Assembly (NCBI GenBank): GCA_019639235.1
Contig: JAHBSG010000007.1
Span: 1-64,000 of the forward strand
Reading direction: 5' to 3'
Source: Acidobacteriota bacterium
GTDB lineage: Bacteria > Acidobacteriota > Blastocatellia > Pyrinomonadales > Pyrinomonadaceae
DNA: 64,000 nucleotides
This document shows, in pieces, positions 1 through 64,000 of the stretch. The stretch's first letter is position 1. The number at the start of each line of letters is the position of its first letter. The notes beneath the pieces were generated by a model, which saw only the letters and a list, made by a program, of their open reading frames with translations, did no database searches and was not told the DNA's origin. A program made the translations under genes and the position numbers.

Positions 1-63
1 CGAGACGCGGTCATCGCCCGCATTGCAAAAGCCGTCTGGGACAAATGGGCTGTTGGCGGTTAG
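1..63 (+). CDS. 3' end of a truncated CDS
   Basis: Frame 1 is open from the first base to a TAG at 61-63 and gives 20 residues ending in WDKWAVGG. The fragment is too short to identify. No start lies inside the window. It could also be chance open frame, so confidence is modest. Confidence 0.4.
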   Translation, partial: RDAVIARIAKAVWDKWAVGG

Positions 64-124
64 CCGAGTATATTGCCGACCGGGAGGTTTAGGGCGGGAA
101 GGGTTTCGGAGACGGCATTCATCG

Positions 125-903
125 TTCACAATTCACAAGGGTCTAGAGTAGTTAAGCATCTTTTGATAGGTGTTAAGCTACTGAGATGCAACAAGTTAAC
201 CGGTATTATCGTCGTTCCCGAATCGCAGAGAAGAAATTTCGTCAAATAGTACGTTATTTTGCGATGGATCTGACTGCGGCAAAGACTAGCGAGTTGACCG
301 GTATAACACGAAAAAGCGTGAATGTAATTTTTCAGAAGATAAGAATTCGGCTGCTTGCGGAATGCGAACGCCACGCCCCCTTTCAGACGGGAGTTGTCGA
401 ACTCGACGAATCGTATTTCGGCCGCCGGCGAATCCCCGGAAAGCGTGGACGCGGGGCGAGCGGCAAGACGATCGTCTTTGGCATTTACAAACGAGGTGAC
501 AAGGTTTATACGGAAATCGTTCCTAACTGCCAAAGGCGCACTTTGCAGGCTATCATACGGGGTAAGATCGGTCTCGATGCCGTCATTCACACCGACGGAT
601 GGGTCGGATACGACGGCCTGGTCGATCTCGGCTTTAAGAAACATTTTCGCGTTAATCACCATGTAAATGAGTTTGCAAACAAAACCGGGCACATAAATGG
701 TATCGAGAGCTTCTGGTCCTTCGCTAAGCGCCGTATGCTAAAATTCAACGGCCTTCGGAACGACAAATTCCTGCTCCATTTGAAGGAATGCGAGTTCAGG
801 TTCAATCACCGAAACCATGATCTCTATAAAACCCTCTTGTCCATGTTGAGAACTCATCCGTTGTAACGCTTAACTACTCTAGACCCTTCACAATTCATCG
901 TTC
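125..903 (+). mobile_element. IS1595-type insertion sequence with terminal repeats and target repeat
   Basis: The element runs from 139 to 886. Its ends are perfect 19-bp inverted repeats: GGGTCTAGAGTAGTTAAGC at 139-157 and the reverse complement at 868-886. The heptamer TTCACAA lies directly on both sides (132-138 and 887-893), consistent with a target duplication. The family usually makes 8 bp, but the target itself is a heptamer repeat tract (TTCATCG, TTCACAA units at 118-138 and 887-901), so the exact duplication length cannot be read. One transposase gene fills the element. Intact ends plus an intact gene suggest a recent, possibly active copy. Confidence 0.9.
186..866 (+). CDS. IS1595-family (ISXO2-like) transposase
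   Basis: The 226-residue product is a DDE-type transposase of the ISXO2/IS1595 family. Visible motifs are ELDESYFG near residue 73 (first Asp), HTDGWVGY near residue 136 (second Asp) and HINGIESFWSFAKRRM near residue 172, the usual N-x-E/K-containing C-terminal motif. It lacks the N-terminal zinc ribbon of the longest family members and matches the short subgroup in length. ATG at 186 is the first start after an in-frame stop at 174. The stop codon sits 1 bp before the right inverted repeat, so the gene fills the IS. No frameshift is seen, so it should be functional. Confidence 0.92.
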   Translation: MQQVNRYYRRSRIAEKKFRQIVRYFAMDLTAAKTSELTGITRKSVNVIFQKIRIRLLAECERHAPFQTGVVELDESYFGRRRIPGKRGRGASGKTIVFGIYKRGDKVYTEIVPNCQRRTLQAIIRGKIGLDAVIHTDGWVGYDGLVDLGFKKHFRVNHHVNEFANKTGHINGIESFWSFAKRRMLKFNGLRNDKFLLHLKECEFRFNHRNHDLYKTLLSMLRTHPL

Positions 904-1006
904 CAAGAGACACCTTCCCAACAGGTCGGGTTTCTGCCTGTGAGATTTTGGAGCGGGTAAAAATTGGCTCGGATGAGCCGCCCTCACTAACGTGCGGGCT
1001 AGAGCA

Positions 1007-1047
1007 AAAAAGGCGTGGCCGGGTGTCGGTCACGCCTTTTGCCTTTT
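1007..1047. terminator. Bidirectional hairpin terminator after the DUF1501 gene
   Basis: Arms AAAAGGCGTG (1009-1018) and CACGCCTTTT (1032-1041) form a GC-rich stem flanked by A and T runs, so it can terminate on either strand. It lies about 40 bp beyond the stop of the leftward DUF1501 gene. Confidence 0.75.
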
Positions 1048-1084
1048 ATCGCGGCGGGTTGGGCCGCGGTGATTCCGCAGATCG

Positions 1085-2578
1085 CTAGATCATAAAACCG
1101 AGGTTGTTCTGCGGGAAGGTGCCGATGTTCGGGAATACGGAGCCGAGTTCGTTCTCCGGCAAGCCGAACCAGCGGGCGATGGTCGCGCAGTATTGCTCGA
1201 CCGAGGTCGTCGGGATCCAGCGGCCGCGAGCACCGGAGCCGCTGTTGGTGTCGTCCGGGCCGGCGGTGCCGATGACAAGTGTCGGGAACGGCGTACCGTT
1301 GGTCGTGTTCATTCCATAGAAATCGCCGCCCGCGACCGAGCCGCCCATCACGAACACATGGTTGCCCCAGGCATGGTCGCTGCCGACCGTCGCTCCCGAA
1401 CCGGCCGGGTTCATCGTCCGGTTAAAGTCGGTAAGCGTAAAGAGCGTTACGTCGTTCGAGACGCCCTGGACGACCATTTCGTCATAAAACGAACGGGCTG
1501 CCTGGCTAAATTGCGAGAGCAGATTTGTGTGGTTGTTGATCTGATTGTTGTGCGTATCAAAGCCACCGATCTGGCAGTAAAAGACCTGACGGTTAACGTT
1601 GAGGTCGGTCCGCTTTTTGATCAAGCGTGCGATCTGACGGAGTTGGCGCCCAATGCTCGTGTTCGGGAAGGTCACGGTCACTTCCTGGAATGTCTGAAGC
1701 GCGTTATTTGCTTCCATCGCGAGGTCGGTAACGTGGCTCGCCGCGGCGAGGTAGTTGTTATCGAGGTCGATGGTCCGAAGCTGATTCATCGCGTTGCGGC
1801 GTGCGACCGAGGCAGCCGTCGTATTAAAGCCCGAGGGGTTTAGTACGTTGGCAAGCGATGTGTTCGCATCGGCAATGGCCATCGGAAGCGTAGTCTGCCC
1901 GGCGGTGAAGAGCTGTGCACCGGCGATCGAGGTGATCATCGGGATCAGGCCGTTCGGGTTGTTCGGCTGGTTCATCCGGTCGGCAATGCGTCCGCCCCAG
2001 CCGGTAAAGGCCTGAGTGCTTGAAACGCTCGTCTGGCTCTGTGCGACCTGGTCCGAGTGTGAGAAGAGCTGATAGGGCTTCGGCACAGAGTTGTTCTGAT
2101 ACTGTGCCTTGGTCATCGGGGCGACGAGTGTCCCGACGTTGGTCACCATCGCCAGCTTCTGCTGCGCCCAAAGCTCGTGGATACCGTTGTTGATACCGCC
2201 GGTAACGGGCCCGAGAGCCGGGTGCAGCCCGTAGGTCAAACCGCCGATCCGCGGAACGCTGATCGGAAGCAGGCTGCCTTGAGCGATCGCGAGGCCTTGC
2301 GCTTGGCGGGTCGCGGCGTAAGCGGCATAGTTGCTGACCGAAGCGTCGTTATGCACCGGGATGACCATATTGTTGCCATCGTTTCCGCCGGACATATAGA
2401 GCAGGACGATCGCTTTGTAATTGTCGCCGCCCTGTGCTGGCTGCTCCTTTTCTTCCATCTTTTGGGCAAGCACGCTCATCATGCCCATATGGTGCATCTG
2501 GGTCGCGAGGGCCGTCATGCTAAGTGCGCATGTGGACTTTTTCAAAAATTCGCGTCGTGATTCTTTCATCGTTCTCAC
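1085..2578 (-). CDS. DUF1501 domain-containing secreted protein
   Basis: The 497-residue product begins with a twin-arginine-type signal (SRREFLKKS at residues 7-15, then a short hydrophobic stretch ending near VLAQ), so it is probably exported by Tat. The body matches DUF1501, a family related to the alkaline phosphatase/sulfatase fold, with GGNDGNNMV near residue 64, GGFDTHNNQ near 337 and the late motif DHAWGNHVFVMGG. It overlaps the upstream DUF1800 gene by 4 bp (ATGA), so the two are translationally coupled. The DUF1800-DUF1501 pair is widespread in Planctomycetes, Acidobacteriota and Bacteroidota; its biochemical role is not established. Confidence 0.9.
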   Translation of the reverse strand: MRTMKESRREFLKKSTCALSMTALATQMHHMGMMSVLAQKMEEKEQPAQGGDNYKAIVLLYMSGGNDGNNMVIPVHNDASVSNYAAYAATRQAQGLAIAQGSLLPISVPRIGGLTYGLHPALGPVTGGINNGIHELWAQQKLAMVTNVGTLVAPMTKAQYQNNSVPKPYQLFSHSDQVAQSQTSVSSTQAFTGWGGRIADRMNQPNNPNGLIPMITSIAGAQLFTAGQTTLPMAIADANTSLANVLNPSGFNTTAASVARRNAMNQLRTIDLDNNYLAAASHVTDLAMEANNALQTFQEVTVTFPNTSIGRQLRQIARLIKKRTDLNVNRQVFYCQIGGFDTHNNQINNHTNLLSQFSQAARSFYDEMVVQGVSNDVTLFTLTDFNRTMNPAGSGATVGSDHAWGNHVFVMGGSVAGGDFYGMNTTNGTPFPTLVIGTAGPDDTNSGSGARGRWIPTTSVEQYCATIARWFGLPENELGSVFPNIGTFPQNNLGFMI

Positions 2579-4785
2579 CTCTGTACCTGAAATTGCGACG
2601 AGGTCGCGACCAAATAGATTGCTGCCTGTACGCGTGCCCGCGGATTCGACGAAGCGACGGCGGTTACGGCCGGAAGTATCGTTGCCCGCATCTGCGGCGA
2701 CATCGTGTAATGGAGCAGACGCTTGTTCAGCTCATCGAGCAGCAGGTTGCCGGTCGGATCAGCGGTCGAGTATGCGTCCATCTCCGTAAGGTCAAGCGAG
2801 GTGCCGAGCGGGGTGTTTTCTGAACCGCCATTGATGCGGTTATAGACCATCGTATTGGCGAAATTGAGCCGCCCGATTGAGGTGCCCGTGGTCATTATCC
2901 CGAATTCAGGGCCGATCAAAGCCGTTCCCGGAATGGTGTAGTCCGGCGGGAAGTAGTTGAACACCGTCGGCGAATAGAAGACGTTCTGGCCGAGCGGGTT
3001 CGTCAGGCCGTTGATGACGCCGTCCGATTGCTGGGTCAGGTTGGCCGACTTTGCGTCGAAGGCCTTCAGCACATTGGTCACAAGCTGAACCGGCTCGCGG
3101 AGCTTGCCGAAATTCGGGTCGGTCTTGACGTCGCCGCGTGCTTCGGGGTCGAGAAGGATCGCCTTGACGACAGCTTTCAGGTCGCCGCGGACGCCGAATC
3201 CATTGTTGTTGAAAACGGCGGCAACGCGTCCAACGTAGGCCGGTGTCGGGTCGCTCGTGACCATATGCTGGATCAGGAGCTTGCTGACGAACGGGCCGAC
3301 GTTCGGGTGATAGAAGATGTTATCGAGAGCGAGTTCGAGCTCGGTGTTGCCATTAAGCCCGGCCGGAATGTTCTGGTTAACGGCATTTGGATAAGCGAGC
3401 AGCGTCTTCGCCGTAACATCGTGGTTCGTCTGGTTAAGGATCATCGGATCCTTGTAGTTGACGATACTCGGAGCCGAATTCGGGCAGCCGACGTTGCAGA
3501 AGGTCCAGCCCGTCATCACCTTGGTGAAGTTATCGACGGTCGATTGGTCATAGGTCGGGATCGGCTGATTATTGCCATCTAGCATCAGCGTCCCGTCCTG
3601 ATTGAGCATAAAGAGGCCGACCGAGAAAAGCTGCAGGATCTCACGCGGGTAATTCTCGTTCGGGTTGTTCTTCGTGCTGCGGACCATGTCAAGGTAATTG
3701 CCCATGGCCGGATTGAGCGTCATATCGCGCATCAGGTCGCGGTAGTTGCCGAATGCGTGCTGGCTCAAGATCTTATGGTAAGCGATCATCCAGCTTGATT
3801 GCTGAGTATCGACGCCCGAGACGACCCAGAACTGCCCGAGAGCCCAAGCAACACGGTGCCGAAGCTGCGGCTCGCCGTAGAGAGCTTCCTTGAAGAACCA
3901 ATTCTGAAGCGGGTACTGGGTATAGTGATCGCGATTACAGATACGGCGTTCAGGTGTTCCGTCCGCAAACATACCGCAGCCGAGGGTGGAGTTGCTGTTG
4001 TCGATATGCTTGAGCGGAATGTTCGGATACGGATTCGTTAACGACGGATATGGAGCCTCGAACTGCTCTGCAAGATAGGTCCGCAGGCCGATACGTCGAA
4101 TGCGGTCGTCGAGTGAACGATTCGCACCAAAGGTCGCCTGCTGAAGGAAACGCATCCGGTCGCCGGACCAGCGATAGCCAACATATTCGGAGGTCGGCGG
4201 TTCGGCACCGGTCATGAACGATGCCGCCTGCGAAAGCGGCGTCGGCTGCGAGCCCGGATCGTCCTTTATCTCACCGCCGGTCTTTCCGAGCCCCAAACGA
4301 ACGCGGTTGCTCGAAAGCCCACGCCACGTCAACCGGACAAGCACATCGCCATTGGCGGCGGGCTGCTCCCAAAATCCGAGTTCATCGCGGAGGTAGATCG
4401 TAACCCGATACACGCCCTTTTGATACTCAGAAGGCTGAAGATCGACGACCGGGACGCGGTATTGCCGCTTCTGCGAGTCTTCGAGATAGACTCGGAACGC
4501 ATTCGCCCCCTCGCCTTCCATCAGATCGATGTTTGTGACGTAGAGATTCACCTTGGCGTTCAGCGGGAATGCGGCGCCGGCAAACGGCTGACGTTTTGAG
4601 CCTCGGGACTCCTCGGCAGGTTCGGCAAGCGCTCGTGTCGAGCCTTCCTGGCTTAGCAGGACCGGAACCGGCGAATTCGGGTTCGGGTCAACCTGACTGA
4701 AAATATTGATCGACGCTAACAGGCCGATGATCACGGCTGTTGCAATGGATACAGAGCGACTGCGCCCGGCTTCGGGACGTTTCAT
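2575..4785 (-). CDS. DUF1800 family protein
   Basis: The 736-residue protein has an N-terminal hydrophobic segment (about residues 12-30) that acts as signal or anchor. An Ig-like presumed adhesion region follows (about 50-170). A long DUF1800 region starts at FLQQATFGANRSLDD near 214 and contains NYLDM, REILQLFSVGLF and the Cys pair in TFCNVGC. Its stop overlaps the start of the DUF1501 gene, forming a two-gene operon. Length is at the upper end for DUF1800 because of the extra N-terminal domain. The function is unknown; export to the envelope or outside is inferred. Confidence 0.88.
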   Translation of the reverse strand: MKRPEAGRSRSVSIATAVIIGLLASINIFSQVDPNPNSPVPVLLSQEGSTRALAEPAEESRGSKRQPFAGAAFPLNAKVNLYVTNIDLMEGEGANAFRVYLEDSQKRQYRVPVVDLQPSEYQKGVYRVTIYLRDELGFWEQPAANGDVLVRLTWRGLSSNRVRLGLGKTGGEIKDDPGSQPTPLSQAASFMTGAEPPTSEYVGYRWSGDRMRFLQQATFGANRSLDDRIRRIGLRTYLAEQFEAPYPSLTNPYPNIPLKHIDNSNSTLGCGMFADGTPERRICNRDHYTQYPLQNWFFKEALYGEPQLRHRVAWALGQFWVVSGVDTQQSSWMIAYHKILSQHAFGNYRDLMRDMTLNPAMGNYLDMVRSTKNNPNENYPREILQLFSVGLFMLNQDGTLMLDGNNQPIPTYDQSTVDNFTKVMTGWTFCNVGCPNSAPSIVNYKDPMILNQTNHDVTAKTLLAYPNAVNQNIPAGLNGNTELELALDNIFYHPNVGPFVSKLLIQHMVTSDPTPAYVGRVAAVFNNNGFGVRGDLKAVVKAILLDPEARGDVKTDPNFGKLREPVQLVTNVLKAFDAKSANLTQQSDGVINGLTNPLGQNVFYSPTVFNYFPPDYTIPGTALIGPEFGIMTTGTSIGRLNFANTMVYNRINGGSENTPLGTSLDLTEMDAYSTADPTGNLLLDELNKRLLHYTMSPQMRATILPAVTAVASSNPRARVQAAIYLVATSSQFQVQR

Positions 4786-4968
4786 ACTGCGACCTCCTCT
4801 CTTGCGAAAGAAATCCTTGTTTTTTTGATAAAGAACCCTTGGGCTGAACTGGCTGACTGATCTGCAGAGAAATGTTGGGGTAACGAAATATTACACTCTC
4901 TCTTAGAAAGAAACAACGAATATTTACGGTCTCCGCAAAATTTTCTTCTTGGTTCGCCTGTCAGACGA

Positions 4969-5934
4969 GTGTTAGACGCCGGAGGCGGCAATTTGGACGA
5001 AGATTTGCGGTTTGTTTTTTTACGTTTCGGGACTACCATTCAATGCGTGAAAGAGAAGTCCTTTTATCTGAAGATCCCGGCCGGCCTGCACTTTGAGAAC
5101 GCCGTTTGTGGTCACGGCTGGTACGATCTGCCGCCGTTCTCTTTTGACAGTGAAGCTCGAAAACTCCGCTATACTTTCGCGATCGATGGGAAAAAGGCGG
5201 CTACATGGACGATATCGCCGTCAAAAGAGCGGCTTCGTATCATTGCTCCGGCCGAAATGGGCCGAGGAGTGGTGGAAAACGCAGTTAGGCGGATGTTACG
5301 GCTAGATGAGGGATTTCAGGAGTTTTACGAATTGACAGCGGGCGACCCAAGCCTTGCCTGGGCCGCCGGACTCGGTGCGGGCCGGCTTCTGCGCTCGGCA
5401 ACTGTCTTCGAGGACCTGATCAAGACGATATGCACGACGAATTGCTCGTGGTCGCTGACACGAAAGATGGTCGCGAATCTGACGGACGCACTCGGAGCGG
5501 AATGCATTTCGGGGAACCGGGCGTTTCCGACCGCTGAGGCGATGGCGGCACGGAGCCCGGATTTCTACCGAAACGAGATCCGGGCCGGTTACCGTTCGGA
5601 TTATCTTGCCGAGGTGGCCGAAGGCGTTGCTTCAGGAATGATCGACCCGGAATCTTGGCTCGTGTCGGACCTGCCGACTCCCGAGCTGAAAAAGGAGCTT
5701 TTGAAAGTTAAGGGCATCGGCACGTACGCTGCCGAGCATCTGTTAAAGCTGTTAGGAAGATACGACGGGCTTGCTCTTGATTCATGGCTTCGCGCCCGTT
5801 TTGCGGAAAAGCACAACCGAGGACGGCCGGCTCCGGACGCAAAGATCGCCCGGCATTACAAGAAGTTTGGCAAATGGCAGGGCCTCGCGATCTGGTGCGA
5901 TATGACGGCCGATTGGTTTTCCGAGAAAAGCTAA
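4969..5934 (+). CDS. HhH-GPD superfamily DNA glycosylase-like protein
   Basis: The C-terminal half is a HhH-GPD base-excision fold: a helix-hairpin-helix near residues 245-258 (LKVKGIGTYAAEHLL) followed by the conserved catalytic Asp at residue 271 in LALDSW. The N-terminal third resembles the beta-rich domain of OGG1/AlkA-type enzymes. The expected role is removal of a damaged base (alkylated or oxidised purine); the substrate cannot be told from sequence. The start is uncertain: GTG at 4969 gives the longest frame, and GTG at 5047 (VKEKSFYLK) is a reasonable alternative since similarity seems to start there. It is divergent from the DUF1800 gene. Confidence 0.8.
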   Translation: MLDAGGGNLDEDLRFVFLRFGTTIQCVKEKSFYLKIPAGLHFENAVCGHGWYDLPPFSFDSEARKLRYTFAIDGKKAATWTISPSKERLRIIAPAEMGRGVVENAVRRMLRLDEGFQEFYELTAGDPSLAWAAGLGAGRLLRSATVFEDLIKTICTTNCSWSLTRKMVANLTDALGAECISGNRAFPTAEAMAARSPDFYRNEIRAGYRSDYLAEVAEGVASGMIDPESWLVSDLPTPELKKELLKVKGIGTYAAEHLLKLLGRYDGLALDSWLRARFAEKHNRGRPAPDAKIARHYKKFGKWQGLAIWCDMTADWFSEKS

Positions 5935-6022
5935 AGCAAAAGAACAATGGCCCCCTTTTCGCGTATAGCAAATAAGAAGAGTGCGTAGTAAACTTCCGTT
6001 CGGTCCGATTTTTGGATAGCTG

Positions 6023-7636
6023 ATGATCGAGAAAGGCAAGATCTTGCAGGAGCGTTACCGGGTCGAGAAACAGATCGGCCTCGGCGGTATGGGCGCGGTT
6101 TATGTTGCCGTGGACGAACGGTTCGGCAGCACGGTCGCGATCAAGCAAACGCTCTGCATGGACGATAATTATCGCCGTGCGATCGAGCGCGAAGCGCGTC
6201 TGCTGAACAGCCTTAAGCATCCCGCACTTCCGCGGGTAAGCGACCATTTTGTCGAGGACGACGGGCAGTTCATCGTGATGGAGTTCATTCCGGGCGAGGA
6301 CCTCTGCTGCATTCTGGAGGACCAGGAAAAGCCGTTCGAGGTCGAGCAGGTGATCAAGTGGGCCGAACAGTTGCTTGATGCCCTTGAGTTTCTGCATAAC
6401 CAGGAGATCCCGGTCATCCACCGCGATATCAAGCCGCAGAATCTGAAGGTAACGCCAAAAGGGCAGATCATTTTGCTCGATTTCGGGCTTGCGAAAGGAA
6501 ACCCGAGCGAGATGGGCGGAAAATCGACGACCAAAAGCATCTTCGGCTATTCGCGAAACTATGCCTCGCTTGAGCAGATACAGGGAACCGGTACGGACCC
6601 GCGGAGCGACCTTTATTCGCTTGCGGCGACGCTTTATCACCTGTTGACCGGAATCCCTCCGGAGGACGCTTTGACACGGGCGATGTCCGTGCTTTCTGAA
6701 AGGCCGGACCCGCTTGAGCCGGCCAGTCAGCTTAATCCGAATGTGCCCCGCGGCCTTTCGGCCGTGCTGACGATGGCGATGGACCTGAACGCCGACCTCA
6801 GGCCGCAAAGTGCCCGCCAGATGCGGGAAATGATCGACTCATACGAGAATTTTGCCGGGCTCGATGCGTCCGCGGCTATAACAGCGGGCCGGCAAAGCAG
6901 GTCGATCCACGCCGAACGGACACGTTTGCTTCCGGAGAATACGGCAAATGTTGCAGCGAGCACCGAGGCTCTGACGGCCATCATGCCGGCGAATGAAAGT
7001 CAGGTGACCCGTCTTCGTTCGATACCCGAGACTATCGGATCGGACACTGCACAGCCTTCGGGCAAACGGCGTTTCGCTTACGCTGCCGGCGGATTGGGCG
7101 CCCTTTTGATCGCCGGTGTTGTAGTGGCCGGTGTCGTATCTTATGCGGAACTGGGCGGCAGGGACGTTCCCGTTGCTGAACCGGTGCAGACCGCTTTGCC
7201 GCTTTCGGAAAGTGCGGCGAATGCGAACGTGCCGGAGGCGAGCACTGAATCGGCTAGTTCAGCGAACTCGGCGAACGCTCCGAACACGGCGGCCAATGCT
7301 GCTACACAGCCCGACCGGACGCCGAGGCCCGTTCAGGCCTCGAGTAACGCTCAGCGGCCCGAGGGAAATGTCTCGCTCGAAAGTCTCGAGAATCTCGAAA
7401 ATGAACGGATCGTTATCGAGGGCGACAAGATCATCATCGGTAACCGGGTATTGGACGCAAACTCATTCGAGTTTCGCCGGATGAGCCCAAACGATCCGCG
7501 TTTTCGCCCGCGACGTCCACCTATTCCGCCGCAGACCCCGGATGCCAATTTCCGCCCGCTGCCCCCGGAAGAGATCCGCAGAATAAGAGAGGCCCGGCGA
7601 TTGGCCGCAAATGCGAATTTGCAGCGTCAGCCGTAG
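6023..7636 (+). CDS. Membrane-anchored serine/threonine protein kinase
   Basis: Residues 12-285 form a Hanks-type kinase domain: glycine loop GLGGMGAVYV (19-28), the ATP-binding Lys41 in VAIKQ, catalytic HRDIKPQN (133-140) and DFG (153-155). All catalytic residues are present, so it should be active. After about 60 linker residues comes one transmembrane helix (about 350-375, FAYAAGGLGALLIAGVVVAG), then an Ala/Asn/Pro-rich outer segment of about 165 residues ending in a Pro/Arg-rich tail. No PASTA repeats are seen. A regulatory phosphorylation role at the membrane is inferred; no substrate lies obviously nearby. Confidence 0.92.
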   Translation: MIEKGKILQERYRVEKQIGLGGMGAVYVAVDERFGSTVAIKQTLCMDDNYRRAIEREARLLNSLKHPALPRVSDHFVEDDGQFIVMEFIPGEDLCCILEDQEKPFEVEQVIKWAEQLLDALEFLHNQEIPVIHRDIKPQNLKVTPKGQIILLDFGLAKGNPSEMGGKSTTKSIFGYSRNYASLEQIQGTGTDPRSDLYSLAATLYHLLTGIPPEDALTRAMSVLSERPDPLEPASQLNPNVPRGLSAVLTMAMDLNADLRPQSARQMREMIDSYENFAGLDASAAITAGRQSRSIHAERTRLLPENTANVAASTEALTAIMPANESQVTRLRSIPETIGSDTAQPSGKRRFAYAAGGLGALLIAGVVVAGVVSYAELGGRDVPVAEPVQTALPLSESAANANVPEASTESASSANSANAPNTAANAATQPDRTPRPVQASSNAQRPEGNVSLESLENLENERIVIEGDKIIIGNRVLDANSFEFRRMSPNDPRFRPRRPPIPPQTPDANFRPLPPEEIRRIREARRLAANANLQRQP

Positions 7637-7658
7637 CCTCGTAAGTTAAAGTCTTTTT

Positions 7659-8423
7659 CTAGTTCTTTGCTTCGACCAGCTTCAGGCTTTCGACCGGAAA
7701 CTTGGCGTTGACGAAGTTCAGATGAAGCCGCATCCGGCCGTCCTTCGCGTTCTGGCGATTGCAGACGATGGCGAGGCCGGAATAGTCGTGCGGTTCGCAG
7801 ATGAACTTGACGCGGTCGCCGACGTTTACATCCAGCGAAGAGAAGACCGCAGCCCCGCTCTTGCTGATATTTTCCGTGACGGATTTTGCACCGCTCAATG
7901 ACTTCTTGTCCTTGTCCACGAGAGCGACGTAGCACTCGATCGACTGCCAGAAACGAACATCACGGCGGATCTTGAAGGCGGCCTTTGCAGGCTCGATCTT
8001 CCAAAGCCCGTCGCCGTTCATTCCGGAGATGCGGAAGTGGCGGGTCGGGTCCTCATTGTAAGCAGACGGCGCATTCTTGCCAGTAAAGGCGACACCGACG
8101 TGATACGACCCTTCGTCTTCGCCACCTAATTTCTGGCAAAACTGAACAAGGCCCCAAACGCGGTAGAACTCCTTATCGTGATCGTAACAACGCATTTCCG
8201 CGGGCAGCGGCAGCATTAGCGAAATAAGCTGCCCCGGCTCGACCGGCCGTGCCATATAGAACCCGGCTCCGGTCGCTGAGTAGCTGATCACATCTGCTAC
8301 TTCTTTCCAATGCTCTCCATCCGTCTCTTTGCTTTTTACGACGGCATTCAAGATCGACGGCTGAGCGATCTCTTCGACGAATTCCGAGCTTACTTCAGTA
8401 ACCGATTCGGTGATTGCGGACAT
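7659..8423 (-). CDS. PilZ-domain protein (downstream paralogue)
   Basis: The C-terminal part (about residues 150-250) is a PilZ domain with the c-di-GMP motifs RRDVR and NISKSGAAV. The N-terminal half looks like a second, degenerate PilZ fold: it keeps SATGAG but has no RxxxR. The start is set at 8423 because GGAGGAAAA lies immediately upstream; a longer open frame to 8672 has no such site. The protein (254 residues) is collinear with the neighbouring gene 8473-9243 (RVWGLVQ/KVWGLVR, VGVAFTGK/VGVAFIGK), indicating tandem duplication. It probably senses c-di-GMP; the partner is unknown. Confidence 0.82.
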   Translation of the reverse strand: MSAITESVTEVSSEFVEEIAQPSILNAVVKSKETDGEHWKEVADVISYSATGAGFYMARPVEPGQLISLMLPLPAEMRCYDHDKEFYRVWGLVQFCQKLGGEDEGSYHVGVAFTGKNAPSAYNEDPTRHFRISGMNGDGLWKIEPAKAAFKIRRDVRFWQSIECYVALVDKDKKSLSGAKSVTENISKSGAAVFSSLDVNVGDRVKFICEPHDYSGLAIVCNRQNAKDGRMRLHLNFVNAKFPVESLKLVEAKN

Positions 8424-8472
8424 TTTTCCTCCGGACATAACATAAGGGGGCAATTGAATTCTCCTGCGGGTC

Positions 8473-9243
8473 TCAATAAGCGCTTTCGGCTTCGATGCCT
8501 TCAAGCGGGAACATACGGTCAACAAACTCGATATGAAGCCTGACGACGCCATCCGGCCCGAGCCGGCGGCCACGAACGATGGCGATGATCGTGATGTTGT
8601 GCCGGTCGCTGGTGACACGCAGAAACGAGCCGGTCTCAGCTTTAAAGGACGTAAAAACTGCGGCACCGCCAAGACTTATGTTCTCCGTAACCGTCACCTC
8701 GCTGGCCACCACATCGCCGTTTTCGTCGAGGACCTCGAGGAGAAGGGACTCGGGGATCGAGAACCTTGTGTGCCGTCGCAGGTAACCCGGCAGGTCATTC
8801 TCGTCAGGATTGGACGGCGCGTCGATCAGCATCCAAAGGCCGCCGTCGTCGCGGGTGCTAATTTCATAAAGTTTCGACGGATTTTCAAGATAGCTTTGCG
8901 GCGGCGTTTTTCCGATAAACGCTACCCCGACGCCGTATTTCTGGGCGACCGGGTTGTGCCCAAGCGGAATGCACCGCCGGACGAGCCCCCAAACCTTGTA
9001 CTGCGGATCGAGAAAATCGAAACAGCGTAGCTGTCGCGGAAGCGGGGCGCTAAGCGAAAGCAGGCGGCCGCGTTTGACCGGCCGGGTAAGCGTAAAGCCC
9101 GCTCCAAAGGCCGAAACGTCCTCGATACGCGTAACCTCATTCCAGGTAAATTTCTCATCGACCTTCACCTCGACACGAGCGGGAAGGGCGAGCGAATAAC
9201 GCTGGATCCGGCGTTGATCCTTTTCAACTTCAACTTGTGACAT
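8473..9243 (-). CDS. PilZ-domain protein (upstream paralogue, two PilZ domains)
   Basis: The protein of about 256 residues has two PilZ-like halves. The first carries RRIQR and DVSAFGAG. The second carries RRHTR and NISLGGAAV, the classic RxxxR and (D/N)xSxxG motif pair for c-di-GMP. Both halves keep the motifs, unlike the downstream paralogue. I set the start at the ATG of MSQVEVEKD (9243); the open frame extends further upstream without typical PilZ sequence. The two genes are separated by about 50 bp and are probably co-transcribed. They are divergent from gyrA. Confidence 0.8.
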   Translation of the reverse strand: MSQVEVEKDQRRIQRYSLALPARVEVKVDEKFTWNEVTRIEDVSAFGAGFTLTRPVKRGRLLSLSAPLPRQLRCFDFLDPQYKVWGLVRRCIPLGHNPVAQKYGVGVAFIGKTPPQSYLENPSKLYEISTRDDGGLWMLIDAPSNPDENDLPGYLRRHTRFSIPESLLLEVLDENGDVVASEVTVTENISLGGAAVFTSFKAETGSFLRVTSDRHNITIIAIVRGRRLGPDGVVRLHIEFVDRMFPLEGIEAESAY

Positions 9244-9456
9244 CTTTACGGTTAATCGGGCAAAGATCTCCGGGAAAGAAGGACGTGAATCGAGGTGAAT
9301 TCGCGGGCCGGAACGGCCGGAGATGCAGCGGGGCGTGGATTGCGAATCAGGCTCCCCGCCTGTAAAATCAAAGATAACATCAAGCGATGAAAAAATCCAG
9401 AACTTTTTACATTGTTTTTTGATTTTTAGCAAAATTGTCCGCTTCGACCCTATCAA

Positions 9457-11994
9457 ATGGATTCATTACTCGAAAGAGACCAGATAAATATTGACGATGA
9501 GATGCGCCGGTCGTATCTCGACTATGCAATGTCCGTCATCATCGGACGTGCCCTTCCGGACGTCCGTGACGGCCTTAAGCCGGTTCACCGCCGCATCCTT
9601 TACGGAATGTATGAGGCCGGGAACACTGCCGGGAAGCCCTACAAGAAATCGGCCCGTGCGGTCGGTGACGTGATGGGTAAATATCACCCGCACGGCGATT
9701 CGGCGATATATGATTCGATCGTTCGAATGGCCCAGGACTTTTCGATGCGGTATCCGCTCGTCGATGGCCAGGGCAACTTCGGTTCGATCGACGGCGACAA
9801 CCCGGCGGCGATGCGTTACACCGAGGTTCGGCTTCAAAAACTCAGCGACGAGGTGCTCGCTGATATTGAGAAGGAGACCGTCGATTTTCAGCCGAACTAT
9901 GACGATTCGCTCTCCGAGCCCTCAGTGCTTCCGACCAAAGTGCCGCTTTTGCTGGTAAATGGTTCGGAAGGTATTGCGGTCGGCATGGCAACTAAGATAC
10001 CGCCGCATAACCTTACTGAAATCCTCGATGCGACGATCGCCGTCATCAAGAATCCGGCGATCACGGTTGATGAGCTTATCAAGATCGTTCCCGGGCCGGA
10101 CTTTCCGACCGCCGGATTCATCTACGGCCGCGAAGAGATACACAAGGCCTATCGCGAAGGCCGCGGCGTAATACAAATGCGGGCCAAGGCGGCGATCGAT
10201 CAGATCGGCCGCGGCGAGCGGGACGCCATCGTCATCACAGAAATACCGTATCAGGTCAACAAGGCAAAGCTGATCGAAAAGATCGCCGAGCTGATGAACG
10301 AGAAGAAGCTCGAAGGTGCTTCCGAGGTCCGCGACGAATCGAACCGCGAGGGAATGCGGATCGTCATTGAGCTGAAACGCGACGCCATTCCGCAGGTCAT
10401 TCTCAACAAGCTTTATAAGCTAACACCCCTGCAGTCGTCGTTCGGCATCATCAACATCGCCATCGTCGACGGGCAGCCGAAAGTGCTGACGCTCAAGGAA
10501 ATGCTTGAGTGCTTCGTCGCCTTCCGCCGCGAGGTGGTAACCAGGCGGACGCAGTTTGAGCTTCGCAAGGCACAGGCACGTGCTCACATCTTGGAAGGCC
10601 TAAACAAGGCCATTGACGCGCTCGACTACATCATTCCGCTGATCCGAAATTCGCGTTCGGTGGATGAGGCAAAACGCTGGATGACCGGCGATTTCGCGAC
10701 TCTCGACGAGGTCAAGAAGTGGCGTGGCATTACCGGCGGCAAGGCCGAGGACGCGTTCAAGAAAGACCTTCAGAAGGTCATCGGCAGTCTCGCGTTCACA
10801 GATATTCAGGCTCAGGCCATTCTCGACCTTCAGCTTCGCAGGCTGTCGGCCCTCGAGCGGCAAAAGATCCTCGATGAGTATGAAGCGATCATCAAGCTGA
10901 TCGCGGAACTCGAGAACATTCTCGCTAATGACAGCGTGCTGAAGCAGGTCATAACCGAGGAACTGCTCGAGGTCAGGAAGGCGTTCGGCGATGCGAGGCG
11001 GACGCAGATCATCGACGCCGGGGTCGAGCTAAAGATAGAGGACCTGATACCGGACGAAGAGGTTGCGATCACCGTAACAAAGGCGGGATACATCAAACGC
11101 ACACCGGTTTCGACCTACTCGCGACAGGGACGCGGCGGTAAGGGAAGGTTAGGTGCAACGGCGAAGAACGAAGATTTCGTCGAGCATATCTTTACTGCCT
11201 CGACCCACGATTACCTGATGATCTTCACCGACGACGGCCAGGTCTATAAGATCAAGGTACACGAGATCCCCGAGGCGGCTGCGGCGGCTCGGGGCAAGGC
11301 AGTCGTCAATCTGGTGCAGATCTCAATGGAGCGAAAGCTCGTTGCGGTGATGCCGGTTCGCGATTTCACCGAAGAGGTTTACCTGACGATGGTTACGCGG
11401 AACGGCGTGATCAAGAAGACGCTGCTCTCGGATTACCAGAACATCAGGGTCACGGGCATCAACGCTATCAATATCGATGAAGGCGATGAGTTGCTCAATG
11501 TGATACGCACGGATGGAAAGATGCAGATCTTTATCGCAACGCACAACGGAATGGCCGTTCGGTTCAATGAGACCGACGTCCGGCCGATGGGCCGGGTCGC
11601 TCGCGGCGTTCGCGGTGTGAACCTTCGAGATGGCGATTACGTCATTTCGGTCTGTGCCGTATCGCCGGAGGGCGAGCAGAAGATCCTTTCGGTCTCGGAG
11701 AACGGCTTTGGAAAGCAGACGCAGGTCGGGAACTATCGGCTGACGAAGCGGGGCGGCATCGGTGTCATCAATATGAAGACGACCGAGAAGACCGGCAAGG
11801 TCATCTCCGCATTCCCGGTCGAGGACGATTCCGAGATCATGATCATCACGCAGCAGGCAAAGTTGATCCGGCTCGGCGTTGACAAGATCCGCGAAACGGG
11901 CCGCTCGGCTCAGGGCGTTATGCTTATTCGCTGCGACGATGGTGACTGCGTAACCTCAGCGACGCTGCTGGCGTCCGAGGAAGAGGAAGCGTAA
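9457..11994 (+). CDS. gyrA: DNA gyrase subunit A
   Basis: The 845-residue protein is full-length GyrA, the breakage-reunion subunit of the gyrase A2B2 complex. The catalytic tyrosine is Tyr121 in AAMRYTE. The quinolone-resistance region reads [14 protein letters not shown], with Ser82 and Asp86 at the positions of E. coli Ser83 and Asp87, the drug-sensitive type. The C-terminal beta-pinwheel starts near residue 510; its GyrA box reads QGRGGKG instead of the usual Q(R/K)RGGKG. It stands alone, with gyrB not in this window, and is followed by a strong terminator. Confidence 0.98.
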
Positions 11995-12019
11995 TTTCAC
12001 TCTGCTTCAGCTAAGCGAC

Positions 12020-12057
12020 GGGCCGTCCGGATATTTCCGGGCGGCCCATTTTCTTTT
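12020..12057 (+). terminator. Rho-independent terminator after gyrA
   Basis: Arms GGGCCGTCCGG (12020-12030) and CCGGGCGGCCC (12037-12047) are followed by ATTTTCTTTTC. The hairpin lies 25 bp after the gyrA stop. Confidence 0.85.
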
Positions 12058-12093
12058 CGGAGCGACCGTGAAAATGTAAGCGGCGGAATCGTT

Positions 12094-12106
12094 TATAATC
12101 GATGCA
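12094..12106 (+). promoter_or_regulatory. Candidate -10 element giving a leaderless cutA transcript
   Basis: A perfect TATAAT lies at 12094-12099, only 6 bp before the cutA ATG, and there is no ribosome binding site in between. If used, transcription would start at or near the ATG. No good -35 is seen, so this is tentative. Confidence 0.35.
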
Positions 12107-12417
12107 TGATCGTTGTAATGACAACAGTTAGCAGGGAAGAGGAAGGTGTTAGCCTTGCGAGGGGACTCGTTGAAGGCCGACTTGCGGCATGCGTTCAGGT
12201 GCTTCCGCGGATGCGATCGATCTATCGCTGGAAAGGCGAGGTACAGGACGACGGCGAGCATCTTCTGCTGATCAAAACGGCAGCCGAAAAATTCGCCGCG
12301 GTCGAGGAATACCTAAAGGCAAACCATAGCTACGACGAGCCGGAGATAGTTGCTCTTCCGGCAAGTTATGTTTCGGATGGCTACCTCAAATGGGTAACGG
12401 AATCGCTCAGCCTATAA
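12106..12417 (+). CDS. cutA: Divalent-cation tolerance protein CutA
   Basis: The 103-residue protein is a complete CutA1, a small trimeric ferredoxin-like protein associated with copper and other divalent-cation tolerance. Family signatures include MTTVSREEEGVSLARGLVE at the start, ACVQVLPRMRSIYRWKGEV in the middle and the ending YLKWVTESL. Length is typical. It converges with the LOG-family gene, their stops overlapping by 6 bp. The physiological role of CutA remains debated. Confidence 0.93.
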   Translation: MIVVMTTVSREEEGVSLARGLVEGRLAACVQVLPRMRSIYRWKGEVQDDGEHLLLIKTAAEKFAAVEEYLKANHSYDEPEIVALPASYVSDGYLKWVTESLSL

Positions 12418-13218
12418 CTGATGTTTGTTTTCGATATGCCCGCACGTTTTCAGGATGAAATCGACCGCGTCCTGCGGGGAATCCGTCAAATGGATCAGGT
12501 TCAGGTCCTCGGGACTGATGTTCCGCTCATTTAGCATCATCGAAGTTATCCACTGGAGCATTCCCTGCCAATACTGCGAGCCAAACAGGACAACGGGGAA
12601 GTTGCGGATCTTTCGCGTCTGAATAAGAGTCAGCGCTTCGAATAATTCATCCATCGTGCCGAAACCGCCGGGGAAGATTATGTAGGCGTTGCTGTACTTG
12701 ATGAACATCGTCTTGCGGACGAAGAAATACTTGAACGAAAGCGATTTCGTCTGGTACCGATTGGCCGACTGTTCAAACGGAAGCTCGATATTGCAGCCGA
12801 CGGAAACGCCGCCCGCTTCAAATGCTCCGCGGTTCGCCGCCTCCATGATGCCCGGGCCGCCGCCGGTGATTATCTCAAAATCAAGCTCGGCGAGAAGCTT
12901 TGCCGTTTCGCGGGCGGCGATATACATCGGGTCGTCCTCGCGGGTACGCGCCGAACCGAAAACTGAAACACCGCGGGTGATGGTCGAGAGATTGTCGAAG
13001 CCGTCAACGAACTCACCCAGAATGCGAAAGACGCGCCACGAATCAGAGGTCTTATATTCATCCTCGGGCTCGGGAGAGCGGAGAAGAACCTCGTCGTCCG
13101 TCAATTGCCAATAGCCCGGTTCCTGCTGGCGCTTTTTTGCCTCGGCTACCGTTTTGGGCTCCGGCGGTTTGTGCAGGTCTTTGTTCTTCTTCGGTTTGTT
13201 TGCGTCGGTTTCAGCCAT
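12412..13218 (-). CDS. LOG-family nucleoside-5'-monophosphate phosphoribohydrolase (TIGR00730)
   Basis: The 268-residue product has the Rossmann-like LOG fold with GGGPGIMEAANRGA (119-132) and the signature PGGFGTMDE (183-191), whose Glu and Arg residues bind and hydrolyse N6-substituted or ordinary nucleoside monophosphates to base plus ribose phosphate. The first 60 residues are a charged Lys/Pro-rich extension that is not part of the core. Bacterial members resemble plant LOG (cytokinin activation) or the PpnN/YgdH group; the exact substrate is not determinable. The upstream region is filled with 9-bp repeats. Confidence 0.88.
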   Translation of the reverse strand: MAETDANKPKKNKDLHKPPEPKTVAEAKKRQQEPGYWQLTDDEVLLRSPEPEDEYKTSDSWRVFRILGEFVDGFDNLSTITRGVSVFGSARTREDDPMYIAARETAKLLAELDFEIITGGGPGIMEAANRGAFEAGGVSVGCNIELPFEQSANRYQTKSLSFKYFFVRKTMFIKYSNAYIIFPGGFGTMDELFEALTLIQTRKIRNFPVVLFGSQYWQGMLQWITSMMLNERNISPEDLNLIHLTDSPQDAVDFILKTCGHIENKHQL

Positions 13219-13396
13219 AAATTAGTCTGGGAAGTCCAGGAAGTCTGGGAAGTCGAGGAAGTCTGCTTAGTTTAGAAAGCCTCGAAAGTCATAAAGTTGA
13301 TGTCGGTGTTACTTCCAAGACTTTCGAGACTTTCCGGACTGTCTAGACCTTTTAGACTGTCTAGACTTCCTCGACTGACAAGACTTCCTAGACTGC
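13219..13396. repeat. Inverted pair of 9-bp tandem repeat tracts
   Basis: From about 13226 the sequence is built of 9-mers of form TCNNNNAAG (about eight units such as TCTGGGAAG and TCGAGGAAG). From about 13311 to 13393 it is built of the reverse-complement form CTNNNNAGA (about ten units such as CTTCCTAGA and CTGTCTAGA). The two arms together fill the gap between fabI and the LOG-family gene. No gene is seen here. Confidence 0.75.
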
Positions 13397-14164
13397 CTAA
13401 AGCCCCATAATGTTATACCCGCAATCTACGTAGATCGTTTCGCCCGTAATGCCCGAGGCGAGGTCGCTCACAAGGAACAAGGCGGTATTCCCGACCTCGG
13501 CCGCTTCGACGTTGCGCTGGAGCGGAGCCTTTTCGGCGACATACGAAAGCATCGAGCCCATGTTCTTTACACCGCGGGCAGAGAGCGTGTTGATCGGCCC
13601 GGCCGAGATCGCATTTACGCGTATGCCCTGCCTGCCAAGGTCGGCCGCCAGATAGCGGACCGAGGCCTCAAGTGCGGCCTTTGCCACGCCCATTACGTTG
13701 TAGTTGCGGACGACCTTTTCGGCCCCGTAGTAGCTCATCGTTACGATGCTGCCGCCTTCTTTCATCAGCGGAGCGGCGGCGAACGCCACTTGGTTCAGCG
13801 AGAAAGCGCTGATCTCAAGGGCCGTTCGGAACGCATCCCGCGTGGTCGCGACGTAATCGCCTTCCAGAGCTTCGCGGGGTGCGAAGGCGATCGAGTGGAT
13901 TATGTAATCGAGCCTGCCGTACTTCTTTCCGATCGCCTCGAACGCGGCATCGACCTCGGCCTGGTTCGTCACGTCCATCGGTACAATAAGCGACTCGGGC
14001 AGTTCGCCGGCGAGCTTTTCAACGTTCTCTTTCAGCCGGTCGCCCTGATAGGAAAATGCCTGGAGTGCACCATTGCGATGACAGGCTTCGGCGCAAGCCC
14101 AGGCGATGGAACGTTTATTTGCGACGCCGAGCACGAGCCCGACCTTGTTTTCCAGTAGGTTCAT
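13397..14164 (-). CDS. fabI: Enoyl-[acyl-carrier-protein] reductase (NADH)
   Basis: The 255-residue enzyme is a short-chain dehydrogenase of the FabI type, the last reductive step of fatty-acid elongation in the cytoplasm. The cofactor loop reads GVANKRSIAW (13-22). The FabI-specific Tyr-x6-Lys active site is Tyr155 to Lys162 (YNVMGVAK). SAGPINTLSARG and GETIYVDCGYNIMG near the C-terminus are also typical. Its start overlaps the stop of the upstream membrane protein by 4 bp. Confidence 0.96.
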   Translation of the reverse strand: MNLLENKVGLVLGVANKRSIAWACAEACHRNGALQAFSYQGDRLKENVEKLAGELPESLIVPMDVTNQAEVDAAFEAIGKKYGRLDYIIHSIAFAPREALEGDYVATTRDAFRTALEISAFSLNQVAFAAAPLMKEGGSIVTMSYYGAEKVVRNYNVMGVAKAALEASVRYLAADLGRQGIRVNAISAGPINTLSARGVKNMGSMLSYVAEKAPLQRNVEAAEVGNTALFLVSDLASGITGETIYVDCGYNIMGL

Positions 14165-14922
14165 TGTTCGGTTACGTAAATTCGCTGAAGAGCCTCGAAG
14201 TCAAGGAAGCGAACCTCAATGTTGACGGGCGTTCCGCGGAAAGCCGAAGAACCGATCGAACCGCGGAGATGCCGTTCATCCTCTGCGGTCAGCTGAGTAA
14301 TGAGTATGAGCATTAGCCGGACGTCGAGCGGAGAGTTTTGCGTTTCGAGGGCCCTACGGACAAGGCCCGCTTTTCGCAGCACGGCCTCACGTCGATCCTG
14401 CCGAAGCTCCGGCGTTACGAGAAAAACGACCTCGCAGCAGACGAGCCGCTTGTCGCTAACAAACGTCGCATCGAACGGTACGCCATGGACGCTGACGTGG
14501 CGGAGAAGCGGAACGCCCTCTTCCTGTTGGATCTGTCGGAGAGCAAGATCTTCGGCGACGATATAGGCCGATTGCAGATCGCTGATGCTTTCGGGTTCGA
14601 CCTCAAGAATGCCGGCGAGTTCGGTCACCTCGATGCCGAGGCTCTGCCGCTGCACGTCCGGAACGGTCGAGTCCCACTCGACCCGAGTTCCCGATCGCCA
14701 TGCCGCAAGAGCCTTTGCCTGGTCGAGTGCGATCCAGAAAAAGACCGCAAAGCCGATCAGCCCGAGGCCGAGAAGAACGGCAAGCGGCCAGGCCGCATTC
14801 ACGAGCGACAGCACGATCGATACGACCAAAAGCGTGCCGATGACACCGCTGCAGATCATCAGCGTCGTATTGCCCGCAGGCCGCGAAAAGGTCGTGATGG
14901 AATTATCGAATTGCTTTGCCAT
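14161..14922 (-). CDS. Hypothetical two-helix membrane protein
   Basis: I do not recognise this 253-residue protein. Two transmembrane helices lie close together (about residues 20-42 and 46-66), followed by a soluble domain of about 185 residues that is probably cytoplasmic. It sits between the PfkB kinase gene (7 bp upstream) and fabI (4-bp overlap), so it is part of that operon. Confidence 0.7.
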   Translation of the reverse strand: MAKQFDNSITTFSRPAGNTTLMICSGVIGTLLVVSIVLSLVNAAWPLAVLLGLGLIGFAVFFWIALDQAKALAAWRSGTRVEWDSTVPDVQRQSLGIEVTELAGILEVEPESISDLQSAYIVAEDLALRQIQQEEGVPLLRHVSVHGVPFDATFVSDKRLVCCEVVFLVTPELRQDRREAVLRKAGLVRRALETQNSPLDVRLMLILITQLTAEDERHLRGSIGSSAFRGTPVNIEVRFLDFEALQRIYVTEQ

Positions 14923-14929
14923 TTAAGGG

Positions 14930-15865
14930 TCAGGCGGCAGATGCCCGTTCGAACGGGATATCGTCGAAATGGGTCATCTGCTTGAAATCCTTAAAGCGTT
15001 GATTGATCTCAGGATAGTCGAGTGCATCGACCCGCTCGGTGCCGAACTTTTCGACGTTGAACGACGCCATCACGGATCCGTAGATCATCGCCCGCCGCAT
15101 CGTATCGTCGGTGATCTCGTTCTGAGCGGCTAGGTAGCCCATGAAACCGCCGGCGAAGGTGTCGCCTGCACCGGTCGGGTCAAAGACACTTTCGAGCGGA
15201 TAGGCCGGAGCGGCAAAGTAGCCGTCCTTGGTAAATAGCGTTGCGCCGTATTCGCCACGCTTGATGACGACAGCTCGAAGGCCGTAGTCCATTATCTTTC
15301 TCGCGGCCTTGTAGATGCTCGGCTCGTCGGTGAGCTGGCGTGCCTCGGCGTCGTTGATGATGATGCAATCGACGACCTTAATGGTCTCGATAACGGCGTC
15401 TTTCATCGACGAAATCCAGAAGTTCATCGTGTCCATCGCGACGAACTTTGCATCCGGACACTGTTCTCGGACGCCTTTTTGCAGCATCGGCAAAATGTTT
15501 GCAAGGAACAGCAGTTTTGCTCCTTTTGAGCGGTCGGAGAGCTTCGGATCGAAGGTCTCAAACACATTGAGCTGCGTGTCGAGCGTATGGGCCGTGTTCA
15601 TATCGTACTCGTAACGGCCGCTCCAGAAGAACGTTTTGCCGTCGGGAACGACCTCGATATCGTCGGTGTTGATGTGGTGACGCCGGAAAACGTCCCACTC
15701 GGTCTCGGTGAAATCACCGCCGACCACGCCGACGGCATTTACCTCTGTGAAAAAGCTCGCCGAGAGCCCAAAGTGCGTCGCCGCACCGCCAAGAACCTTA
15801 TCGCGCTTGCCGAACGGCGATTCGAGCGCGTCAAAAGCTACAGAACCTACAACTGTTAGTGACAT
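14930..15865 (-). CDS. PfkB-family carbohydrate/nucleoside kinase
   Basis: The 311-residue protein is a ribokinase-superfamily enzyme that phosphorylates a sugar or nucleoside with ATP. It has the early Gly-rich LGGAATHFGLSAS (about 25-37) and the PfkB signature DPTGAGDTFAGGFMG (about 228-242) with the catalytic Asp in GAGD. Members of this subgroup are often annotated as sugar kinases of unknown specificity or adenosine-kinase-like. It is the first gene of a three-gene operon ending in fabI. Confidence 0.88.
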   Translation of the reverse strand: MSLTVVGSVAFDALESPFGKRDKVLGGAATHFGLSASFFTEVNAVGVVGGDFTETEWDVFRRHHINTDDIEVVPDGKTFFWSGRYEYDMNTAHTLDTQLNVFETFDPKLSDRSKGAKLLFLANILPMLQKGVREQCPDAKFVAMDTMNFWISSMKDAVIETIKVVDCIIINDAEARQLTDEPSIYKAARKIMDYGLRAVVIKRGEYGATLFTKDGYFAAPAYPLESVFDPTGAGDTFAGGFMGYLAAQNEITDDTMRRAMIYGSVMASFNVEKFGTERVDALDYPEINQRFKDFKQMTHFDDIPFERASAA

Positions 15866-16195
15866 AAATTTGAGTAGTCGGTTGCCGGTGGCCCGCGGTC
15901 AGAAGGAGCCATTAGACTGACCGCAGAGTCGTTCGCAACTAACCCACCATTTTACACGCGGCGGCGAGTTTTTGCGATACGCGAAAGTCAGAACCGCCTG
16001 CGTCGGCGGGCGGCCGGTTCGGTCAACGCACAGGCACGCCGGGCTTCTGCGGCTTTGCCTTACGGTGCCCGAGCTCCGGCCGCACGAAACGACTCGAATT
16101 TATTTTGACCGACTTTCGATCGATTTCTCGCTTTAATTTCTAACAGGTAAAGAGCGTAGTTTTCTAACATTTCAACAGAAGGAGATAGCAATAAA
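15866..16195. other. 330-bp intergenic region with a GC-rich hairpin
   Basis: No convincing ORF lies here. At 15987-16022 the arms AACCGCC and GGCGG, then CCGGTT, can form a GC-rich hairpin of the dispersed-repeat kind. AGAAGGAGATAG at 16178-16189 is the strong ribosome binding site for the next gene. The region must carry promoters for two divergent genes, but no clear -35/-10 pair stands out. Confidence 0.4.
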
Positions 16196-16675
16196 ATGGC
16201 ATGGTGGTGGAGCAAGAAGGTTACAAAGGCGAGTTTGATCGAGACGCTGCATCAGGCGGCACAATTGGTAGAGAAGTACCAGAATTATGAATTTGGTATC
16301 TGTAACCTGTTGCCAAATCAGGTGAAAGAGAAGATCCAAGCGGCTTCGAAGGCGGTCAAAGGACTCAACGAATGCACGGTCTTCTATGAGGATATGGAAA
16401 AAGCATACGTAGCTCTTACGGTGCTAAACAACATGAAAACTGCGAAGGACCCAGAGTTGGCAGCCAAGGCATACGGACAATTGCTGCAGTCCTTCGGGAC
16501 CGTTGTCGGCAAACTCCCGTTTCCGGCCAACAGCTATGCCAGGCCGCTTACAGAGATCGGCAGCAAGTTTGAGAGGATCGTCGGCACATTGATGCCATCT
16601 GCGCACGGAAGCGGGCTGGACAACGACCTGAAGGATTTTCTCGCCGGCGGGCAGAAATTTATCAACGGGATCTAA
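16196..16675 (+). CDS. Hypothetical alpha-helical protein
   Basis: The 159-residue protein is unrecognised. It starts MAWWWSKKV, has no signal peptide and looks mostly alpha-helical with many Lys, Ala and Gln residues. AGGAGA lies 8-13 bp upstream of the ATG, so translation is probably efficient. Its 3' end overlaps the convergent VOC gene by 14 bp. Confidence 0.7.
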   Translation: MAWWWSKKVTKASLIETLHQAAQLVEKYQNYEFGICNLLPNQVKEKIQAASKAVKGLNECTVFYEDMEKAYVALTVLNNMKTAKDPELAAKAYGQLLQSFGTVVGKLPFPANSYARPLTEIGSKFERIVGTLMPSAHGSGLDNDLKDFLAGGQKFINGI

Positions 16676-17045
16676 CTCGCCACGGCGGATTTTTGCGATT
16701 CTCGCCGGCGTGGAAAAGGCAGATCTTGTTGCCGTTGGGGTCGAGCAGGTAAGCTTGCCGCCAGAGCCATTCTTCATCACGCGGATCCTGGATGAACTCC
16801 AAGCCGCGCGACTTCAGCCGGGCGACCTCGGCATCGACATCGTCGCATTCGAAATAGAGCACTACCTGATTGGCTGCGGGAGCCTCGTCGGCGATGTTGA
16901 CGGAGAGCGTTGCCTCGGCATCCGGACATTCGAGCCGGGCATAACGAGGAAGGGAATCGACGATTAGACGAAGGCCGAGCTTCTGAAAAAACTCGACCGT
17001 TTCGATCGGCTTAGCGGTATAAATGGTCGCTTGATTGAGGTCCAT
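16662..17045 (-). CDS. VOC/glyoxalase superfamily protein
   Basis: The 127-residue product has one vicinal-oxygen-chelate module: an N-terminal beta-alpha-beta (FFQKLGLRLIVD), VVLYFECDDVDAEVARLKSRG in the middle and YLLDPNGNKICLFHAG at the end. The N-terminal metal-binding His is replaced (IYTAKP) but the C-terminal segment is intact, so it may be an atypical enzyme or a binding protein such as a resistance-type VOC member. The substrate is unknown. Confidence 0.8.
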   Translation of the reverse strand: MDLNQATIYTAKPIETVEFFQKLGLRLIVDSLPRYARLECPDAEATLSVNIADEAPAANQVVLYFECDDVDAEVARLKSRGLEFIQDPRDEEWLWRQAYLLDPNGNKICLFHAGENRKNPPWRVRSR

Positions 17046-17063
17046 TTTGAGAACGCAAGGTGA

Positions 17064-17534
17064 TCATTGGCCGGCCGGCTTGAGCTCTTTAAGTACCTTT
17101 TCGGCATTCTCTCGGTACTTACTTTCGGGGTTTCGCTCAAGCATCATTGAAAGGTACGCGACCGCATTTTCGCGAAGCCTTTGCGGGTCATACTTTTCCC
17201 GTTCACGCTCTAAATTGAGGTTCACCTTTTGCTTGCCCTCGTTCTTCGAAAGGTAATAACTGCTCATTCCGGCCAGGTAGAGAAACTCGTCGATCTTCGA
17301 GAACTCCGGATAAGCGGCATAGGTCTCCTCAAAACGCCCGAGCACCTGCTTATAGGCCTTGCGGGCAGGGCCAAAGCCTTGCCAAGCGACGTCGAGATTA
17401 CGCATCGCATCAGCTTCAAGGATCGGGTCCCGCTCAATGGCCGGCGTTACGTTCCGCTGGGCCGAGATCGCGAGACCGGAATTGCAAACTACAAAAGCAA
17501 CTGCAAGTAGGAAAAATGATTTTCTATCGAACAT
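17064..17534 (-). CDS. Secreted TPR-like (BamD/YfiO-like) protein
   Basis: The 156-residue protein has a signal peptide (FFLLAVAFVVCNSGLAISAQ, residues 6-25). The mature part resembles the helical repeats of outer-membrane assembly lipoproteins: FEETYAAYPEFSKIDEFLYLAG then LERNPESKYRENAEKVL. There is no lipobox Cys at the cleavage site, so it is probably soluble in the periplasm. It is much shorter than BamD, so a BAM-complex role is only a possibility. Confidence 0.65.
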   Translation of the reverse strand: MFDRKSFFLLAVAFVVCNSGLAISAQRNVTPAIERDPILEADAMRNLDVAWQGFGPARKAYKQVLGRFEETYAAYPEFSKIDEFLYLAGMSSYYLSKNEGKQKVNLNLEREREKYDPQRLRENAVAYLSMMLERNPESKYRENAEKVLKELKPAGQ

Positions 17535-17585
17535 AATCGAAGGTTTGATGCATCGCGTCCAAAATGCGTTTGTCGCGGCTCTGTT

Positions 17586-17846
17586 CTATTTCTTCGACCT
17601 TTTTGGCAATCGCTTCGTAGCGGTCTTACGTGGAGGTGTCTCTTGGAGCCCTAACTTGAGCAGGAGTTTCTCACGCTCGTGAGCCTCATTTTCTTTGACG
17701 CGCTGAATTTCGAATGCAAGCCGTTCAACAAGAATCGTTAAATTCTCATTCTGCTTCCTTAGCTCGCGAACATCCGAGGTATTGAGGCGCGTCAGTTCCC
17801 CGGCCAAAATGAAGTCCTTAATCGCACCGAGAAATTTGTCCCACAT
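17586..17846 (-). CDS. Small coiled-coil protein
   Basis: The 86-residue protein is predicted to be a coiled coil over residues 25-65 (leucines and isoleucines at heptad spacing) with a Lys/Arg-rich tail KTATKRLPKRSKK that could bind nucleic acid or membrane. The family is unknown. It follows the next small gene by 4 bp, and both read as a pair. Confidence 0.6.
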   Translation of the reverse strand: MWDKFLGAIKDFILAGELTRLNTSDVRELRKQNENLTILVERLAFEIQRVKENEAHEREKLLLKLGLQETPPRKTATKRLPKRSKK

Positions 17847-17850
17847 ACGT

Positions 17851-18048
17851 TCAGCTACTCAACGCATCAACTGCCTTCTTCGCACGCGCGTAGGACCTCT
17901 CATTAGCTTTTCTTAGCTGGTCGATCTCTTTCCGGATCTCAAGCGTAGCTCGATTGTTAGCTCTAAGCTGAGCTAGAAATTCATCTAGCTTCTTCGCGAA
18001 GGATGCTTCTTTAGCTTTTGAAAGTGGAGTCTCAACTACTTGGCTCAT
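17851..18048 (-). CDS. Small coiled-coil protein
   Basis: The 65-residue protein is charged and helical, with heptad-like Leu/Ile spacing. It is not recognised. It lies between mtnP (22 bp upstream) and the 86-residue coiled-coil gene (4 bp downstream), so the two coiled-coil proteins may interact. Confidence 0.6.
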   Translation of the reverse strand: MSQVVETPLSKAKEASFAKKLDEFLAQLRANNRATLEIRKEIDQLRKANERSYARAKKAVDALSS

Positions 18049-18070
18049 AAACTACCTCATCAAAATATTA

Positions 18071-18946
18071 TCACTTTGATGCATATTTCCCGATGATCGC
18101 ATCGAGTTTCTTTGCCGTTTCGGCCGGCCAGTGGTCGGGGGCGGTAAAGATAGCGTTCTTGGTCGTTCCGGCGAATTGATTCAGCGTTTCCTTGGCAGCG
18201 ACGCGTTTAACGGCTTCTTTCAGGATCAATTGGGCGTTTCGGACGTTCTTGTTCAGGTATTCGACGACCATGTCGATGGTGACGTCGTCGTGGCCTTCGT
18301 GCCAACAGTCGTAATCGGTCACGAGAGCGAGCGTCGCGTAAGCGATCTCGGCCTCGCGGGCGAGCTTTGCTTCCTGCAGGTTGGTCATGCCGATGACGTC
18401 CATGCCCCACTGGCGATAAACCATCGATTCGGCCTTGGTCGAAAACGCCGGGCCTTCCATGCAGAGATAAGTGCCGCCGCGGTGGACCTTTACGCCGACC
18501 GCTTTACAAGAGGCCTCGAGAATGTCTCCAAGCTCATCGCAAACCGGATGGGCAAAGGTCACATGGCCAACGATGCCTTCGCCAAAGAAGGTCGATTCCT
18601 TCGCCCGGGCACGCGTCCGGTCAAAGAACTGATCGGGGATGACCATGTCGGTCGGTGCGTATTGCTCCTGCAGCGAACCGACCGCCGAAACCGACAGGAT
18701 ATACTCCACGCCCAAGAGCTTCATTGCGTAGATATTCGCCCGGTACGGCACCTCCGTCGGCGTAAACTTATGCCCGCGTGCGTGTCGCGGCAAAAATGCG
18801 ACCGTAACGCCATCAAGCTCGCCAATGATGAACGCATCCGAAGGCGAACCGAACGGCGTCTCCACCACCTGCTCGCGAACATTTTCCAATTCCGGCATCT
18901 GATAAAGCCCAGAGCCGCCGATTATTCCGATATTAATCGCTTCCAT
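18071..18946 (-). CDS. mtnP: S-methyl-5'-thioadenosine phosphorylase
   Basis: The 291-residue enzyme belongs to the PNP/MTAP family and splits methylthioadenosine with phosphate to adenine and methylthioribose-1-phosphate in methionine salvage. Visible signatures are [13 protein letters not shown] at the N-terminus, the phosphate-binding [21 protein letters not shown] (about 54-74), [13 protein letters not shown], and [16 protein letters not shown] with YDCW, which typify MTAP-type rather than guanosine/inosine enzymes. It is 1 bp from the TPR gene upstream. Confidence 0.93.
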
Positions 18947-20137
18947 TTATAAATCTTCTTCTTTGGTAGAAAAGTATGTTAAATTCAAAATAAAGAATCC
19001 TTCTTCTTTCGGTTTCCATGTAGCATCCAATTTATCTGCACGAATTGCGTCTGCTTTCATTTTCATAGACTCGCCAATCAGTCCATATGCGTTTGAGCGA
19101 AGAGCGACTGGTGCACGCCATTCTGGAAAGTTTGAGATCAGGATAGTTGCTTCTTTAATCGCTTCTGAATATTGACGTGCTTCATAAAGAACAATAGCTA
19201 GGTTGTAACGCCGGGAAGGTGAATCCTCATTGAATGACAATGCCTTGCGTAAGTCCGCGATTGCCAATCCATACTGTTTTGTTCTCTGGTATGAAATGCC
19301 TCGATTATAGTAGGCTTTTTCATGTTTCGGGTCACGGTTGATGGCCTCCGTGTTATCTGAGATAGAGGTTGCAAAGTCTCCTCGGTCTGAGTGTGCTCGG
19401 GCCCGATTGTAGAAGAGGTCGGCCTTTGGCTCAATAGAAATGGCATAGGTAAGATCCTCGATCGCCTCGTCGTATTTCTTTAAATCGAGATAGCAGTTCG
19501 CTCTATTGAGATATGGTGCGATGTCGGACGGGCTTAATCTAATCGCCTCCATCGTGTCCCGAATCGCTGCATCGCAATTCTTAAGGGCTCGATAAGCCAC
19601 GGCTCGATTGACATAAGGTTGCGTTAGCTTTGGATTAAGTTCGATCGTTTTGCTGAAATCATTAATTGCTTTGTCGTGCTGTTTGAGAATCAAGAATACA
19701 ACTCCTCGACTAATATAAAAGACTGGATTTGAAGAATCGATATCAATGGCCTTAGAGTAAAACTTAATCGCCAGTTCATAGTCTTGCTGGTCTTGATAAA
19801 CTCTTGCCCTAACCTGATTTGCTAGCGATGAGAATCTCGCAGCGTATCTGTCAGGCTGAACGAGGCTAAGGGCCTTGTCTGCATCGGCCAGTGCCTCAAC
19901 GTATTTACCCAGAGCAGCAAACGCGAGCCCGCGGTTTATATAGGCGACGGGACTTGTCGGAAGCAAAACTGCGACTTCGTTAAACTTCGCAACCGCCTGA
20001 CTCGCATCGCCTTGTTGTAGCAACTCGTTTCCTGTTTTGAGCAATTCTTGGGCCTTTGCTAGCTCTTTCGCACTCTGAGCACTCGCATTTAACGCAATGA
20101 GAACGACAAGTCCTGCTAAACAAAATAACCTCAACAT
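18947..20137 (-). CDS. Secreted TPR-repeat protein
   Basis: The 396-residue protein starts at 20137, where GGAG lies 7 bp upstream; a frame open to 20176 adds a poorly supported leader. The signal peptide is MLRLFCLAGLVVLIALNASAQ-like. The rest is about nine TPR units of 34 residues (for example AVAKFNEVAVLLPTSPVAYI, AIKFYSKAIDIDSSNPVFYI), ending in a short acidic tail. The TPRs probably act as a protein-protein scaffold in the periplasm. Its stop abuts the mtnP start. Confidence 0.85.
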   Translation of the reverse strand: MLRLFCLAGLVVLIALNASAQSAKELAKAQELLKTGNELLQQGDASQAVAKFNEVAVLLPTSPVAYINRGLAFAALGKYVEALADADKALSLVQPDRYAARFSSLANQVRARVYQDQQDYELAIKFYSKAIDIDSSNPVFYISRGVVFLILKQHDKAINDFSKTIELNPKLTQPYVNRAVAYRALKNCDAAIRDTMEAIRLSPSDIAPYLNRANCYLDLKKYDEAIEDLTYAISIEPKADLFYNRARAHSDRGDFATSISDNTEAINRDPKHEKAYYNRGISYQRTKQYGLAIADLRKALSFNEDSPSRRYNLAIVLYEARQYSEAIKEATILISNFPEWRAPVALRSNAYGLIGESMKMKADAIRADKLDATWKPKEEGFFILNLTYFSTKEEDL

Positions 20138-20247
20138 CCTACAACTCCATAAACAACGAATTAGATCGATCCGCACTTATTCCATCCAGAGCTTCCAAGT
20201 CGGTTCTAAGGTCTCGGAAGCCCGGAATGGAGGCTCAATTCTCTTTG

Positions 20248-21123
20248 CTAGTCGACATCGATAGCCATTATTCTTCCATTATCACATGCCAAACGACAAA
20301 TTGATCCATCGAAATCGTGATAAAAAAGACACATCCACTCTTCTTCAACGGCTTGCGGCAATATGGATTTTTTGAAAGCCAATGTTTCCGTCGGAAAGAG
20401 GTCGTAGCCCATTATCCATGGGAGCGGGACGTGGTGTCGAGTTGGGATAAGGTCGGCGAAGCCGTAAATCGTTTTGCCGCCGCGGTCGAGCCGCCAGGTC
20501 TGCATTGTTTCTGAGTGGCCCCGGATGGTCTGGAGCTTAAGGCCGGGAATCGGTTCGTATTCATCAGGCATGGGTTCAAGCTGGCCGGTCTCGACCATCG
20601 GCCGCCAGTTTTCGGGTAAATAGCTTGCCCGGTCGCGTTCGTGCGGTGATTCCGCGTGTTCGAGTTCGCGTTTGGACACGAGGTAACGGGCGTTTTGGAA
20701 CTGCGGAGTTGACTGGATCGCAGGCGTCCCGCCTGCATGCACGCGGGACGCGTGCGTTCCAGTCAAGACAGTATTTCCGCCGGCGTGGTCAAAGTGGAGA
20801 TGCGTGTTGATGACGATCGTTATGTCATCGGGCGTGCAGCCGGTCTTTTCGAGAAGCGTTTCTGCGAAAGGCCTTTCACGAAAGATGCCGTACATCTTGG
20901 TTTCTTTCTCGGTCCATTTTTCGCCGATGCCGGTCTCGATCAGCACCTTGTCTTTGCCCGTGTCGATAAAGACGCAGTTCATTTGCTGGCGGATGCGATT
21001 GAGTTCGTCGGGCGGGCAGACGCGTTCCCACAAAACGCGAGGGACGACTCCGAACATCGCCCCTCCGTCTAACCTAAATTCCGTATCCGGAACTACTTCT
21101 ATTCTGTAATCGCCAAATTCCAT
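20248..21123 (-). CDS. Metallo-beta-lactamase-fold hydrolase with an in-frame palindrome insertion
   Basis: The 291-residue protein has the zinc motif THLHFDH (His108, His110, Asp112, His113) and a later GHSETMQTWR segment, so it is a metallo-beta-lactamase-fold hydrolase. Residues about 120-138 (LTGTHASRVHAGGTPAIQS) are encoded by a near-perfect DNA palindrome and look inserted between GGNTV and the usual TPQFQNARYLVSKREL. The frame is kept. The substrate is unknown; the family includes lactonases and N-acyl-homoserine lactone hydrolases. Confidence 0.88.
   Translation of the reverse strand: MEFGDYRIEVVPDTEFRLDGGAMFGVVPRVLWERVCPPDELNRIRQQMNCVFIDTGKDKVLIETGIGEKWTEKETKMYGIFRERPFAETLLEKTGCTPDDITIVINTHLHFDHAGGNTVLTGTHASRVHAGGTPAIQSTPQFQNARYLVSKRELEHAESPHERDRASYLPENWRPMVETGQLEPMPDEYEPIPGLKLQTIRGHSETMQTWRLDRGGKTIYGFADLIPTRHHVPLPWIMGYDLFPTETLAFKKSILPQAVEEEWMCLFYHDFDGSICRLACDNGRIMAIDVD
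20709..20766. repeat. REP-like palindrome inside the metallo-beta-lactamase gene
   Basis: Two arms of 28 bp (20709-20736 and 20739-20766) are inverted and differ at only three positions; a 2-bp AT separates them. The core is GGCGTCCCGCC with flanking ACTGGA/TCCAGT. The palindrome stays in frame and codes for about 19 residues of the host protein. Confidence 0.85.
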
Positions 21124-21137
21124 CAGGCGTCTTCGAA

Positions 21138-22550
21138 CTAATGGTCGTGGCCGTCGCCTTCCGAGTGGCCGCCGGGCGTATTGACGATCTGCTGCTGTTC
21201 CTGCTGCTTTTTCATCATTTCCTGGATCTGCTCATCGGTTATCTGCGGGACGGTGAAGTCCTCAGGAACCTGAACACTGTTGCGGGCGACCAACTCATCG
21301 ATAGCCTTTTTCTCGCGTTCTTCCTGAAGCTTACGACGGACGTACTGCTTGATCGGCTCCTCGCGGCCAAAGGGACTGTTCGGGTCCTTGAACCCGGTCG
21401 AGATCAGAATGTGCCGTACGTCGTAGGTCTGTTCCTTCTGGCCATCGCGGCCGTCGGCTTCGCCCTTTTTCTCGAGCTTGACGATGTGGTAGCCGAAATC
21501 GGTCTCAACCAGGCCCTGCGAAACCTGACCGGGTTCAAGCGCGAGAGCAGCCTCTTCAAACGGCTTGACCATCATACCGAGCCGGACGTTCTCGTAGAGC
21601 CCGCCACGCTTCTTGCCATCTTCGCCGGCATTGTTGCCCGGATCTTCGGTAAACTCGTCGGCAAGTTTCGAGAAATCTTCGCCGTTCTTGGCACGAGCCA
21701 GGATCTCTTCAGCCTTTGCGCGCTTGGCCGAGGTGTCGAATTCCGGATTTGCCGCGATGTAGGCCGCAACATCCTCGTCGGTCACTTCGATGTCCTTGGC
21801 CATTTTCTCTGAATAAATCCGAGCGAGGAACTGAGCCTGCTGAAGTTTTACCTGAAGATCGATCTTGTCTTTCAGCTCCTTCGGCAATTCGCCCGAGGCG
21901 ACCTTTTCATTGAACTCGTCGTTGTAGATATTGATCTTTGCAAAGAATTCGCGGGCCTGCGTTTTCTCTTCTTCCGAGATCTCGCGGTCCTTCATCGCCG
22001 GGTTGCTTTCCTTCAGCAAGGTTATCTTGGTATCGAGGAACCGTTGGAAAGCCATCTCGTTGTCCTTTTTGCCGAGGCCGATCTTGTCCTTGAGATTTGC
22101 GAAGAAGCCCTGTGCCGGCTGTTCGCCTTCGCCCCAGAATGCCTTGACGCGATCCTCGCCGATGAAGCCCATCGGCGGCATCGGGCCTTTGTCCTTGTTG
22201 ATGTGGCGGTCGTAGTTTACGGCCGTCAGCTCGGTTCGGATGTTCTGGAGCTCATTTCGGTACTTAGGGTCGTTGGTCGTCCCGTTCCTCTCAGCCTCCG
22301 AAGCGAACGCGAACAACTCTTTCAGGTTGTTCAACTGCTGCTTGCGGAGTTCCGCATCTTCACCGAGGCGTTTGATCGCCATCGGGTTCTGCTCGGCCAG
22401 ATCTTTGACAAGAAGTTCGACCTCTTGCTGCGTGATCTTGTTAAAACCACCGGTCGAGTGGCCACCGACCTTGCTTTTCCAAAATACCAACCCGGCACCG
22501 ATGCCAAGTACAACAAGCAGCAAGATCAGCCCTTTAGTTAAGTTGCTCAA
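21138..22550 (-). CDS. Membrane-anchored parvulin-type peptidyl-prolyl isomerase
   Basis: The 470-residue protein has an N-terminal transmembrane segment (about 7-25) and, near residues 265-365, a PpiC/parvulin rotamase domain (AKAEEILARAKNGEDFSKLADE, then GGLYENVRLGMMVKPFEEAALAL, QGLVETDFGYHIVKLEKKGE). This is the layout of SurA/PrsA-type periplasmic foldases. It ends in a Gln-rich then His/Gly-rich tail (HSEGDGHDH) that might bind metal. A role in folding exported proteins is inferred. Confidence 0.9.
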   Translation of the reverse strand: MSNLTKGLILLLVVLGIGAGLVFWKSKVGGHSTGGFNKITQQEVELLVKDLAEQNPMAIKRLGEDAELRKQQLNNLKELFAFASEAERNGTTNDPKYRNELQNIRTELTAVNYDRHINKDKGPMPPMGFIGEDRVKAFWGEGEQPAQGFFANLKDKIGLGKKDNEMAFQRFLDTKITLLKESNPAMKDREISEEEKTQAREFFAKINIYNDEFNEKVASGELPKELKDKIDLQVKLQQAQFLARIYSEKMAKDIEVTDEDVAAYIAANPEFDTSAKRAKAEEILARAKNGEDFSKLADEFTEDPGNNAGEDGKKRGGLYENVRLGMMVKPFEEAALALEPGQVSQGLVETDFGYHIVKLEKKGEADGRDGQKEQTYDVRHILISTGFKDPNSPFGREEPIKQYVRRKLQEEREKKAIDELVARNSVQVPEDFTVPQITDEQIQEMMKKQQEQQQIVNTPGGHSEGDGHDH

Positions 22551-22629
22551 TTCCTAATTCCTCACTCAAAAGATTAATGCAAATTCGTTTGCGGCAAACC
22601 GCAATCATACCAAAACGCCCTCAAAACAG

Positions 22630-23043
22630 CTAGGATGTCGCTGACCCCTGTTCGGTTTGCACGAGTTCGAGAAGAACGCCGCCCGAAGCCTTCGGATGGA
22701 CAAATGCGACGAGGCATCCTTCGGCCCCGATCCGCGGCTCTTCGTCGATGAGCTGCATACCTTGGGCCTTAAGCCGCGCTAGCGACGCTACGATGTCCTC
22801 GACCTCGACCGCGATGTGGTGAATGCCGCCGCCGCGTTTCTCAAGAAACTTGGAAATTGGCGAATCGTCCGAGGTCGGTTCAAGGAGTTCCACGCGGCTC
22901 TCGCCGATCGGGAGCATCGCGACGCGAACCTTCTGATCTTCGACGACCTCGGTATGCACATTCTCGAGCCCGAGTGCGTCTTCCCAGAATTTCAACGCAT
23001 TTTCGATTCCGTTCGTCGCAATTCCTAAATGATTGATCTTCAT
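22630..23043 (-). CDS. mce: Methylmalonyl-CoA epimerase
   Basis: The 137-residue protein is a two-module VOC enzyme that interconverts (2S)- and (2R)-methylmalonyl-CoA. It carries INHLGIATNG at the start (metal His5), ESRVELLEPTSDDSPISKFLEKRGGGIHHIAVEV in the middle, and VLLELVQ at the end. It stands 51 bp from meaB in the same direction, the accepted propionate/methylmalonyl pathway neighbourhood; the mutase itself is not in the window. Confidence 0.93.
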   Translation of the reverse strand: MKINHLGIATNGIENALKFWEDALGLENVHTEVVEDQKVRVAMLPIGESRVELLEPTSDDSPISKFLEKRGGGIHHIAVEVEDIVASLARLKAQGMQLIDEEPRIGAEGCLVAFVHPKASGGVLLELVQTEQGSATS

Positions 23044-23094
23044 AAAGCTATTTTGCCACCGAGCACACAGAGAAATCGGGGGCCGATCGAGGGT

Positions 23095-24039
23095 TCATTG
23101 CCTCTTTCGGCTCACCAATTCTTCTACAACAGAATACGGGTCGATCCGTTTTGCAGCGACCTCGGCGGAAAGCCGTTCGAGCTCTTTGTTCGTGCCGTTC
23201 CGCTCCAGCAGATCGGCGAGCAGCCGCTCCCGCAGAAGCTCAAGCAAACGCCATTGGGCGATCGCTTCTTTTCGGGTCGCAATCGTCTCGCCATCGGCCA
23301 TTGCCGTGTAGTTCACATACTTTTCGATGGCCGCCGCGAGGTCTTCGATGCCTTTGTTTTCCGTGGCTATCGTTCGAACGATCGGCGGGTTCCACATATC
23401 CGGCCGATGGGCAAGCGAAAGAAGGGCTTCGAGTTCCTTCTGCGTTCGAAGCACGCCCTCGCGGTCGGCTTTGTTGATGACAAAGACATCGCCGATCTCC
23501 ATAATGCCGGCCTTTATCGCCTGGATGTCGTCACCCATTCCCGGAACAAGGACAACGATCGAAACATCGGCCGTTTTGACCACCTCAACCTCGTCCTGGC
23601 CGACGCCAACCGTCTCGACGATGACCTTGTCGAAGCCGGCCGCGTCAAGTATTGCTACGGCATCGACCGTCGAACGCGAGAGGCCGCCGAGATTTCCGCG
23701 GGTCGCCATCGAGCGTATAAAGACATTTTTATCGAGGCCGAGCGTGGACATCCGAATGCGGTCGCCCAAGATCGCACCACCCGAAAAAGGGCTTGAGGGG
23801 TCGATGCAGACGATGCCGACGCGAAGGCCTTCGTTCTTGTAATAGAGGGCGAGCTTATCGACCAAAGACGATTTTCCCGCACCCGGCGAACCGGTCACAC
23901 CGATAACGGTTGCGTTGCCGGTACGGGGAAAGATCTCCCGCATCAATGCCGCAGCCTTCGGCCCGCCGGCCTCGACCAACGTGATCGCCCGGGCGACTGA
24001 ACGCGGATTTCCCTGTAGGAGTTGGTCAATATCGATCAT
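23095..24039 (-). CDS. meaB: Methylmalonyl-CoA mutase-associated GTPase MeaB
   Basis: The 314-residue protein is a G3E-type P-loop GTPase that protects and loads adenosylcobalamin-dependent methylmalonyl-CoA mutase. The Walker A motif reads GVTGSPGAGKSSLVDK; VETVGVGQDEVEVV follows the usual switch region and NKADREG is the G4 motif. It starts with an overlap on the hicA stop, so in this genome it is read in the same operon as a toxin-antitoxin pair. Confidence 0.95.
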   Translation of the reverse strand: MIDIDQLLQGNPRSVARAITLVEAGGPKAAALMREIFPRTGNATVIGVTGSPGAGKSSLVDKLALYYKNEGLRVGIVCIDPSSPFSGGAILGDRIRMSTLGLDKNVFIRSMATRGNLGGLSRSTVDAVAILDAAGFDKVIVETVGVGQDEVEVVKTADVSIVVLVPGMGDDIQAIKAGIMEIGDVFVINKADREGVLRTQKELEALLSLAHRPDMWNPPIVRTIATENKGIEDLAAAIEKYVNYTAMADGETIATRKEAIAQWRLLELLRERLLADLLERNGTNKELERLSAEVAAKRIDPYSVVEELVSRKRQ

Positions 24040-24233
24040 TTCGTATTCGCCGGCCTCTCGATCCCGAGGTCATCACAGATCTTCTTTGCCAGGTTTGATT
24101 TCACTTCGCGGTGCCGCGGTATTGAGGTCATTTTACCGGAATTAAGATTCTTGTAGATCGTATGATTCGCGCCTTCGCGAAATAGACGGCAATTGTGCTC
24201 GCCAAGATGTCGGAGCAAGTCTTTGAGTTTCAT
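24036..24233 (-). CDS. hicA: HicA-type toxin (mRNA interferase)
   Basis: The 65-residue protein has the dsRNA-binding-like HicA fold: LKDLLRHLGEHNCRLFREGANHTIY with the catalytic His24 in GANHTIY, and IPRHREVKSNLAKKICDDLGI at the end. HicA cleaves mRNA when free. It follows hicB with no gap and its stop overlaps the meaB start by 4 bp. Confidence 0.9.
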   Translation of the reverse strand: MKLKDLLRHLGEHNCRLFREGANHTIYKNLNSGKMTSIPRHREVKSNLAKKICDDLGIERPANTK

Positions 24234-24467
24234 TTAGGCGGCCCGCAGTATCAACTCTTCTTTTTTGAAATCTCGTGATCGTGACATTCTTGCCTCGGCT
24301 TCATCACGATAACATTCGAGCAATAGAGTTACGGCCTCCTTTAGATTCTCTCGTGTTTCTTCAATGGTTTCGCCTTGCGTATTTGCCCCGGGAAGCTCCG
24401 CGACATAGCCAATGTATCCACCTTCCTCTGCTTTCTCAAAGATCGCGGTTAGTTTCAATTCGTTCAT
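24234..24467 (-). CDS. hicB: HicB-family antitoxin
   Basis: The 77-residue protein begins with the HicB partial RNase H-like fold (FEKAEEGGYIGYVAELPGANTQGETIEET) and lacks a clear C-terminal DNA-binding domain, like many short HicB antitoxins. GAGG lies 8 bp before the ATG. The antitoxin comes before the toxin, the opposite of many hicAB loci but seen in other bacteria. It neutralises HicA directly. Confidence 0.88.
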   Translation of the reverse strand: MNELKLTAIFEKAEEGGYIGYVAELPGANTQGETIEETRENLKEAVTLLLECYRDEAEARMSRSRDFKKEELILRAA

Positions 24468-24520
24468 GTGAATAACCTCGCGTAATGTTTCTCAATTTTG
24501 ACAGCATTTAACGGAAATAC

Positions 24521-24551
24521 AAAAAGGCGGGCCGATCGCTCCCGCCTTTTT
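24521..24551. terminator. Hairpin terminator between DinB-like and hicB genes
   Basis: Arms AAAAAGGCGGG (24521-24531) and CCCGCCTTTTT (24541-24551) form a perfect 11-bp stem. It terminates the leftward DinB gene and is symmetrical, so it can act on both strands. Confidence 0.85.
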
Positions 24552-24585
24552 CACGTTTAAGCTTTCCGGACTTTTCACCGTCGCC

Positions 24586-25113
24586 CTACATTTGGCCTTC
24601 ATCGGCCGAGGGGCCATAGATCGATGGAACCGCGATGTCGTTCAGCCGCATATAGACCGAAAGCTGTCCCCGGTGGTGGACGATGTGGTTGCCGACGAAC
24701 GACCGCATTACGCTGATCTTCGGCATTGTGAAATAAACCGTTTCGCCATTTCGCATGGTCCAGTTTTCGAGGAAGACGTCGTCCGGCGTGTTGCGAAGCG
24801 TTTCGATCGCCTCGTTGACGTTCTTATCGAGAAACTCGACGAGGTCCTGGGTCGATTTGGGGTCGTAGGGAGTGTAATCGAACTTCTCGAAGTCGAGTTC
24901 GGGCTGGGTTAGCGTGGCAGGCGTCCAGCCGAACATCTCGGCGATGTGCGATGCCAGACGGCCAAAGGTCATCGATTTCTCGTGCGGCTTCCAGTCGAAT
25001 TTCTCGGCCGGAATCCTCTCCAGGCATTTGCGGGTGGTTGCTGCCTCATGCTGCAATTCGGCGATGAATGCAGAAGCAACGTTATTGGAACTCTGTGCAG
25101 TACTTGTGCTCAT
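24586..25113 (-). CDS. DinB-family protein
   Basis: The 175-residue protein has the four-helix DinB fold: WKPHEKSMTFGRLASHIAEM in the first half and FVGNHIVHHRGQLSVYMRL near the end, where the three metal-binding His residues lie. DinB-fold proteins include thiol-transferases such as bacillithiol transferases as well as uncharacterised members; the function here is unknown. Confidence 0.87.
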   Translation of the reverse strand: MSTSTAQSSNNVASAFIAELQHEAATTRKCLERIPAEKFDWKPHEKSMTFGRLASHIAEMFGWTPATLTQPELDFEKFDYTPYDPKSTQDLVEFLDKNVNEAIETLRNTPDDVFLENWTMRNGETVYFTMPKISVMRSFVGNHIVHHRGQLSVYMRLNDIAVPSIYGPSADEGQM

Positions 25114-25216
25114 AAAGATCTCCTTGCGAACTAAATTTGGAAGGGAAGGATACTATAAAAATTGCACAGATGCAACATGAAACACGTCGATGTTGCGCGC
25201 AACTTCCTTCAAATTT

Positions 25217-26074
25217 TTACGCCGCCGCTTCCGTAACGGTTCGCTTCCGCGAAAGCCAATAAATATCGATCAGATTTGCGATCGGCCCGACGATGAAAAG
25301 CGCATAATACGGGGCGTGGACGTTCTCCATCAGCCGCAATATCGCCTCGACACCCGCGATCGCGAGGACCACGATGATCTGCGCCGCCTTTGAATGGCGG
25401 ACGGTCGTCTTCGGGTCGGTGATCATGAAAAATATAAATAGCTGATACATCGGCCCGGTTATCGGCGCGACCTCAGCAAGGAACGAGTGGCCCGTCCAGA
25501 GGCTGCGGATCAATGCAAAAGCAATGAACGCCGCGACATATGTGAAGGTGATATGAAAACGCTTGAGCCTGTAAATGATGACCGAACCGAGCAACCAGAT
25601 GACCATCATCGCGTAGATGTTGTTGCCCCACTGGATCGAGAGGCTCGCGACCGAGAAAGGGGCCGCAAACAGCATAAAGCTGACCGCGAAATTCGTCGGG
25701 TTCCAGAGGTGCCGGCCCTCGAGGCGGAGCACGTACTTTGAACAGATCGCGACCGCCGCACAAAGAGCGAACGGCCAGAACTCCGGCGAGCGGATCAGGA
25801 TGCCGGCACTGATACCTGAAATATAAGCACTCGCGAGGTGAGGGAACTTGCCCGAGACCGCATAGGAAAGGATGATCTCGGCCACGATACAAACGCCGAT
25901 GGCCGTAAGCGTCTGCGGATAGCTTTCAAGAATGCCGAAAGAAAGCTGCCCGACGAGAAGGATCAGAGTAATGAGGATCGGTGCGATGAAACGCGAATCG
26001 ATACCCCACATTTTTGTCGGGACAGCATCGCCGGCCATTGCTAACGGATTTATCGCTGATACGTTGGTGCTCAT
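25217..26074 (-). CDS. RnfD/NqrB-like membrane protein
   Basis: The 285-residue integral membrane protein has eight to ten hydrophobic helices and matches the NQR2/RnfD/RnfE family. Typical stretches are GRHLWNPTNFAVSFML and TGPMYQLFIFFMITDPKTT. No S-G-A-T flavin-attachment site, as in NqrB/RnfD, is seen, so it may not carry covalent FMN. It overlaps the CRTAC1-type gene upstream by 4 bp and is the last gene of a five-gene operon. Its role with the FG-GAP proteins is unknown. Confidence 0.82.
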   Translation of the reverse strand: MSTNVSAINPLAMAGDAVPTKMWGIDSRFIAPILITLILLVGQLSFGILESYPQTLTAIGVCIVAEIILSYAVSGKFPHLASAYISGISAGILIRSPEFWPFALCAAVAICSKYVLRLEGRHLWNPTNFAVSFMLFAAPFSVASLSIQWGNNIYAMMVIWLLGSVIIYRLKRFHITFTYVAAFIAFALIRSLWTGHSFLAEVAPITGPMYQLFIFFMITDPKTTVRHSKAAQIIVVLAIAGVEAILRLMENVHAPYYALFIVGPIANLIDIYWLSRKRTVTEAAA

Positions 26075-27846
26075 TGTTCCTTGATCTTGTGTACCTTTCC
26101 TACCCCGGGAGTTTCAATTGTTGTTTTCTTGCCGGACGGCCAAACGATCTCGGCCTTTTCTACCGAGCCGGCAGTTCCGAGCCCGAAATGCAGCTGCCGC
26201 TGGTTCTGCGAGCAAAAGCCGATACCACCTGTAAGGTCTTGTCGCTGCCGTTTGCCGTTCCAGTGGAGCGTTACGCTTGCGCCAAATGCCGATCGGTTGC
26301 TCTTGCTTCCTTCGAGTTCGAACGCGATCCAGTTCTTGCCCGGTGCCGAATTGTTCTTGTAGATCAACGCCGGTCCGTTCTGATTGGCGACCACAACATC
26401 GAGCACGCCGCGGTTCCAGAGATCGACGAGTGCAACACCGCGTCCGTCTAGCGTCTCTTTTACACCGATGGCCAAAGCCACATCGTTAAAACGGCCGGCA
26501 CCGTCATTGAGCCAAACCCGCTTTTGCTGAAAGCCGGCGAGACTGCGGCCTTCCATTGAGGGCCAGTTGGCGGCGTCGCCGATTATCGTGTTATGTCCGA
26601 CGGTTACTTTCGAATAATCATACCAATAATTGGCCGTCTTATCAGCAGAAATATATCCGTTGGTCAGAAAGATGTCCTGCGTTCCGTCATTGTTTAGGTC
26701 GCCGAATTGGGCTGCCCAACTCCATCCGCCAAGCTCGACGCCGAAGTTGTTTGCCTGATTGTCGTATTTCAAACCGCCGGAATTGTCTTGCCGCGGTACC
26801 CAGAGATTATTTCCCTGGAGCAGGATCCCTTCTTCGGAAATGTTCGAGACGTAGATCGATAACCGGCCATCGTTGAGTACGTCGCCGAACGAGGCGTTCA
26901 TCCCGCTTTTTGGAGAAAACCCGACGCCGCTCGTTTCGCCGGCAGCAACGAAACGCTTGCCGTCCTGATTTAGGAAAAGCTCGGAGACGGCATAGTCGTT
27001 CGCGATAAAAATATCGGGGAAACCATTCCCATCAAAGTCTGCCGAACCCGCGGCCAGTGCCCAGCGGGAACTCTCGATTCCGGCGACCGCGGTCGCATCC
27101 TCGAACTTGCCATTCCCGAGCCCGCGAAGAAGGTACTTGCGGCCGCCGTTGCGGGCATACTCGAAGCTCTCGGGCATCATTTTCGAATCGGGGAGGTTCC
27201 AAAGGTCCAGCGATTCGCGGAAATAACCGCCAAGAAAGATATCGAGGATGCCGTCGCGGTCGAAATCGAGCCAAACGGCGGTGTTGATGTTTGCCCAAGC
27301 GGGGAAACCGGTATCTTCGAGACGGGTGAAACTCGTGCCGCCGTTGTTCTTATAAAGCTCGGTTCGGCCCCACTTATAGACGAGCAGGTCCTCGAAGCCG
27401 TCGTTGTCAAAATCGCCCCAAACTGCTCCCATCGAGACGCCGTTCTCGCGGCTGTTCAACTCGGCAACGCCCATTTGAGACGCCAGATCTGTGAATGTGC
27501 CGTCGCCGTTGTTTCGATAGAGGGCATTCTTGGAGCCCTCGCCGCTGTTCGTAAAATAGAGATCATTCCAGCCGTCGCGGTCGAAATCGACGACCGAAAC
27601 ACCGGCGCCCATCGAGGCGATGATCGGCATTATATGGTCAAGCTTCGGGTCGAGTCTGGGCGAGGTGTGCGTGAACTTCACGCCGCTTTCTTTGGCAACC
27701 TCGGTGAAATAGAAACCGTAGCGGTCAAGGGCCGCTTGCGAGTCGATCTGAACCTGGGGCGAACTGTAGTTTCCCCGCAGCCAAAACGGCACGGACAGGA
27801 GAGCGATGAAAAGGATGACGGCGAATATCCTTCCGAATTTGTTCAT
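26071..27846 (-). CDS. CRTAC1-family protein (FG-GAP repeats and ASPIC/UnbV)
   Basis: The 591-residue protein starts with a signal or anchor (about residues 6-24). Residues 60-440 carry seven or more FG-GAP/VCBS units with Ca-binding DxDxDGxxD motifs (VVDFDRDGWNDLYFTN, DFDNDGFEDLLVYKWG). The C-terminus is an ASPIC/UnbV domain (LHFGLGTAGSVEKAEIVWPSG). Such beta-propeller proteins are exported and bind ligands or surfaces. It is the third of three such genes in this operon. Confidence 0.9.
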   Translation of the reverse strand: MNKFGRIFAVILFIALLSVPFWLRGNYSSPQVQIDSQAALDRYGFYFTEVAKESGVKFTHTSPRLDPKLDHIMPIIASMGAGVSVVDFDRDGWNDLYFTNSGEGSKNALYRNNGDGTFTDLASQMGVAELNSRENGVSMGAVWGDFDNDGFEDLLVYKWGRTELYKNNGGTSFTRLEDTGFPAWANINTAVWLDFDRDGILDIFLGGYFRESLDLWNLPDSKMMPESFEYARNGGRKYLLRGLGNGKFEDATAVAGIESSRWALAAGSADFDGNGFPDIFIANDYAVSELFLNQDGKRFVAAGETSGVGFSPKSGMNASFGDVLNDGRLSIYVSNISEEGILLQGNNLWVPRQDNSGGLKYDNQANNFGVELGGWSWAAQFGDLNNDGTQDIFLTNGYISADKTANYWYDYSKVTVGHNTIIGDAANWPSMEGRSLAGFQQKRVWLNDGAGRFNDVALAIGVKETLDGRGVALVDLWNRGVLDVVVANQNGPALIYKNNSAPGKNWIAFELEGSKSNRSAFGASVTLHWNGKRQRQDLTGGIGFCSQNQRQLHFGLGTAGSVEKAEIVWPSGKKTTIETPGVGKVHKIKEQ

Positions 27847-27859
27847 TCCAGCCTAAAGT

Positions 27860-30800
27860 TTACGGGTTTCTGACCTTTGCGCGAAATCCATCGGGAGCAA
27901 CGTACCGCGTGTGAAATTTTATCCAGTCTTCCCGGAAGCGTTTGAAAACGGGGTCATCCTCAAGCCGGCCGGGCGGCGTTGTGTAGTCGTTCGTCTCACG
28001 GCTCGGAAGCGGCAGCAGGGTCTTTGAGAAAACCGAATTGAGGTCGCCGTCTTTGATCCAGCCGTTGCCGACGATAACAAAATCGCGCTTGAATCCCGGC
28101 GGCGGATCGGGCAGAGCGGGGAACCGGAGCACCAATTCATCGCCCGCGTTCATCAGGACCATTCGGCCTTCGACGCCCGAAAGAAGATCTCTTACGTCGC
28201 CAAAACGAGTGTAGTAGCCCTCAAGGTCGCGCCAGCGTTGGCCCGTCGTTAGGATCTGATCGTAAACCGGTTTTTCAGGTGACGAAGCATTCGGTTTATC
28301 GATGACCGAAAAGCCGCGAAATCGCAGTTCTGCAGTGCCGAGGGCGAGTTCGTGCGTTCGATTTTCATTCGTCGCGGCAGCGGTTGACCACGCAAGACGA
28401 TCCCAATAGATCTCCATGTTCGTCCGAAGGCGGAAACGCCGATAGCCCTCGGGCAGTTCGAGCAGCACCGTTTTCATCTTACCGGCAGGGAAGCCGAGAT
28501 TTTCTTTCGCGGTTTGCCAGCCGCCGTTGCCATAGGGAACTTCGATGCCGAGGCCGCGTGGCGGAGTGTGCGAACTCTGCCCGAGCTGAACGTTTATTGA
28601 AGCATCGGTCGGGTAAAGCCAGCCATCGGCGAAAAGCGTCAGCTTTCGGTCGGCCGGAGCATCCTCGGGCAGCGTAAGCTCGACCCAATGATCCTCGGCA
28701 ACGCCCTGAAACCTTCCGCGCTTAATGCCGTCGAGATAATTCTCATCAACATCGCGGACGTACTCGCTAACGTCACGCCCGTTATGGTCGGTAGCTGAGA
28801 GAAAGGGTTTTGGTTCTTCGAATGTAAACACCTGAAGCGGTGGCGGTGGAACGGCAAAGCGTTCATCGGTGAAAACCTCAACCGTTTCGGGATGATCGAT
28901 CGCCAGGAGTTTATAGTGGTCGAGGTAAAACGACTCCCAGTATTCGCCAGTGATCCGCAGCTCGTAGTGTCCATCTCTTGGCTTTAATGAATCGCCTGGG
29001 ATCTTGAACCACTCCTCGGTCTGAATGATGCCAAAAGTGTCCTGTGCGTTGATCTTCAGCCCGAGTGCAGGGCTCCATGGCGGGGCGTCCTTTACCATCT
29101 CGAAACGCTCGCCGTTCCAAGCGAAGAGGTGCGGGCATGAGCCCTTGAGCCTCTGTTCGGCGGCGACCGCCTGATCGGCTGCAAGGTCGAACTCAGCCTG
29201 GACAAAGCCGTTGTTCCAGACGATGCGGAGAACGTCGGCAGCGGGTGCCTCGCCAAGCCCGAAATGAACGGCCGGCGCGGTGATTAGCTGTTTTTGCGTC
29301 CTGACGCCGGTGCGGATCTCCATTTCGCCGCCGATGCCGAACGAATTTACGCGCTGATCGCCTTCGGTCTTGCCGGCCCGCGGGCGAAATATCTGCCATC
29401 GGTAGTTCTTACTGCTCTGATTCCTGAGAACGGCCGGGATTCCATTAAGGCCGATGCCGACGATATCAAGCTTTCCATCGCCGTTTTGGTCACGGACGGC
29501 GAATGCTTGGATCTTGAGCGGCTGGCCCAGAAGCATTCCGCCTCCGCCGGGACCGAAGGATGCGATCCGCGTGGTTCCGTCCGCCGAAATTACGACATCG
29601 TTCGCCCCGTTGTTGTCCATATCGTCGATGAAGACGGAGCATTCAGGGCCGACTCCGGATGTTCCGGGACAGGCCTCGCCGAATTCCGCGACGGAAAGCT
29701 CAATGGCTTCCCATCTGTTTTGCTCGAGGTTCTTCGAAATGCGATGAAGCTGTGACGACGCGGCGATGACCCCAAGCCGGCCGCTCCCGCCGACATCGCC
29801 GACCGCGAATGCTCGGACTCCGGAAATATCAGGAATCTCAGCCTCAACGAACTTCCCGCCGCGGTCGTTAAGGAATATTCGAAGTTTGCCGTCCTTCGCT
29901 AATAGGAGCGCGTCAGCGTCGCCGTCTTCGTCGATATCTGCGTAAGCAAATTCCCGAACACCGGTCACGCCCGCAAAGGTTTCCACGGCAGCAAATGTTC
30001 CGTCGCCGTTGTTTTGCAGAACGACCGTCGGGCCTTCGGTGGCCGCCGCGATGAGATCGAGGTCGCCGTCGTGCTCAACGTCGAGCGGCCAAACGCCGTC
30101 ATACGAACGGCTGAGGATCGAACTATTGAGTTTCGTGGCAACGGTCACGTCCGCGAAGGTTCCGTCTTCGCTTTGCTTGAATATTTTCAGTCCCGACGAT
30201 GAGGAAATGGCGAGGTCATTGCGAAAGTCGAAATCGAAGTCGAACTGAGCGATCTGATCGGCCCGGTTTACTTGAGTCTCTAGAGCCTGTTCGCCGACGT
30301 TTAACTTTTTGCCGGCCGCACGAGCGATCTCGGTTTGTCCGTCAGCGTTCAAATATATCGGCAAAGCAAAAGCGGAAACCTCACTGCCAAGCGGCTCGGC
30401 GGTAAAAGTTATCTCGCGGTCGGGCTCGGCGGGGCTGAAATTGGGCGCCGCGAGCTTCAGCGGCTTGTAGAGCGGCGTGCCGATCGTCGTTTCCGATGGC
30501 TTGAATTCGGCGATCGCCTGCCTGAACCACGGCTCGCGGAGCAGGACATTGCGGAGAAATGAAACGGCTGCCGCGGCGGCTTGCGTGTTTCCGCATTCGA
30601 CCGCCGAACGGAGTTCGGCAAGCTGCTGAGAGCCTTCGGGTGAAAGTTTCGTTGAGAATTGTTCGATCGAGGCGAAGGTGCGTTTCAGGCCATCCGTATC
30701 GCCGCTTCTGGTCTCGAGCCGGGCGACCTCGATGCGGGCGGCAAGGTTCTCCGGAGCTTTCTCCGCGATCCGCCGAAAAAGCTGTAGTGCTTCGGGAATG

Positions 30801-31246
30801 TTTGCCTCGCGTTCGAGGAGGTCAGCCAAAAGGTAAAGCGGCGAGAGTTTGTCCGGAGCAAGCGAAATGGCCATCTCAAGCTCCGTTGTTGCTCTGCCGC
30901 TATCGCCCTGCTGCAATGCGATGGTTGCGGAATTTATTGTGATCAGGGAACTTTCCGGAGCTAGCTTCGAGGCCTGATCGATGGAGGTTCTTGCACCTTC
31001 CAGATCGCGTTGGCGAAGCTGGAGGACTGCGAGGTTATTCCACGCCGCGGGTTCGCCCGGAGCAGTTTGGGTAGCTTTCTCGAGTTCCGATCGTGCACGG
31101 CGATCATCGCCGACGTCGAGCGCGGCCAGGCCGACATAGAAGCTCCGAACCGCTTCCGCGTGCTTCGGCGACGATGTGTCCGGCAAATTGCCGCAGCCTG
31201 CCAGCAGAACTGAAACGAAAAATAAAAACTTTCGGGATCGCAGCAT
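27860..31246 (-). CDS. Large TPR + FG-GAP + ASPIC/UnbV lipoprotein
   Basis: The 1128-residue protein is probably a lipoprotein: signal MLRSRKFLFFVSVLLAGC has lipobox LLAGC. The order is TPR repeats (about 30-220), FG-GAP/VCBS units (about 330-620, e.g. WPLDVEHDGDLDLI), ASPIC/UnbV (about 640-700, VHFGLGEAPAADVLRIVW), then about 420 residues of beta-rich sequence with no name, starting CPHLFAWNGERFEMVKDAPP. It combines in one chain what the neighbouring genes encode separately, which suggests the operon products work together. Confidence 0.88.
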   Translation of the reverse strand: MLRSRKFLFFVSVLLAGCGNLPDTSSPKHAEAVRSFYVGLAALDVGDDRRARSELEKATQTAPGEPAAWNNLAVLQLRQRDLEGARTSIDQASKLAPESSLITINSATIALQQGDSGRATTELEMAISLAPDKLSPLYLLADLLEREANIPEALQLFRRIAEKAPENLAARIEVARLETRSGDTDGLKRTFASIEQFSTKLSPEGSQQLAELRSAVECGNTQAAAAAVSFLRNVLLREPWFRQAIAEFKPSETTIGTPLYKPLKLAAPNFSPAEPDREITFTAEPLGSEVSAFALPIYLNADGQTEIARAAGKKLNVGEQALETQVNRADQIAQFDFDFDFRNDLAISSSSGLKIFKQSEDGTFADVTVATKLNSSILSRSYDGVWPLDVEHDGDLDLIAAATEGPTVVLQNNGDGTFAAVETFAGVTGVREFAYADIDEDGDADALLLAKDGKLRIFLNDRGGKFVEAEIPDISGVRAFAVGDVGGSGRLGVIAASSQLHRISKNLEQNRWEAIELSVAEFGEACPGTSGVGPECSVFIDDMDNNGANDVVISADGTTRIASFGPGGGGMLLGQPLKIQAFAVRDQNGDGKLDIVGIGLNGIPAVLRNQSSKNYRWQIFRPRAGKTEGDQRVNSFGIGGEMEIRTGVRTQKQLITAPAVHFGLGEAPAADVLRIVWNNGFVQAEFDLAADQAVAAEQRLKGSCPHLFAWNGERFEMVKDAPPWSPALGLKINAQDTFGIIQTEEWFKIPGDSLKPRDGHYELRITGEYWESFYLDHYKLLAIDHPETVEVFTDERFAVPPPPLQVFTFEEPKPFLSATDHNGRDVSEYVRDVDENYLDGIKRGRFQGVAEDHWVELTLPEDAPADRKLTLFADGWLYPTDASINVQLGQSSHTPPRGLGIEVPYGNGGWQTAKENLGFPAGKMKTVLLELPEGYRRFRLRTNMEIYWDRLAWSTAAATNENRTHELALGTAELRFRGFSVIDKPNASSPEKPVYDQILTTGQRWRDLEGYYTRFGDVRDLLSGVEGRMVLMNAGDELVLRFPALPDPPPGFKRDFVIVGNGWIKDGDLNSVFSKTLLPLPSRETNDYTTPPGRLEDDPVFKRFREDWIKFHTRYVAPDGFRAKVRNP

Positions 31247-31264
31247 GTTGAAAAATCGAACAGA

Positions 31265-32995
31265 TCAAGGCTCGATCCGTTTTTCGCCCGGTACGAAGAC
31301 GACCGGAGAATTGCCCTCGCGAATGTAATAGAATGCCCCGGCCCGCAGGTCATTTATCACCTGCTTTTCGGAACCGGGCCAGTGGATGGTCAGTTCGTCG
31401 ATCTTTTCAGCCGGGCCGAGCCCGAAGTGGATCCGCAGGTCGCTCATCGAAAGATAGCTTTGAGCTCCCATCACCTGCCGCTCGATGGTCCGCTCGCCGA
31501 TCTTCGCGACCAACCGGGCACCGATCGCACTTCGGTTCGCCTTTGTTCCTTCGAGCCAAAGCACCACGAAGTTCCCCGGCCGCGGCGAGGTGTTGAAGGC
31601 GACCTGAGCAGTTCCGCCGTTGTTGTTTACGACGAAGTCGATCAGGCCGTCACCATTAAGGTCGCCGGTGGCCAGGCCGCGGCTAACCTGCATATCCTTT
31701 AGCGCATCACCCGAGGAATCGCTTACATCCCTGAATTTTCCATCACCGATGTTTAGAAATAGCGAGTTCTGCTGCGGAAACGTGACCGTATCCGAGTTCA
31801 GGTTGATGTTGTCCTCGATATGGCCGTTGACAAAGAGCAGATCCTCAAGCCCGTCGTTATTCGCGTCAAAAAAATCGATGCCGAAGCTAAGCCGTGCCCG
31901 CGACGCGGCCCCGATGCCGACACGGTCTGCGATCTCCTCAAAAAGCAGCGGAGATGTTTGGCTATAGATGGATGTGACCTCATCTTGAAAATTCGTGACG
32001 GAGATGTCGGGCCGGCGGTTGCTGTCAAAATCACTAAAGTCGGCGCCCATGCTGCCTTCGCCGGTCCCCATATCGCTATAAGCGCATCCTGCGATCCCGC
32101 AGATCTCCCGGAGGCGGCCCGACGGTTCATTGAGCCAAAGCTGATTCGCTTCGGTGTCGTTTGCCACGTAGATATCCGACCGTCCGTTCAGATCTATATC
32201 GCCGATCGCGAGGGCGAGCCCTTTTTTGGGTGCGGCGGTGATCCCGAAACGAGCGCTTTCATCCGAGAAAACACCGCTTCCATTGTTTATCAAGATCTGA
32301 TCTGCAACCGCATCGAAAAGGATCGGTGTCGGGTAAATCTGAATGCGATTACGAAATGCGGCCTTATCGTTTTCGGTTGAAAATATCACATACCGAACCA
32401 CGTAGATGTCCAGATCGCCATCGTTATCTACGTCAAGAAATCCGGCGCTCGTCGCCCATTTACCGTCATTTGGAATGCGGGCTTTTGCAGTAATATCCTC
32501 AAACTTTTCACCGGTATTGCGGAGAAGCCGGTTATCTCCGTTTAGCTCAGTAAGGAATACGTCGGGCCATCCGTCGCCGTCCGCGTCGCCGACCGCAATC
32601 CCTTGCCCATATCCGATTCCGTTAAAACCCCAAGTTTCGGTCGCATCTGAAAAACCGCCTTTTCCGTCATTCAAAAAAAGCTTGTTGCCGGCATCTGACG
32701 GACGAGCCTGAGATCCAACGGAGCCGCTATTCACAAGCAAGATATCGGCGTCACCGTCTCGGTCGATGTCCACTACCGCAACGCCGCTGCCCATTATTTC
32801 CGGAAGCCATTTCTTCTCGGTTCGCGTCGGACGGTGCGCAAAAGCGACTCCGCTCTGGACGGTTCGATCGGCGAAGGCCAGTTCGATCTCAGCCGAACGA
32901 GGTGGTTCCGCCTTCGTATCCGAACTATCGCGGCAGCCTGACGGAAGGATCACCGCAAGTGCCATCAGGATCAAATATCGTAAACGCGGTTTCAT
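31265..32995 (-). CDS. CRTAC1-family lipoprotein (FG-GAP and ASPIC/UnbV)
   Basis: The 576-residue protein starts MKPRLRYLILMALAVILPSGC with lipobox PSGC. It has FG-GAP units (VVDIDRDGDADILLVN, DVDNDGDLDIYVVRYV and others) and ends in an ASPIC/UnbV domain (IHFGLGPAEKIDELTIHWPGSE). The frame stays open to 33487 but that region is the antisense of the TPR gene; the start at 32995 overlaps the TPR stop by 4 bp (ATGA), supporting it. Confidence 0.88.
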   Translation of the reverse strand: MKPRLRYLILMALAVILPSGCRDSSDTKAEPPRSAEIELAFADRTVQSGVAFAHRPTRTEKKWLPEIMGSGVAVVDIDRDGDADILLVNSGSVGSQARPSDAGNKLFLNDGKGGFSDATETWGFNGIGYGQGIAVGDADGDGWPDVFLTELNGDNRLLRNTGEKFEDITAKARIPNDGKWATSAGFLDVDNDGDLDIYVVRYVIFSTENDKAAFRNRIQIYPTPILFDAVADQILINNGSGVFSDESARFGITAAPKKGLALAIGDIDLNGRSDIYVANDTEANQLWLNEPSGRLREICGIAGCAYSDMGTGEGSMGADFSDFDSNRRPDISVTNFQDEVTSIYSQTSPLLFEEIADRVGIGAASRARLSFGIDFFDANNDGLEDLLFVNGHIEDNINLNSDTVTFPQQNSLFLNIGDGKFRDVSDSSGDALKDMQVSRGLATGDLNGDGLIDFVVNNNGGTAQVAFNTSPRPGNFVVLWLEGTKANRSAIGARLVAKIGERTIERQVMGAQSYLSMSDLRIHFGLGPAEKIDELTIHWPGSEKQVINDLRAGAFYYIREGNSPVVFVPGEKRIEP

Positions 32996-33972
32996 CGTAT
33001 CTGCGTAGTCTTTGCGGCTTCGTTGGCAGCTGCCTCGGCCTCGGCGTCTCGTCCAAGTGCACGATACGCCAAAACAAGGTATTGATAAACGGCTTGCCGG
33101 TTTGCTCCTTCCGCTGTGGTCAGCATCTCGCGACAAAGCCGGACGACTTCTTCGTAGTTCTTGTCTGCCCAAGCGGCTTCCAAACGGTAGCTTTGCTGGA
33201 CGAAGTTTCGTCCGCGGATCTCCATTGATGCTCTGTTCGATTGCGCAGCCTCGGTGCGTTTGCGATATTCGTCCGCTTTTGCCATGTCGCCCTTGGCATA
33301 AAAGGCACGGCTTAAGCCATTGGCGGAGGCGATGTCCGTCGGATCTAGTTCCTGAACCGACTTGAACACCCGGATCGCTTCGTCGAAGTTCTGTTGATCG
33401 AGGTAAGCGAGGCCAAGAAGTGCGAGTTCGTCCTTCGTTCCGGAACTCGAAAGCTGTCCCTCGATCGGCGACAAAATGGCAATACAACCGGATGAATCTC
33501 CCATCGCATACTTGCTTCGAGCAAGTAGCGTCAACGCGGGAACATCACTTGGCTCAGAATTCTTTAGCGGTTCAAGTAATGTTGCTGTCTCCTCAAAATT
33601 GCCAAGCTTGTAGTGAGCTCCTGCCAACGTCAATTTGTCATCACGCGCCAGGCCTTCCGCAGAGCCAAAGAAGTCGATGACGGCCTGCCAATCGGAGCGA
33701 GCAACCAATGCGTTTCGCATCACTCTCCTGACACGTTCGGCTTTCGGGTAGCGCTTTTCGATCTCCTTTATCCAAATGAAATCTTCGGGACGGATGTTGT
33801 TGGAGCTGACCAATCTGGTGTTTATCGCCTCAAGCCGCTGGAGTGTTGGGGCGTCATTTTTTAGGGCTTCATTATCGCGAGCCGCCGCATCGCCGCATCC
33901 GCCGGCGAGGGCCGCCGCGAAAATGACCGCGAAAGAAGCGAAAAAAAATCGGTGAAAAGCAGAATTGGACAA
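32992..33972 (-). CDS. TPR-repeat lipoprotein, first gene of the CRTAC1/RnfD-like operon
   Basis: The 326-residue protein has signal peptide and lipobox (FAAALAGGCGD). The rest is helical TPR repeats, for example LGLAYLDQQNFDEAIRVFKSVQELDPTD and YLVLAYRALGRDAEAEAAANEA. It starts the leftward operon TPR - CRTAC1 - TPR/CRTAC1 - CRTAC1 - RnfD-like, with overlaps or short gaps throughout. It may scaffold the other exported products. Confidence 0.85.
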   Translation of the reverse strand: MSNSAFHRFFFASFAVIFAAALAGGCGDAAARDNEALKNDAPTLQRLEAINTRLVSSNNIRPEDFIWIKEIEKRYPKAERVRRVMRNALVARSDWQAVIDFFGSAEGLARDDKLTLAGAHYKLGNFEETATLLEPLKNSEPSDVPALTLLARSKYAMGDSSGCIAILSPIEGQLSSSGTKDELALLGLAYLDQQNFDEAIRVFKSVQELDPTDIASANGLSRAFYAKGDMAKADEYRKRTEAAQSNRASMEIRGRNFVQQSYRLEAAWADKNYEEVVRLCREMLTTAEGANRQAVYQYLVLAYRALGRDAEAEAAANEAAKTTQIR

Positions 33973-34009
33973 ACCTTTTCACCGATTCTCACATAGCTGG
34001 ATTCGTTTG

Positions 34010-35152
34010 TTAAGTCCGAAGCAGGCTCTTTGCGATTACAAGCCGCTGTATCTCGCTCGTGCCTTCGCCGATGGTGCAGAGCTTTGCGTCTCTCCAATAC
34101 TTCTCGGCCGGGTAATCTTTGGTGTAGCCGTAACCGCCGTGGATCTGGATCGATTCCTCAGCTACGCGGACCGCCGTTTCGGAGGCATAGAGCTTCGCCA
34201 TCGCGGACTTTTGCGTCACGGGTTTGCCTGAATCCTTGATCGCAGCGGCCTGAAGAGTTAGCAAACGGGCACACTCGATCTGCGTCGCCATGTCGGCGAG
34301 TTTGAACTGTATCGCCTGAAATTCGGCGATCGGTTTGCCGAATTGCTCCCGCTCTTTTGCGTATTTCACGGCAGCTTCATAGGCACCTTGGGCGATTCCG
34401 ACCGAAAGTGCGGCGATCGAGATGCGGCCGCCGTCGAGTATCTGCATCGCCTGAAGAAATCCCTCGCCTTCGTTCCCGAGCATGTTTTCCTCCGGAACGT
34501 AGCAATCTTCGAAAACTACGGAAGCAGTTTCCGAGGCTCGCATTCCGAGCTTGTTCTCTTTCTTATCAGGGCGGAAGCCTTCCATCGACTTATCGAAAAT
34601 AAAGGCCGAGATGCCGCGGTTGCCTTTCTCTTTATCGGTCACCGCGACGGCGACAAGCGTATTGCAGGCGATGGCGTGTGTGATGAAATTCTTCGAACCG
34701 TTGACCATCCAACCGCCGTTCGAGCGGATCGCAGTGGTTCGAGTGCCGGAAGCGTCCGATCCGGCCTGTGACTCTGTCAATCCCCAGGCACCGAACGACT
34801 CGCCCTGAGCGAGCGGGACGAGGTAGTCCTTTTTCTGCTGCTCGGTCCCGAACATATAAATGTGGTTCGAGCAAAGCGAGTTATGGGCAGCAACGGAAAG
34901 CCCGACGGAACCGCAGACGCGGCCAAGCTCTTCGATGATAGTGGCATATTCCACATAACCCATTGCCGAACCGCCGTACTCTTCGGGAAAGATGATTCCC
35001 ATCAGGCCAAGCTCGGCAAGCTTTGGCCGGAGCTCGATCGGGAAGTGCTGAGACTCGTCCCATTCCATCACGTTCGGGCGTATCTCGCTCTCCGCAAATT
35101 CCCTGATGCTGTACTTGATCTGCTGCTGTTCTTCCGTTAGTTCGAAGTTCAT
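34010..35152 (-). CDS. Acyl-CoA dehydrogenase
   Basis: The 380-residue flavoprotein has the N-terminal helical domain, the FAD-binding [11 protein letters not shown] middle domain and a C-terminal helical domain with the catalytic-Glu region [21 protein letters not shown] followed by [15 protein letters not shown]. It oxidises an acyl-CoA to the 2-enoyl-CoA and passes electrons to ETF. I set the start at MNFELTEEQ (35152), the usual family start; the frame extends 12 residues further. Chain-length specificity cannot be read. Confidence 0.92.
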
Positions 35153-35258
35153 AGGTGTATAACGAAACATTATGATTGCATAATGCACGGTTTCAGGGCA
35201 AGCTTTTCGGGAGAAATTGTTTCCGGCCCGATCGTGCGGTTAAACTGAGGTGATGCAA

Positions 35259-35693
35259 ATGAAGGGAAGGGAACTTTCGACCGACGATGAGATCCGCGAA
35301 CTGCTGCGAGCGACGCAGGAGATCGCAGTGCTTGGCATCAAACCCGAGACGCACGCGATGCAGCCAGCGTTTTACGTCTCAAAGTATATGCAGGACGCGG
35401 GATACAAGATAATTCCGGTACCTGTTTATTATCCCGACGTTACGGAGATATTGGGCGAGCCGGTCTTTCGGGACCTTCGGGAAATACCCGGCGAGCGGGA
35501 TATGGTCAATGTCTTCCGACGGCCGAATGACATCGACAAACATATTGAAGAGATAATCGCCGCAAAGCCAAAATCGGTCTGGTTCCAGCTTGGGATTCGC
35601 AATGACGCGGCGGCGAGGGCATTCACCGAAGCAGGGATCGACGTCGTCCAGGACCGTTGTCTCTTGGTCGAGCATCGGGCTCTTTTACGATGA
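35259..35693 (+). CDS. CoA-binding domain protein (YccU-like)
   Basis: The product of about 144 residues has a CoA-binding Rossmann fold: IAVLGIKPETHAMQPAFYVSKYMQDAGYKIIPVPVYY and later VNVFRRPNDIDKHIEEIIAAKPKSVWFQLGI. TGAGG lies 8 bp before the ATG at 35259; the frame is also open from GTG at 35250. It converges with rluB, overlapping by 9 bp. These single-domain proteins bind CoA; the role is unknown. Confidence 0.85.
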   Translation: MKGRELSTDDEIRELLRATQEIAVLGIKPETHAMQPAFYVSKYMQDAGYKIIPVPVYYPDVTEILGEPVFRDLREIPGERDMVNVFRRPNDIDKHIEEIIAAKPKSVWFQLGIRNDAAARAFTEAGIDVVQDRCLLVEHRALLR

Positions 35694-36422
35694 TCGGACC
35701 GGTTTTCTTGGAGCGAGCAGTGAACGGACCTCTTTTTCCGTGAGTTTCCTGTGACGTCCGACCGGAAGGCCGACGTCGTCGATATTTCCGATCCGAATTC
35801 GGCGGAGCTTGACGACCGAATGGCCGATGGAATCGAACATCTTCCTTATCTGCTGATTGTGGCCCTCGTAAAGTGTTACTTCATACCAACCGTTCTTGTC
35901 GGTCGGCTTCAGCGTTTTGATCTCGGCCGGAGCGGTCTTAAAGCCGTCTTCGAGCCGAACGCCGCGAGCCAATTTCCGAATCGCAACTTCGGTGGGCAGG
36001 CCTTTGACCTTTACGACATATACCTTCGGGATCTTTTTTGAACCGGCGACGGCGTTGGTGAACTCGCCGTCGTTGGTCATTATGATCAAGCCTTCGGTGT
36101 TGAAATCGAGCCGGCCGACCGGATGCAGCCTACCATAACCCTTTACGAGATCGGTGACTAGGTTTCGCCCTTCGGGGTCGGCGACGCTTGAAAGATAGCC
36201 CTTGGGTTTATTGAGCAGGATGTAAACATTTTCACGATGGGCGAGCAGAGGATTTATAAGTTTGCCGCGAACCTTGATGTGGTCTTTATCCGGATCGGCC
36301 TTTGTGCCGAGCTCGGTAACGATCTCGCCATTGACCGTAACCTCGCCGCCGCGGATCAATTCCTCCGCAGCCCGCCGCGAGGCCACACCGGCTTGGGAGA
36401 TGAGTTTTTGTAATCTTTCCAT
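35685..36422 (-). CDS. rluB: 23S rRNA pseudouridine synthase RluB-like
   Basis: The 245-residue protein has an S4 RNA-binding domain (residues 2-60, MERLQKLISQAGVASRRAAEELI) and the RsuA/RluB/E/F catalytic core with the catalytic Asp in VGRLDFNTEGL (residue about 105) and the ending HNQQIRKMFDSIGHSVVKLRRIRIG. RluB or a close relative modifies 23S rRNA. It precedes scpB in the usual scpA-scpB-rluB order, here interrupted by an IVP gene. Confidence 0.9.
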   Translation of the reverse strand: MERLQKLISQAGVASRRAAEELIRGGEVTVNGEIVTELGTKADPDKDHIKVRGKLINPLLAHRENVYILLNKPKGYLSSVADPEGRNLVTDLVKGYGRLHPVGRLDFNTEGLIIMTNDGEFTNAVAGSKKIPKVYVVKVKGLPTEVAIRKLARGVRLEDGFKTAPAEIKTLKPTDKNGWYEVTLYEGHNQQIRKMFDSIGHSVVKLRRIRIGNIDDVGLPVGRHRKLTEKEVRSLLAPRKPVRSS

Positions 36423-36423
36423 A

Positions 36424-36455
36424 GAGTGAGCAGTGAGCTGTGAGCAGTGAGCAGT
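36424..36455. repeat. Left heptamer repeat tract flanking the four-helix-bundle gene
   Basis: Tandem units GAGCAGT/GAGCTGT (period 7, about four copies) immediately follow the rluB start. They are the inverse of the tract at 36821-36874. Confidence 0.8.
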
Positions 36456-36814
36456 TAAATCCGAGCTTTGATGCTTCGCCTAAGGCCGTAAGTCAATGCA
36501 AGACATTCATCGACGTTCCGTTGAACTTCATCGTGCTTCTCTATCGAAAGACACCCAATACGCATCGACAACTCCAATTGCGTGTTGATCTCGTTCAACG
36601 AACCGATGGCAACGCTTAGGAAATTTCTAAATTGGTCAGCTGTTCTGTCAGCGGCCCCTTCGGCGATATTCGATGGAACTGAAATAGCGGCCCGACGAAG
36701 CTGCGAAACGATGCCGTAGGTCTCTTCCTTCGGGAAGTCTCGCGTAATCTCATAGATCACAACCACGAGGTCCATCCCTTTCTGCCAAGCTATCAACTTT
36801 CTGTGGGGCTTCAT
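36455..36814 (-). CDS. Four-helix-bundle protein (23S rRNA intervening-sequence protein family)
   Basis: The 119-residue protein belongs to the IVP/S23 family: LIAWQKGMDLVVVIYEITRDFP, then LRRAAISVPSNIAEGAADR and FLSVAIGSLNEINTQLELS. Such proteins were first found inside rRNA intervening sequences but are often found, as here, between ordinary genes; the fold is related to bAvd of diversity-generating retroelements. The gene splits the rluB-scpB neighbourhood and is flanked by inverted heptamer tracts, so it looks inserted. Confidence 0.9.
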   Translation of the reverse strand: MKPHRKLIAWQKGMDLVVVIYEITRDFPKEETYGIVSQLRRAAISVPSNIAEGAADRTADQFRNFLSVAIGSLNEINTQLELSMRIGCLSIEKHDEVQRNVDECLALTYGLRRSIKARI

Positions 36815-36820
36815 CTTCCG

Positions 36821-36874
36821 ACTGCTTACTGCTCACTGCTCACTGCTCACTGCTCACCGCTCACTGCTCACTGG
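36821..36874. repeat. Right heptamer repeat tract flanking the four-helix-bundle gene
   Basis: Tandem ACTGCTC units (period 7, about seven copies with ACTGCTT and ACCGCTC variants). They overlap the last codons of scpB (stop at 36868). Together with 36424-36455 they bracket the IVP gene as inverted repeats. Confidence 0.85.
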
Positions 36875-37443
36875 ACAAGGTCTTCAAAATCTTCGACCGA
36901 CGGCAGGTCCGAAAGGTCTTTCAGGCCGAAGTGGATGAGGAACTCCTTCGAGGTTCCGTACTGCATCGGCCGGCCGACGGTTTCCTTATGGCCTTTGGTC
37001 ACGATGAGCCGCTTTTCGAGCAGCGTTTTGATCGCCGAGGCAGACTGCACGCCGCGGATCTCGAGGATCTCCGGCACCGTTACGGGCTGTTTGTAGGCGA
37101 TGACGGCGAGCGTCTCGAGCGCGGCGATCGAGAGCTTTGCCGAGGGCCGCGTTTTGAGGAACTGCCGGACGTATTCGTGCAGTTCGGTTCGCGTCGCAAT
37201 TTGCCAACCGCCCGCAACCTCGCGGACCTGCAGGCCGCTCTCGCGGTTATCGTATTCCTCGCGGAGTGCCTGCAAAGCGGCCTCGACGCTCGCTTTGTCC
37301 TCTTCGAGCACATCGGCGATGGTCCGTGCGGTGATCGGCTCATCGGCGACGAAGATCAACGCTTCGGCCAGTGCCATCAGCTCGCCGGTGCCGCGTGCCT
37401 GCTTTGTTTCTACCGCTGTTTCTGTTGCTTCTTCTGACATCAA
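36868..37443 (-). CDS. scpB: Segregation and condensation protein B
   Basis: The 191-residue protein carries two winged-helix domains: LMALAEALIFVADEPITARTIADVLEED then RPSAKLSIAALETLAVIAYKQPVTVPEILEIRGV, the ScpB signature. ScpB with ScpA bridges the SMC head domains in chromosome condensation. It overlaps scpA by 4 bp. Its 3' end lies in the heptamer tract, with the last residues FEDLVQ encoded by it. Confidence 0.95.
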   Translation of the reverse strand: MMSEEATETAVETKQARGTGELMALAEALIFVADEPITARTIADVLEEDKASVEAALQALREEYDNRESGLQVREVAGGWQIATRTELHEYVRQFLKTRPSAKLSIAALETLAVIAYKQPVTVPEILEIRGVQSASAIKTLLEKRLIVTKGHKETVGRPMQYGTSKEFLIHFGLKDLSDLPSVEDFEDLVQ

Positions 37444-38225
37444 ACTCTCTTCAGGATTATGTCGTCGAACGTCTTTTTCTGGACGAGCTTCACGCTCTCG
37501 GTCCGGACGACCTCGAGCACGGCGATAAAGGCCGTTACGAGTTCGCGGCGAGTGTCAAACTCCTCAAAAAAGCTCGCGAGGCTCAGTTCCGCGTGTTCAA
37601 GTATTCGGGCGTGGAGCCGCTTGATCATATCGGCGAGCGAGACCTCGTCCCGCTCGATCTCCATCGTGATCTTTTCTTTCTGCCGCTCGACGATCTTCTG
37701 GAAAATGGTGATCAGGTCAAAGACGGTCGCGCTGATCTCGGCGTTGTTGTCGTCGCTTTCGATCTTGCCGCGGGGGAAGACGGCCTGTTCGATGGTCGCC
37801 TTTTCATAGAGCATCTGGGCGGCTGATTTGTATTTCTCGTATTCGAGCAGGCGGTCGACGAGTTCCTGCCGCGGGTCTTCGGCCACTTCTTCGGGATCGG
37901 CAAAGGGATCGCGGGGAAGCAGCATCTTCGATTTGACCTCAATTAGCTGTGCCGCCATCACAAGAAAATCCGCCGCGACGGCGATATCGAGCGACTTCAT
38001 CAGCCGGATGTAGCGGAGATACTCGTCCGTGATGCGGGCGATCGGGATATCAAAGATGTTCGCCTGCTCCTGCCTGATCAGGTAAAGGAGCAGATCGAGC
38101 GGCCCGGCAAATTCGCCGATGCGAATGCTCAGTTCGTCGCGCGACTCGGCGACGATCTCGGCCGTTTCCGTTAGGAAATCGAATGTATATTGTTCCTGCT
38201 CTTCCTGCATCAGGGAAAGAGGCAT
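37440..38225 (-). CDS. scpA: Segregation and condensation protein A
   Basis: The 261-residue protein is the kleisin subunit of the SMC-ScpAB complex. It shows the conserved start LSIRIGEFAGPLDLLLYLIRQEQANIFDIPI and DFLVMAAQLIEVKSKMLLP, and the C-terminal winged helix LASFFEEFDTRRELVTAFIAVLEVVR. ATG at 38225 or the in-frame ATG at 38210 (MQEEQEQ) may start it; neither has an obvious ribosome binding site. Confidence 0.95.
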   Translation of the reverse strand: MPLSLMQEEQEQYTFDFLTETAEIVAESRDELSIRIGEFAGPLDLLLYLIRQEQANIFDIPIARITDEYLRYIRLMKSLDIAVAADFLVMAAQLIEVKSKMLLPRDPFADPEEVAEDPRQELVDRLLEYEKYKSAAQMLYEKATIEQAVFPRGKIESDDNNAEISATVFDLITIFQKIVERQKEKITMEIERDEVSLADMIKRLHARILEHAELSLASFFEEFDTRRELVTAFIAVLEVVRTESVKLVQKKTFDDIILKRV

Positions 38226-38291
38226 TTTAGCCTAAAGGGCGTGCGCAAGCTAAGGCGGAGCGTAAGATTTGCGTAACACTCGGCGGCTGGG

Positions 38292-38759
38292 TCAGATGTA
38301 TTTTGTCTCGCGAAGGTAGATTATGTTGTCGATCTGCGGTGGTTCGTGGCCGGCTTCGCGGATGAGCGTCATCAGGTTGCCGCGGTGGATCGACGAATGA
38401 AACAGGACGTGTGTCAGCAGTTCGCGGTAGGTATTTTCGAACGGCAAGCCTTCGCTTGAACGGTATTTGACGCGGATATCGAGGCCTTCTTCGTCGAACC
38501 GACGCAGCAATTTATCGAAAAGATCGGCGTTCTCGCGTGCCAATTGCCCGCATTCCTCGATCGTCCGGGCCGGCCAGAAATCGAAGCCGGTCGAGTCCTT
38601 CCCGTAAAGCCGCTCGTAATATTCACGCTCCGTTACGAGAAGATGCGCCAACACCGCGACCGCCCGCTCGAGCTCCACGCCTTTCAGCGCGACCACCATC
38701 CGCCGGTTCGCCCAGTCGTTATAAGCAAAAAGCTGCCGGAGATGTTCGATGGTCTGCAT
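38292..38759 (-). CDS. DinB-family protein
   Basis: The 155-residue protein has the DinB fold: LRQLFAYNDWANRRMVVALKGVE at the start, LAHLLVTEREYYERLYGKD and LLTHVLFHSSIHRGNLMTLI, with three potential metal-binding His residues (LAH, LFHSSIH). This is the second DinB member of the window and is only distantly related to the one at 24586. The function is unknown. Confidence 0.87.
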   Translation of the reverse strand: MQTIEHLRQLFAYNDWANRRMVVALKGVELERAVAVLAHLLVTEREYYERLYGKDSTGFDFWPARTIEECGQLARENADLFDKLLRRFDEEGLDIRVKYRSSEGLPFENTYRELLTHVLFHSSIHRGNLMTLIREAGHEPPQIDNIIYLRETKYI

Positions 38760-38762
38760 ACT

Positions 38763-38953
38763 TCAAAGTGAAAAGGTGAAACAGTGAAAAGGTGGAAAAG
38801 CTGTAAAGGTAAGGATGCTGCAAAGGCTGAACGGTGGAAAGATCGTGAAGAACAACATTGCTTTGTGTTCCCTTCCCAAAACTGATCTTGCCCGGCGAAA
38901 CTCTGTAACCATATACTCACGCCACTTTTTCACCTTTCCCCCTTTTCACCTTT
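38763..38953. repeat. Inverted pair of purine/pyrimidine short tandem repeats
   Basis: Units GTGAAAAG and GTGAAACA (period about 8) lie at 38766-38805. The inverse CTTTTCAC type units lie at 38929-38958. About 120 bp without other features separate them. The arrangement resembles the other inverted repeat pairs in this window. Confidence 0.65.
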
Positions 38954-39355
38954 TCACTCTTCCACAGCGTATTCCTTCAGGTCTTCGAGCCGGATGACGG
39001 TCAGGGCGTGTTCGTGCGTGGCTCGGAGAAAGACCTGCGGGGCCATGCCGTGTTCGAGCGCCTCTTTCCAGCGGAGCATGCACAAACACCACTTATCTCC
39101 GTGCTTCAAACCGGGAAACGCCCACTCCGGCCGCGGCGTTGAAAGGTCATTTCCCGCCGCCTTTGAGAACGCGAGAAACTCGTCCGTCACCCGCACACAG
39201 ACCGTGTGCCGCCCGGTGTCGTCCACGCCCGTCTTGCAATAGCCGTCGCGGTAAAAACCCGTCATCGGATCGGTGCAGCAGCTCTCGAGCTCGCCCCCGA
39301 GCACATTTCGCGGCTTCGGTTTATGCCCGTTGCCGTTCCCGTTCGTATAGCTCAT
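38954..39355 (-). CDS. DUF2237 family protein
   Basis: The 133-residue protein matches DUF2237: NVLGGELESCCTDPMTGFYRDGYC, the Cys pair CCTDP, then VCVRVTDEFLAFSKAAGNDLSTPRPEWAFPGLKHGDKWCLC. Several Cys residues are conserved in the family. It begins with a Gly/Asn-rich stretch. The function is unknown. Its start is 9 bp after the stop of the gene at 39365 (upstream on this strand). Confidence 0.88.
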   Translation of the reverse strand: MSYTNGNGNGHKPKPRNVLGGELESCCTDPMTGFYRDGYCKTGVDDTGRHTVCVRVTDEFLAFSKAAGNDLSTPRPEWAFPGLKHGDKWCLCMLRWKEALEHGMAPQVFLRATHEHALTVIRLEDLKEYAVEE

Positions 39356-39364
39356 GCGAATATC

Positions 39365-40063
39365 TTACGGAATCGTCGAGATGGTGTCGATGTCCGAGTA
39401 CTGCCCGACGGCGTCGTTGCCATCGAGGTATCGGGCGCGGATGCGGACGAGCCGCGGCAGATTCTCCGGACCGGCGGGAATGCGAAGCTCGGCCGGCGAA
39501 CGCATAAATCGCCCCGCGGGCCGCCATTCCGCCTCCTTGTCGAGCTGCATTTGGATGTCGATGCCGGTAAATTTGCCGCGTTTGAAGCGGACGCTGACGA
39601 TATTTCCGGGCTCGGCGGCGAGGCTCGGGTTCGGCTTTGCTTCGTTGAGATCGGCGGCTTCGCCGTTGATCGGCCGAATGTTAAATGCGGCGGCCGTCGC
39701 GGCAGAAAAACCCGGCGAAACGCGAATGCGTTCGACCAACTCGGCGATCCGGCGATAAACCCCGACCGCGGTTCCGGGCGGCGGCGTAAGCGACGAAGGC
39801 TGCGGGAAATCATTAAGCGACGAGCCCGGCTTGCCGGACAAAACATGCCGCCGATAGCTCGCCGCCGCCCGCCGGAAACTCTCGATATCGACCTGATTTT
39901 GCGCCAGCCACGCGAGAGTTGCCGCATCGGCCTCGACCGCGGCGATCTCCGCCGGCGAAAAACCCAACTCCGCAGCTTGTTCTGCAAAATTGCTCGCAAA
40001 ATTTCGCATCCACGCCGCCTGCTCCGGCAACTTATAAGGAAACCAACGGTTACTCGGCCTCAT
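39365..40063 (-). CDS. Hypothetical protein
   Basis: I do not recognise this 232-residue protein. The first 90 residues are helical (NFAEQAAELGFSPAEIAAVEAD) and look like those of structurally similar Acidobacteria and Bacteroidota proteins of unknown role; a Pro-rich linker follows, and then a beta-rich part ending in RARYLDGNDAVGQYSDI. It is upstream of DUF2237. A 319-residue open frame on the other strand covers the same DNA but has biased Arg/Ala composition, so I treat it as antisense. Confidence 0.7.
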   Translation of the reverse strand: MRPSNRWFPYKLPEQAAWMRNFASNFAEQAAELGFSPAEIAAVEADAATLAWLAQNQVDIESFRRAAASYRRHVLSGKPGSSLNDFPQPSSLTPPPGTAVGVYRRIAELVERIRVSPGFSAATAAAFNIRPINGEAADLNEAKPNPSLAAEPGNIVSVRFKRGKFTGIDIQMQLDKEAEWRPAGRFMRSPAELRIPAGPENLPRLVRIRARYLDGNDAVGQYSDIDTISTIP

Positions 40064-40584
40064 ATTCGAATTACCTCAACAAATAGCTTAGAAATGTTCC
40101 TACCACGTCAGCAAAATGTGATAACTAACCGATTGCCCGGCTCCGTAGTAGCCAAATATTTATAGAAATGAGGCCATTAGGATGACCTACAGCCCCATAG
40201 GGGCGTCACGATCGGTCATGAACGATCTAAATGTCGCTCCTAACGGAGCTTAGTTTTAATGGTGGTCACGATTCTATAAACATCACGCTCCTAGCGAAGC
40301 TGCGGTCCCGGATCGATTTCATAAACGGATTCCTTCGCTCGCCGCATACTAACAGACACGCACCGCATTATCAACTACACGCGGTGCGTGTATTATACTA
40401 TGCAATGCGTAAATAATATTACGCAATGCGTGTAACATAACATACGATGCATGCAATATAGTATGCGACGCGTGTATAATACTACGCGACGCGTGTCTTA
40501 TAACATGCGGTGCGTGTAAAGCAACACGCAGTGCGTGCGTGAGAACACGCAGCAAATGTTCGGGATATTTTCTTTAACGGAAGG
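40064..40584. other. 521-bp region without ordinary genes, rich in palindromes
   Basis: Hairpins lie at 40192-40202 (CCCC-ATA-GGGG), 40236-40249 (GCTCC-N4-GGAGC) and a similar GCTCCTAGCGAAGC at 40288-40301, typical of dispersed repeats. Then a 21-bp tandem array fills about 40368-40560. No rRNA, tRNA or gene is seen apart from a 68-residue leftward frame that simply translates the array. Confidence 0.6.
40368..40560. repeat. 21-bp tandem array whose units are short palindromes
   Basis: About eight to nine units of 21 bp, for example AACACGCAGTGCGTGCG..., ACTACGCGACGCGTGT... and ATTACGCAATGCGTGT.... Each centres on an 11-13 bp palindrome (ACGCG-A-CGCGT, ACGCA-A-TGCGT, CACGCA-G-TGCGTG), with paired changes that keep the symmetry. 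Leftward translation gives a heptad-like repeat (IIHASHT, ILHASYV, MLHALRN). Confidence 0.85.
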
Positions 40585-40932
40585 CTACTTTATTAACTCG
40601 AGGGCCTTTTCTATCGGGCGGGCGATGATCGCTCGGTCGCCGGCGACGACTATCGGGCGATTGAGAAGCCCCGGATTCGCGACGATCGCGGCGATTATCT
40701 CGTCCTCGGGCGTTTCGGGCGTGAATCCGCGTTCCTTAAATTCTTTCTCCTTCGTCCGCAGCAGCCCAAATGCCGGTATCTGCAGCTTCCCGAGCAGCAC
40801 TTTCACATCCGCCGCCGTCAGCCGCTCCCTAAAATAATCAACCTGCTCAAACCGAACGCCATTCTCCCGGAACAGCCCCGCCAAATTGCGACAAGTCGTT
40901 CAAGTAGGCTTTTCGTAGATGGTGATCTTCAT
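40585..40932 (-). CDS. ArsC/Spx-like thioredoxin-fold protein with in-frame TGA: candidate selenoprotein
   Basis: Reading from ATG at 40932 gives MKITIYEKPT-TGA-TTCRNLAGLFRENG, continuing to 115 residues with TGA at codon 11. In the ArsC/Spx-like family this position is the first Cys of the CxxC in KPTCTTCR, so TGA reads as selenocysteine (U11-x-x-C14). The rest matches the family: LLRTKEKEFKERG and NRPIVVAGDRAIIARPIEKALELI. Ordinary gene finding would start at Met18 of the open part (40884) and lose the active site. A hairpin is possible downstream of the TGA. Pseudogenisation is the alternative, but the rest is intact and the TGA is conserved in a second copy. Confidence 0.72.
40861..40887 (-). 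promoter_or_regulatory. Candidate bacterial SECIS hairpin after the TGA
   Basis: Beginning 12 nt after the TGA (40900-40902), AATTTGGCGG and CCGGGAGAAT can pair (CGG/CCG top, then two GG mismatches, TTT/AGA and an outer A-T) around the loop GGCTGTT. The apical loop begins 22 nt after the TGA, within the range usual for bSECIS, and starts with G. The stem is weak, so this is only a candidate. The same sequence is present in the copy at 41786-41812. Confidence 0.4.
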
Positions 40933-40984
40933 AAATGTACATTTGCCGCGAGGATCGTTCGTCAAAATACCGATCCTCAGTGTG

Positions 40985-41701
40985 CTATTTCAAGTAGCGG
41001 CCGAGAGAAACATAACGGACCTCTTTCGACGCTTTCAACTCTTTCCGGAGCCAATATGTGTGTTCGACGCCGACCAGGACAAGAATCCGCTTGCCCGGGT
41101 GCTTTTTCGCGGCGGCATGGATCTGCTTGAGAAAGTGCGAGTTCCAGCCGTTCCAAGCGGCTTCTTCTTTCGGTCCGAAAAGAGCATTTTGAAACTCATG
41201 CTTTACCTCGAACAATGCATCGGTCTCGGGAGAATTGACGGCCGCGGCCGACGTCCACTTTGCAAAAAGGTATTCATAAAGTTGGTTGGAATAAACCGAA
41301 AAAGCCTCGCTCTTTTGAGGGGCCTTTTCACGCAACTCGGTATTCGACTCGCGGAGCATTCCAACAAGCCTTGAGTATTCCGGTTCTGCCGGCTCCATCG
41401 GGACGGCCGAATAGCCGTGCTTTTCCATCAGCGAGAAGACGCTTCGCTGATACTCCTGTTTCGTCTTCTGTTCGGTTCTGTTCTCCAGAGCATCGGGCGT
41501 TAACTCGACAGCGAGAACATCTGGCTTGATAGTTTCGATGATCCGAGAAAGATCGGCGAATGAATAACCCCGCGTCGTTTCGTGGAACTGATGAAGCGTG
41601 CCCAAAACGAGTACCTCTGATTTGCCTTTAGCAAACGAGGAAGCCGGAGCTCCGACGATCAAAACAACGAAAAGAGATAAAACAACTAAATATCTGTTCA
41701 T
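40985..41701 (-). CDS. TraB/TIKI-like secreted protein (DUF5694-like)
   Basis: The 238-residue protein has a signal peptide (MNRYLVVLSLFVVLIVGAP, cleaved near SSFA). The mature part has the paired Gly-x-x-His/Glu motifs of the TraB/TIKI/EreA-like fold: LGTLHQFHE (about 33-41), VLAVELTPDALENR and LVLVGVEHTYWLRKEL near the end. Related proteins include metalloproteases and erythromycin esterase-like enzymes. It lies between the two TGA-containing ArsC-like sequences and its start directly follows the stop of the second one. Confidence 0.8.
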   Translation of the reverse strand: MNRYLVVLSLFVVLIVGAPASSFAKGKSEVLVLGTLHQFHETTRGYSFADLSRIIETIKPDVLAVELTPDALENRTEQKTKQEYQRSVFSLMEKHGYSAVPMEPAEPEYSRLVGMLRESNTELREKAPQKSEAFSVYSNQLYEYLFAKWTSAAAVNSPETDALFEVKHEFQNALFGPKEEAAWNGWNSHFLKQIHAAAKKHPGKRILVLVGVEHTYWLRKELKASKEVRYVSLGRYLK

Positions 41702-41869
41702 TTAAGTGCGATCTCCAAGCTGATGTGTTCCAAGGTTCCATCGCCGAAAGTCAGAACATTGAAACCTCTCCGAAAACTCAACGCCATTCTCCCGGAACAG
41801 CCCCGCCAAATTGCGACAAGTCGTTCAAGTAGGCTTTTCGTAGATAACGATCTTTTCGTTGGTGTTCAT
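41702..41869 (-). pseudogene. Truncated second copy of the ArsC-like candidate selenoprotein
   Basis: ATG at 41869 overlaps the TGA of the PIN gene. Reading through the TGA at 41825-41827 gives MNTNEKIVIYEKPT-U-TTCRNLAGLFRENGVEF, the same start as the gene at 40585, then a diverged tail to TAA at 41702. The 66 bp 41780-41845 are identical to 40855-40920, including the TGA and 45 nt after it. The remaining two thirds of the ArsC-like fold are missing. It could be a decayed duplicate or a short peptide. Confidence 0.65.
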
Positions 41870-42324
41870 TGTTCTTCTTCACCCGCCAGAATTAGAGCTT
41901 CTTCTCGGAGCGCTCGGCTGATCCGAAAGCTGTTCCGCTCAAGCTCCCCGATGAAGGGCGCTACGAGCTCAATGATGCCCGCCCTTTTTGCTCGGACAAG
42001 GATGCCCAATGTCCCGACGACCCTGAGCCCCATTGCTTCGGCAACCGACCTCGCCTGCTTATCGTCGGTTACAAGCTGACCATCCATCTGAACCGCAAGC
42101 GCAATTGCTTCGGCCTCTCCTTTTCCGAGCGTAAGCCGCAACGCATTGCAAAGATGAGGCGAGCTCAGCGGCTCAACCTTCATCCAACTAAGCTGCCGCC
42201 CGAACTCCGCAACCACGGCAATAGGAACGACGATTTCGCCATAAAGTTTAGGAAGGAGATCAAGGTGCCCGATGCGTTCGAAGCCGATCAGACAAGTGCT
42301 GTCAAAGACGATCGTCAAACTCAC
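41866..42324 (-). CDS. PIN-domain (DUF3368) putative toxin
   Basis: The 152-residue protein is a PIN-like RNase fold: TIVFDSTCLIGFERIG (Asp8), VVAEFGRQL (Glu40), GKGEAEAIALA and LVTDDKQARSVAEAMGL provide the acidic active-site cluster. Such DUF3368 proteins pair with UPF0175 antitoxins. It overlaps the UPF0175 gene by 1 bp, and its stop overlaps the start of the truncated ArsC-like copy. Confidence 0.87.
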   Translation of the reverse strand: MSLTIVFDSTCLIGFERIGHLDLLPKLYGEIVVPIAVVAEFGRQLSWMKVEPLSSPHLCNALRLTLGKGEAEAIALAVQMDGQLVTDDKQARSVAEAMGLRVVGTLGILVRAKRAGIIELVAPFIGELERNSFRISRALREEALILAGEEEQ

Positions 42325-42548
42325 TATTCCAGTTCCTTTCTCAGGTCTTCCGGGGAATAATTGATAACCGGCACGCCGTGATGCCCGAGAACCTCGATGA
42401 ACGCCCGCTTGGAATAGTTTGCGATCTCGGCGGCTTTGCCGAGCGAGACTCGGCCCGTTTCGAAGAGCTTTATCGCAAGCAGCGTCTGCGTCTCGTCCTT
42501 CGTTATGTTCGGCGGAAGATTTAGCGTTAGTTCGACCGTGTTCTGCAT
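42324..42548 (-). CDS. UPF0175-family putative antitoxin
   Basis: The 74-residue product (start at MQNTVELTLNL, with AGGTG about 6 bp upstream) has a ribbon-helix-helix-like UPF0175 fold: DETQTLLAIKLFETGRVSLGKAAEIANYSKRAFIEVLG. It precedes the PIN gene, the usual antitoxin-first order. The open frame goes on to 42614 without added conserved sequence. Confidence 0.85.
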   Translation of the reverse strand: MQNTVELTLNLPPNITKDETQTLLAIKLFETGRVSLGKAAEIANYSKRAFIEVLGHHGVPVINYSPEDLRKELE

Positions 42549-42643
42549 TCGATTCACCTGAGTTCGAAGTTTAGCATCAAGAGCGTCGGAATTAAACAGT
42601 TTTTGCCTTCCCAAGTCTCCTGGTGGAAGCGACTAGTGACGAT

Positions 42644-43162
42644 CTAACCTTTCGAGTCATCAATCCCTGTTAGCCTTTCGAGGTAATGACGCACCCAGCG
42701 GTTGGTCAGGTCGGCTTCGGATCGGACGCGGTCGAGTTCTTCGTCAAAGCCAATTGTACGCGCGAGCTTTACGTACTGAACGAACTCTCGCGGCATGTAT
42801 TGCCCGATCAGCATATCTGCGACGCGTTTGCGGATGCGGCGGCGGTGGTCTTCGGACAGATGGCCGGCAGAATGTCGAAGCGCCTTCGCCGCGTTGGATT
42901 TTAGTGTGACACCGAACGGCATCGAATCACTGTCTTCGATCAGCTCAACGCCGAGCTCGATGCACGCCCGATCGCCCTGCCTTATGCCAACAATTACTTC
43001 TTCGATAAGAGGGTAGATCCACTTCGTTGAACCCTCTTCAAAAACGCGTGGATTGAGCTCCTTAACCGTCGTGCCAAACGCCTTTGCATACGACCGGAAA
43101 CGCCGCTCGATCTCCTCGCGGCTCCAACGCCCCTGCCCATTGTAATCGCGAATCTCGCTCAT
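42644..43162 (-). CDS. Hypothetical protein
   Basis: I do not recognise this 172-residue, charged, helical protein (GRWSREEIERRFRSYAKAFG ... LARTIGFDEELDRVRSEADLTNRWVRHYLERL). It lies 95 bp upstream of the UPF0175 antitoxin in the same direction and 39 bp from a REP-like palindrome. It might belong to the same small mobile cluster. Confidence 0.65.
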   Translation of the reverse strand: MSEIRDYNGQGRWSREEIERRFRSYAKAFGTTVKELNPRVFEEGSTKWIYPLIEEVIVGIRQGDRACIELGVELIEDSDSMPFGVTLKSNAAKALRHSAGHLSEDHRRRIRKRVADMLIGQYMPREFVQYVKLARTIGFDEELDRVRSEADLTNRWVRHYLERLTGIDDSKG

Positions 43163-43200
43163 ATCCTCCGATGACGCATCGGCTCTGCCGTATTGGTGAG

Positions 43201-43220
43201 CGGAAGGGCAAGCCCTTCCG
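43201..43220. repeat. REP-like palindrome, copy A
   Basis: CGGAAGGGC-AA-GCCCTTCCG, preceded by GGTGAG and followed by TCCGGT. It directly precedes the small membrane protein gene's stop. The same sequence in the same orientation occurs at 43553-43572. Confidence 0.85.
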
Positions 43221-43225
43221 TCCGG

Positions 43226-43546
43226 TCAATCTCGTTCCATATCTCTCTTCATTTTATGCTCCGAGGCGATCAGGAGAAGCAGAATGAACGTAGGAAAAGT
43301 CGAAAACAGTAGAGCCCATTCGAGTGCCGTCCCGCTGCCGGCATGAATCAACAGCCATCCAAACATCGCGACAAATGCACTGAACGGAAGGCCAAGAACT
43401 GCGAGGGCGACCGGAAAATAGATGAACGAGACGATCACCGCGACAACATACAACGCGATGGCGATCTTCCATGATCGTGTGATCATCGGCTCAGGCGCCG
43501 GCCGTTCCTCAAACAAATTCAAAACTCCTTCCGGCTTTGCCGACAT
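43226..43546 (-). CDS. Small membrane protein
   Basis: The 106-residue protein has three hydrophobic helices (about 28-50, 52-70 and 74-95) and a charged C-terminus (SEHKMKRDMERD). It is not recognised. It lies between two copies of a REP-like palindrome at 43201 and 43553. Confidence 0.65.
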   Translation of the reverse strand: MSAKPEGVLNLFEERPAPEPMITRSWKIAIALYVVAVIVSFIYFPVALAVLGLPFSAFVAMFGWLLIHAGSGTALEWALLFSTFPTFILLLLIASEHKMKRDMERD

Positions 43547-43552
43547 GGTGAG

Positions 43553-43572
43553 CGGAAGGGCTTGCCCTTCCG
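43553..43572. repeat. REP-like palindrome, copy B
   Basis: CGGAAGGGC-TT-GCCCTTCCG with GGTGAG before and TCCGGT after, a near-exact match to copy A except for the two central bases. It lies 40 bp from the RAYT gene. Confidence 0.85.
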
Positions 43573-43611
43573 TCCGGTTACTCCCCCGATCTCAGGAGGC
43601 TATGCCTCCGA

Positions 43612-44160
43612 TCATCTTTGTTTCCAGTCGATCTTTCTAATGTCGACCTCGATCGGCTCAGGATCGAGCAATCCTTTTCTCAGCCAATACCTGGCACTCG
43701 AACATCGGTAGCTCTCGGGCGTCTCGGACAAACCTGCTTCGACGGGATTGTTGTGAATATACCGCACTTTTTGCATCAGCATCGATTCGCTTGTGATCAG
43801 AAATTTGTCCGAATGATGCTCCCACAGAGAATATTTGTAATCGGCATCCTTCGTTTGCAGCCGCAGTTTATTGAGCGATTCCTCAGGCCCGTGGGTTTTC
43901 AAATGATCGATGATCCGCCGAGCGGTTATCCCATTCAAATAACGTAGCGAGTCCGAAGGCGTGCGTGCTCCGTCGGTAACGATGTGGAAATGCTCGGGCA
44001 TGATGACATAAGCGAAAAACAACATCCCCGAAGACCGGCGAGCCTCATTCAAGGCATCGCACAGCAACTCTTTAAATTTCTCGGTCCGGAATACTTTCAG
44101 GCGATTATGAGTCACCGAAGTGAAGAAATAAAACGGAGTGTCGAATGTCGGTCTGGCCAT
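43612..44160 (-). CDS. REP-associated tyrosine transposase (RAYT, IS200-like)
   Basis: The 182-residue protein is a Y1-type HUH transposase: HxH motif at residues 57-59 (YVIMPEHFHIV) and the nucleophile Tyr134 in YIHNNPVEAGL. RAYTs are single-copy, domesticated relatives of IS200/IS605 that bind REP palindromes. GGAGGCTATGCCTCC lies just after its stop (43597-43611), and GCATAGCCTCC just before its start (44171-44181). Three REP-like palindromes lie nearby, making an IS-like REP cluster. Confidence 0.92.
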   Translation of the reverse strand: MARPTFDTPFYFFTSVTHNRLKVFRTEKFKELLCDALNEARRSSGMLFFAYVIMPEHFHIVTDGARTPSDSLRYLNGITARRIIDHLKTHGPEESLNKLRLQTKDADYKYSLWEHHSDKFLITSESMLMQKVRYIHNNPVEAGLSETPESYRCSSARYWLRKGLLDPEPIEVDIRKIDWKQR

Positions 44161-44203
44161 ATTTGTTAAGGCATAGCCTCCCAGGGAGAGTTAGGTTGCC
44201 TTT

Positions 44204-44223
44204 CGGAAGGGCAAGCCCTTCCG
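44204..44223. repeat. REP-like palindrome, copy C (reversed orientation)
   Basis: CGGAAGGGC-AA-GCCCTTCCG with CTCATCATCC after it. Read on the minus strand its flank TGAG matches copies A and B, so it points the other way. It lies 44 bp upstream of the RAYT start, so palindromes bracket the RAYT gene. Confidence 0.8.
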
Positions 44224-44272
44224 CTCATCATCCGGGCAAGCCCAAAGAGAATCATGATCAACTCAGACGATT

Positions 44273-45250
44273 CTATTTTATCCCAAGTTTCAAATAAACA
44301 TTTGCCAATGTTTCCGAAGCAATTGCTCGGGCTTTTTCGGCGCCGGGTTTTAGGATGGCGAGGAGCGTTTCGTCGTCGTATTGTTTAACGCGTTCCTGGA
44401 AGGGGCGGAGGAACTCGACGGTGGCCTCGGCGAGTTCGGCCTTGAACGCGCCGTAGCCTTTGCCGGCGAAATGGGCGACGCATTCTTCTTCCCGTTTGTT
44501 GGTCAGCAGGCGATAGATGGTCAGCAAATTGTTGATCGCGGGGCGGGTTTCGTCGAACTCGATGGTCGTGCCGCTATCGGTGACGGCCCGCTTGATCTTT
44601 TTCGTGACGGTGTCGGCGTCGTCGAGCAAGAAGATCGAGCCGGCGGCGTTCTCGTCGGACTTCGACATCTTCCTTTCGGGCTCCTGCAGCGACTTGATGC
44701 TCGCACCGGCCTGCGGGATGTAGGGCTCCGGCACCCGGAACGTCTCGCCGTAGTCGCGGTTGAAACGCTCGGCGAGGTCGCGTGTCAGCTCAAGGTGCTG
44801 CTTCTGATCCTGCCCGACTGGGACGAGATCGGTCTGGTAAAGCAAAATGTCCGCAGCCATCAGGATCGGATAAGTGAAAAGCCCAACGCCCGCACGCTCG
44901 GCGTTGCCCTTGCCTTTGTCCTTGAATTGCGTCATCCGTTCGAGTTCGCCCATGCGTGCGATGCAGGAAAGCGTCCAGGCGAGTTCGGCGTGTTCGGGGA
45001 CGTCGGATTGAATGAAGATCGTCGATCTTTCCGGATCGACGCCCGCCGCGAGATAAATGCGGGCGAGGTCGAGCGTCGCCTTTCGCAAGGCAGCCGGCTC
45101 CTGCGGTAGCGTAATCGCATGGAGATTTACGATGCAGTAAAACGCCTCGTATTCATCCTGAAGCGCGACCCAGTTCTTTAACGCACCGAGGTAATTGCCA
45201 ATGTGAAGCTGCCCCGTGGGCTGGGCACCGCTGAAAATACGTTTTGTCAT
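44273..45250 (-). CDS. trpS: Tryptophan--tRNA ligase
   Basis: The 325-residue class Ic synthetase joins tryptophan to its tRNA. Its HIGN motif (16-19) and KMSKS motif (194-198) are both intact, and QDQKQHLELTRDLAERFN and LLYQTDLVPVG are typical of TrpRS. The length is normal. Rare TrpRS types carry extra domains; none is present here. Confidence 0.97.
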   Translation of the reverse strand: MTKRIFSGAQPTGQLHIGNYLGALKNWVALQDEYEAFYCIVNLHAITLPQEPAALRKATLDLARIYLAAGVDPERSTIFIQSDVPEHAELAWTLSCIARMGELERMTQFKDKGKGNAERAGVGLFTYPILMAADILLYQTDLVPVGQDQKQHLELTRDLAERFNRDYGETFRVPEPYIPQAGASIKSLQEPERKMSKSDENAAGSIFLLDDADTVTKKIKRAVTDSGTTIEFDETRPAINNLLTIYRLLTNKREEECVAHFAGKGYGAFKAELAEATVEFLRPFQERVKQYDDETLLAILKPGAEKARAIASETLANVYLKLGIK

Positions 45251-45256
45251 TGCGAA

Positions 45257-45949
45257 CTAATAAATTGCGTAAAGCACGTAAACCAATCCCATCAGGAACG
45301 GATAGAGTATGAACCGGAAAACGCCGATGTAGATGAGGAACATCAGGATCAGGAACCCGAACTGCTCAAGGAAATCAAAGATCGGCTGCGTGCTCGGCGG
45401 CAAAAATGTCGAGAGTATCTTGCTGCCATCGAGCGGCGGAAAGGGCAGCAGATTGAAAACAAAGAGCGAAAGATTGAGCAGCATCAGGTTGCTGACGAAC
45501 ATCGCCAGCGGATTGGTCGCCCCGCCGAAGAGGTCATTTGGCGTAAAGCCGTAAATGAAAAGCACCTTTGCGAGAACAATGCCGATGATGAGCAGGATCA
45601 GGTTCGCAAGAACGCCGGCGACGGAGACCATCACGTTCGCGAGCTTATATCTGGTCCAGTTCCGTGGGTTAACGGGCGTCGGTTTGCCCCAGCCGATCAG
45701 CGGTATTGAGCCCAATGCACCGCCGATCGTTCCCAAAATAAAAGCGACGACGGGTATCAGAAGCGTGCCGATCGGGTCGGTATGGGCGACCGGGTTGAGC
45801 GTAACGCGGCCGAGCATGTAGGCCGTGTCGTCGCCGAACTTGTGCGACATCCAGGCGTGGCCCGCCTCATGGGCCGAGACCGCAAGAAGCAGCACGACCA
45901 TGAAAACTATGAGATGGCTTGCCAGGACGGCCAGATCGATATCACCCAT
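45257..45949 (-). CDS. Site-2 protease-family membrane metalloprotease (M50)
   Basis: The 230-residue membrane protein has the zinc motif HEAGH at residues 27-31 (SAHEAGHAWMSHKFGD) and the second motif NLLPFPPLDGSKIL near residue 165, whose Asp is the third zinc ligand. Five or six transmembrane helices are visible. The short M50B members (no PDZ domain) cut membrane proteins. It is 6 bp upstream of trpS. Confidence 0.9.
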   Translation of the reverse strand: MGDIDLAVLASHLIVFMVVLLLAVSAHEAGHAWMSHKFGDDTAYMLGRVTLNPVAHTDPIGTLLIPVVAFILGTIGGALGSIPLIGWGKPTPVNPRNWTRYKLANVMVSVAGVLANLILLIIGIVLAKVLFIYGFTPNDLFGGATNPLAMFVSNLMLLNLSLFVFNLLPFPPLDGSKILSTFLPPSTQPIFDFLEQFGFLILMFLIYIGVFRFILYPFLMGLVYVLYAIY

Positions 45950-46077
45950 TTAAACTCCTCAAAAACTGCGGTTTAGGTCGCCAAAAAGCTCGGCAAAGTA
46001 ACGCTCGGAGCGTTGTTTTTATTGTTCGATTGTGCCATTCTTTTACGACAAAATAAAACAAACAAGGGGTTTACGTA

Positions 46078-46497
46078 ATGCTTAATAAACTTTTGTTCGG
46101 CGGTGAGAGCGGTTTGTCGTGGCAGGCGAATGCGGGCCTTGCCTTGCTGCGGATCTTTTCGGGTGTCGCGATGGCGTTTGCCCATGGGCTTGGCAAATTG
46201 CCGCCGGCTGAAGGATTGATCGGCCGAACGGCGGAGATGGGCTTCCCGATGCCGGCATTCTTTGCCTGGGCGGCGGCGCTGTCGGAGTTCGCCGGCGGTA
46301 TTTTTCTGGCACTCGGGCTTCTGACGCGATTATCGAGCTTTTTTATCGCGGTAACGATGCTTGTTGCACTCATCGGCGTTCACGGGGCAGATCCCTTCAA
46401 CGTCCAAGAGAAGGCGTTCCTTTTCCTCTTCATTTCGATCGCCTTTATGTTGAAGGGCTCGGGCGATTGGAGCGTCGATAGCTTCCTGAGGAAGTAG
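46078..46497 (+). CDS. DoxX-family membrane protein
   Basis: The 139-residue protein has four hydrophobic helices and the DoxX core ARIFSG-like LALLRIFSGVAMAFAHGLGKLPP and FAWAAALSEFAGGIFLALGLLTRLSS. Members occur with thiosulfate oxidation or redox proteins, but most are uncharacterised. AGGGG lies about 9 bp before the ATG. It is divergent from the M50 gene and 15 bp from the ATP-grasp gene. Confidence 0.9.
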   Translation: MLNKLLFGGESGLSWQANAGLALLRIFSGVAMAFAHGLGKLPPAEGLIGRTAEMGFPMPAFFAWAAALSEFAGGIFLALGLLTRLSSFFIAVTMLVALIGVHGADPFNVQEKAFLFLFISIAFMLKGSGDWSVDSFLRK

Positions 46498-46511
46498 CGG
46501 AATCGGCTTTT

Positions 46512-47723
46512 ATGAAAAAGCACATCGTTTGCATAGCCAGCGAGCATAAGGGGAACGAGTTTCTCGAAGAATGCCAAAACGCCGAGTGGTTCGTCACGCT
46601 GGTGACGCGCAAGAAACTGCTCGATGAGCCGTGGGTCTGGACCGCGCTCAACGACGTCCGAACCGTCGAAAACAACGCCAGTGTCGATGGTTATGTCCGG
46701 GCGATCACGAACATCGCCGGCACGCGGCCGATCGATCGCGTCGTCGGGCTCGATGAGTTTGACGTCGTCACCGCGGCCCGTGCCCGCGAGCATTTGCAGC
46801 TCGGCGGCATGACCTATTCGCATGCCGTCCGCTTTCGCGATAAGTATGCGATGCGAAACATCGCGTATGAGGCGGGCATCGCCTGTCCAGATTATATTTG
46901 CCCGCTGAATCCCGCCCAGATCGATGCTTTCCTTGATCGCGTCCCGGCTCCGTGGATCGTAAAACCGCGGCACGAGGTTTCAGCCTTCGGCATCAGGAAA
47001 TGCGAGACGAAAGAGCAGGTCTGGGAGGTGCTCAATGACCTCGACAACCGCAATAATTGGCGTGACCATCCGTCGCAGTTCCTGATCGAGAAGTTCATAG
47101 AGGGCGACGTTTTTCACGTAGATTCGGTCGTCCACGAGGGCAAGGTCGTTGCCGCGGGCGTTAGCCGCTACGGGCGTCCGCCCTTTTCGGTCTCGCACTA
47201 CGGCGGCGTGTTCACGACCTCGATCGTCGAGTATGGGTCGAAGGAACGAAAGGAGCTTGAAAAGCTGAACACGAAGCTTCTCAAGGCGTTCAAGTACGAA
47301 GAAGGCGTGACGCACGGCGAATTTCTTCGCAGCAAGGATGACGGCAAGTTCTACCTGCTTGAGGTCGCGTGCCGCGTCGGCGGAGCCTATATCGCGAACG
47401 TGCTCGATAATGCCTGCGGGTTCAATCTATGGCGTGAATGGGCCAAGCTTTCTGTCGCCGACAAGGAGCATCCATACGAAAAACCGAAGGTCCGCAAGGA
47501 ATATGCCGGCGTTGCACTTGCTCTTGCTAAAGAAGAGGAACCGGATACCTCGCACTACACCGACACCGAGATCGTTTATCGGGTAAAGAAGCCGAAGCAC
47601 GTCGGGCTTATCTTCCACTCGCGGGACAAGCACCGGGTCGATGACCTGCTCGAAGAATACACGCGGCGGATAAGCGACGACTTTCTAGCAGTCGCCCCGG
47701 CGAAAGAACGGTATGACGATTAG
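46512..47723 (+). CDS. ATP-grasp domain protein
   Basis: The 403-residue protein has a pre-ATP-grasp domain and an ATP-grasp fold: PAPWIVKPRHEVSAFGIRKCE, FLIEKFIEGDVFHVDSVV, and FYLLEVACRVGGAYIANVL with the metal-binding Glu. Such enzymes join a carboxylate to an amine or thiol via acyl phosphate. The substrate is unknown. It precedes an endonuclease/phosphatase-family gene, from which it is separated by a terminator-like hairpin at 47744. Confidence 0.88.
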   Translation: MKKHIVCIASEHKGNEFLEECQNAEWFVTLVTRKKLLDEPWVWTALNDVRTVENNASVDGYVRAITNIAGTRPIDRVVGLDEFDVVTAARAREHLQLGGMTYSHAVRFRDKYAMRNIAYEAGIACPDYICPLNPAQIDAFLDRVPAPWIVKPRHEVSAFGIRKCETKEQVWEVLNDLDNRNNWRDHPSQFLIEKFIEGDVFHVDSVVHEGKVVAAGVSRYGRPPFSVSHYGGVFTTSIVEYGSKERKELEKLNTKLLKAFKYEEGVTHGEFLRSKDDGKFYLLEVACRVGGAYIANVLDNACGFNLWREWAKLSVADKEHPYEKPKVRKEYAGVALALAKEEEPDTSHYTDTEIVYRVKKPKHVGLIFHSRDKHRVDDLLEEYTRRISDDFLAVAPAKERYDD

Positions 47724-47743
47724 GCCGGCATCCGGCGATGCTT

Positions 47744-47773
47744 AAGAGGGCGGCTGCGGCCGCTCTTTTCTTT
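47744..47773 (+). terminator. Hairpin terminator after the ATP-grasp gene
   Basis: AAGAGGGCGGC (47744-47754) pairs with GGCCGCTCTTTT across a TGC loop with one bulge and is followed by T runs. Confidence 0.6.
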
Positions 47774-47804
47774 TGCCGTCCAAATCGCTATCCTCTGTAT
47801 TTTT

Positions 47805-49016
47805 ATGACGCCTCGTGTAACCACAAACGTGCACCTGCCCGATCTGCTTGATCACGGGCTTGAGCCGTATTTTCAGGAGCTTTTGAAGTTCGAATCGACC
47901 GAGGAGCTTGAGGCGTCGGCATTGCATGCCGAAATTCGCGAAGAGGCAGAGCGGATCCTCAATGGAGTAGTTCACGAGGAGGCTGCCGAGCGGCCGAATG
48001 GTGATGAGGCTGCGGATATCATCAGGACCATCGCTTGGAACATCGAACGCGGCTGCGTTTTTGAGGGCATTCTTGAGTCGCTCAAATCGCATGATGACCT
48101 GCGGGACAAGGATGTGCTTTTGCTAACCGAGCTTGATCATGGCATGGCCCGGAGCGGAAATCGCTTTGTTGCACAGGAGATCGCCCGGGAGCTCGGGATG
48201 AATTACGCCTTCGCTCCGGTCTATATCGCGTTGCAAAAAGGCAGCGGCGTTGAGGCGATGGCCGAGGGCGAGAATACGAAGTCGATCCACGGCCTCGCGA
48301 TGTTCTCGAAGTGGCCGATGCGAAACATCCACGCCGTGCCGATCCCGAACGGCAAGGACAAAATGTGCGGCAAGGAAAAGCGGCTTGGCTGGCTCCGGGC
48401 GTTGATCGCCGATATCGAACATCCGGCGGGGACTTTCCGGGCGGTGACGGTGCATCTTGATTCGCATTGCTCGCGTGCCCATCGGCGGCTGCAAATGCAG
48501 ATCATTCTTGACCATCTCGAGACGCTGCCGCCTCTCCCGACAGTGATCGGCGGCGACTGGAACACGACGACCTTCAATTCGCAGAACTCGCGGCGGGCGA
48601 TAATGGGCTATTGGCGTCGCGTTCTCATGGGGCCGAAGAACGTTGCGAAAAATCACCTGCCGCACCCGGAGCGATATTTCGAGCGGCCGCTTTTTCAGAT
48701 GCTCGAACGCCGCGGCTACGACTTCCGGAACCTCAACGAACTCGGTGCCGGAACTCTGCACTATCACGTCGAGAGCATCGAAAAGAACACGAACCTCCGC
48801 GATTGGGTGCCGGAGTGGTGCTTTCCGTTCATCTTTTGGGCGGCGAACCGCGTCGGCGGCAGCGTTTCGGGGCGGTTGGACTGGTTTGCCGGTAAAGGCA
48901 TAGAGCCCGCACATGACGCAGCGGTCAAAACGATCGGCGAACTTCGCGATGCTAGCGGGACGCCGCTTTCGGACCACGACGCCATCGGCTTGGACTTTCG
49001 CATTTCGGGAGCTTAG
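47805..49016 (+). CDS. Endonuclease/exonuclease/phosphatase-family protein
   Basis: The 403-residue protein has about 90 N-terminal residues of unknown fold and then an EEP/AP-endonuclease fold: IIRTIAWNIERGC (Asn), VLLLTELDHGMARSGNRF (Glu), GGDWNTTTFNS (Asp, Asn) and LSDHDAIGLDF (Asp-His pair). These residues form the phosphoesterase active site. The substrate could be DNA or a phospholipid/sugar phosphate; it cannot be told. It does not look secreted. Confidence 0.86.
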   Translation: MTPRVTTNVHLPDLLDHGLEPYFQELLKFESTEELEASALHAEIREEAERILNGVVHEEAAERPNGDEAADIIRTIAWNIERGCVFEGILESLKSHDDLRDKDVLLLTELDHGMARSGNRFVAQEIARELGMNYAFAPVYIALQKGSGVEAMAEGENTKSIHGLAMFSKWPMRNIHAVPIPNGKDKMCGKEKRLGWLRALIADIEHPAGTFRAVTVHLDSHCSRAHRRLQMQIILDHLETLPPLPTVIGGDWNTTTFNSQNSRRAIMGYWRRVLMGPKNVAKNHLPHPERYFERPLFQMLERRGYDFRNLNELGAGTLHYHVESIEKNTNLRDWVPEWCFPFIFWAANRVGGSVSGRLDWFAGKGIEPAHDAAVKTIGELRDASGTPLSDHDAIGLDFRISGA

Positions 49017-49038
49017 ACTCTGATTAACGGAGAACACA

Positions 49039-49293
49039 ATGGAAGTTTCATTTTCACAAACACTTAGTTTCGACGCAGCGACCTTTGAATACGAAGCGGT
49101 CGCACACGAGAACGGCAACGCGACGATCATCAAGTTTCCGGTCGATGAGAAAAAGGTAAGCCCAGGCGATGCGGTCGTTGTAGTTTCGGGCGACGAGATC
49201 CACTTTCACGGGATGATCGGGAAGATCGAGGACGGCTACGCCTACGTTTCCGACCCGAAGGGCTCGCTGCTGCCAGCCGGGGCCGTAAATTGA
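49039..49293 (+). CDS. Small hypothetical protein
   Basis: The 84-residue protein is unrecognised. It appears all-beta and acidic (MEVSFSQTLSFDAATFEYEAVAHENG ... GDEIHFHGMIGKIEDGYAYV), which suggests a small beta-barrel domain. It is 22 bp downstream of the endonuclease-family gene, probably in the same transcript. A GGAGAA sequence lies 9-14 bp before the ATG. Confidence 0.7.
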   Translation: MEVSFSQTLSFDAATFEYEAVAHENGNATIIKFPVDEKKVSPGDAVVVVSGDEIHFHGMIGKIEDGYAYVSDPKGSLLPAGAVN

Positions 49294-49302
49294 AAAATTA
49301 GT

Positions 49303-49468
49303 TGATAATTGATAAATGATAGATGATAATTTCGGTTGCGGACCGGTCGTGAACATCGGCTGTTTTTCGATCTTACGCAGCCTTTCGCCGGCCGGCCCAA
49401 GGGCTTGATAAAGGCGGAAGACAGATGAGACTAATTTCGCCTCTCATCTATCAATTATCATTTATGTT
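49303..49468. repeat. Inverted pair of AT-rich heptamer repeats before tRNA-Ala
   Basis: Units GATAATT, GATAAAT and GATAGAT (period 7) run from 49303 to 49332. Their inverse (TCATCTATCAATTATCATTTATG-type units) lies at 49441-49468, directly before the tRNA. Confidence 0.75.
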
Positions 49469-49470
49469 TC

Positions 49471-49546
49471 GGGGATGTAGCTCAGCTGGGAGAGCGCGGC
49501 GTTCGCAATGCCGAGGTCAGGGGTTCGATCCCCCTCATCTCCACCA
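49471..49546 (+). tRNA. tRNA-Ala (anticodon CGC)
   Basis: The 76-nt cloverleaf has acceptor GGGGATG/CATCTCC (one G-T pair), D-stem GCTC/GAGC, anticodon stem CGGCG/TGCCG with loop TTCGCAA (anticodon CGC at 49504-49506), T-stem AGGGG/CCCCT with loop TTCGATC, and an encoded CCA end. It reads the GCG codon. Its 3' part is the apparent integration site of the element to the right, whose integrase gene runs antisense into the tRNA. Confidence 0.95.
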
Positions 49547-50639
49547 ATAATTTCAACAAGTTAGCGACTGCGTCCGGGGGTGAGTCGACCGGGCTGGCAG
49601 ACATGCTGGCAGAGGCTGCGGGCCGTTCTAAAGAGAGAATGGCTCGCTTTTTTATTTCCGTTCCGCGTTTGTAGCGGTGGACGGAGCGGAGGCCGGAGTG
49701 GCCGAGGAGGTCGGCGACGGTCTTGTCGTCGAACCCGTTCTCGTGGAGGCGGGTGCCAAAGGTCCGGCGAAGATCGCGGATCGTGAGGACCGGGATCCCT
49801 GCCCGGATGCAGGCGAAGCGGATACCGTTTTTGATCGACTTGCACTGCCCGCCGGTCCGGTAGGAAGGGAAAAAGAGATCGCTGCCGTTGTCCAGGCGGC
49901 CGGCGAGGATCGCCCGAACGCGGCCGAGCATCGGGATCGATACGCGGCGTTTGGTCTTGCCCTGTACGAGCCGGATCTCGTTCGCGTTCCAATCGACCTG
50001 GTCCTTGCGGAGGCCGAGGACATCGTTCTGCCGGAGGCCGGTGTAGAGAACGACGGCGGCGACGTCCCGTTGCAGCGAATTACGAAAGCCGAGAAGGAAA
50101 CGGTCCTCGTCCTCATAGCGAAGGATCCGGTCCTGGACGTTATCAAAGGCCGGGACCTTTACTCGGGAAACGGGGTTGTAGTCGCAGAGATCATTCTTGA
50201 CGGCCATCGAGAAGACGGCTGATATGATCTTCAGTTCCCGCTGCACCGTGGCGGGTTTGCGGGTCGTTCCGTGGATGGTGGGTTTGGCGATCCGGTGGGC
50301 CTTGAAGCGTTCGACGTCGGCCGCCTTGATCTGCCGCAGGGTCTTCCCGCGAAAGAAAGGCATCGAGTCCCGGAGAACGTGGATCGCCCGCTCGAGCGAC
50401 GCCGAAGGCTGGTTGGCCTCGACGTACTCGAGATAAACGCGATCAACGAATGTCTCCCAAAGCATTTCGGATCGCTCTTCGATTCCGTTTTCAAAGAACA
50501 CCTGGTTTTTGAGTTTTGCTTCGAACAGCCGGGCGTCCTCTTTCGTGGCAGTCGCGGGAAGCCGGCGTTTGTAGGTCCGGCCGCGGAAATTGAACTGCAC
50601 AAAGAGACGTCCGGTCTGTTTGCACTGATAGACAGACAT
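49482..50639 (-). CDS. int: Phage tyrosine recombinase (integrase)
   Basis: The 385-residue protein has an N-terminal arm/core-binding region and the catalytic core: Arg in [23 protein letters not shown] with the second Arg, [15 protein letters not shown] with the conserved His and nucleophilic Tyr. The usual H in HxxR is Arg here. GGAGGAAAA lies just upstream of ATG 50639. The last ~20 residues ([12 protein letters not shown]) are antisense to tRNA-Ala, meaning the attachment site completes the reading frame. It catalyses integration and excision. Confidence 0.93.
49520..49546. other. Probable attachment site core at the tRNA-Ala 3' end
   Basis: The tRNA ends intact and the phage-like gene cluster begins immediately after it. 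Phage tyrosine integrases commonly recombine at the tRNA 3' half. The core is inferred to include the T-loop and acceptor end; the matching copy at the far end lies outside the window and would confirm it. Confidence 0.5.
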
Positions 50640-50679
50640 AGATTTTCCTCCATGCCCGGTCTGACTGACGGGCGCTATT

Positions 50680-50931
50680 CTAGTCGAGGCCGAGGCGGTC
50701 GGCAAAGCGGCCTCTATGCGGCCGCGTTGGCCGCGGTGTTGGGCGAGCGTGATCAGCGGACCGCTCGTCGCCGGCGACACGGAAACAAGCCTCGACCTCG
50801 GACCGGTCGAACCGGAGTGCCCGGCCGACACGGTAGTGCGGGATGTTCCGCTTCTTGATCAGCCGGCGAAAGGTCCGCGTGCAGATCCGCAGCTCGGCCG
50901 CCATTTCATCGATCGTTAGTTTTGAACTCAT
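50680..50931 (-). CDS. Excisionase-like winged-helix protein
   Basis: The 83-residue protein has an HTH_17/excisionase-type fold: LTIDEMAAELRICTRTFRRLIKKRNIPHYRVGRALRFDRSEVEAC. An Arg/Pro-rich tail follows. Position directly beside the integrase gene (40 bp) fits a recombination directionality factor. Confidence 0.8.
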   Translation of the reverse strand: MSSKLTIDEMAAELRICTRTFRRLIKKRNIPHYRVGRALRFDRSEVEACFRVAGDERSADHARPTPRPTRPHRGRFADRLGLD

Positions 50932-50937
50932 TCCTTG

Positions 50938-51600
50938 CTACTTCTTTTCAGCGCTCAAAATCTCTTTCGCTTGCTGGAGCTTCACAAATTCGTCGTGCGA
51001 ACCGCCCTGGTCCGGATGCAGCTTGAATGCAGCGGCCCGATACGCACGCTCACGGATCTCGGGGAAGTTCTTGATGTCGAGAACGCCATAAGCCGGAGCG
51101 TGCCGGTGAATGAACATCACCGCCTCTTCCATCGTCATTCCGCCGCCGCCGGCAGGAAGGGCTTTATAGCCTTCGTAGTGAGCTCCGGAGTTTCCGCCAC
51201 TGCTCACGCCGTAGCGATCGACCTTTCTCAGCGCTTCCAAAGCATCGGCAATCGCGCGGACGTTTGCTTCGTAGCTGGTGAATCGATCGCACTCGAACCG
51301 CATCGGCACATAACGCCGATTCTTCGCGTCGAAGACATCGAAACGAACGACCACGCCGGGATGCTCAGGCTTTCGCGATCCGCTGCGGAGCATTCCGTCG
51401 TTTCGGACGTCGTAGGCGGTATGAGCGGTCTGGATCACGCACGAGCCCGGGCGATAGCCGAGCTGACTCATTTCGCGCTCAAGGATTGTGAGGATCTCCG
51501 TCCACGTCTTGCCAAACGGCGAAGGCTTTCGCCTGCTTTCAGGTGTCAGTTCCCGCGGGAATCCGCCATCCAAAGGTTTGAATGTGTATCTAAGAGCCAT
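50938..51600 (-). CDS. Phage protein with a C-terminal J-domain
   Basis: The start is taken at MALRYTFKPL (51600), after GGAGG 16 bp upstream. The last 60 residues are J-domain-like with the HPD motif (YRAAAFKLHPDQGGSHDEFVKLQQAKEIL), so the protein could stimulate an Hsp70 ATPase. The rest (about 160 residues) is unrecognised and contains a Gly-rich GGNSGAHYEG and GGGGMT segment. J-domain proteins of this sort occur in many actinobacterial and other phage or plasmid elements. Confidence 0.7.
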   Translation of the reverse strand: MALRYTFKPLDGGFPRELTPESRRKPSPFGKTWTEILTILEREMSQLGYRPGSCVIQTAHTAYDVRNDGMLRSGSRKPEHPGVVVRFDVFDAKNRRYVPMRFECDRFTSYEANVRAIADALEALRKVDRYGVSSGGNSGAHYEGYKALPAGGGGMTMEEAVMFIHRHAPAYGVLDIKNFPEIRERAYRAAAFKLHPDQGGSHDEFVKLQQAKEILSAEKK

Positions 51601-51832
51601 TTCGCTTGTTGCCTCCAGATAATTGGCGGGGTTCGGTTGGGATGAACCCGGAACCGGTTCCGCCGACAATGTTCATAAATTGGATCTCGACGCGGGCCGA
51701 GTCGATGATCGTCTTCGCGATGTTCGCGACGGCGTTCGCTTGGTCGGCGTTCATCGTCTCGTCGCCGTCGACCAGCTTCTCGATCGTCTCAAACAGTAGG
51801 TTGCGAAGATCCTCGATCTTGTTCTTTGGCAT
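51590..51832 (-). CDS. Small phage protein
   Basis: The 80-residue protein is mostly helical (MPKNKIEDLRNLLFETIEKLVDGDETMNADQANAVANIAKT) and overlaps its neighbours at both ends. It resembles short phage proteins of unknown role. Confidence 0.6.
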   Translation of the reverse strand: MPKNKIEDLRNLLFETIEKLVDGDETMNADQANAVANIAKTIIDSARVEIQFMNIVGGTGSGFIPTEPRQLSGGNKRNGS

Positions 51833-52376
51833 TCACTATCTCCCTTCGTAGTTTTTCCAAGAGCCGCATTGTTTGGCGTAGCTCGTAACCGAACGGGCTT
51901 CGATTACGGTCGTACGATCGCCGCAGTATCTCGCGGACCTTCTCCGGATGCTTTGCCCTCCATCGCTTTGTTCTTTCGTACTGTTTTGCGTAGAACGTCT
52001 TTGGATCGCGTTCCCGCTTGAGCTCTCGCTGCCGCTTGTCTTCGGCACGGGCTTTATCCGGGTTCGTCTGGCGTCGGCGACGGCGAGCGGCATTGCAGAT
52101 CTCTCGGTTGGTCCTCGAATACTCGCGGCCCTTGCGGTTATTGCACGGATGACAATACCCAGCCTTTGAAAACGCGTCACGCGGTTTCATCTCTCCGCAG
52201 GCCGGACACCGTTTCTCGCGCACGACGACTGCGGCGAGATCTCGGCAGACGGTGAATTGAACCGGGCCGACAATGCCGCCGATTTCATGGGCGACAGCCT
52301 GAGCGAGCTCGCCGATGGCGATCAGCGTCTCCGGCAGTCGTCTCTCGTTGTGCTGTTGTTGGGAATGTTTCCGCAT
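51789..52376 (-). CDS. Phage zinc-finger protein (HNH/endonuclease VII-like?)
   Basis: The 195-residue protein has a Cys4 cluster, CPACGEMKPRDAFSKAGYCHPC, seen in phage endonuclease VII/HNH-like proteins, then a highly charged Arg/Lys-rich region. No complete HNH motif is visible, so a nuclease role is not shown. It overlaps the following small gene by 44 bp. Confidence 0.6.
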   Translation of the reverse strand: MRKHSQQQHNERRLPETLIAIGELAQAVAHEIGGIVGPVQFTVCRDLAAVVVREKRCPACGEMKPRDAFSKAGYCHPCNNRKGREYSRTNREICNAARRRRRQTNPDKARAEDKRQRELKRERDPKTFYAKQYERTKRWRAKHPEKVREILRRSYDRNRSPFGYELRQTMRLLEKLRREIVNAKEQDRGSSQPTV

Positions 52377-52582
52377 TCCGATCTATCTCCCGGCCCGCGG
52401 GCCAAAGATGATCGGGGTCTGGAAATAGGAAAACCCGAATCGTCGAAACGACTCGGGTTCAATGAAACGAACTAATGCTCGCTCAGCGGAGCGAGACGGC
52501 GGCAACAAAATTCTCGCATCGTCACGATGTAACTGTCAACTCGACCAAGAAACTCGTCAGAAAAAGCCGAGACGCAGTCCGT
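52377..52582. terminator. Intergenic region with a hairpin terminator
   Basis: AACCCGAATCGT (52432-52443) and ACGACTCGGGTT (52448-52459) form a hairpin with one mismatch, between the TIR gene and the gene at 51789. AGCGGAGCGAGACGGCGGCA nearby (52485-52504) recurs at 55240 with one change. Nothing else is seen. Confidence 0.6.
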
Positions 52583-53647
52583 CTAGAATTCAGGTGAAAT
52601 CACCCCACTCCGACCAGAGGGAACGTAAATTGTCTTGGGCTTTGGTTCGACTAGTCCAGCGGGGTTAACGGGAACGTATTCAATCATTTGCAGATGGTCT
52701 CCGAACTCTTTCAGCAATTCTCGGGTGATTTGGTTCGTCATTTGTTCACCGATTGCTTTGTGGAAATCAACGTGAAGGACATCAAATTTGTCTTCATCGC
52801 CACCAGCGAGTGAGTAGCTTGTGCCAGCAACCACTTTAAGGTAATCAAACAATTCTCGGAGGAACGTCTCGATTCTCTCCCATTTTGCATATGGCTCCGC
52901 CTGAAGAAGTCGAACTTTCATTGATGCGTAAAAGTTCGGAACCAACAATCCTGGTATACCGGAAAACGAAAGCAACGGATCGACTGAGCCCTGAGCCTCA
53001 AATAGACGCGCCACGTCAACCTTGTTCTCGCGAACAGACTTAGAAGATTGGTTTCGTGATCGAAGCAATTCGAGAATTTCCTCTAATAGGTCGCGCTCCG
53101 ATCGCTCGCCTGAACGACCCGTCGTCGTCTCTCGGTCGCCGTTCGACTCGGCGTACTCTTCGTTAATTTCTTTAAGCCGACGTTCCAAGTCGGGCCAGTG
53201 CTTTTCAAACGATTTGTCAAGAATAGAAGTCGATAAAGGCGATTCGGAAACATCGACGAGGCGCTCATTGATAGTTCGGATAAGGCGCAACGCATCCTTT
53301 TTCTCAGCGGACGTATGTTGAAACTGACCGATCGGCTGCGGAACATCGGACGACCGGATATCCGTGAGGAATGTCCAGATCAAAGCATCGGAGGTCTTTG
53401 CCAAGGCTCCGACCTCATAATGAATCCAAGTGCTGTCCTTATTCTCAGGGGTCAAGCAAATGACACCGAATTTCGTGCCCTCTAAAGCTCCCCCTATTTC
53501 TTTTGCCCATTTCGCCCCTTTTTCGATCTCCGTAGAAAGGAACGGATCGACGTACTGAATTACGAGTGGCAACCACTGATTAAGCTCTTCAGCAATCTTC
53601 CGGCTTCGGTCCCCCGACCAACTGATGAATACTTTCAATCTTCCCAT
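52583..53647 (-). CDS. TIR-domain protein, probable anti-phage defence
   Basis: The 354-residue protein starts with a TIR_2-type domain: KVFISWSGDRSRKIAEELNQWLP (5-27) and the catalytic-type Glu78 in STWIHYEVGALAK, seen in NAD-cleaving TIR effectors. Residues 150-200 form a charged coiled-coil stretch, and the last ~150 (DPLLSFSGIPGLLVPNFYASMKV...) are unrecognised and may be a sensor. It is the last gene of the repressor operon, so it would be expressed during lysogeny. No ThsA-like partner is seen. Confidence 0.82.
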   Translation of the reverse strand: MGRLKVFISWSGDRSRKIAEELNQWLPLVIQYVDPFLSTEIEKGAKWAKEIGGALEGTKFGVICLTPENKDSTWIHYEVGALAKTSDALIWTFLTDIRSSDVPQPIGQFQHTSAEKKDALRLIRTINERLVDVSESPLSTSILDKSFEKHWPDLERRLKEINEEYAESNGDRETTTGRSGERSERDLLEEILELLRSRNQSSKSVRENKVDVARLFEAQGSVDPLLSFSGIPGLLVPNFYASMKVRLLQAEPYAKWERIETFLRELFDYLKVVAGTSYSLAGGDEDKFDVLHVDFHKAIGEQMTNQITRELLKEFGDHLQMIEYVPVNPAGLVEPKPKTIYVPSGRSGVISPEF

Positions 53648-53671
53648 GAGTCTCCCTCACTTACCCAATCA

Positions 53672-53896
53672 TCAATCCCCTAACCCGCTCAGCTCATCGT
53701 ATTCATACACCAGCTCGCCGGCATTCGGGTCCGGGCAGACGTCGTTGTGCGCTTGGTTGATGATGTCGATCAGTTCTTCGATCGAATTCGGTTCGCCGCG
53801 CTCGGCGAGCAAATCTGCCTGGCGCCGCTCGATCGCCGCGAGCCGTTCCTGCTCGATCCGTTCTTCCTCAAAGCTCATCGTCTTTCCGGTGTACAT
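53672..53896 (-). CDS. Small acidic phage protein
   Basis: The 74-residue product (or 68 from MSFEEE at 53878) is charged and helical (EEERIEQERLAAIERRQADLLAERGEPNSIEELIDIINQAH). Its start is 2 bp after the ImmA-type gene's stop and 24 bp before the TIR gene, so it is in the same operon. A longer open frame continues upstream but is the antisense-like frame of the peptidase. Confidence 0.6.
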   Translation of the reverse strand: MYTGKTMSFEEERIEQERLAAIERRQADLLAERGEPNSIEELIDIINQAHNDVCPDPNAGELVYEYDELSGLGD

Positions 53897-53898
53897 CT

Positions 53899-54384
53899 TC
53901 ACAATCCATAGTCGGCCCGGACCTTGATCCGTTCTTGGCAAAGGCGAAGCAGTTCGTGGTTCTCCGTCAGGTCCTCGTGGGCCAGCCGCTCGAGCTCGGG
54001 CATCGGAAGCATTGCGATCAAAGCAAAGGCATCGGCGAAGCGTTCCCGGGCCTCGACGGTTCGCTTCATTCCGTCCCGGATCGAATCCCGGTCGTAAGGC
54101 CGACGATAGAACACGTAATTCTCGTTCTGGTCCGGCGCGTCGAAAAGAAAATGGCAGAACTCGTGAAGGGCCGTATGCAGCCACTTGTAGCCGGTGAGCC
54201 TCGAGTTGATCAGGATGTAGTAACGGCCGCGGCGGCGCTCGCAGTAACCGTCGACGCTCAGCGGGAGCTGCTTGACGATGATCCGGAACCTTTTGCAGGC
54301 ACGCCAAAAATCATTCTCGGTGATCGGTCGCTTGTTGAACTCGGGAAAAACTTCCCGGATCCGTGAGAGTGAAAAATGTTTCAT
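53899..54384 (-). CDS. ImmA/IrrE-type metallopeptidase
   Basis: The 161-residue protein carries the zinc motif ALHEFCHFLFD (HExxH) in a small IrrE/ImmA-like domain. In ICEBs1 ImmA cleaves the ImmR repressor to start excision. The gene is 8 bp after an XRE repressor gene in the same operon, which is the layout of such pairs. The C-terminus (ARERFADAFALIAMLP) keeps the third zinc-ligand helix. Confidence 0.85.
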   Translation of the reverse strand: MKHFSLSRIREVFPEFNKRPITENDFWRACKRFRIIVKQLPLSVDGYCERRRGRYYILINSRLTGYKWLHTALHEFCHFLFDAPDQNENYVFYRRPYDRDSIRDGMKRTVEARERFADAFALIAMLPMPELERLAHEDLTENHELLRLCQERIKVRADYGL

Positions 54385-54392
54385 TGCAGGAT

Positions 54393-54791
54393 CTATTCCC
54401 TCGTCTCGTCTTCCTCGATATAGTCCGTTGTTTCGTTCCCGGCCGCGAGCGAATCGATCAGCGCCTGCATTGCTCGCCGCACTGCAACCCGCTGGTCCGG
54501 AGTAAGTTTCTCGACCCCCTTGAATGATCCAGGATCCAACCGATCGAAAGCCGGCGTCGCGTAGCCGGAACGGATCAAGGCCTCGTCCACGTTTATCCGC
54601 AGGACCTGGGCGATTGCGATGACCGTCTCTCGGCTCGTCCCGCTCGTCCCGGATTCGATCCGGTAGATCGTTTGCCGGTCAACGCCGACCTTATCGGCGA
54701 CGCCCTGTTGCGACAGGTGCATTTCCTCGCGGCGAGCCCGGAGCCATGATCCGAAATCCCTCCGCATTTGCTTGATCTCATTCGATTGCAT
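54393..54791 (-). CDS. XRE-family transcriptional repressor
   Basis: The product (132 residues from M at 54791) has a Cro/C1-type helix-turn-helix: MRRDFGSWLRARREEMHLSQQGVADKVGVDRQTIYRIESGTSGTSRETV. The frame remains open to 54869 and beyond; MSHHVSS (54848) and MSQCQ (54869) are alternative starts within the operator region, so the N-terminus is uncertain. It probably controls the divergent early promoters and is the target of the ImmA-type protease. Confidence 0.82.
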   Translation of the reverse strand: MQSNEIKQMRRDFGSWLRARREEMHLSQQGVADKVGVDRQTIYRIESGTSGTSRETVIAIAQVLRINVDEALIRSGYATPAFDRLDPGSFKGVEKLTPDQRVAVRRAMQALIDSLAAGNETTDYIEEDETRE

Positions 54792-54840
54792 CGATGAAAC
54801 ATTTGTAACAGACGCTGTTTCGACATTGCTAGATACATGA

Positions 54841-54890
54841 TGCGACATTAAATGTTGACATTGTGACATCGTTTGTTTATTCTTTGGGCA
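54841..54890. promoter_or_regulatory. Early promoter with embedded operator
   Basis: The palindrome ACAT-TAA-ATGT (54845-54855) overlaps the -35 TTGACA (54855-54860). A 17-bp spacer leads to TATTCT (54878-54883), and the ATG of the second XRE gene is at 54890, giving a leaderless-like transcript. Confidence 0.75.
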
Positions 54891-55117
54891 TGGATTCCAG
54901 GCATTATGACCCCTCACTTCTGATCCGGGCCCGGGAGGCAGACGGGAAGTCACAGGAAGAGGTGGCGAACACCCTAAGCGTCAATCGTCAAACGATTTAC
55001 CGTATCGAGGCCGGAAAGAATGCCTCGTTCGACATCCTAGCCCGATACTGCATGCTTTACGGGATCAAGGTGACGGACGTGATCTATCCGAGCCCGAAGG
55101 TAACAGAATGTGTTTAA
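54890..55117 (+). CDS. Second XRE-family regulator (Cro-like)
   Basis: The 75-residue protein has a compact helix-turn-helix (LIRAREADGKSQEEVANTLSVNRQTIYRIEAGKNASFDILARYC). It is divergent from the repressor gene, as cro is to cI. Translation from ATG 54890 would be leaderless or nearly so because the -10 ends 7 bp upstream; a GTG at 54863 is an unlikely alternative. Confidence 0.82.
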   Translation: MDSRHYDPSLLIRAREADGKSQEEVANTLSVNRQTIYRIEAGKNASFDILARYCMLYGIKVTDVIYPSPKVTECV

Positions 55118-55124
55118 TCAGAAT

Positions 55125-55166
55125 GTGACATTTGATGTTGACAGAATGCGACATCTGATGTTACAG
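55125..55166. promoter_or_regulatory. Second promoter region with two operators
   Basis: ACAT-TTG-ATGT (55128-55138) and ACAT-CTG-ATGT (55151-55161) repeat the operator of 54845. TTGACA (55138-55143) again abuts the first operator, with TTACAG 17 bp on as a weak -10. These probably drive the rightward early genes under the same repressor. Confidence 0.65.
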
Positions 55167-55301
55167 TCTCAATTGTTCGGCTCAATCCGGAGCCAAGCGA
55201 CGGGCAATAACGCCCACTTTGACAAATCGGGTTCTGGAGAGCGGAGCGAGGCGGCGGCAAACTTCTTCTGCTTCGCTTTCCTTCCCGGAAACACCCTCGA
55301 A

Positions 55302-55412
55302 ATGGAAAACAGAAAACCACTCACGCCCCAGCAGTTCGCACTTGCGGTCACAGGAATCAACCTCGTGATGTTTGCTCTGGGGATCATCGTTGGCCTTCGG
55401 CTCGCTCCGTGA
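55302..55412 (+). CDS. Possible small membrane peptide
   Basis: A 36-residue frame, MENRKPLTPQQF then a single hydrophobic helix (GINLVMFALGIIVGLRLAP). The ribosome binding site is poor (CCGGAAAC). The open frame extends upstream into the operator region. Plausible but weakly supported. Confidence 0.4.
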   Translation: MENRKPLTPQQFALAVTGINLVMFALGIIVGLRLAP

Positions 55413-55441
55413 GCGGGATCACAGAAAGCAGGAGAAACAGA

Positions 55442-55894
55442 ATGTCAGACAACGAATTTATTAAGCGCGACGAGCACGGAACGCTGCACGTCGATATGAC
55501 CGACGGCGTAACGCCGGAAAAGGTGAACGCCCTGATCGGGGCACTCGATGCAAAGGCAGCCGAGAACGCCGGCCGGGAAACCGACGAGGAACGGTCGCTT
55601 TCGGTCGAGGATCTGACGGAGATCTATTGCCGGCTCGAGAACGAGTTCCACTATCTGATCAAACCGCAGCTCGACAAGCTTCGCGACATCAAGCAGCGAC
55701 TGGTCGCCGCGGCCGGGATCGGCCACATGTTCCAGGGGCCGGACGGCGTCGTTTATCAGATCGCCGAGAAGCGCGGTCAGTGGGTCGACTTCACGCCGTT
55801 CGAGATCACGCGGACGCGACGCCCCGGGGAATCGAAGGGCTCTCTTTCGCTGACCGCTGCCCGCGACGCCGGGTTCGAAGTGGAGGGCAAATAG
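55442..55894 (+). CDS. Phage early protein of unknown function
   Basis: The 150-residue protein starts at ATG 55442 after AGGAGA. It is mostly helical with a Tyr/Leu segment (IYCRLENEFHYLIKPQLDKLRDIKQRLVAAAG) and a small beta-rich end (GPDGVVYQIAEKRGQWVDF). It is reminiscent of phage nuclease-inhibitor-like or replication-accessory proteins; no assignment made. The next gene's ATG follows its stop directly. Confidence 0.6.
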   Translation: MSDNEFIKRDEHGTLHVDMTDGVTPEKVNALIGALDAKAAENAGRETDEERSLSVEDLTEIYCRLENEFHYLIKPQLDKLRDIKQRLVAAAGIGHMFQGPDGVVYQIAEKRGQWVDFTPFEITRTRRPGESKGSLSLTAARDAGFEVEGK

Positions 55895-56278
55895 ATGCTG
55901 ACGGCCCACGGACGAACGCCGGAACAGATGATCGATGAGCTGATGCTCGTCGGCCGCGAGAACCCCGGCCCGAGGTGCCACCTTCACGGCCAGCTGCTTT
56001 GGGTCCATCGAGATCATTTCGATTTCCTCGTGACCCGGAACGGTAAGAGCCGGGAGATCAAAGTCCCGCAATCGGTCTGCCGATACGAGCGGGACTCATC
56101 GTCGACGGCCCTGATCGAGATCGCGGCCGAACTCGCCGAGGCCCTTGAACTCACAGACTTCGTTCTCACTGAGGACGAGGTCGAACGCCGAAGGGAAGCG
56201 GTCCGGGAATTCAACGCCCCGCTCGCTTCGCGGACGCCAGACCGCAAACCGGAAACGGTGGGCGGGATTCGGATATAG
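55895..56278 (+). CDS. Phage early protein of unknown function
   Basis: The 127-residue protein starts immediately after the stop of the previous gene. It has a beta-rich middle (RCHLHGQLLWVHRDHFDFLVTRNGKSREIKVPQ) and a helical C-terminus. No family recognised. Confidence 0.55.
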   Translation: MLTAHGRTPEQMIDELMLVGRENPGPRCHLHGQLLWVHRDHFDFLVTRNGKSREIKVPQSVCRYERDSSSTALIEIAAELAEALELTDFVLTEDEVERRREAVREFNAPLASRTPDRKPETVGGIRI

Positions 56279-56287
56279 GAGGACCGA

Positions 56288-57310
56288 ATGAAAAACGAAA
56301 CCACGACCAAAGACTACATCGACGCCGAGGATCTGACGGAGACGACCCCGGCCGAGCCGACCGAGGCCCTGCAAACGACCTCGTCGCCCGTCGCCCTCAC
56401 TTCGATCCAGACCGATATGTCGCCCGACGATCTGCGGGCCGAGATCGCGAAACAGACCGAGATGCGGAGCATCCTGGTCGACTACGTGAAGAGCCAGATG
56501 ATCGAGGACCACCACTATTACAGCTTCGCGGCCGGGGCGAAACCTGTATTAACGCAGGACGGGGCGTACCTGATCAACGGCCTGTTCAAGGCGATCCCGG
56601 GGCCGGTAAAAACTACCATAGAACGCGAGGACGGCCATTTCACGGTTTACGCCGAGGCCGTGCTTTTCAACCAGAATGGCGTCCAGATCGCGACCGGCGA
56701 CGGAATGTGCTCGACCCGCGAGAGCAAATACGCATTCCGAAAGGGCGAACGCATCTGCCCGCACTGCGGCACGGCCGCGATCATCAAGGGGAAGGCAGAA
56801 TACGGCGGCGGCTGGGTCTGCTTTGCCAAGAAGGACGGGTGCGGTGCGAAGTTCCCGGACGGTGACGAGGCGATCGAGGGCCAGATGGTCGGACGAATCG
56901 AAAACCCCGATATCGCGGATCTCGAAAACACGGTCCTAAAAATGGCATGCAAGAGGGCGGCGGTCGCGGCAACGCGAAAGCTACCGCTTGTCTCCGAGCT
57001 CTTTACGCAGGATCTCGGTGATGGCGGCCAAGCCCGAACGCCGGCGAAGCGTCACGCGGCCCCGGCAGCTCCGAAGGCAAACGGCCGGAACGCGGAGTCG
57101 TTCGTCGAGCGGGCCTGCGGGCTCGTTCGGAAGCTGACCGAAACGGGGCTCGAGGGCCGCGAACTCGCCGAGCAATTCCTGCCGAAGGGCGTCGAGAAGT
57201 TCTCGCAGCTCTCGGAAGCCCAGGCCGAAGCGATCATCCCGGGAATGGCCGAACTCCTGAACTCGCAGCTTTCCAGCCGGCGAGCCGCCACGGCCGATTC
57301 CGTTATCTGA
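56288..57310 (+). CDS. Phage protein with internal zinc ribbon, putative recombination/ssDNA protein
   Basis: The 340-residue protein has about 70 acidic N-terminal residues and a core starting MIEDHHYYSFAAGAKPVLTQDGAYLINGLF, with a Cys4 ribbon (Cys157, 160, 178, 185). It ends with a Gly/Ala-rich stretch and a possible helical tail. This core occurs in many phage and ICE proteins placed near recombination and RuvC-like genes; some are thought to be single-strand annealing proteins. That role is inferred, not shown. A terminator lies 80 bp after it. Confidence 0.62.
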   Translation: MKNETTTKDYIDAEDLTETTPAEPTEALQTTSSPVALTSIQTDMSPDDLRAEIAKQTEMRSILVDYVKSQMIEDHHYYSFAAGAKPVLTQDGAYLINGLFKAIPGPVKTTIEREDGHFTVYAEAVLFNQNGVQIATGDGMCSTRESKYAFRKGERICPHCGTAAIIKGKAEYGGGWVCFAKKDGCGAKFPDGDEAIEGQMVGRIENPDIADLENTVLKMACKRAAVAATRKLPLVSELFTQDLGDGGQARTPAKRHAAPAAPKANGRNAESFVERACGLVRKLTETGLEGRELAEQFLPKGVEKFSQLSEAQAEAIIPGMAELLNSQLSSRRAATADSVI

Positions 57311-57390
57311 TCGAGGTTGACCCGGAGATCGTGGGCTCCGGGTCGGCGCCGCGGCGGTGCTCACCTCCATGTGCACGCTGCGGCATCTGC

Positions 57391-57427
57391 CCGAGGGAAG
57401 GAGCGGGAACCTTCCCTCGGCATTTTT
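57391..57427 (+). terminator. Rho-independent terminator
   Basis: CCGAGGGAAGG (57391-57401) and CCTTCCCTCGG (57410-57420) form a perfect stem with an 8-nt loop, followed by CATTTTTAG. It stands between the putative recombination protein and the small zinc-ribbon gene. Confidence 0.85.
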
Positions 57428-57448
57428 AGACCCCAAGGCGGAGAGAAC

Positions 57449-57658
57449 ATGACACATATCGAGATCAAAGACGCTTATTGCCGGACCTGCCGGTGCGTGG
57501 CCCCGCTCAACGAGAACGGGATCTGCCCGCATTGCAGCCCGAGCCAGATCGTTTTCGAGGCCGAGTACCGGTTTCCGTGGAAAGGGCTGGCGGTACTTTT
57601 CGTCGCGCTAATGGCGCTCGCGTTCCTCGTCCGGCAGCTCGTCGGCCCGGGCGATTAA
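57449..57658 (+). CDS. Small zinc-ribbon membrane protein
   Basis: The 69-residue protein starts at ATG 57449 after GGCGGAGAGAAC. It has a zinc ribbon with CRTC and CPHC pairs (residues 11-29) and one transmembrane helix (GLAVLFVALMALAFLVRQL). A longer open frame upstream overlaps the terminator and is not supported. Confidence 0.68.
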   Translation: MTHIEIKDAYCRTCRCVAPLNENGICPHCSPSQIVFEAEYRFPWKGLAVLFVALMALAFLVRQLVGPGD

Positions 57659-57825
57659 GTTTTCAAAGAGCGGAGGGGGCCGGTTACTGACAAGCAGCGG
57701 CAATTGCTTGCTCCAAAGGACTTCACCGGCCCTGTTTTGAAGAGGCGAAGGGGTCGCCTCGCTTTCAAGAATAACGCCAGCCGACCCCGACTATCTACAA
57801 GTTTCTAGAGGAGAAAGTTAGAGAG
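57659..57825. ncRNA. Intergenic structured region, possible ncRNA
   Basis: Outer stem GGGCCGGT (57677-57684) with ACCGGCCC (57725-57732) encloses CAAGCA (57691-57696) with TGCTTG (57705-57710). A second hairpin follows, TTGAA-GAGGCGA-AGGGG-TCGCCTC with TTCAA (57737-57768). Nothing here looks coding. It may be a regulatory leader or small RNA. Confidence 0.45.
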
Positions 57826-58317
57826 ATGCATAAGGCGACACACGTGATCATTGCCTCCTTCTACCGCGACAACCGCGGTGTTGCGGAAACATTTGCTCAT
57901 CCTTTCGGCGTGAATTCGAAGGTGCCGAGCTCGTGGGGGCGACCGAAGGCCTCGGACGCGAACCCGCACGGGACCGGCCAGGGGAACCCGCTCGATCAGG
58001 CCGAGCGGCTCATCAACCTTGTTCATCCGATCGATCCGGCCCGGGCACGTGAAATGGCGCAGAACTTCGTCTCACTGGTCGATGATCTGGACCACTCGGC
58101 CGGGGTCGAACAGGCCCGGGAAAAGCTCTCGTGGGCCGAGGCCCTGGCGAGGTCGATCTGCGAGCACTCGGACATCGCCGGCGCATTGCTGAAAGACTCA
58201 TCGGACCGCGGGACGTATGAAGATGCCCTGCACGAGATCCACGAGGCGAAGTCGGCGCTACAAAAGCTCGAGGGAGCGATTTACGAGTTCCTCGAGGCGG
58301 AGGTCGTAAAGGAATGA
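57826..58317 (+). CDS. Phage early protein of unknown function
   Basis: The 163-residue protein starts after GAGGAGAAAGTTAGAG. The first half has unusual His-rich loops (HVIIASFYRDNRGVAETFAHPFG) and the second half is helical. Not recognised. It overlaps the RuvC-like gene by 4 bp. Confidence 0.58.
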   Translation: MHKATHVIIASFYRDNRGVAETFAHPFGVNSKVPSSWGRPKASDANPHGTGQGNPLDQAERLINLVHPIDPARAREMAQNFVSLVDDLDHSAGVEQAREKLSWAEALARSICEHSDIAGALLKDSSDRGTYEDALHEIHEAKSALQKLEGAIYEFLEAEVVKE

Positions 58318-58790
58318 CAACGCTTGCCGCGCACAAACCTTTTCTGGTCGCGATCGACCCCGGGCGGACGACCGGCCTCGCGGTTTACGGTCGCAGCAAG
58401 GACCGCATCATCTACCTGACCAGCGGCGACTTCTTTTCGATCCAACGGATCCTTTCGGGAATGTTTCCCGAGCCAGACCAGGCGATGGTTCTGATCGAGC
58501 ATCCGCCGCAGTTTACCTACCGCCGGAACCGCGGCAGCGACGACCGAATGAACCGCGGCGATGCCCACGCTTTCGCCGTTGGCGGCAATCGGCGAGAGGC
58601 GGAACTTTTGGCCGGAGCGATCAAGCTGCTCGGCTTCAAATCGGTGGAACTCGTTTCGCCGGTCAATCAACCGAAATGGGATCAGCGGAAATTCGAGATG
58701 TTTGCCAAGATCCACCGGCAAACAAATGAGCACGAACGCGATGCAGCTCGGCTCGCGATCTACTACGCAAACAAACGACAGGAGAAATGA
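58314..58790 (+). CDS. RuvC-like Holliday junction nuclease
   Basis: The 158-residue protein has the RNase H/RuvC fold with acidic residues Asp15 (AIDPGRTTG), Glu62 (VLIEHPP) and Asp143 (HERDAARLAI). Phage RuvC-like enzymes cut four-way junctions during replication and packaging. It lies within an early operon (4-bp overlap upstream, 9-bp gap downstream). Sequence similarity to host RuvC is limited, so cleavage specificity is inferred. Confidence 0.82.
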   Translation: MTTLAAHKPFLVAIDPGRTTGLAVYGRSKDRIIYLTSGDFFSIQRILSGMFPEPDQAMVLIEHPPQFTYRRNRGSDDRMNRGDAHAFAVGGNRREAELLAGAIKLLGFKSVELVSPVNQPKWDQRKFEMFAKIHRQTNEHERDAARLAIYYANKRQEK

Positions 58791-58799
58791 GAAAAGAGG

Positions 58800-59360
58800 A
58801 TGGCAAAAGCACAAACGAAGAAGGGCAAGGTCGTGAGCATGAACGACGTTGCCAAGGTCTCGGAACTGAAGGAATGGGGCTTTCGGGTAACGGACAACGA
58901 AGGGAATTGGTCCGCAACCCGGGGAAGCGAGGGCGAGGATGAGTATGAGTTCTACGGCCCCTGCGATAGCGTCTCGGCCCTGCATACGAAGGTGAAGCTT
59001 GAGGCCCGGCCGCCTCAGTTCGCAGAGGAAAAGGCGGAGGCGAGCGATGAGGATGATCGGCCCCCGGGCGACGATTTCCTTTTCGACGAGATGCGGCCGA
59101 AACCGCAGGAACACGTCAAAGAGCTGGAGATCGTGATCAAGAACTACGACGAGCTGAAGCTCAAACGCGTGGAAATGCTCGAGCGGGAAAAAGAGGCCAA
59201 GAAGATCTCCGACGCTGCTCTCCGGCGACACGAGGACAAGCTCGCCCACGACCCCGAGACCGGGATCAAAAGTTACCGGACGAAAGACGGCATCATCGCC
59301 GAACTTGTGCCGGGCGATTATTCGTTCCGGACGCGGCACGAAGAGGAGGACGAGGGTTGA
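58800..59360 (+). CDS. Hypothetical acidic phage protein
   Basis: The 186-residue protein is acidic in the middle (EEKAEASDEDDRPPGDDFLFDE) with a charged coiled-coil (ELEIVIKNYDELKLKRVEMLEREKEAKK). Not recognised. Confidence 0.6.
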   Translation: MAKAQTKKGKVVSMNDVAKVSELKEWGFRVTDNEGNWSATRGSEGEDEYEFYGPCDSVSALHTKVKLEARPPQFAEEKAEASDEDDRPPGDDFLFDEMRPKPQEHVKELEIVIKNYDELKLKRVEMLEREKEAKKISDAALRRHEDKLAHDPETGIKSYRTKDGIIAELVPGDYSFRTRHEEEDEG

Positions 59361-59397
59361 GGCCCTCGTCATTTTTTGACCAAAGGAGGACAAACGA

Positions 59398-61260
59398 ATG
59401 GCGAAAGCAAAAGTAAAAACGACAGTCGACGCACCGACCGTAAACGCGGTGGTCGGGGATTTCAATACGAACGGCCGTGTGCACGAGTTCCGGTTTCTGC
59501 GGATCGGCCGACTCTTTCCATCGCTAACAAATCCGCGCAGACGGTTTCCGGATGCATCGATCGAAGAGCTTGCCGGATCGATCCGCGAAAAGGGAGTTCT
59601 CGAACCGCTGATAGTTCGCGTACCGCCAACGGCCGAGGACGGGGAAATAGGACCGATCGAAGCCTTTGAAATCGTCTGCGGTGAGCGCCGATACCGGGCG
59701 GCGAAGGCTGCCGGGCTTGAGACGGTGCCGTGCCTGATCCGGGACCTGACCGACGAGCAGGTCCTCGACATCCAGATCCACGAGAACCTTCACCGCGAGG
59801 ACGTCCATCCGATGGACGAAGCCCTTGGCTACAAGTTTCTGATGGAAAAGATCGGATGCGAGGTCGCTGAGGTTGCGGCACGCGTCGGGAAGTCCGAGGC
59901 CTACGTCCTCGGCCGGCTGAAATTGAACGCGCTTATCCCGGAGGTCCAAAAGGATCTCGAGGACGGACTGCTGCCGGTTGGCCATGCCCTTGAGATCGCC
60001 AAGTTCGCCCCGGACTCGCAGTTGAAGCTATTAAACGAAGGAGCCTACGAGACCGACGATAAATGGGACGGCAAGGCCGGGGAATGGATATACAAACCGA
60101 TTAAGTCAAAACCGAAGATCCTGGCCGACTTCCGCGAGTGGATCGCCGAGAAGATCCTTTGGCGGCTCGCGAAGGCTCCCTTCGACCTAAAGGCGACGAA
60201 CCTTCGGCCGGACGGCCTCGCTTGTGTTGTCTGCCCGAACCGGACCGGGGCGAACGCCCTTCTTTTCGATAAGGGCACCGGAAACAACGATTCATGCCTC
60301 GACCCGGCCTGTTGGAATAACAAGGCGAAGGCACACGTTAAGATCACGCGGGAACGCCTGGCCCACGAAGCCTCGGTCAGCATCGAGGAGATCCCGCTGA
60401 TCGATACGGGGTCTTACAGCGGCCGCGACGGCGCATTGGGCTACGATAACTACGTCCTGATCGTAAAGGGGAAGGTCGAGTCATGGAATACCAAACTCTC
60501 GAACAAGCCCTGCGACAAATCGATCACCACGGTCGACGTTTCCCGCGACCAGTACGGCAAACTCGCAACGGTCTGCCTTCGCGAGACGAAATGCAAGGTT
60601 CATTTCGGTAAAGGCGGGTCAGCAACCGCGAGGAGTGCGGGCAAGAACGATGCAATAGCCGAAGCCGCCGAAAAGATCAAGAAACTCGAACGGAAGGAAG
60701 AACTGTTTGATATCGCGGTCGGTGAACGAGTCCGGCACCGCGTTATGCGGTTGGCCGCGGATCATTTCGCAAAGAACGCTGAACTCGGACCGGATCTTGA
60801 TAACATCCTGCCAGAACTGCTTGCCAAGCTGTGGCTGACCGCTACCGGCGGAATAGATGGAGCAACCCGCGGCAACCTAGTCGCTCCGATCATGGCGGCC
60901 GCTACCGACTCGGAAGATGGGTTTGGCAACTTCGGCTATGAACAGCCGACGGTCGCAGATAATTTTCGGAAGCGGCTTTCAGAAGCACATCAGTATCGAA
61001 TGCTCTTCCTTTTCGTTCACGGAAACACGGGTGCGATGTATTACGACGGGTACTCCTCACAATCGGGCGTCCGGAAGATCGCCGAGGAATACAACATCGA
61101 CTACACGCTGCTCGATGCCCAGGTCCGCGTTGAAGTCGCTCAGGAAAAGGCAAAGAAGCACATCGATCTCTTTAAGGCGTATCTCGCCATGGTCGAGGCT
61201 GGGAAGACGAACGCGAAGATCCCGCGGCCGTATGCCCCGAGCTACAAGGCCCCGGCGTAG
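59398..61260 (+). CDS. ParB/RepB/Spo0J-family protein with large C-terminal extension
   Basis: The 620-residue protein has a ParB nuclease-like domain (about 30-130) with the CTP-binding motif CGERRYRAAK (Glu96-Arg97-Arg98) and SLTNPRRRF; an HTH of the KorB/ParB kind follows (VAEVAARVGKSEAYVLGRLKL). The next ~400 residues are specific: a Cys cluster CVVCPNRTG...CLDPACW and then helical sequence. GGAGG lies 6 bp before the ATG. ParA is not seen, so it may act in phage replication or DNA processing rather than partition. Confidence 0.83.
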   Translation: MAKAKVKTTVDAPTVNAVVGDFNTNGRVHEFRFLRIGRLFPSLTNPRRRFPDASIEELAGSIREKGVLEPLIVRVPPTAEDGEIGPIEAFEIVCGERRYRAAKAAGLETVPCLIRDLTDEQVLDIQIHENLHREDVHPMDEALGYKFLMEKIGCEVAEVAARVGKSEAYVLGRLKLNALIPEVQKDLEDGLLPVGHALEIAKFAPDSQLKLLNEGAYETDDKWDGKAGEWIYKPIKSKPKILADFREWIAEKILWRLAKAPFDLKATNLRPDGLACVVCPNRTGANALLFDKGTGNNDSCLDPACWNNKAKAHVKITRERLAHEASVSIEEIPLIDTGSYSGRDGALGYDNYVLIVKGKVESWNTKLSNKPCDKSITTVDVSRDQYGKLATVCLRETKCKVHFGKGGSATARSAGKNDAIAEAAEKIKKLERKEELFDIAVGERVRHRVMRLAADHFAKNAELGPDLDNILPELLAKLWLTATGGIDGATRGNLVAPIMAAATDSEDGFGNFGYEQPTVADNFRKRLSEAHQYRMLFLFVHGNTGAMYYDGYSSQSGVRKIAEEYNIDYTLLDAQVRVEVAQEKAKKHIDLFKAYLAMVEAGKTNAKIPRPYAPSYKAPA

Positions 61261-61278
61261 AAATGGAGGACCGACCGA

Positions 61279-61569
61279 ATGAGCAATTGCAAGAAATGCG
61301 GGGCCGAGATCATTTGGGCTCGGCGAGCTGAGAAGCAGATCGACGGCAGCGTCCGGATCGTTCCCGGGGCGAGGGCGAACCCGATCGATGCTCGGCGTTT
61401 CACGGACGGAAACCTCGTCCTGGATTCCGAGCGTGGGATCTATCGGTTCGCCACGGGGAACGAGCAGGAAATGGCCGAACACGGTGGTAAGCGGCTCTGG
61501 AAATCACATTTTGCTGTATGCCCCGGCGCGGATGATTTTCGACGAAACGGCAAGGCCCAACCTCTATGA
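61279..61569 (+). CDS. Small zinc-ribbon phage protein
   Basis: The 96-residue protein has CKKCG near the start and another Cys (FAVCPGADD) near the end. Overlaps the following gene's start by 4 bp (ATGA). Unknown function, but coupled to the replication initiator-like gene. Confidence 0.6.
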   Translation: MSNCKKCGAEIIWARRAEKQIDGSVRIVPGARANPIDARRFTDGNLVLDSERGIYRFATGNEQEMAEHGGKRLWKSHFAVCPGADDFRRNGKAQPL

Positions 61570-62381
61570 AACACTCGATGTTTGCACAGATCCCGACCTC
61601 GATGATCTGCCGGTTTGGCGAGCTGACCAAGCGGGAGATCATCGTCGTCGCCTTTCTGTTCGCCTCGCGAAACCGAAGGACGGGTTTGTGCAATCCAACG
61701 CAGCGGTCGATTTCTGAGGCGACAGGGATCGCTACATCGCACGTGTCAGTCGCGGTTCGAGGGTTGATCGAGAAGGGGTGGATATCGGATGCCGGGCCGG
61801 ACGGATTCGAGGTGTTGGAAGCACCGGCAGAAGTTACTGATTCGGTAACTTTACCAGGCTTGGAAAGTTACCAAATCGGTAATTCCGAAGTTACTGAATC
61901 GGTAACTTCTGAGGCCCCGGATGTTACCAAATCGGTAAGTGAAGTTACCGAATCGGTAACCCAAAGTTACCAAATCGGTAACTCGCTTATTAAGGATTCT
62001 GAACACAAGGTTGAACACAAGATTAACAGAGAGAGAGAGAGCCGCTCGCGCTCTGCCGATTTCGGTCCGCCGATCGGACCGACGCTCAAGGCAAATCATC
62101 CGGCACTCGTCGCTGTCCGCTCGCTCACCGGCCACCAGCCGGACCGGGCAACGTGGGACGGGATCATCGACGTGCTCGGCGAGGACCCGGACCTCGGGTT
62201 TCTCTCGAAATGCTACACCGATTGGGTCATGCGGGGCTTTCGGAAACAGAACTACGGCTGGATAACGGACTGGTATGCGAATGGAAAACGGAAGAGAACG
62301 AATGCGAATAGTAAAAGCGACGGATCGGGCGGCCGCAGCCGCGGCGGAAAGTCCCTTGCCGATATCGGCATCCGGGACTAA
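61566..62381 (+). CDS. Replisome-organiser-like winged-helix protein, gene carrying internal iterons
   Basis: The 271-residue protein has an N-terminal winged-helix (ELTKREIIVVAFLFASRNRRTGLCNPTQRSISEATGIATSHVSVAVRGLIEKGWI, 19-72). A linker of repeated EVTESVT/SYQIGNS peptides (about 90-140), encoded by six 17-bp DNA repeats, leads to a C-terminal domain (LTGHQPDRATWDGIIDVLG...). The layout, with a DnaC-like gene following and overlapping by 80 bp, matches phage replisome organisers such as lambda O or Rep proteins. Function is inferred. Confidence 0.78.
   Translation: MKHSMFAQIPTSMICRFGELTKREIIVVAFLFASRNRRTGLCNPTQRSISEATGIATSHVSVAVRGLIEKGWISDAGPDGFEVLEAPAEVTDSVTLPGLESYQIGNSEVTESVTSEAPDVTKSVSEVTESVTQSYQIGNSLIKDSEHKVEHKINRERESRSRSADFGPPIGPTLKANHPALVAVRSLTGHQPDRATWDGIIDVLGEDPDLGFLSKCYTDWVMRGFRKQNYGWITDWYANGKRKRTNANSKSDGSGGRSRGGKSLADIGIRD
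61833..61982. other. Putative replication origin: six iterons within the initiator gene
   Basis: Six 17-bp palindromic repeats of form GTTAC(C/T)(A/G)A(A/T)TCGGTAAC start at 61833, 61867, 61890, 61923, 61944 and 61966. The spacings 34, 23, 33, 21, 22 bp are close to two or three helical turns. An AT-richer stretch (about 61984-62035) follows, as in lambda ori. Confidence 0.78.
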
Positions 62382-63036
62382 CTGCGAACGGTGCCACGGA
62401 TCCGGAATGGAGGTCGTCCCCGGCCGCGGCGCTAGGGCTTGCGAGTGTCTTACGAGCTCGATCCGGCAATATCTGCTCGGCCGGATCCCGGAACGTTTTG
62501 CCGGGTGCAGCCTCGCGGCTTTCGAGCCCGATGCCCGCCGGCACCCGATGCAGGCGGAGATCCTCACGGCACTTCGGGCCGATCCCGGGGCGAACTACTT
62601 TCTCTCGGGTTCGTTCGGGACCGGCAAGACGCAGTTTCTCTGGATGCTCTATCGGCAAGCGGTCGAAGGCCGGGAACGGCATCCGGTGGCGTACACGCTG
62701 ATCGGTCTGCTGAACGAGTACCGGTCGGCGTTTGACAATGCGGACCGTCGAATGGATCCCGCCAGGCCGAAGCTGACCGCCGATGTGCTACGGAACTCAA
62801 GTACCAAATATGCGGTATTTCTCGACGATATCGACAAGGCCAGGCCGACCGAGTACGTCGCCGAGCAGGTGTTCGACCTCCTCGACGCGATCTATGCCCA
62901 CGGCCACCAGCTCGTCGTGACGACGAATCTCCCGGCCGTGGAACTGATCGACCACTTCGAGCGTGCTGACGAGCGGTACGGCGGGGCGATCGTCCGACGA
63001 CTTCTTACCAACTCGACCAAGTTCGAGATGTTTTGA
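62302..63036 (+). CDS. DnaC-like helicase-loader ATPase
   Basis: The 244-residue protein (start at ATG 62302 after GGAAGAG; frame open from 62275) has a small zinc site CERCHGSG...CEC in the N-terminus and a AAA+ core: Walker A GSFGTGKT (about 103-110), Walker B YAVFLDDIDK and sensor-like VVTTNLP. DnaC/IstB-type loaders place DnaB helicase on origin DNA. It overlaps the 3' end of the initiator-like gene by 80 bp in another frame. Confidence 0.87.
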   Translation: MRIVKATDRAAAAAAESPLPISASGTNCERCHGSGMEVVPGRGARACECLTSSIRQYLLGRIPERFAGCSLAAFEPDARRHPMQAEILTALRADPGANYFLSGSFGTGKTQFLWMLYRQAVEGRERHPVAYTLIGLLNEYRSAFDNADRRMDPARPKLTADVLRNSSTKYAVFLDDIDKARPTEYVAEQVFDLLDAIYAHGHQLVVTTNLPAVELIDHFERADERYGGAIVRRLLTNSTKFEMF

Positions 63037-63039
63037 TCT

Positions 63040-63282
63040 ATGCCCGAGACCTGGAGAGAAAGAGCCTTGAAGCTGATCGATGAGGAATACCATGACCTCA
63101 GCCGGCGGCACCCGGACCTTTCGCCGGCCGAGATCTGCGCAAGGATGAACCGCGACTGCCCGTTCCGGACCAACGACGCATACGCCCGGGGCGAGTGGAG
63201 CAAGGCCTTCGGTGATTACCGGATCGCCCGGACACGGCCGGACCTCGTCGAACGCTTCAAACTTGACGGACCGCTGTTCTGA
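63040..63282 (+). CDS. Small phage protein
   Basis: The 80-residue protein is helical (WRERALKLIDEEYHDLSRRHPDLSPAEICARMNRDCP). Starts 4 bp after the loader's stop, so it is in the same operon. Not recognised. Confidence 0.6.
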   Translation: MPETWRERALKLIDEEYHDLSRRHPDLSPAEICARMNRDCPFRTNDAYARGEWSKAFGDYRIARTRPDLVERFKLDGPLF

Positions 63283-63286
63283 ACAC

Positions 63287-63499
63287 GTGGAAAAAGAGAC
63301 GCGAACAATCAAGCCATTCCGCTGCCGGCGATGCGGATCGACCGAGGCCCATACGGACGGCGAGACCCTCTACTTTGCCGGCCGGCCGCTGCCGTTCGAG
63401 CCGCTCGAGGTTCGCTTCGCTTGCCGCCAGTGCGGCCGGAAGGTCCGGTGGATCTCAACGAGAAGCGAAAGAAAATTGACCGACCGCGGGCGTTTGTAG
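63287..63499 (+). CDS. Small zinc-ribbon protein (GTG start)
   Basis: From GTG 63287 the 70-residue product has CRRCGS and CRQCGRK zinc-ribbon pairs. The ribosome binding site is poor, and a frame open from 63212 offers other starts. It looks like small phage zinc-ribbon proteins. Confidence 0.5.
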   Translation: MEKETRTIKPFRCRRCGSTEAHTDGETLYFAGRPLPFEPLEVRFACRQCGRKVRWISTRSERKLTDRGRL

Positions 63500-63555
63500 T
63501 ATTTTTTGGCTAACAATTCTGGTCGCCGACCAATTAGCGTCGGTTCGGGGTAATT

Positions 63556-63607
63556 AACGGCTCCGAGTTATCGAGAGAACCTGCTCTCGAAGCTCGGGGC
63601 CGTTTTC
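63556..63607 (+). terminator. Strong hairpin terminator
   Basis: AACGGCTCCGAG...TCGAGAG (63556-63577) and CTCTCGA...CTCGGGGCCGTT (63584-63604) form a long stem followed by TTTTC. It stands 18 bp before the last gene. Confidence 0.85.
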
Positions 63608-63624
63608 ATTTGGCGGAGAGAACG

Positions 63625-64000
63625 GTGACAAAAGCACAGGCAAGAAAACTAGCAAAGCAGATCTTCGACCGGTTCGATAAGCAAATCTTCGAGGCGACGA
63701 ACGGGACCATGATCGAGCCCGCGTTCGTCGCCGGCCTGATCGCAAATGAGGCCGGAAAGGACAGGGCCGGGAATATAAACCGTTCGGCGACCCGGTTCGA
63801 GCCGCACGTGTTCGCGGCACTCAAGGCCGTACGTGACGGCCGACGAACGAGCTACAGCGGGATCCGCCGAGCAGATGTTGCTGACGCCTCGGACAAAGCC
63901 CTTCGAGCCCTCGCGACGTCGTATGAGGCAACGCAGATCATGGGCTGGCACGTGGTCAAGAATCTCCGCTGCACGATCGCAGATCTCCGCAACCCGGACA
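63625..64000 (+). CDS. Lysozyme-like (N-acetylmuramidase-type) protein, cut by the window edge
   Basis: From GTG 63625, after GGCGGAGAGAAC, the frame is open to the end of the window (125 residues) and reads VTKAQARKLAKQIFDRFDK ... NRSATRFEPHVF ... ALATSYEATQIMGWHVVKN. FEPHVF and SYEATQIMGWH are signatures of N-acetylmuramidase/transglycosylase-like lysozymes. It may be an endolysin. The identity is clear by motif; the C-terminus is missing. Confidence 0.7.
   Translation, partial: MTKAQARKLAKQIFDRFDKQIFEATNGTMIEPAFVAGLIANEAGKDRAGNINRSATRFEPHVFAALKAVRDGRRTSYSGIRRADVADASDKALRALATSYEATQIMGWHVVKNLRCTIADLRNPD

Follow-up and report, generated by a model that had tools for sequence, protein, structure and literature searches.

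The arsC-like gene and its surroundings

The window, by which we mean the whole 64,000-nt stretch of DNA that was analyzed, carries on its minus strand an arsC-like gene whose frame contains a TGA codon, and a truncated copy of that gene just upstream. The features are listed below, each with the evidence on which it rests.

40585..40932, minus strand: predicted ArsC-like selenoprotein gene, 115 residues, with U11-T-T-C14 (translation with TGA as U, PF03960, TIGR00014, 96 aligned rows)
40900..40902, minus strand: TGA codon 11, predicted selenocysteine (Sec), at the position of the ArsC catalytic Cys (translation and alignments)
40891..40893, minus strand: codon of Cys14, which completes the UxxC pair (Cys in all 96 rows)
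40585..40884, minus strand: 99-aa open reading frame (ORF) from TTG, the expected gene call, without strand 1 and the UxxC pair (table 11 ORF list)
40858..40876, minus strand: candidate bacterial SECIS (bSECIS) hairpin, 7 bp, 5-nt loop CGGGA, 30 nt from TGA to loop (conservation, controls, fold of 40902-40850)
40985..41701, minus strand: DUF5694 gene, flanked by the truncated copy on one side and the intact gene on the other (Pfam; genus search)
41702..41869, minus strand: truncated 5′ copy of the gene, 55 codons, which repeats the TGA (at 41827-41825) and the hairpin (at 41801-41783) (repeat and alignment)

Read from the ATG at 40932, the frame is MKITIYEKPT-TGA-TTCRNLAGLF... and continues to a stop at 40585, giving 115 residues with the TGA counted as one. 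The product matched PF03960 (ArsC) with 46.3 bits over residues 6-111 and TIGR00014 with 94.8 bits over residues 3-113. When the product was aligned with arsenate reductases of solved structure, the TGA fell on their catalytic Cys. Judged from its sequence, the 115-residue frame encodes a complete ArsC fold with an in-frame TGA at codon 11. The preliminary description had placed a TGA at the active-site Cys of an ArsC-like frame, and this was confirmed, with codon 11 at 40902-40900 in a UTTC motif. It had also predicted that gene calling would lose the active site. Indeed, under table 11 the ORF listed for this frame is a 99-aa protein starting at TTG 40884, and 99-aa entries that lack the active site exist in protein databases (among them P0004 and P0010, which bear the name arsenate reductase).

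The truncated copy and the intact gene share a direct repeat (41774-41854 and 40849-40929; 81 nt, 94% identical, with an identical core). The truncated copy overlaps the stop of a DUF3368 gene, presumably of the PIN type, and abuts the start of the DUF5694 gene. Within the genus, DUF5694 was found in this genome and in G076, out of 41, and the gene looks like a strain-private insertion between the remnant and the intact gene. In G065, a close relative, the DUF3368 gene upstream runs directly into a single intact arsC, which matches the 5′ part of the truncated copy (96% over 127 nt). The simplest reading is that a segment with DUF5694 and a second arsC 5′ end arrived beside the original gene and left the 5′ remnant of the original behind. 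Several other features were seen nearby. UPF0175 and DUF3368 genes lie side by side at 41866-42614 (minus strand), an arrangement known from toxin-antitoxin pairs. A protein with a weak match to Y1 (IS200-like) transposases is encoded at 43612-44160 (minus strand), and about 6.6 units of a 21-bp repeat (GCGATGCGTGTATTATAATAT) lie just downstream of the gene at 40381-40518, where a 34-nt inverted pair overlaps the array.

Codon 11 across the family and the Sec machinery

Searches with the query P0001 covered 119 family genomes, 95 of which gave a match at an E value of 1e-8 or lower. Including the window's own gene, 98 family loci were analyzed; 96 align over codon 11, the other two being fragments that lack it, and 93 of the 96 rows are full length (57 TGA and 36 Cys). 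Codon 11 was TGA in 59 rows, TGC in 24, and TGT in 13, with no other codon found. With the remaining 37 rows all carrying TGT or TGC, the TGA at this position is more than chance, which is the outcome of the homologue alignment that had been proposed. It also means that the active site is likely lost from standard gene calls throughout the family. Named relatives at 80 to 93% identity come from metagenome-assembled genomes labeled Acidobacteria or Pyrinomonadaceae bacterium (L055 to L058), and all seven relatives found in other phyla (L060 to L066) have a Cys codon in a CxxS rather than a CxxC motif.

Two other explanations of the TGA were weighed. First, the TGA might be an ordinary nonsense change in a decaying gene. 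The truncated copy just upstream fits such a course, as do the partial second copies in two relatives (G060:C15:129773-130107 and G081:C38:22214-22423). However, a TGA was present in 59 of 96 rows with only Cys codons in the rest, amino acid selection was evident on both sides of it, and 57 of the 59 TGA rows had an otherwise open frame of 85 codons or more. The preliminary description had named a TGA confined to this strain, with other decay, as one outcome that would speak against a selenoprotein. The TGA occurs well beyond this strain, amino acid selection is strong on both its sides, and the family-wide conservation of codon 11 refutes decay, leaving it with hardly any probability. Second, the true product might be the 99-aa protein from TTG 40884, the upstream frame being untranslated, as database gene calls report. 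Over the nine codons ahead of the TGA in the 57 TGA genes, amino acids are conserved even though synonymous sites approach saturation (pN 0.095 versus pS 0.741), from which it follows that the part upstream of the TGA is selected as protein. Furthermore, upstream start codons are present in the Cys-type relatives, and the short product would lack strand 1 and the active site. This alternative is therefore very improbable. A genome-wide reassignment of TGA was also rejected since 28 of the 93 full-length rows terminate their own gene at TGA.

Exchanges between Sec and Cys appear to have been frequent. The family tree required at least 15 Sec/Cys changes (counted without direction), of which 6 were forced by well-supported branches; the trees were built on 116 to 117 columns, and many forks are weakly resolved. 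One genome, G098, has two copies of the gene (L101 and L123), one with TGA and the other with TGC.

The genome that carries the gene (3.84 Mb in 46 contigs, 98% complete) was examined for the Sec insertion machinery, as the preliminary description had suggested, and all four components were present: selA (542 bits), selB (372 bits against a cut-off of 242), selD (359 bits, above its cut-off, with one in-frame TGA), and tRNA-Sec (67 bits, anticodon tca, by Infernal and ARAGORN). For selB, tRNA-Sec, and selD, only matches above the cut-off were counted because the control genomes gave low-score matches (14 of 14). A second RF01852 match (L010), barely above the cut-off at 48.4 bits, was called tRNA-Ser by ARAGORN and was not counted. 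The selD gene (L018, about 1492-2424) itself looks like a selenoprotein gene: by eye, its TGA was placed close to the N terminus (...SCAG-TGA-VAKLAP...), and a 9-bp hairpin with the loop GTT follows.

The selA gene was then compared with codon 11 across the same 119 family genomes. All 59 TGA rows were in genomes with a selA match (in G094, a 70-bit fragment only), and 8 of the 37 Cys rows were in genomes without selA (no match or a background of about 20 bits), so that all eight selA-less genomes bearing the gene have Cys. This association (Fisher P = 2.9e-4, with kinship ignored) is consistent with decoding as Sec but falls short of independent proof because the eight genomes represent about two clades and a kinship-aware pairs test of Sec against selA gave no significance. 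In other families of the phylum, selA was found in 17 of 18 TGA genomes and in 4 of 7 Cys genomes; no selA was found in the remaining TGA-bearing genome, G218, which is 91% complete.

The candidate recoding signal and its position

The candidate hairpin lies downstream of the TGA. With the T of the TGA as position 0, the pairs run from 26-44 to 32-38 and enclose the loop at 33-37. In the published bSECIS model, a loop of 3 to 9 nt with a G in its first two positions (often followed by G or U) sits on a stem of 4 to 16 bp at 16 to 37 nt from the TGA, with a folding energy of at most -7.5 kcal/mol (PMC13188914). The present hairpin, with its 5-nt loop CGGGA, 7 bp, and 30-nt distance, lies within this geometry. 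It forms in the predicted fold of 40902-40850 (53 nt), at -14.4 kcal/mol with a z of -0.09 against shuffles, and the energy depends on the piece folded (-14.4 kcal/mol for 53 nt, -9.9 for 44 nt, and -6.8 for 27 nt, compared to the model threshold of -7.5). The preliminary description had pointed to 40861-40900 for such an element. A bSECIS-type hairpin with synonymous covariation is present, but the stretch was slightly too short, the hairpin being 40876-40858; when 40899-40861 was folded alone, the hairpin was absent and 197 of 200 shuffles folded equally well. Because the raw folding energy is unexceptional, the evidence was taken from synonymous resampling and covariation instead.

Pairing was compared with a null in which synonymous codons were redrawn from those that the genes themselves use (2,000 draws unless stated otherwise). 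Several trends were apparent. First, all seven pairs were formed in 41 of the 57 TGA genes compared to 5.1 ± 2.1 expected (highest, 14 in 2,000 resamplings), and in 4 of the 36 Cys genes compared to 2.0 ± 1.3 expected (highest, 7). After dereplication, 16 of 29 TGA genes still formed all seven pairs compared to 2.1 expected (highest, 8 in 3,000). Cell by cell, the Cys genes also paired above the null (196 of 252; z, 5.2). Second, the codons at the top of the hairpin covary in the 57 TGA genes, the combinations being TTT/GAA in 22, CTC/GAG in 20, TTC/GAG in 11, and others in 4. Third, when the register was slid as a control, the true register had 375 of 399 cells paired (z, 11.9), and the next best, +3, was also above the null (261 of 399; z, 5.0) but far below the true one. 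Fourth, pS in hairpin codons 19 to 25 was 0.486 in the TGA genes compared to 0.752 in the Cys genes; codons 26 to 45 of the TGA genes gave 0.798. Finally, the loop may leave its mark on the protein. Of the 57 TGA genes, 42 have the loop CGTGA and 11 have CGGGA, and residue 22, which the loop encodes, is Arg in 57 of 57 TGA genes versus 15 of 36 Cys genes. The Arg22 codons of the TGA genes were CGT in 43, CGG in 13, and CGC in 1, whereas further on in the 93 genes CGC was the commonest Arg codon (276 of 648). This preference fits the early loop G, often with G or U after it, of the bSECIS model.

Together with the Sec machinery and a codon 11 that is only ever TGA or Cys, the bSECIS-type hairpin strongly supports the selenoprotein reading put forward in the preliminary description, and the in-frame TGA is almost certainly decoded as selenocysteine. 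The overall best explanation, to which we assign a probability of roughly 0.93 on these comparative data, is that the locus encodes an ArsC-fold oxidoreductase whose TGA codon 11 is translated as Sec by the genome's own SelA/B/C/D. SelB carrying Sec-tRNA would bind the mRNA hairpin at 40876-40858 and deliver Sec to the UGA.

The gene also occurs elsewhere in the phylum. In an even draw of 396 phylum genomes, 60 had a match at an E value of 1e-12 or lower, 34 of them outside the family; 18 of these had a single TGA within the matched region, and the other 16 had no stop. The 18 deeper TGA loci (L154 to L171) are thus all the TGA matches outside the family in the draw and not a blind sample. In each, the TGA is at codon 11, with a UxxC motif in 17 and UxxS in one (L165), and the seven stop-free matches examined out of 16 each have a Cys codon. 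The family's 30-nt hairpin was complete in none of the 18. Instead, a second hairpin, with pairs from 13-30 to 19-24 and a loop, mostly GGTC, located 17 nt after the TGA, was complete in 11 of 18 compared to 0.5 expected (highest, 4 in 2,000). It was complete in none of the family's 57 TGA genes, 41 of which have their own hairpin, but in 4 of the 36 family Cys genes compared to 0.6 expected (highest, 4 in 2,000). In a tree that combined the deeper loci with every other row of the family (47 of 93), the 11 second-hairpin genes all fell inside one group of 12 rows with a support of 94. The other 7 deeper TGA genes lack the full second hairpin, one by a single pair. In the remaining six (L154, L155, L161, L165, L168, and L171), at most 4 of the 7 second-hairpin pairs are present, and the first hairpin is incomplete too. 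Within a single gene family, the recoding signal thus seems to occupy two different positions, depending on the sister lineage.

Predicted function and relation to known ArsC proteins

The structure predicted from P0001 and 34 homologues had a mean pLDDT of 83.7 and a pTM of 0.71. By E value, its best matches among solved structures were the arsenate reductases 3rdw and 3f0i (TM 0.87-0.90), followed by E. coli ArsC chains (TM 0.84-0.86) and Spx chains (TM 0.74-0.86). Arg59, Arg92, and Arg105 align with three Arg of the arsenate reductases 2mu0, 3rdw, and 3f0i, and all three are kept together in 92 of the 93 full-length rows. We take the position of codon 11 to be that of the nucleophile and these Arg to be those that hold the substrate in arsenate reductases. 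The Arg triad favors an ArsC-type oxyanion pocket, and the UxxC pair suggests a self-resolving selenol/thiol chemistry. The gene product is therefore quite probably an ArsC-like selenol/thiol reductase. In the proposed cycle, the Sec11 selenolate would attack a substrate bound by Arg59, Arg92, and Arg105, which might be an oxyanion (arsenate, for instance), a disulfide, or a sulfenate; Cys14 would resolve the intermediate as an Se-S bond, which a thioredoxin-like reductant would then reopen.

Spx proteins likewise have an N-terminal CxxC, and a redox-sensing regulator of their kind, one that would bind RNA polymerase, was considered. The TM scores of Spx chains overlap those of E. coli ArsC chains, and the Spx/MgsR model TIGR01617 matched with 47.1 bits. 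However, this is below its cut-off of 75.05, both the ArsC model and the top ArsC structures give higher scores, and Arg59 aligns with Ser in the Spx chains 7f75 and 6ghb, although these have an Arg two residues on. A regulator of this type is accordingly improbable.

A further question is whether the protein is a Sec arsenate reductase that serves mainly to detoxify arsenic, with arsenate as the chief substrate in nature. The closest curated model is the glutaredoxin-type ArsC, the three Arg and the fold match those of arsenate reductases, and the genome has a gene for the arsenite exporter Acr3. However, this acr3 is followed by a gene for a low-molecular-weight (LMW)-phosphatase-type protein (L135, 1459-2965 on contig C23), on a different contig from the arsC-like gene. 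LMW-phosphatase-type proteins are a usual kind of arsenate reductase, and this one is likely a conventional arsenate reductase. In addition, although arsenate reductase genes often, but not always, lie in ars operons, no ars gene was found among 12 neighbors in the window, a subset of the window ORFs scanned by Pfam, which include a W/Y-type tRNA synthetase, DUF2237, DinB, ScpA, and ScpB; the relatives in other phyla have CxxS (7 of 7), not CxxC. (A clustering of neighbor ORFs across relatives was discarded because it was polluted by shadow frames.) With no ars neighbor and a separate acr3/LMW-phosphatase-type pair, arsenate detoxification may not be the main task of the gene, and it is doubtful that arsenate is the chief natural substrate given that the genome has a separate acr3-linked candidate reductase.

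These observations incline us, by a narrow balance, toward a wider picture. The gene would belong to a largely unannotated family of selenoenzymes across the Acidobacteriota, probably not devoted to arsenic detoxification, with SECIS elements at two sites (30 nt and 17 nt), which would mean that the signal moved or that Sec was gained more than once. The loop would dictate Arg22, a residue that would drift freely after a change from Sec to Cys. Acidobacteriota are abundant soil bacteria, and a redox enzyme of a whole family of them is being reported without its active site. Furthermore, many Sec/Cys exchanges are found between close relatives, in genomes with and without selA. This makes the family a good natural series in which to ask why Sec is kept or dropped, how SECIS elements originate and decay, and to what extent a protein is constrained by an RNA signal within its own gene.

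ArsC-like selenoproteins as such are not new, and the preliminary description was correct that they had been reported from marine surveys (PMC1088965, PMC2398784). ArsC selenoproteins with UxxS are known from the Sargasso Sea (PMC1088965), and both UxxS and UxxC forms are given in the GOS survey, where a table lists "Arsenate reductase 2" with UxxC (cd03032, 42 sequences) beside "ArsC 1" with UxxS (PMC2398784). Two ArsC-like selenoproteins are mentioned for Deltaproteobacteria in another report (PMC1794560), and COG1393 is tabulated with both UxxS and UxxC (PMC9312934). For Acidobacteriota, one tabulated genome had three known and no new selenoprotein genes (PMC12013277). No earlier report of an ArsC-like selenoprotein gene in this phylum surfaced among the papers listed from an open-licence library, although one may exist.

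The present protein resembles several known systems and differs from each. Like the Sargasso Sea and GOS proteins, it has an ArsC fold with Sec at the catalytic Cys and, as in part of the GOS set, a UxxC motif; those are marine reads, whereas this is a lineage of Acidobacteriota genomes, the comparison being one of published descriptions rather than of sequences. It shares with NF041106 (ArsC_rel_Se_1, ArsC family [seleno]protein) the ArsC relationship and the UxxC motif under which that family is tabulated in PMC13188914, but with 23.6 bits against a cut-off of 85 it is of another branch. Its best curated model is TIGR00014, which the same table gives with UxxS. It has the fold, catalytic position, and three Arg of the glutaredoxin-type arsenate reductases of TIGR00014 (2mu0, 3rdw, 3f0i, and 1jzw); however, the three aligned chains (2mu0, 3rdw, and 3f0i) have Cys in a CxxS motif in place of U/CxxC, and its 94.8 bits are below the curated cut-off of 106.05. 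The Spx/MgsR regulators share the fold and a CxxC at the equivalent place but lack an Arg at position 59 in the two aligned chains, and their curated cut-off is not reached here. What is new is thus an Acidobacteriota gene with an unusually rich comparative series.
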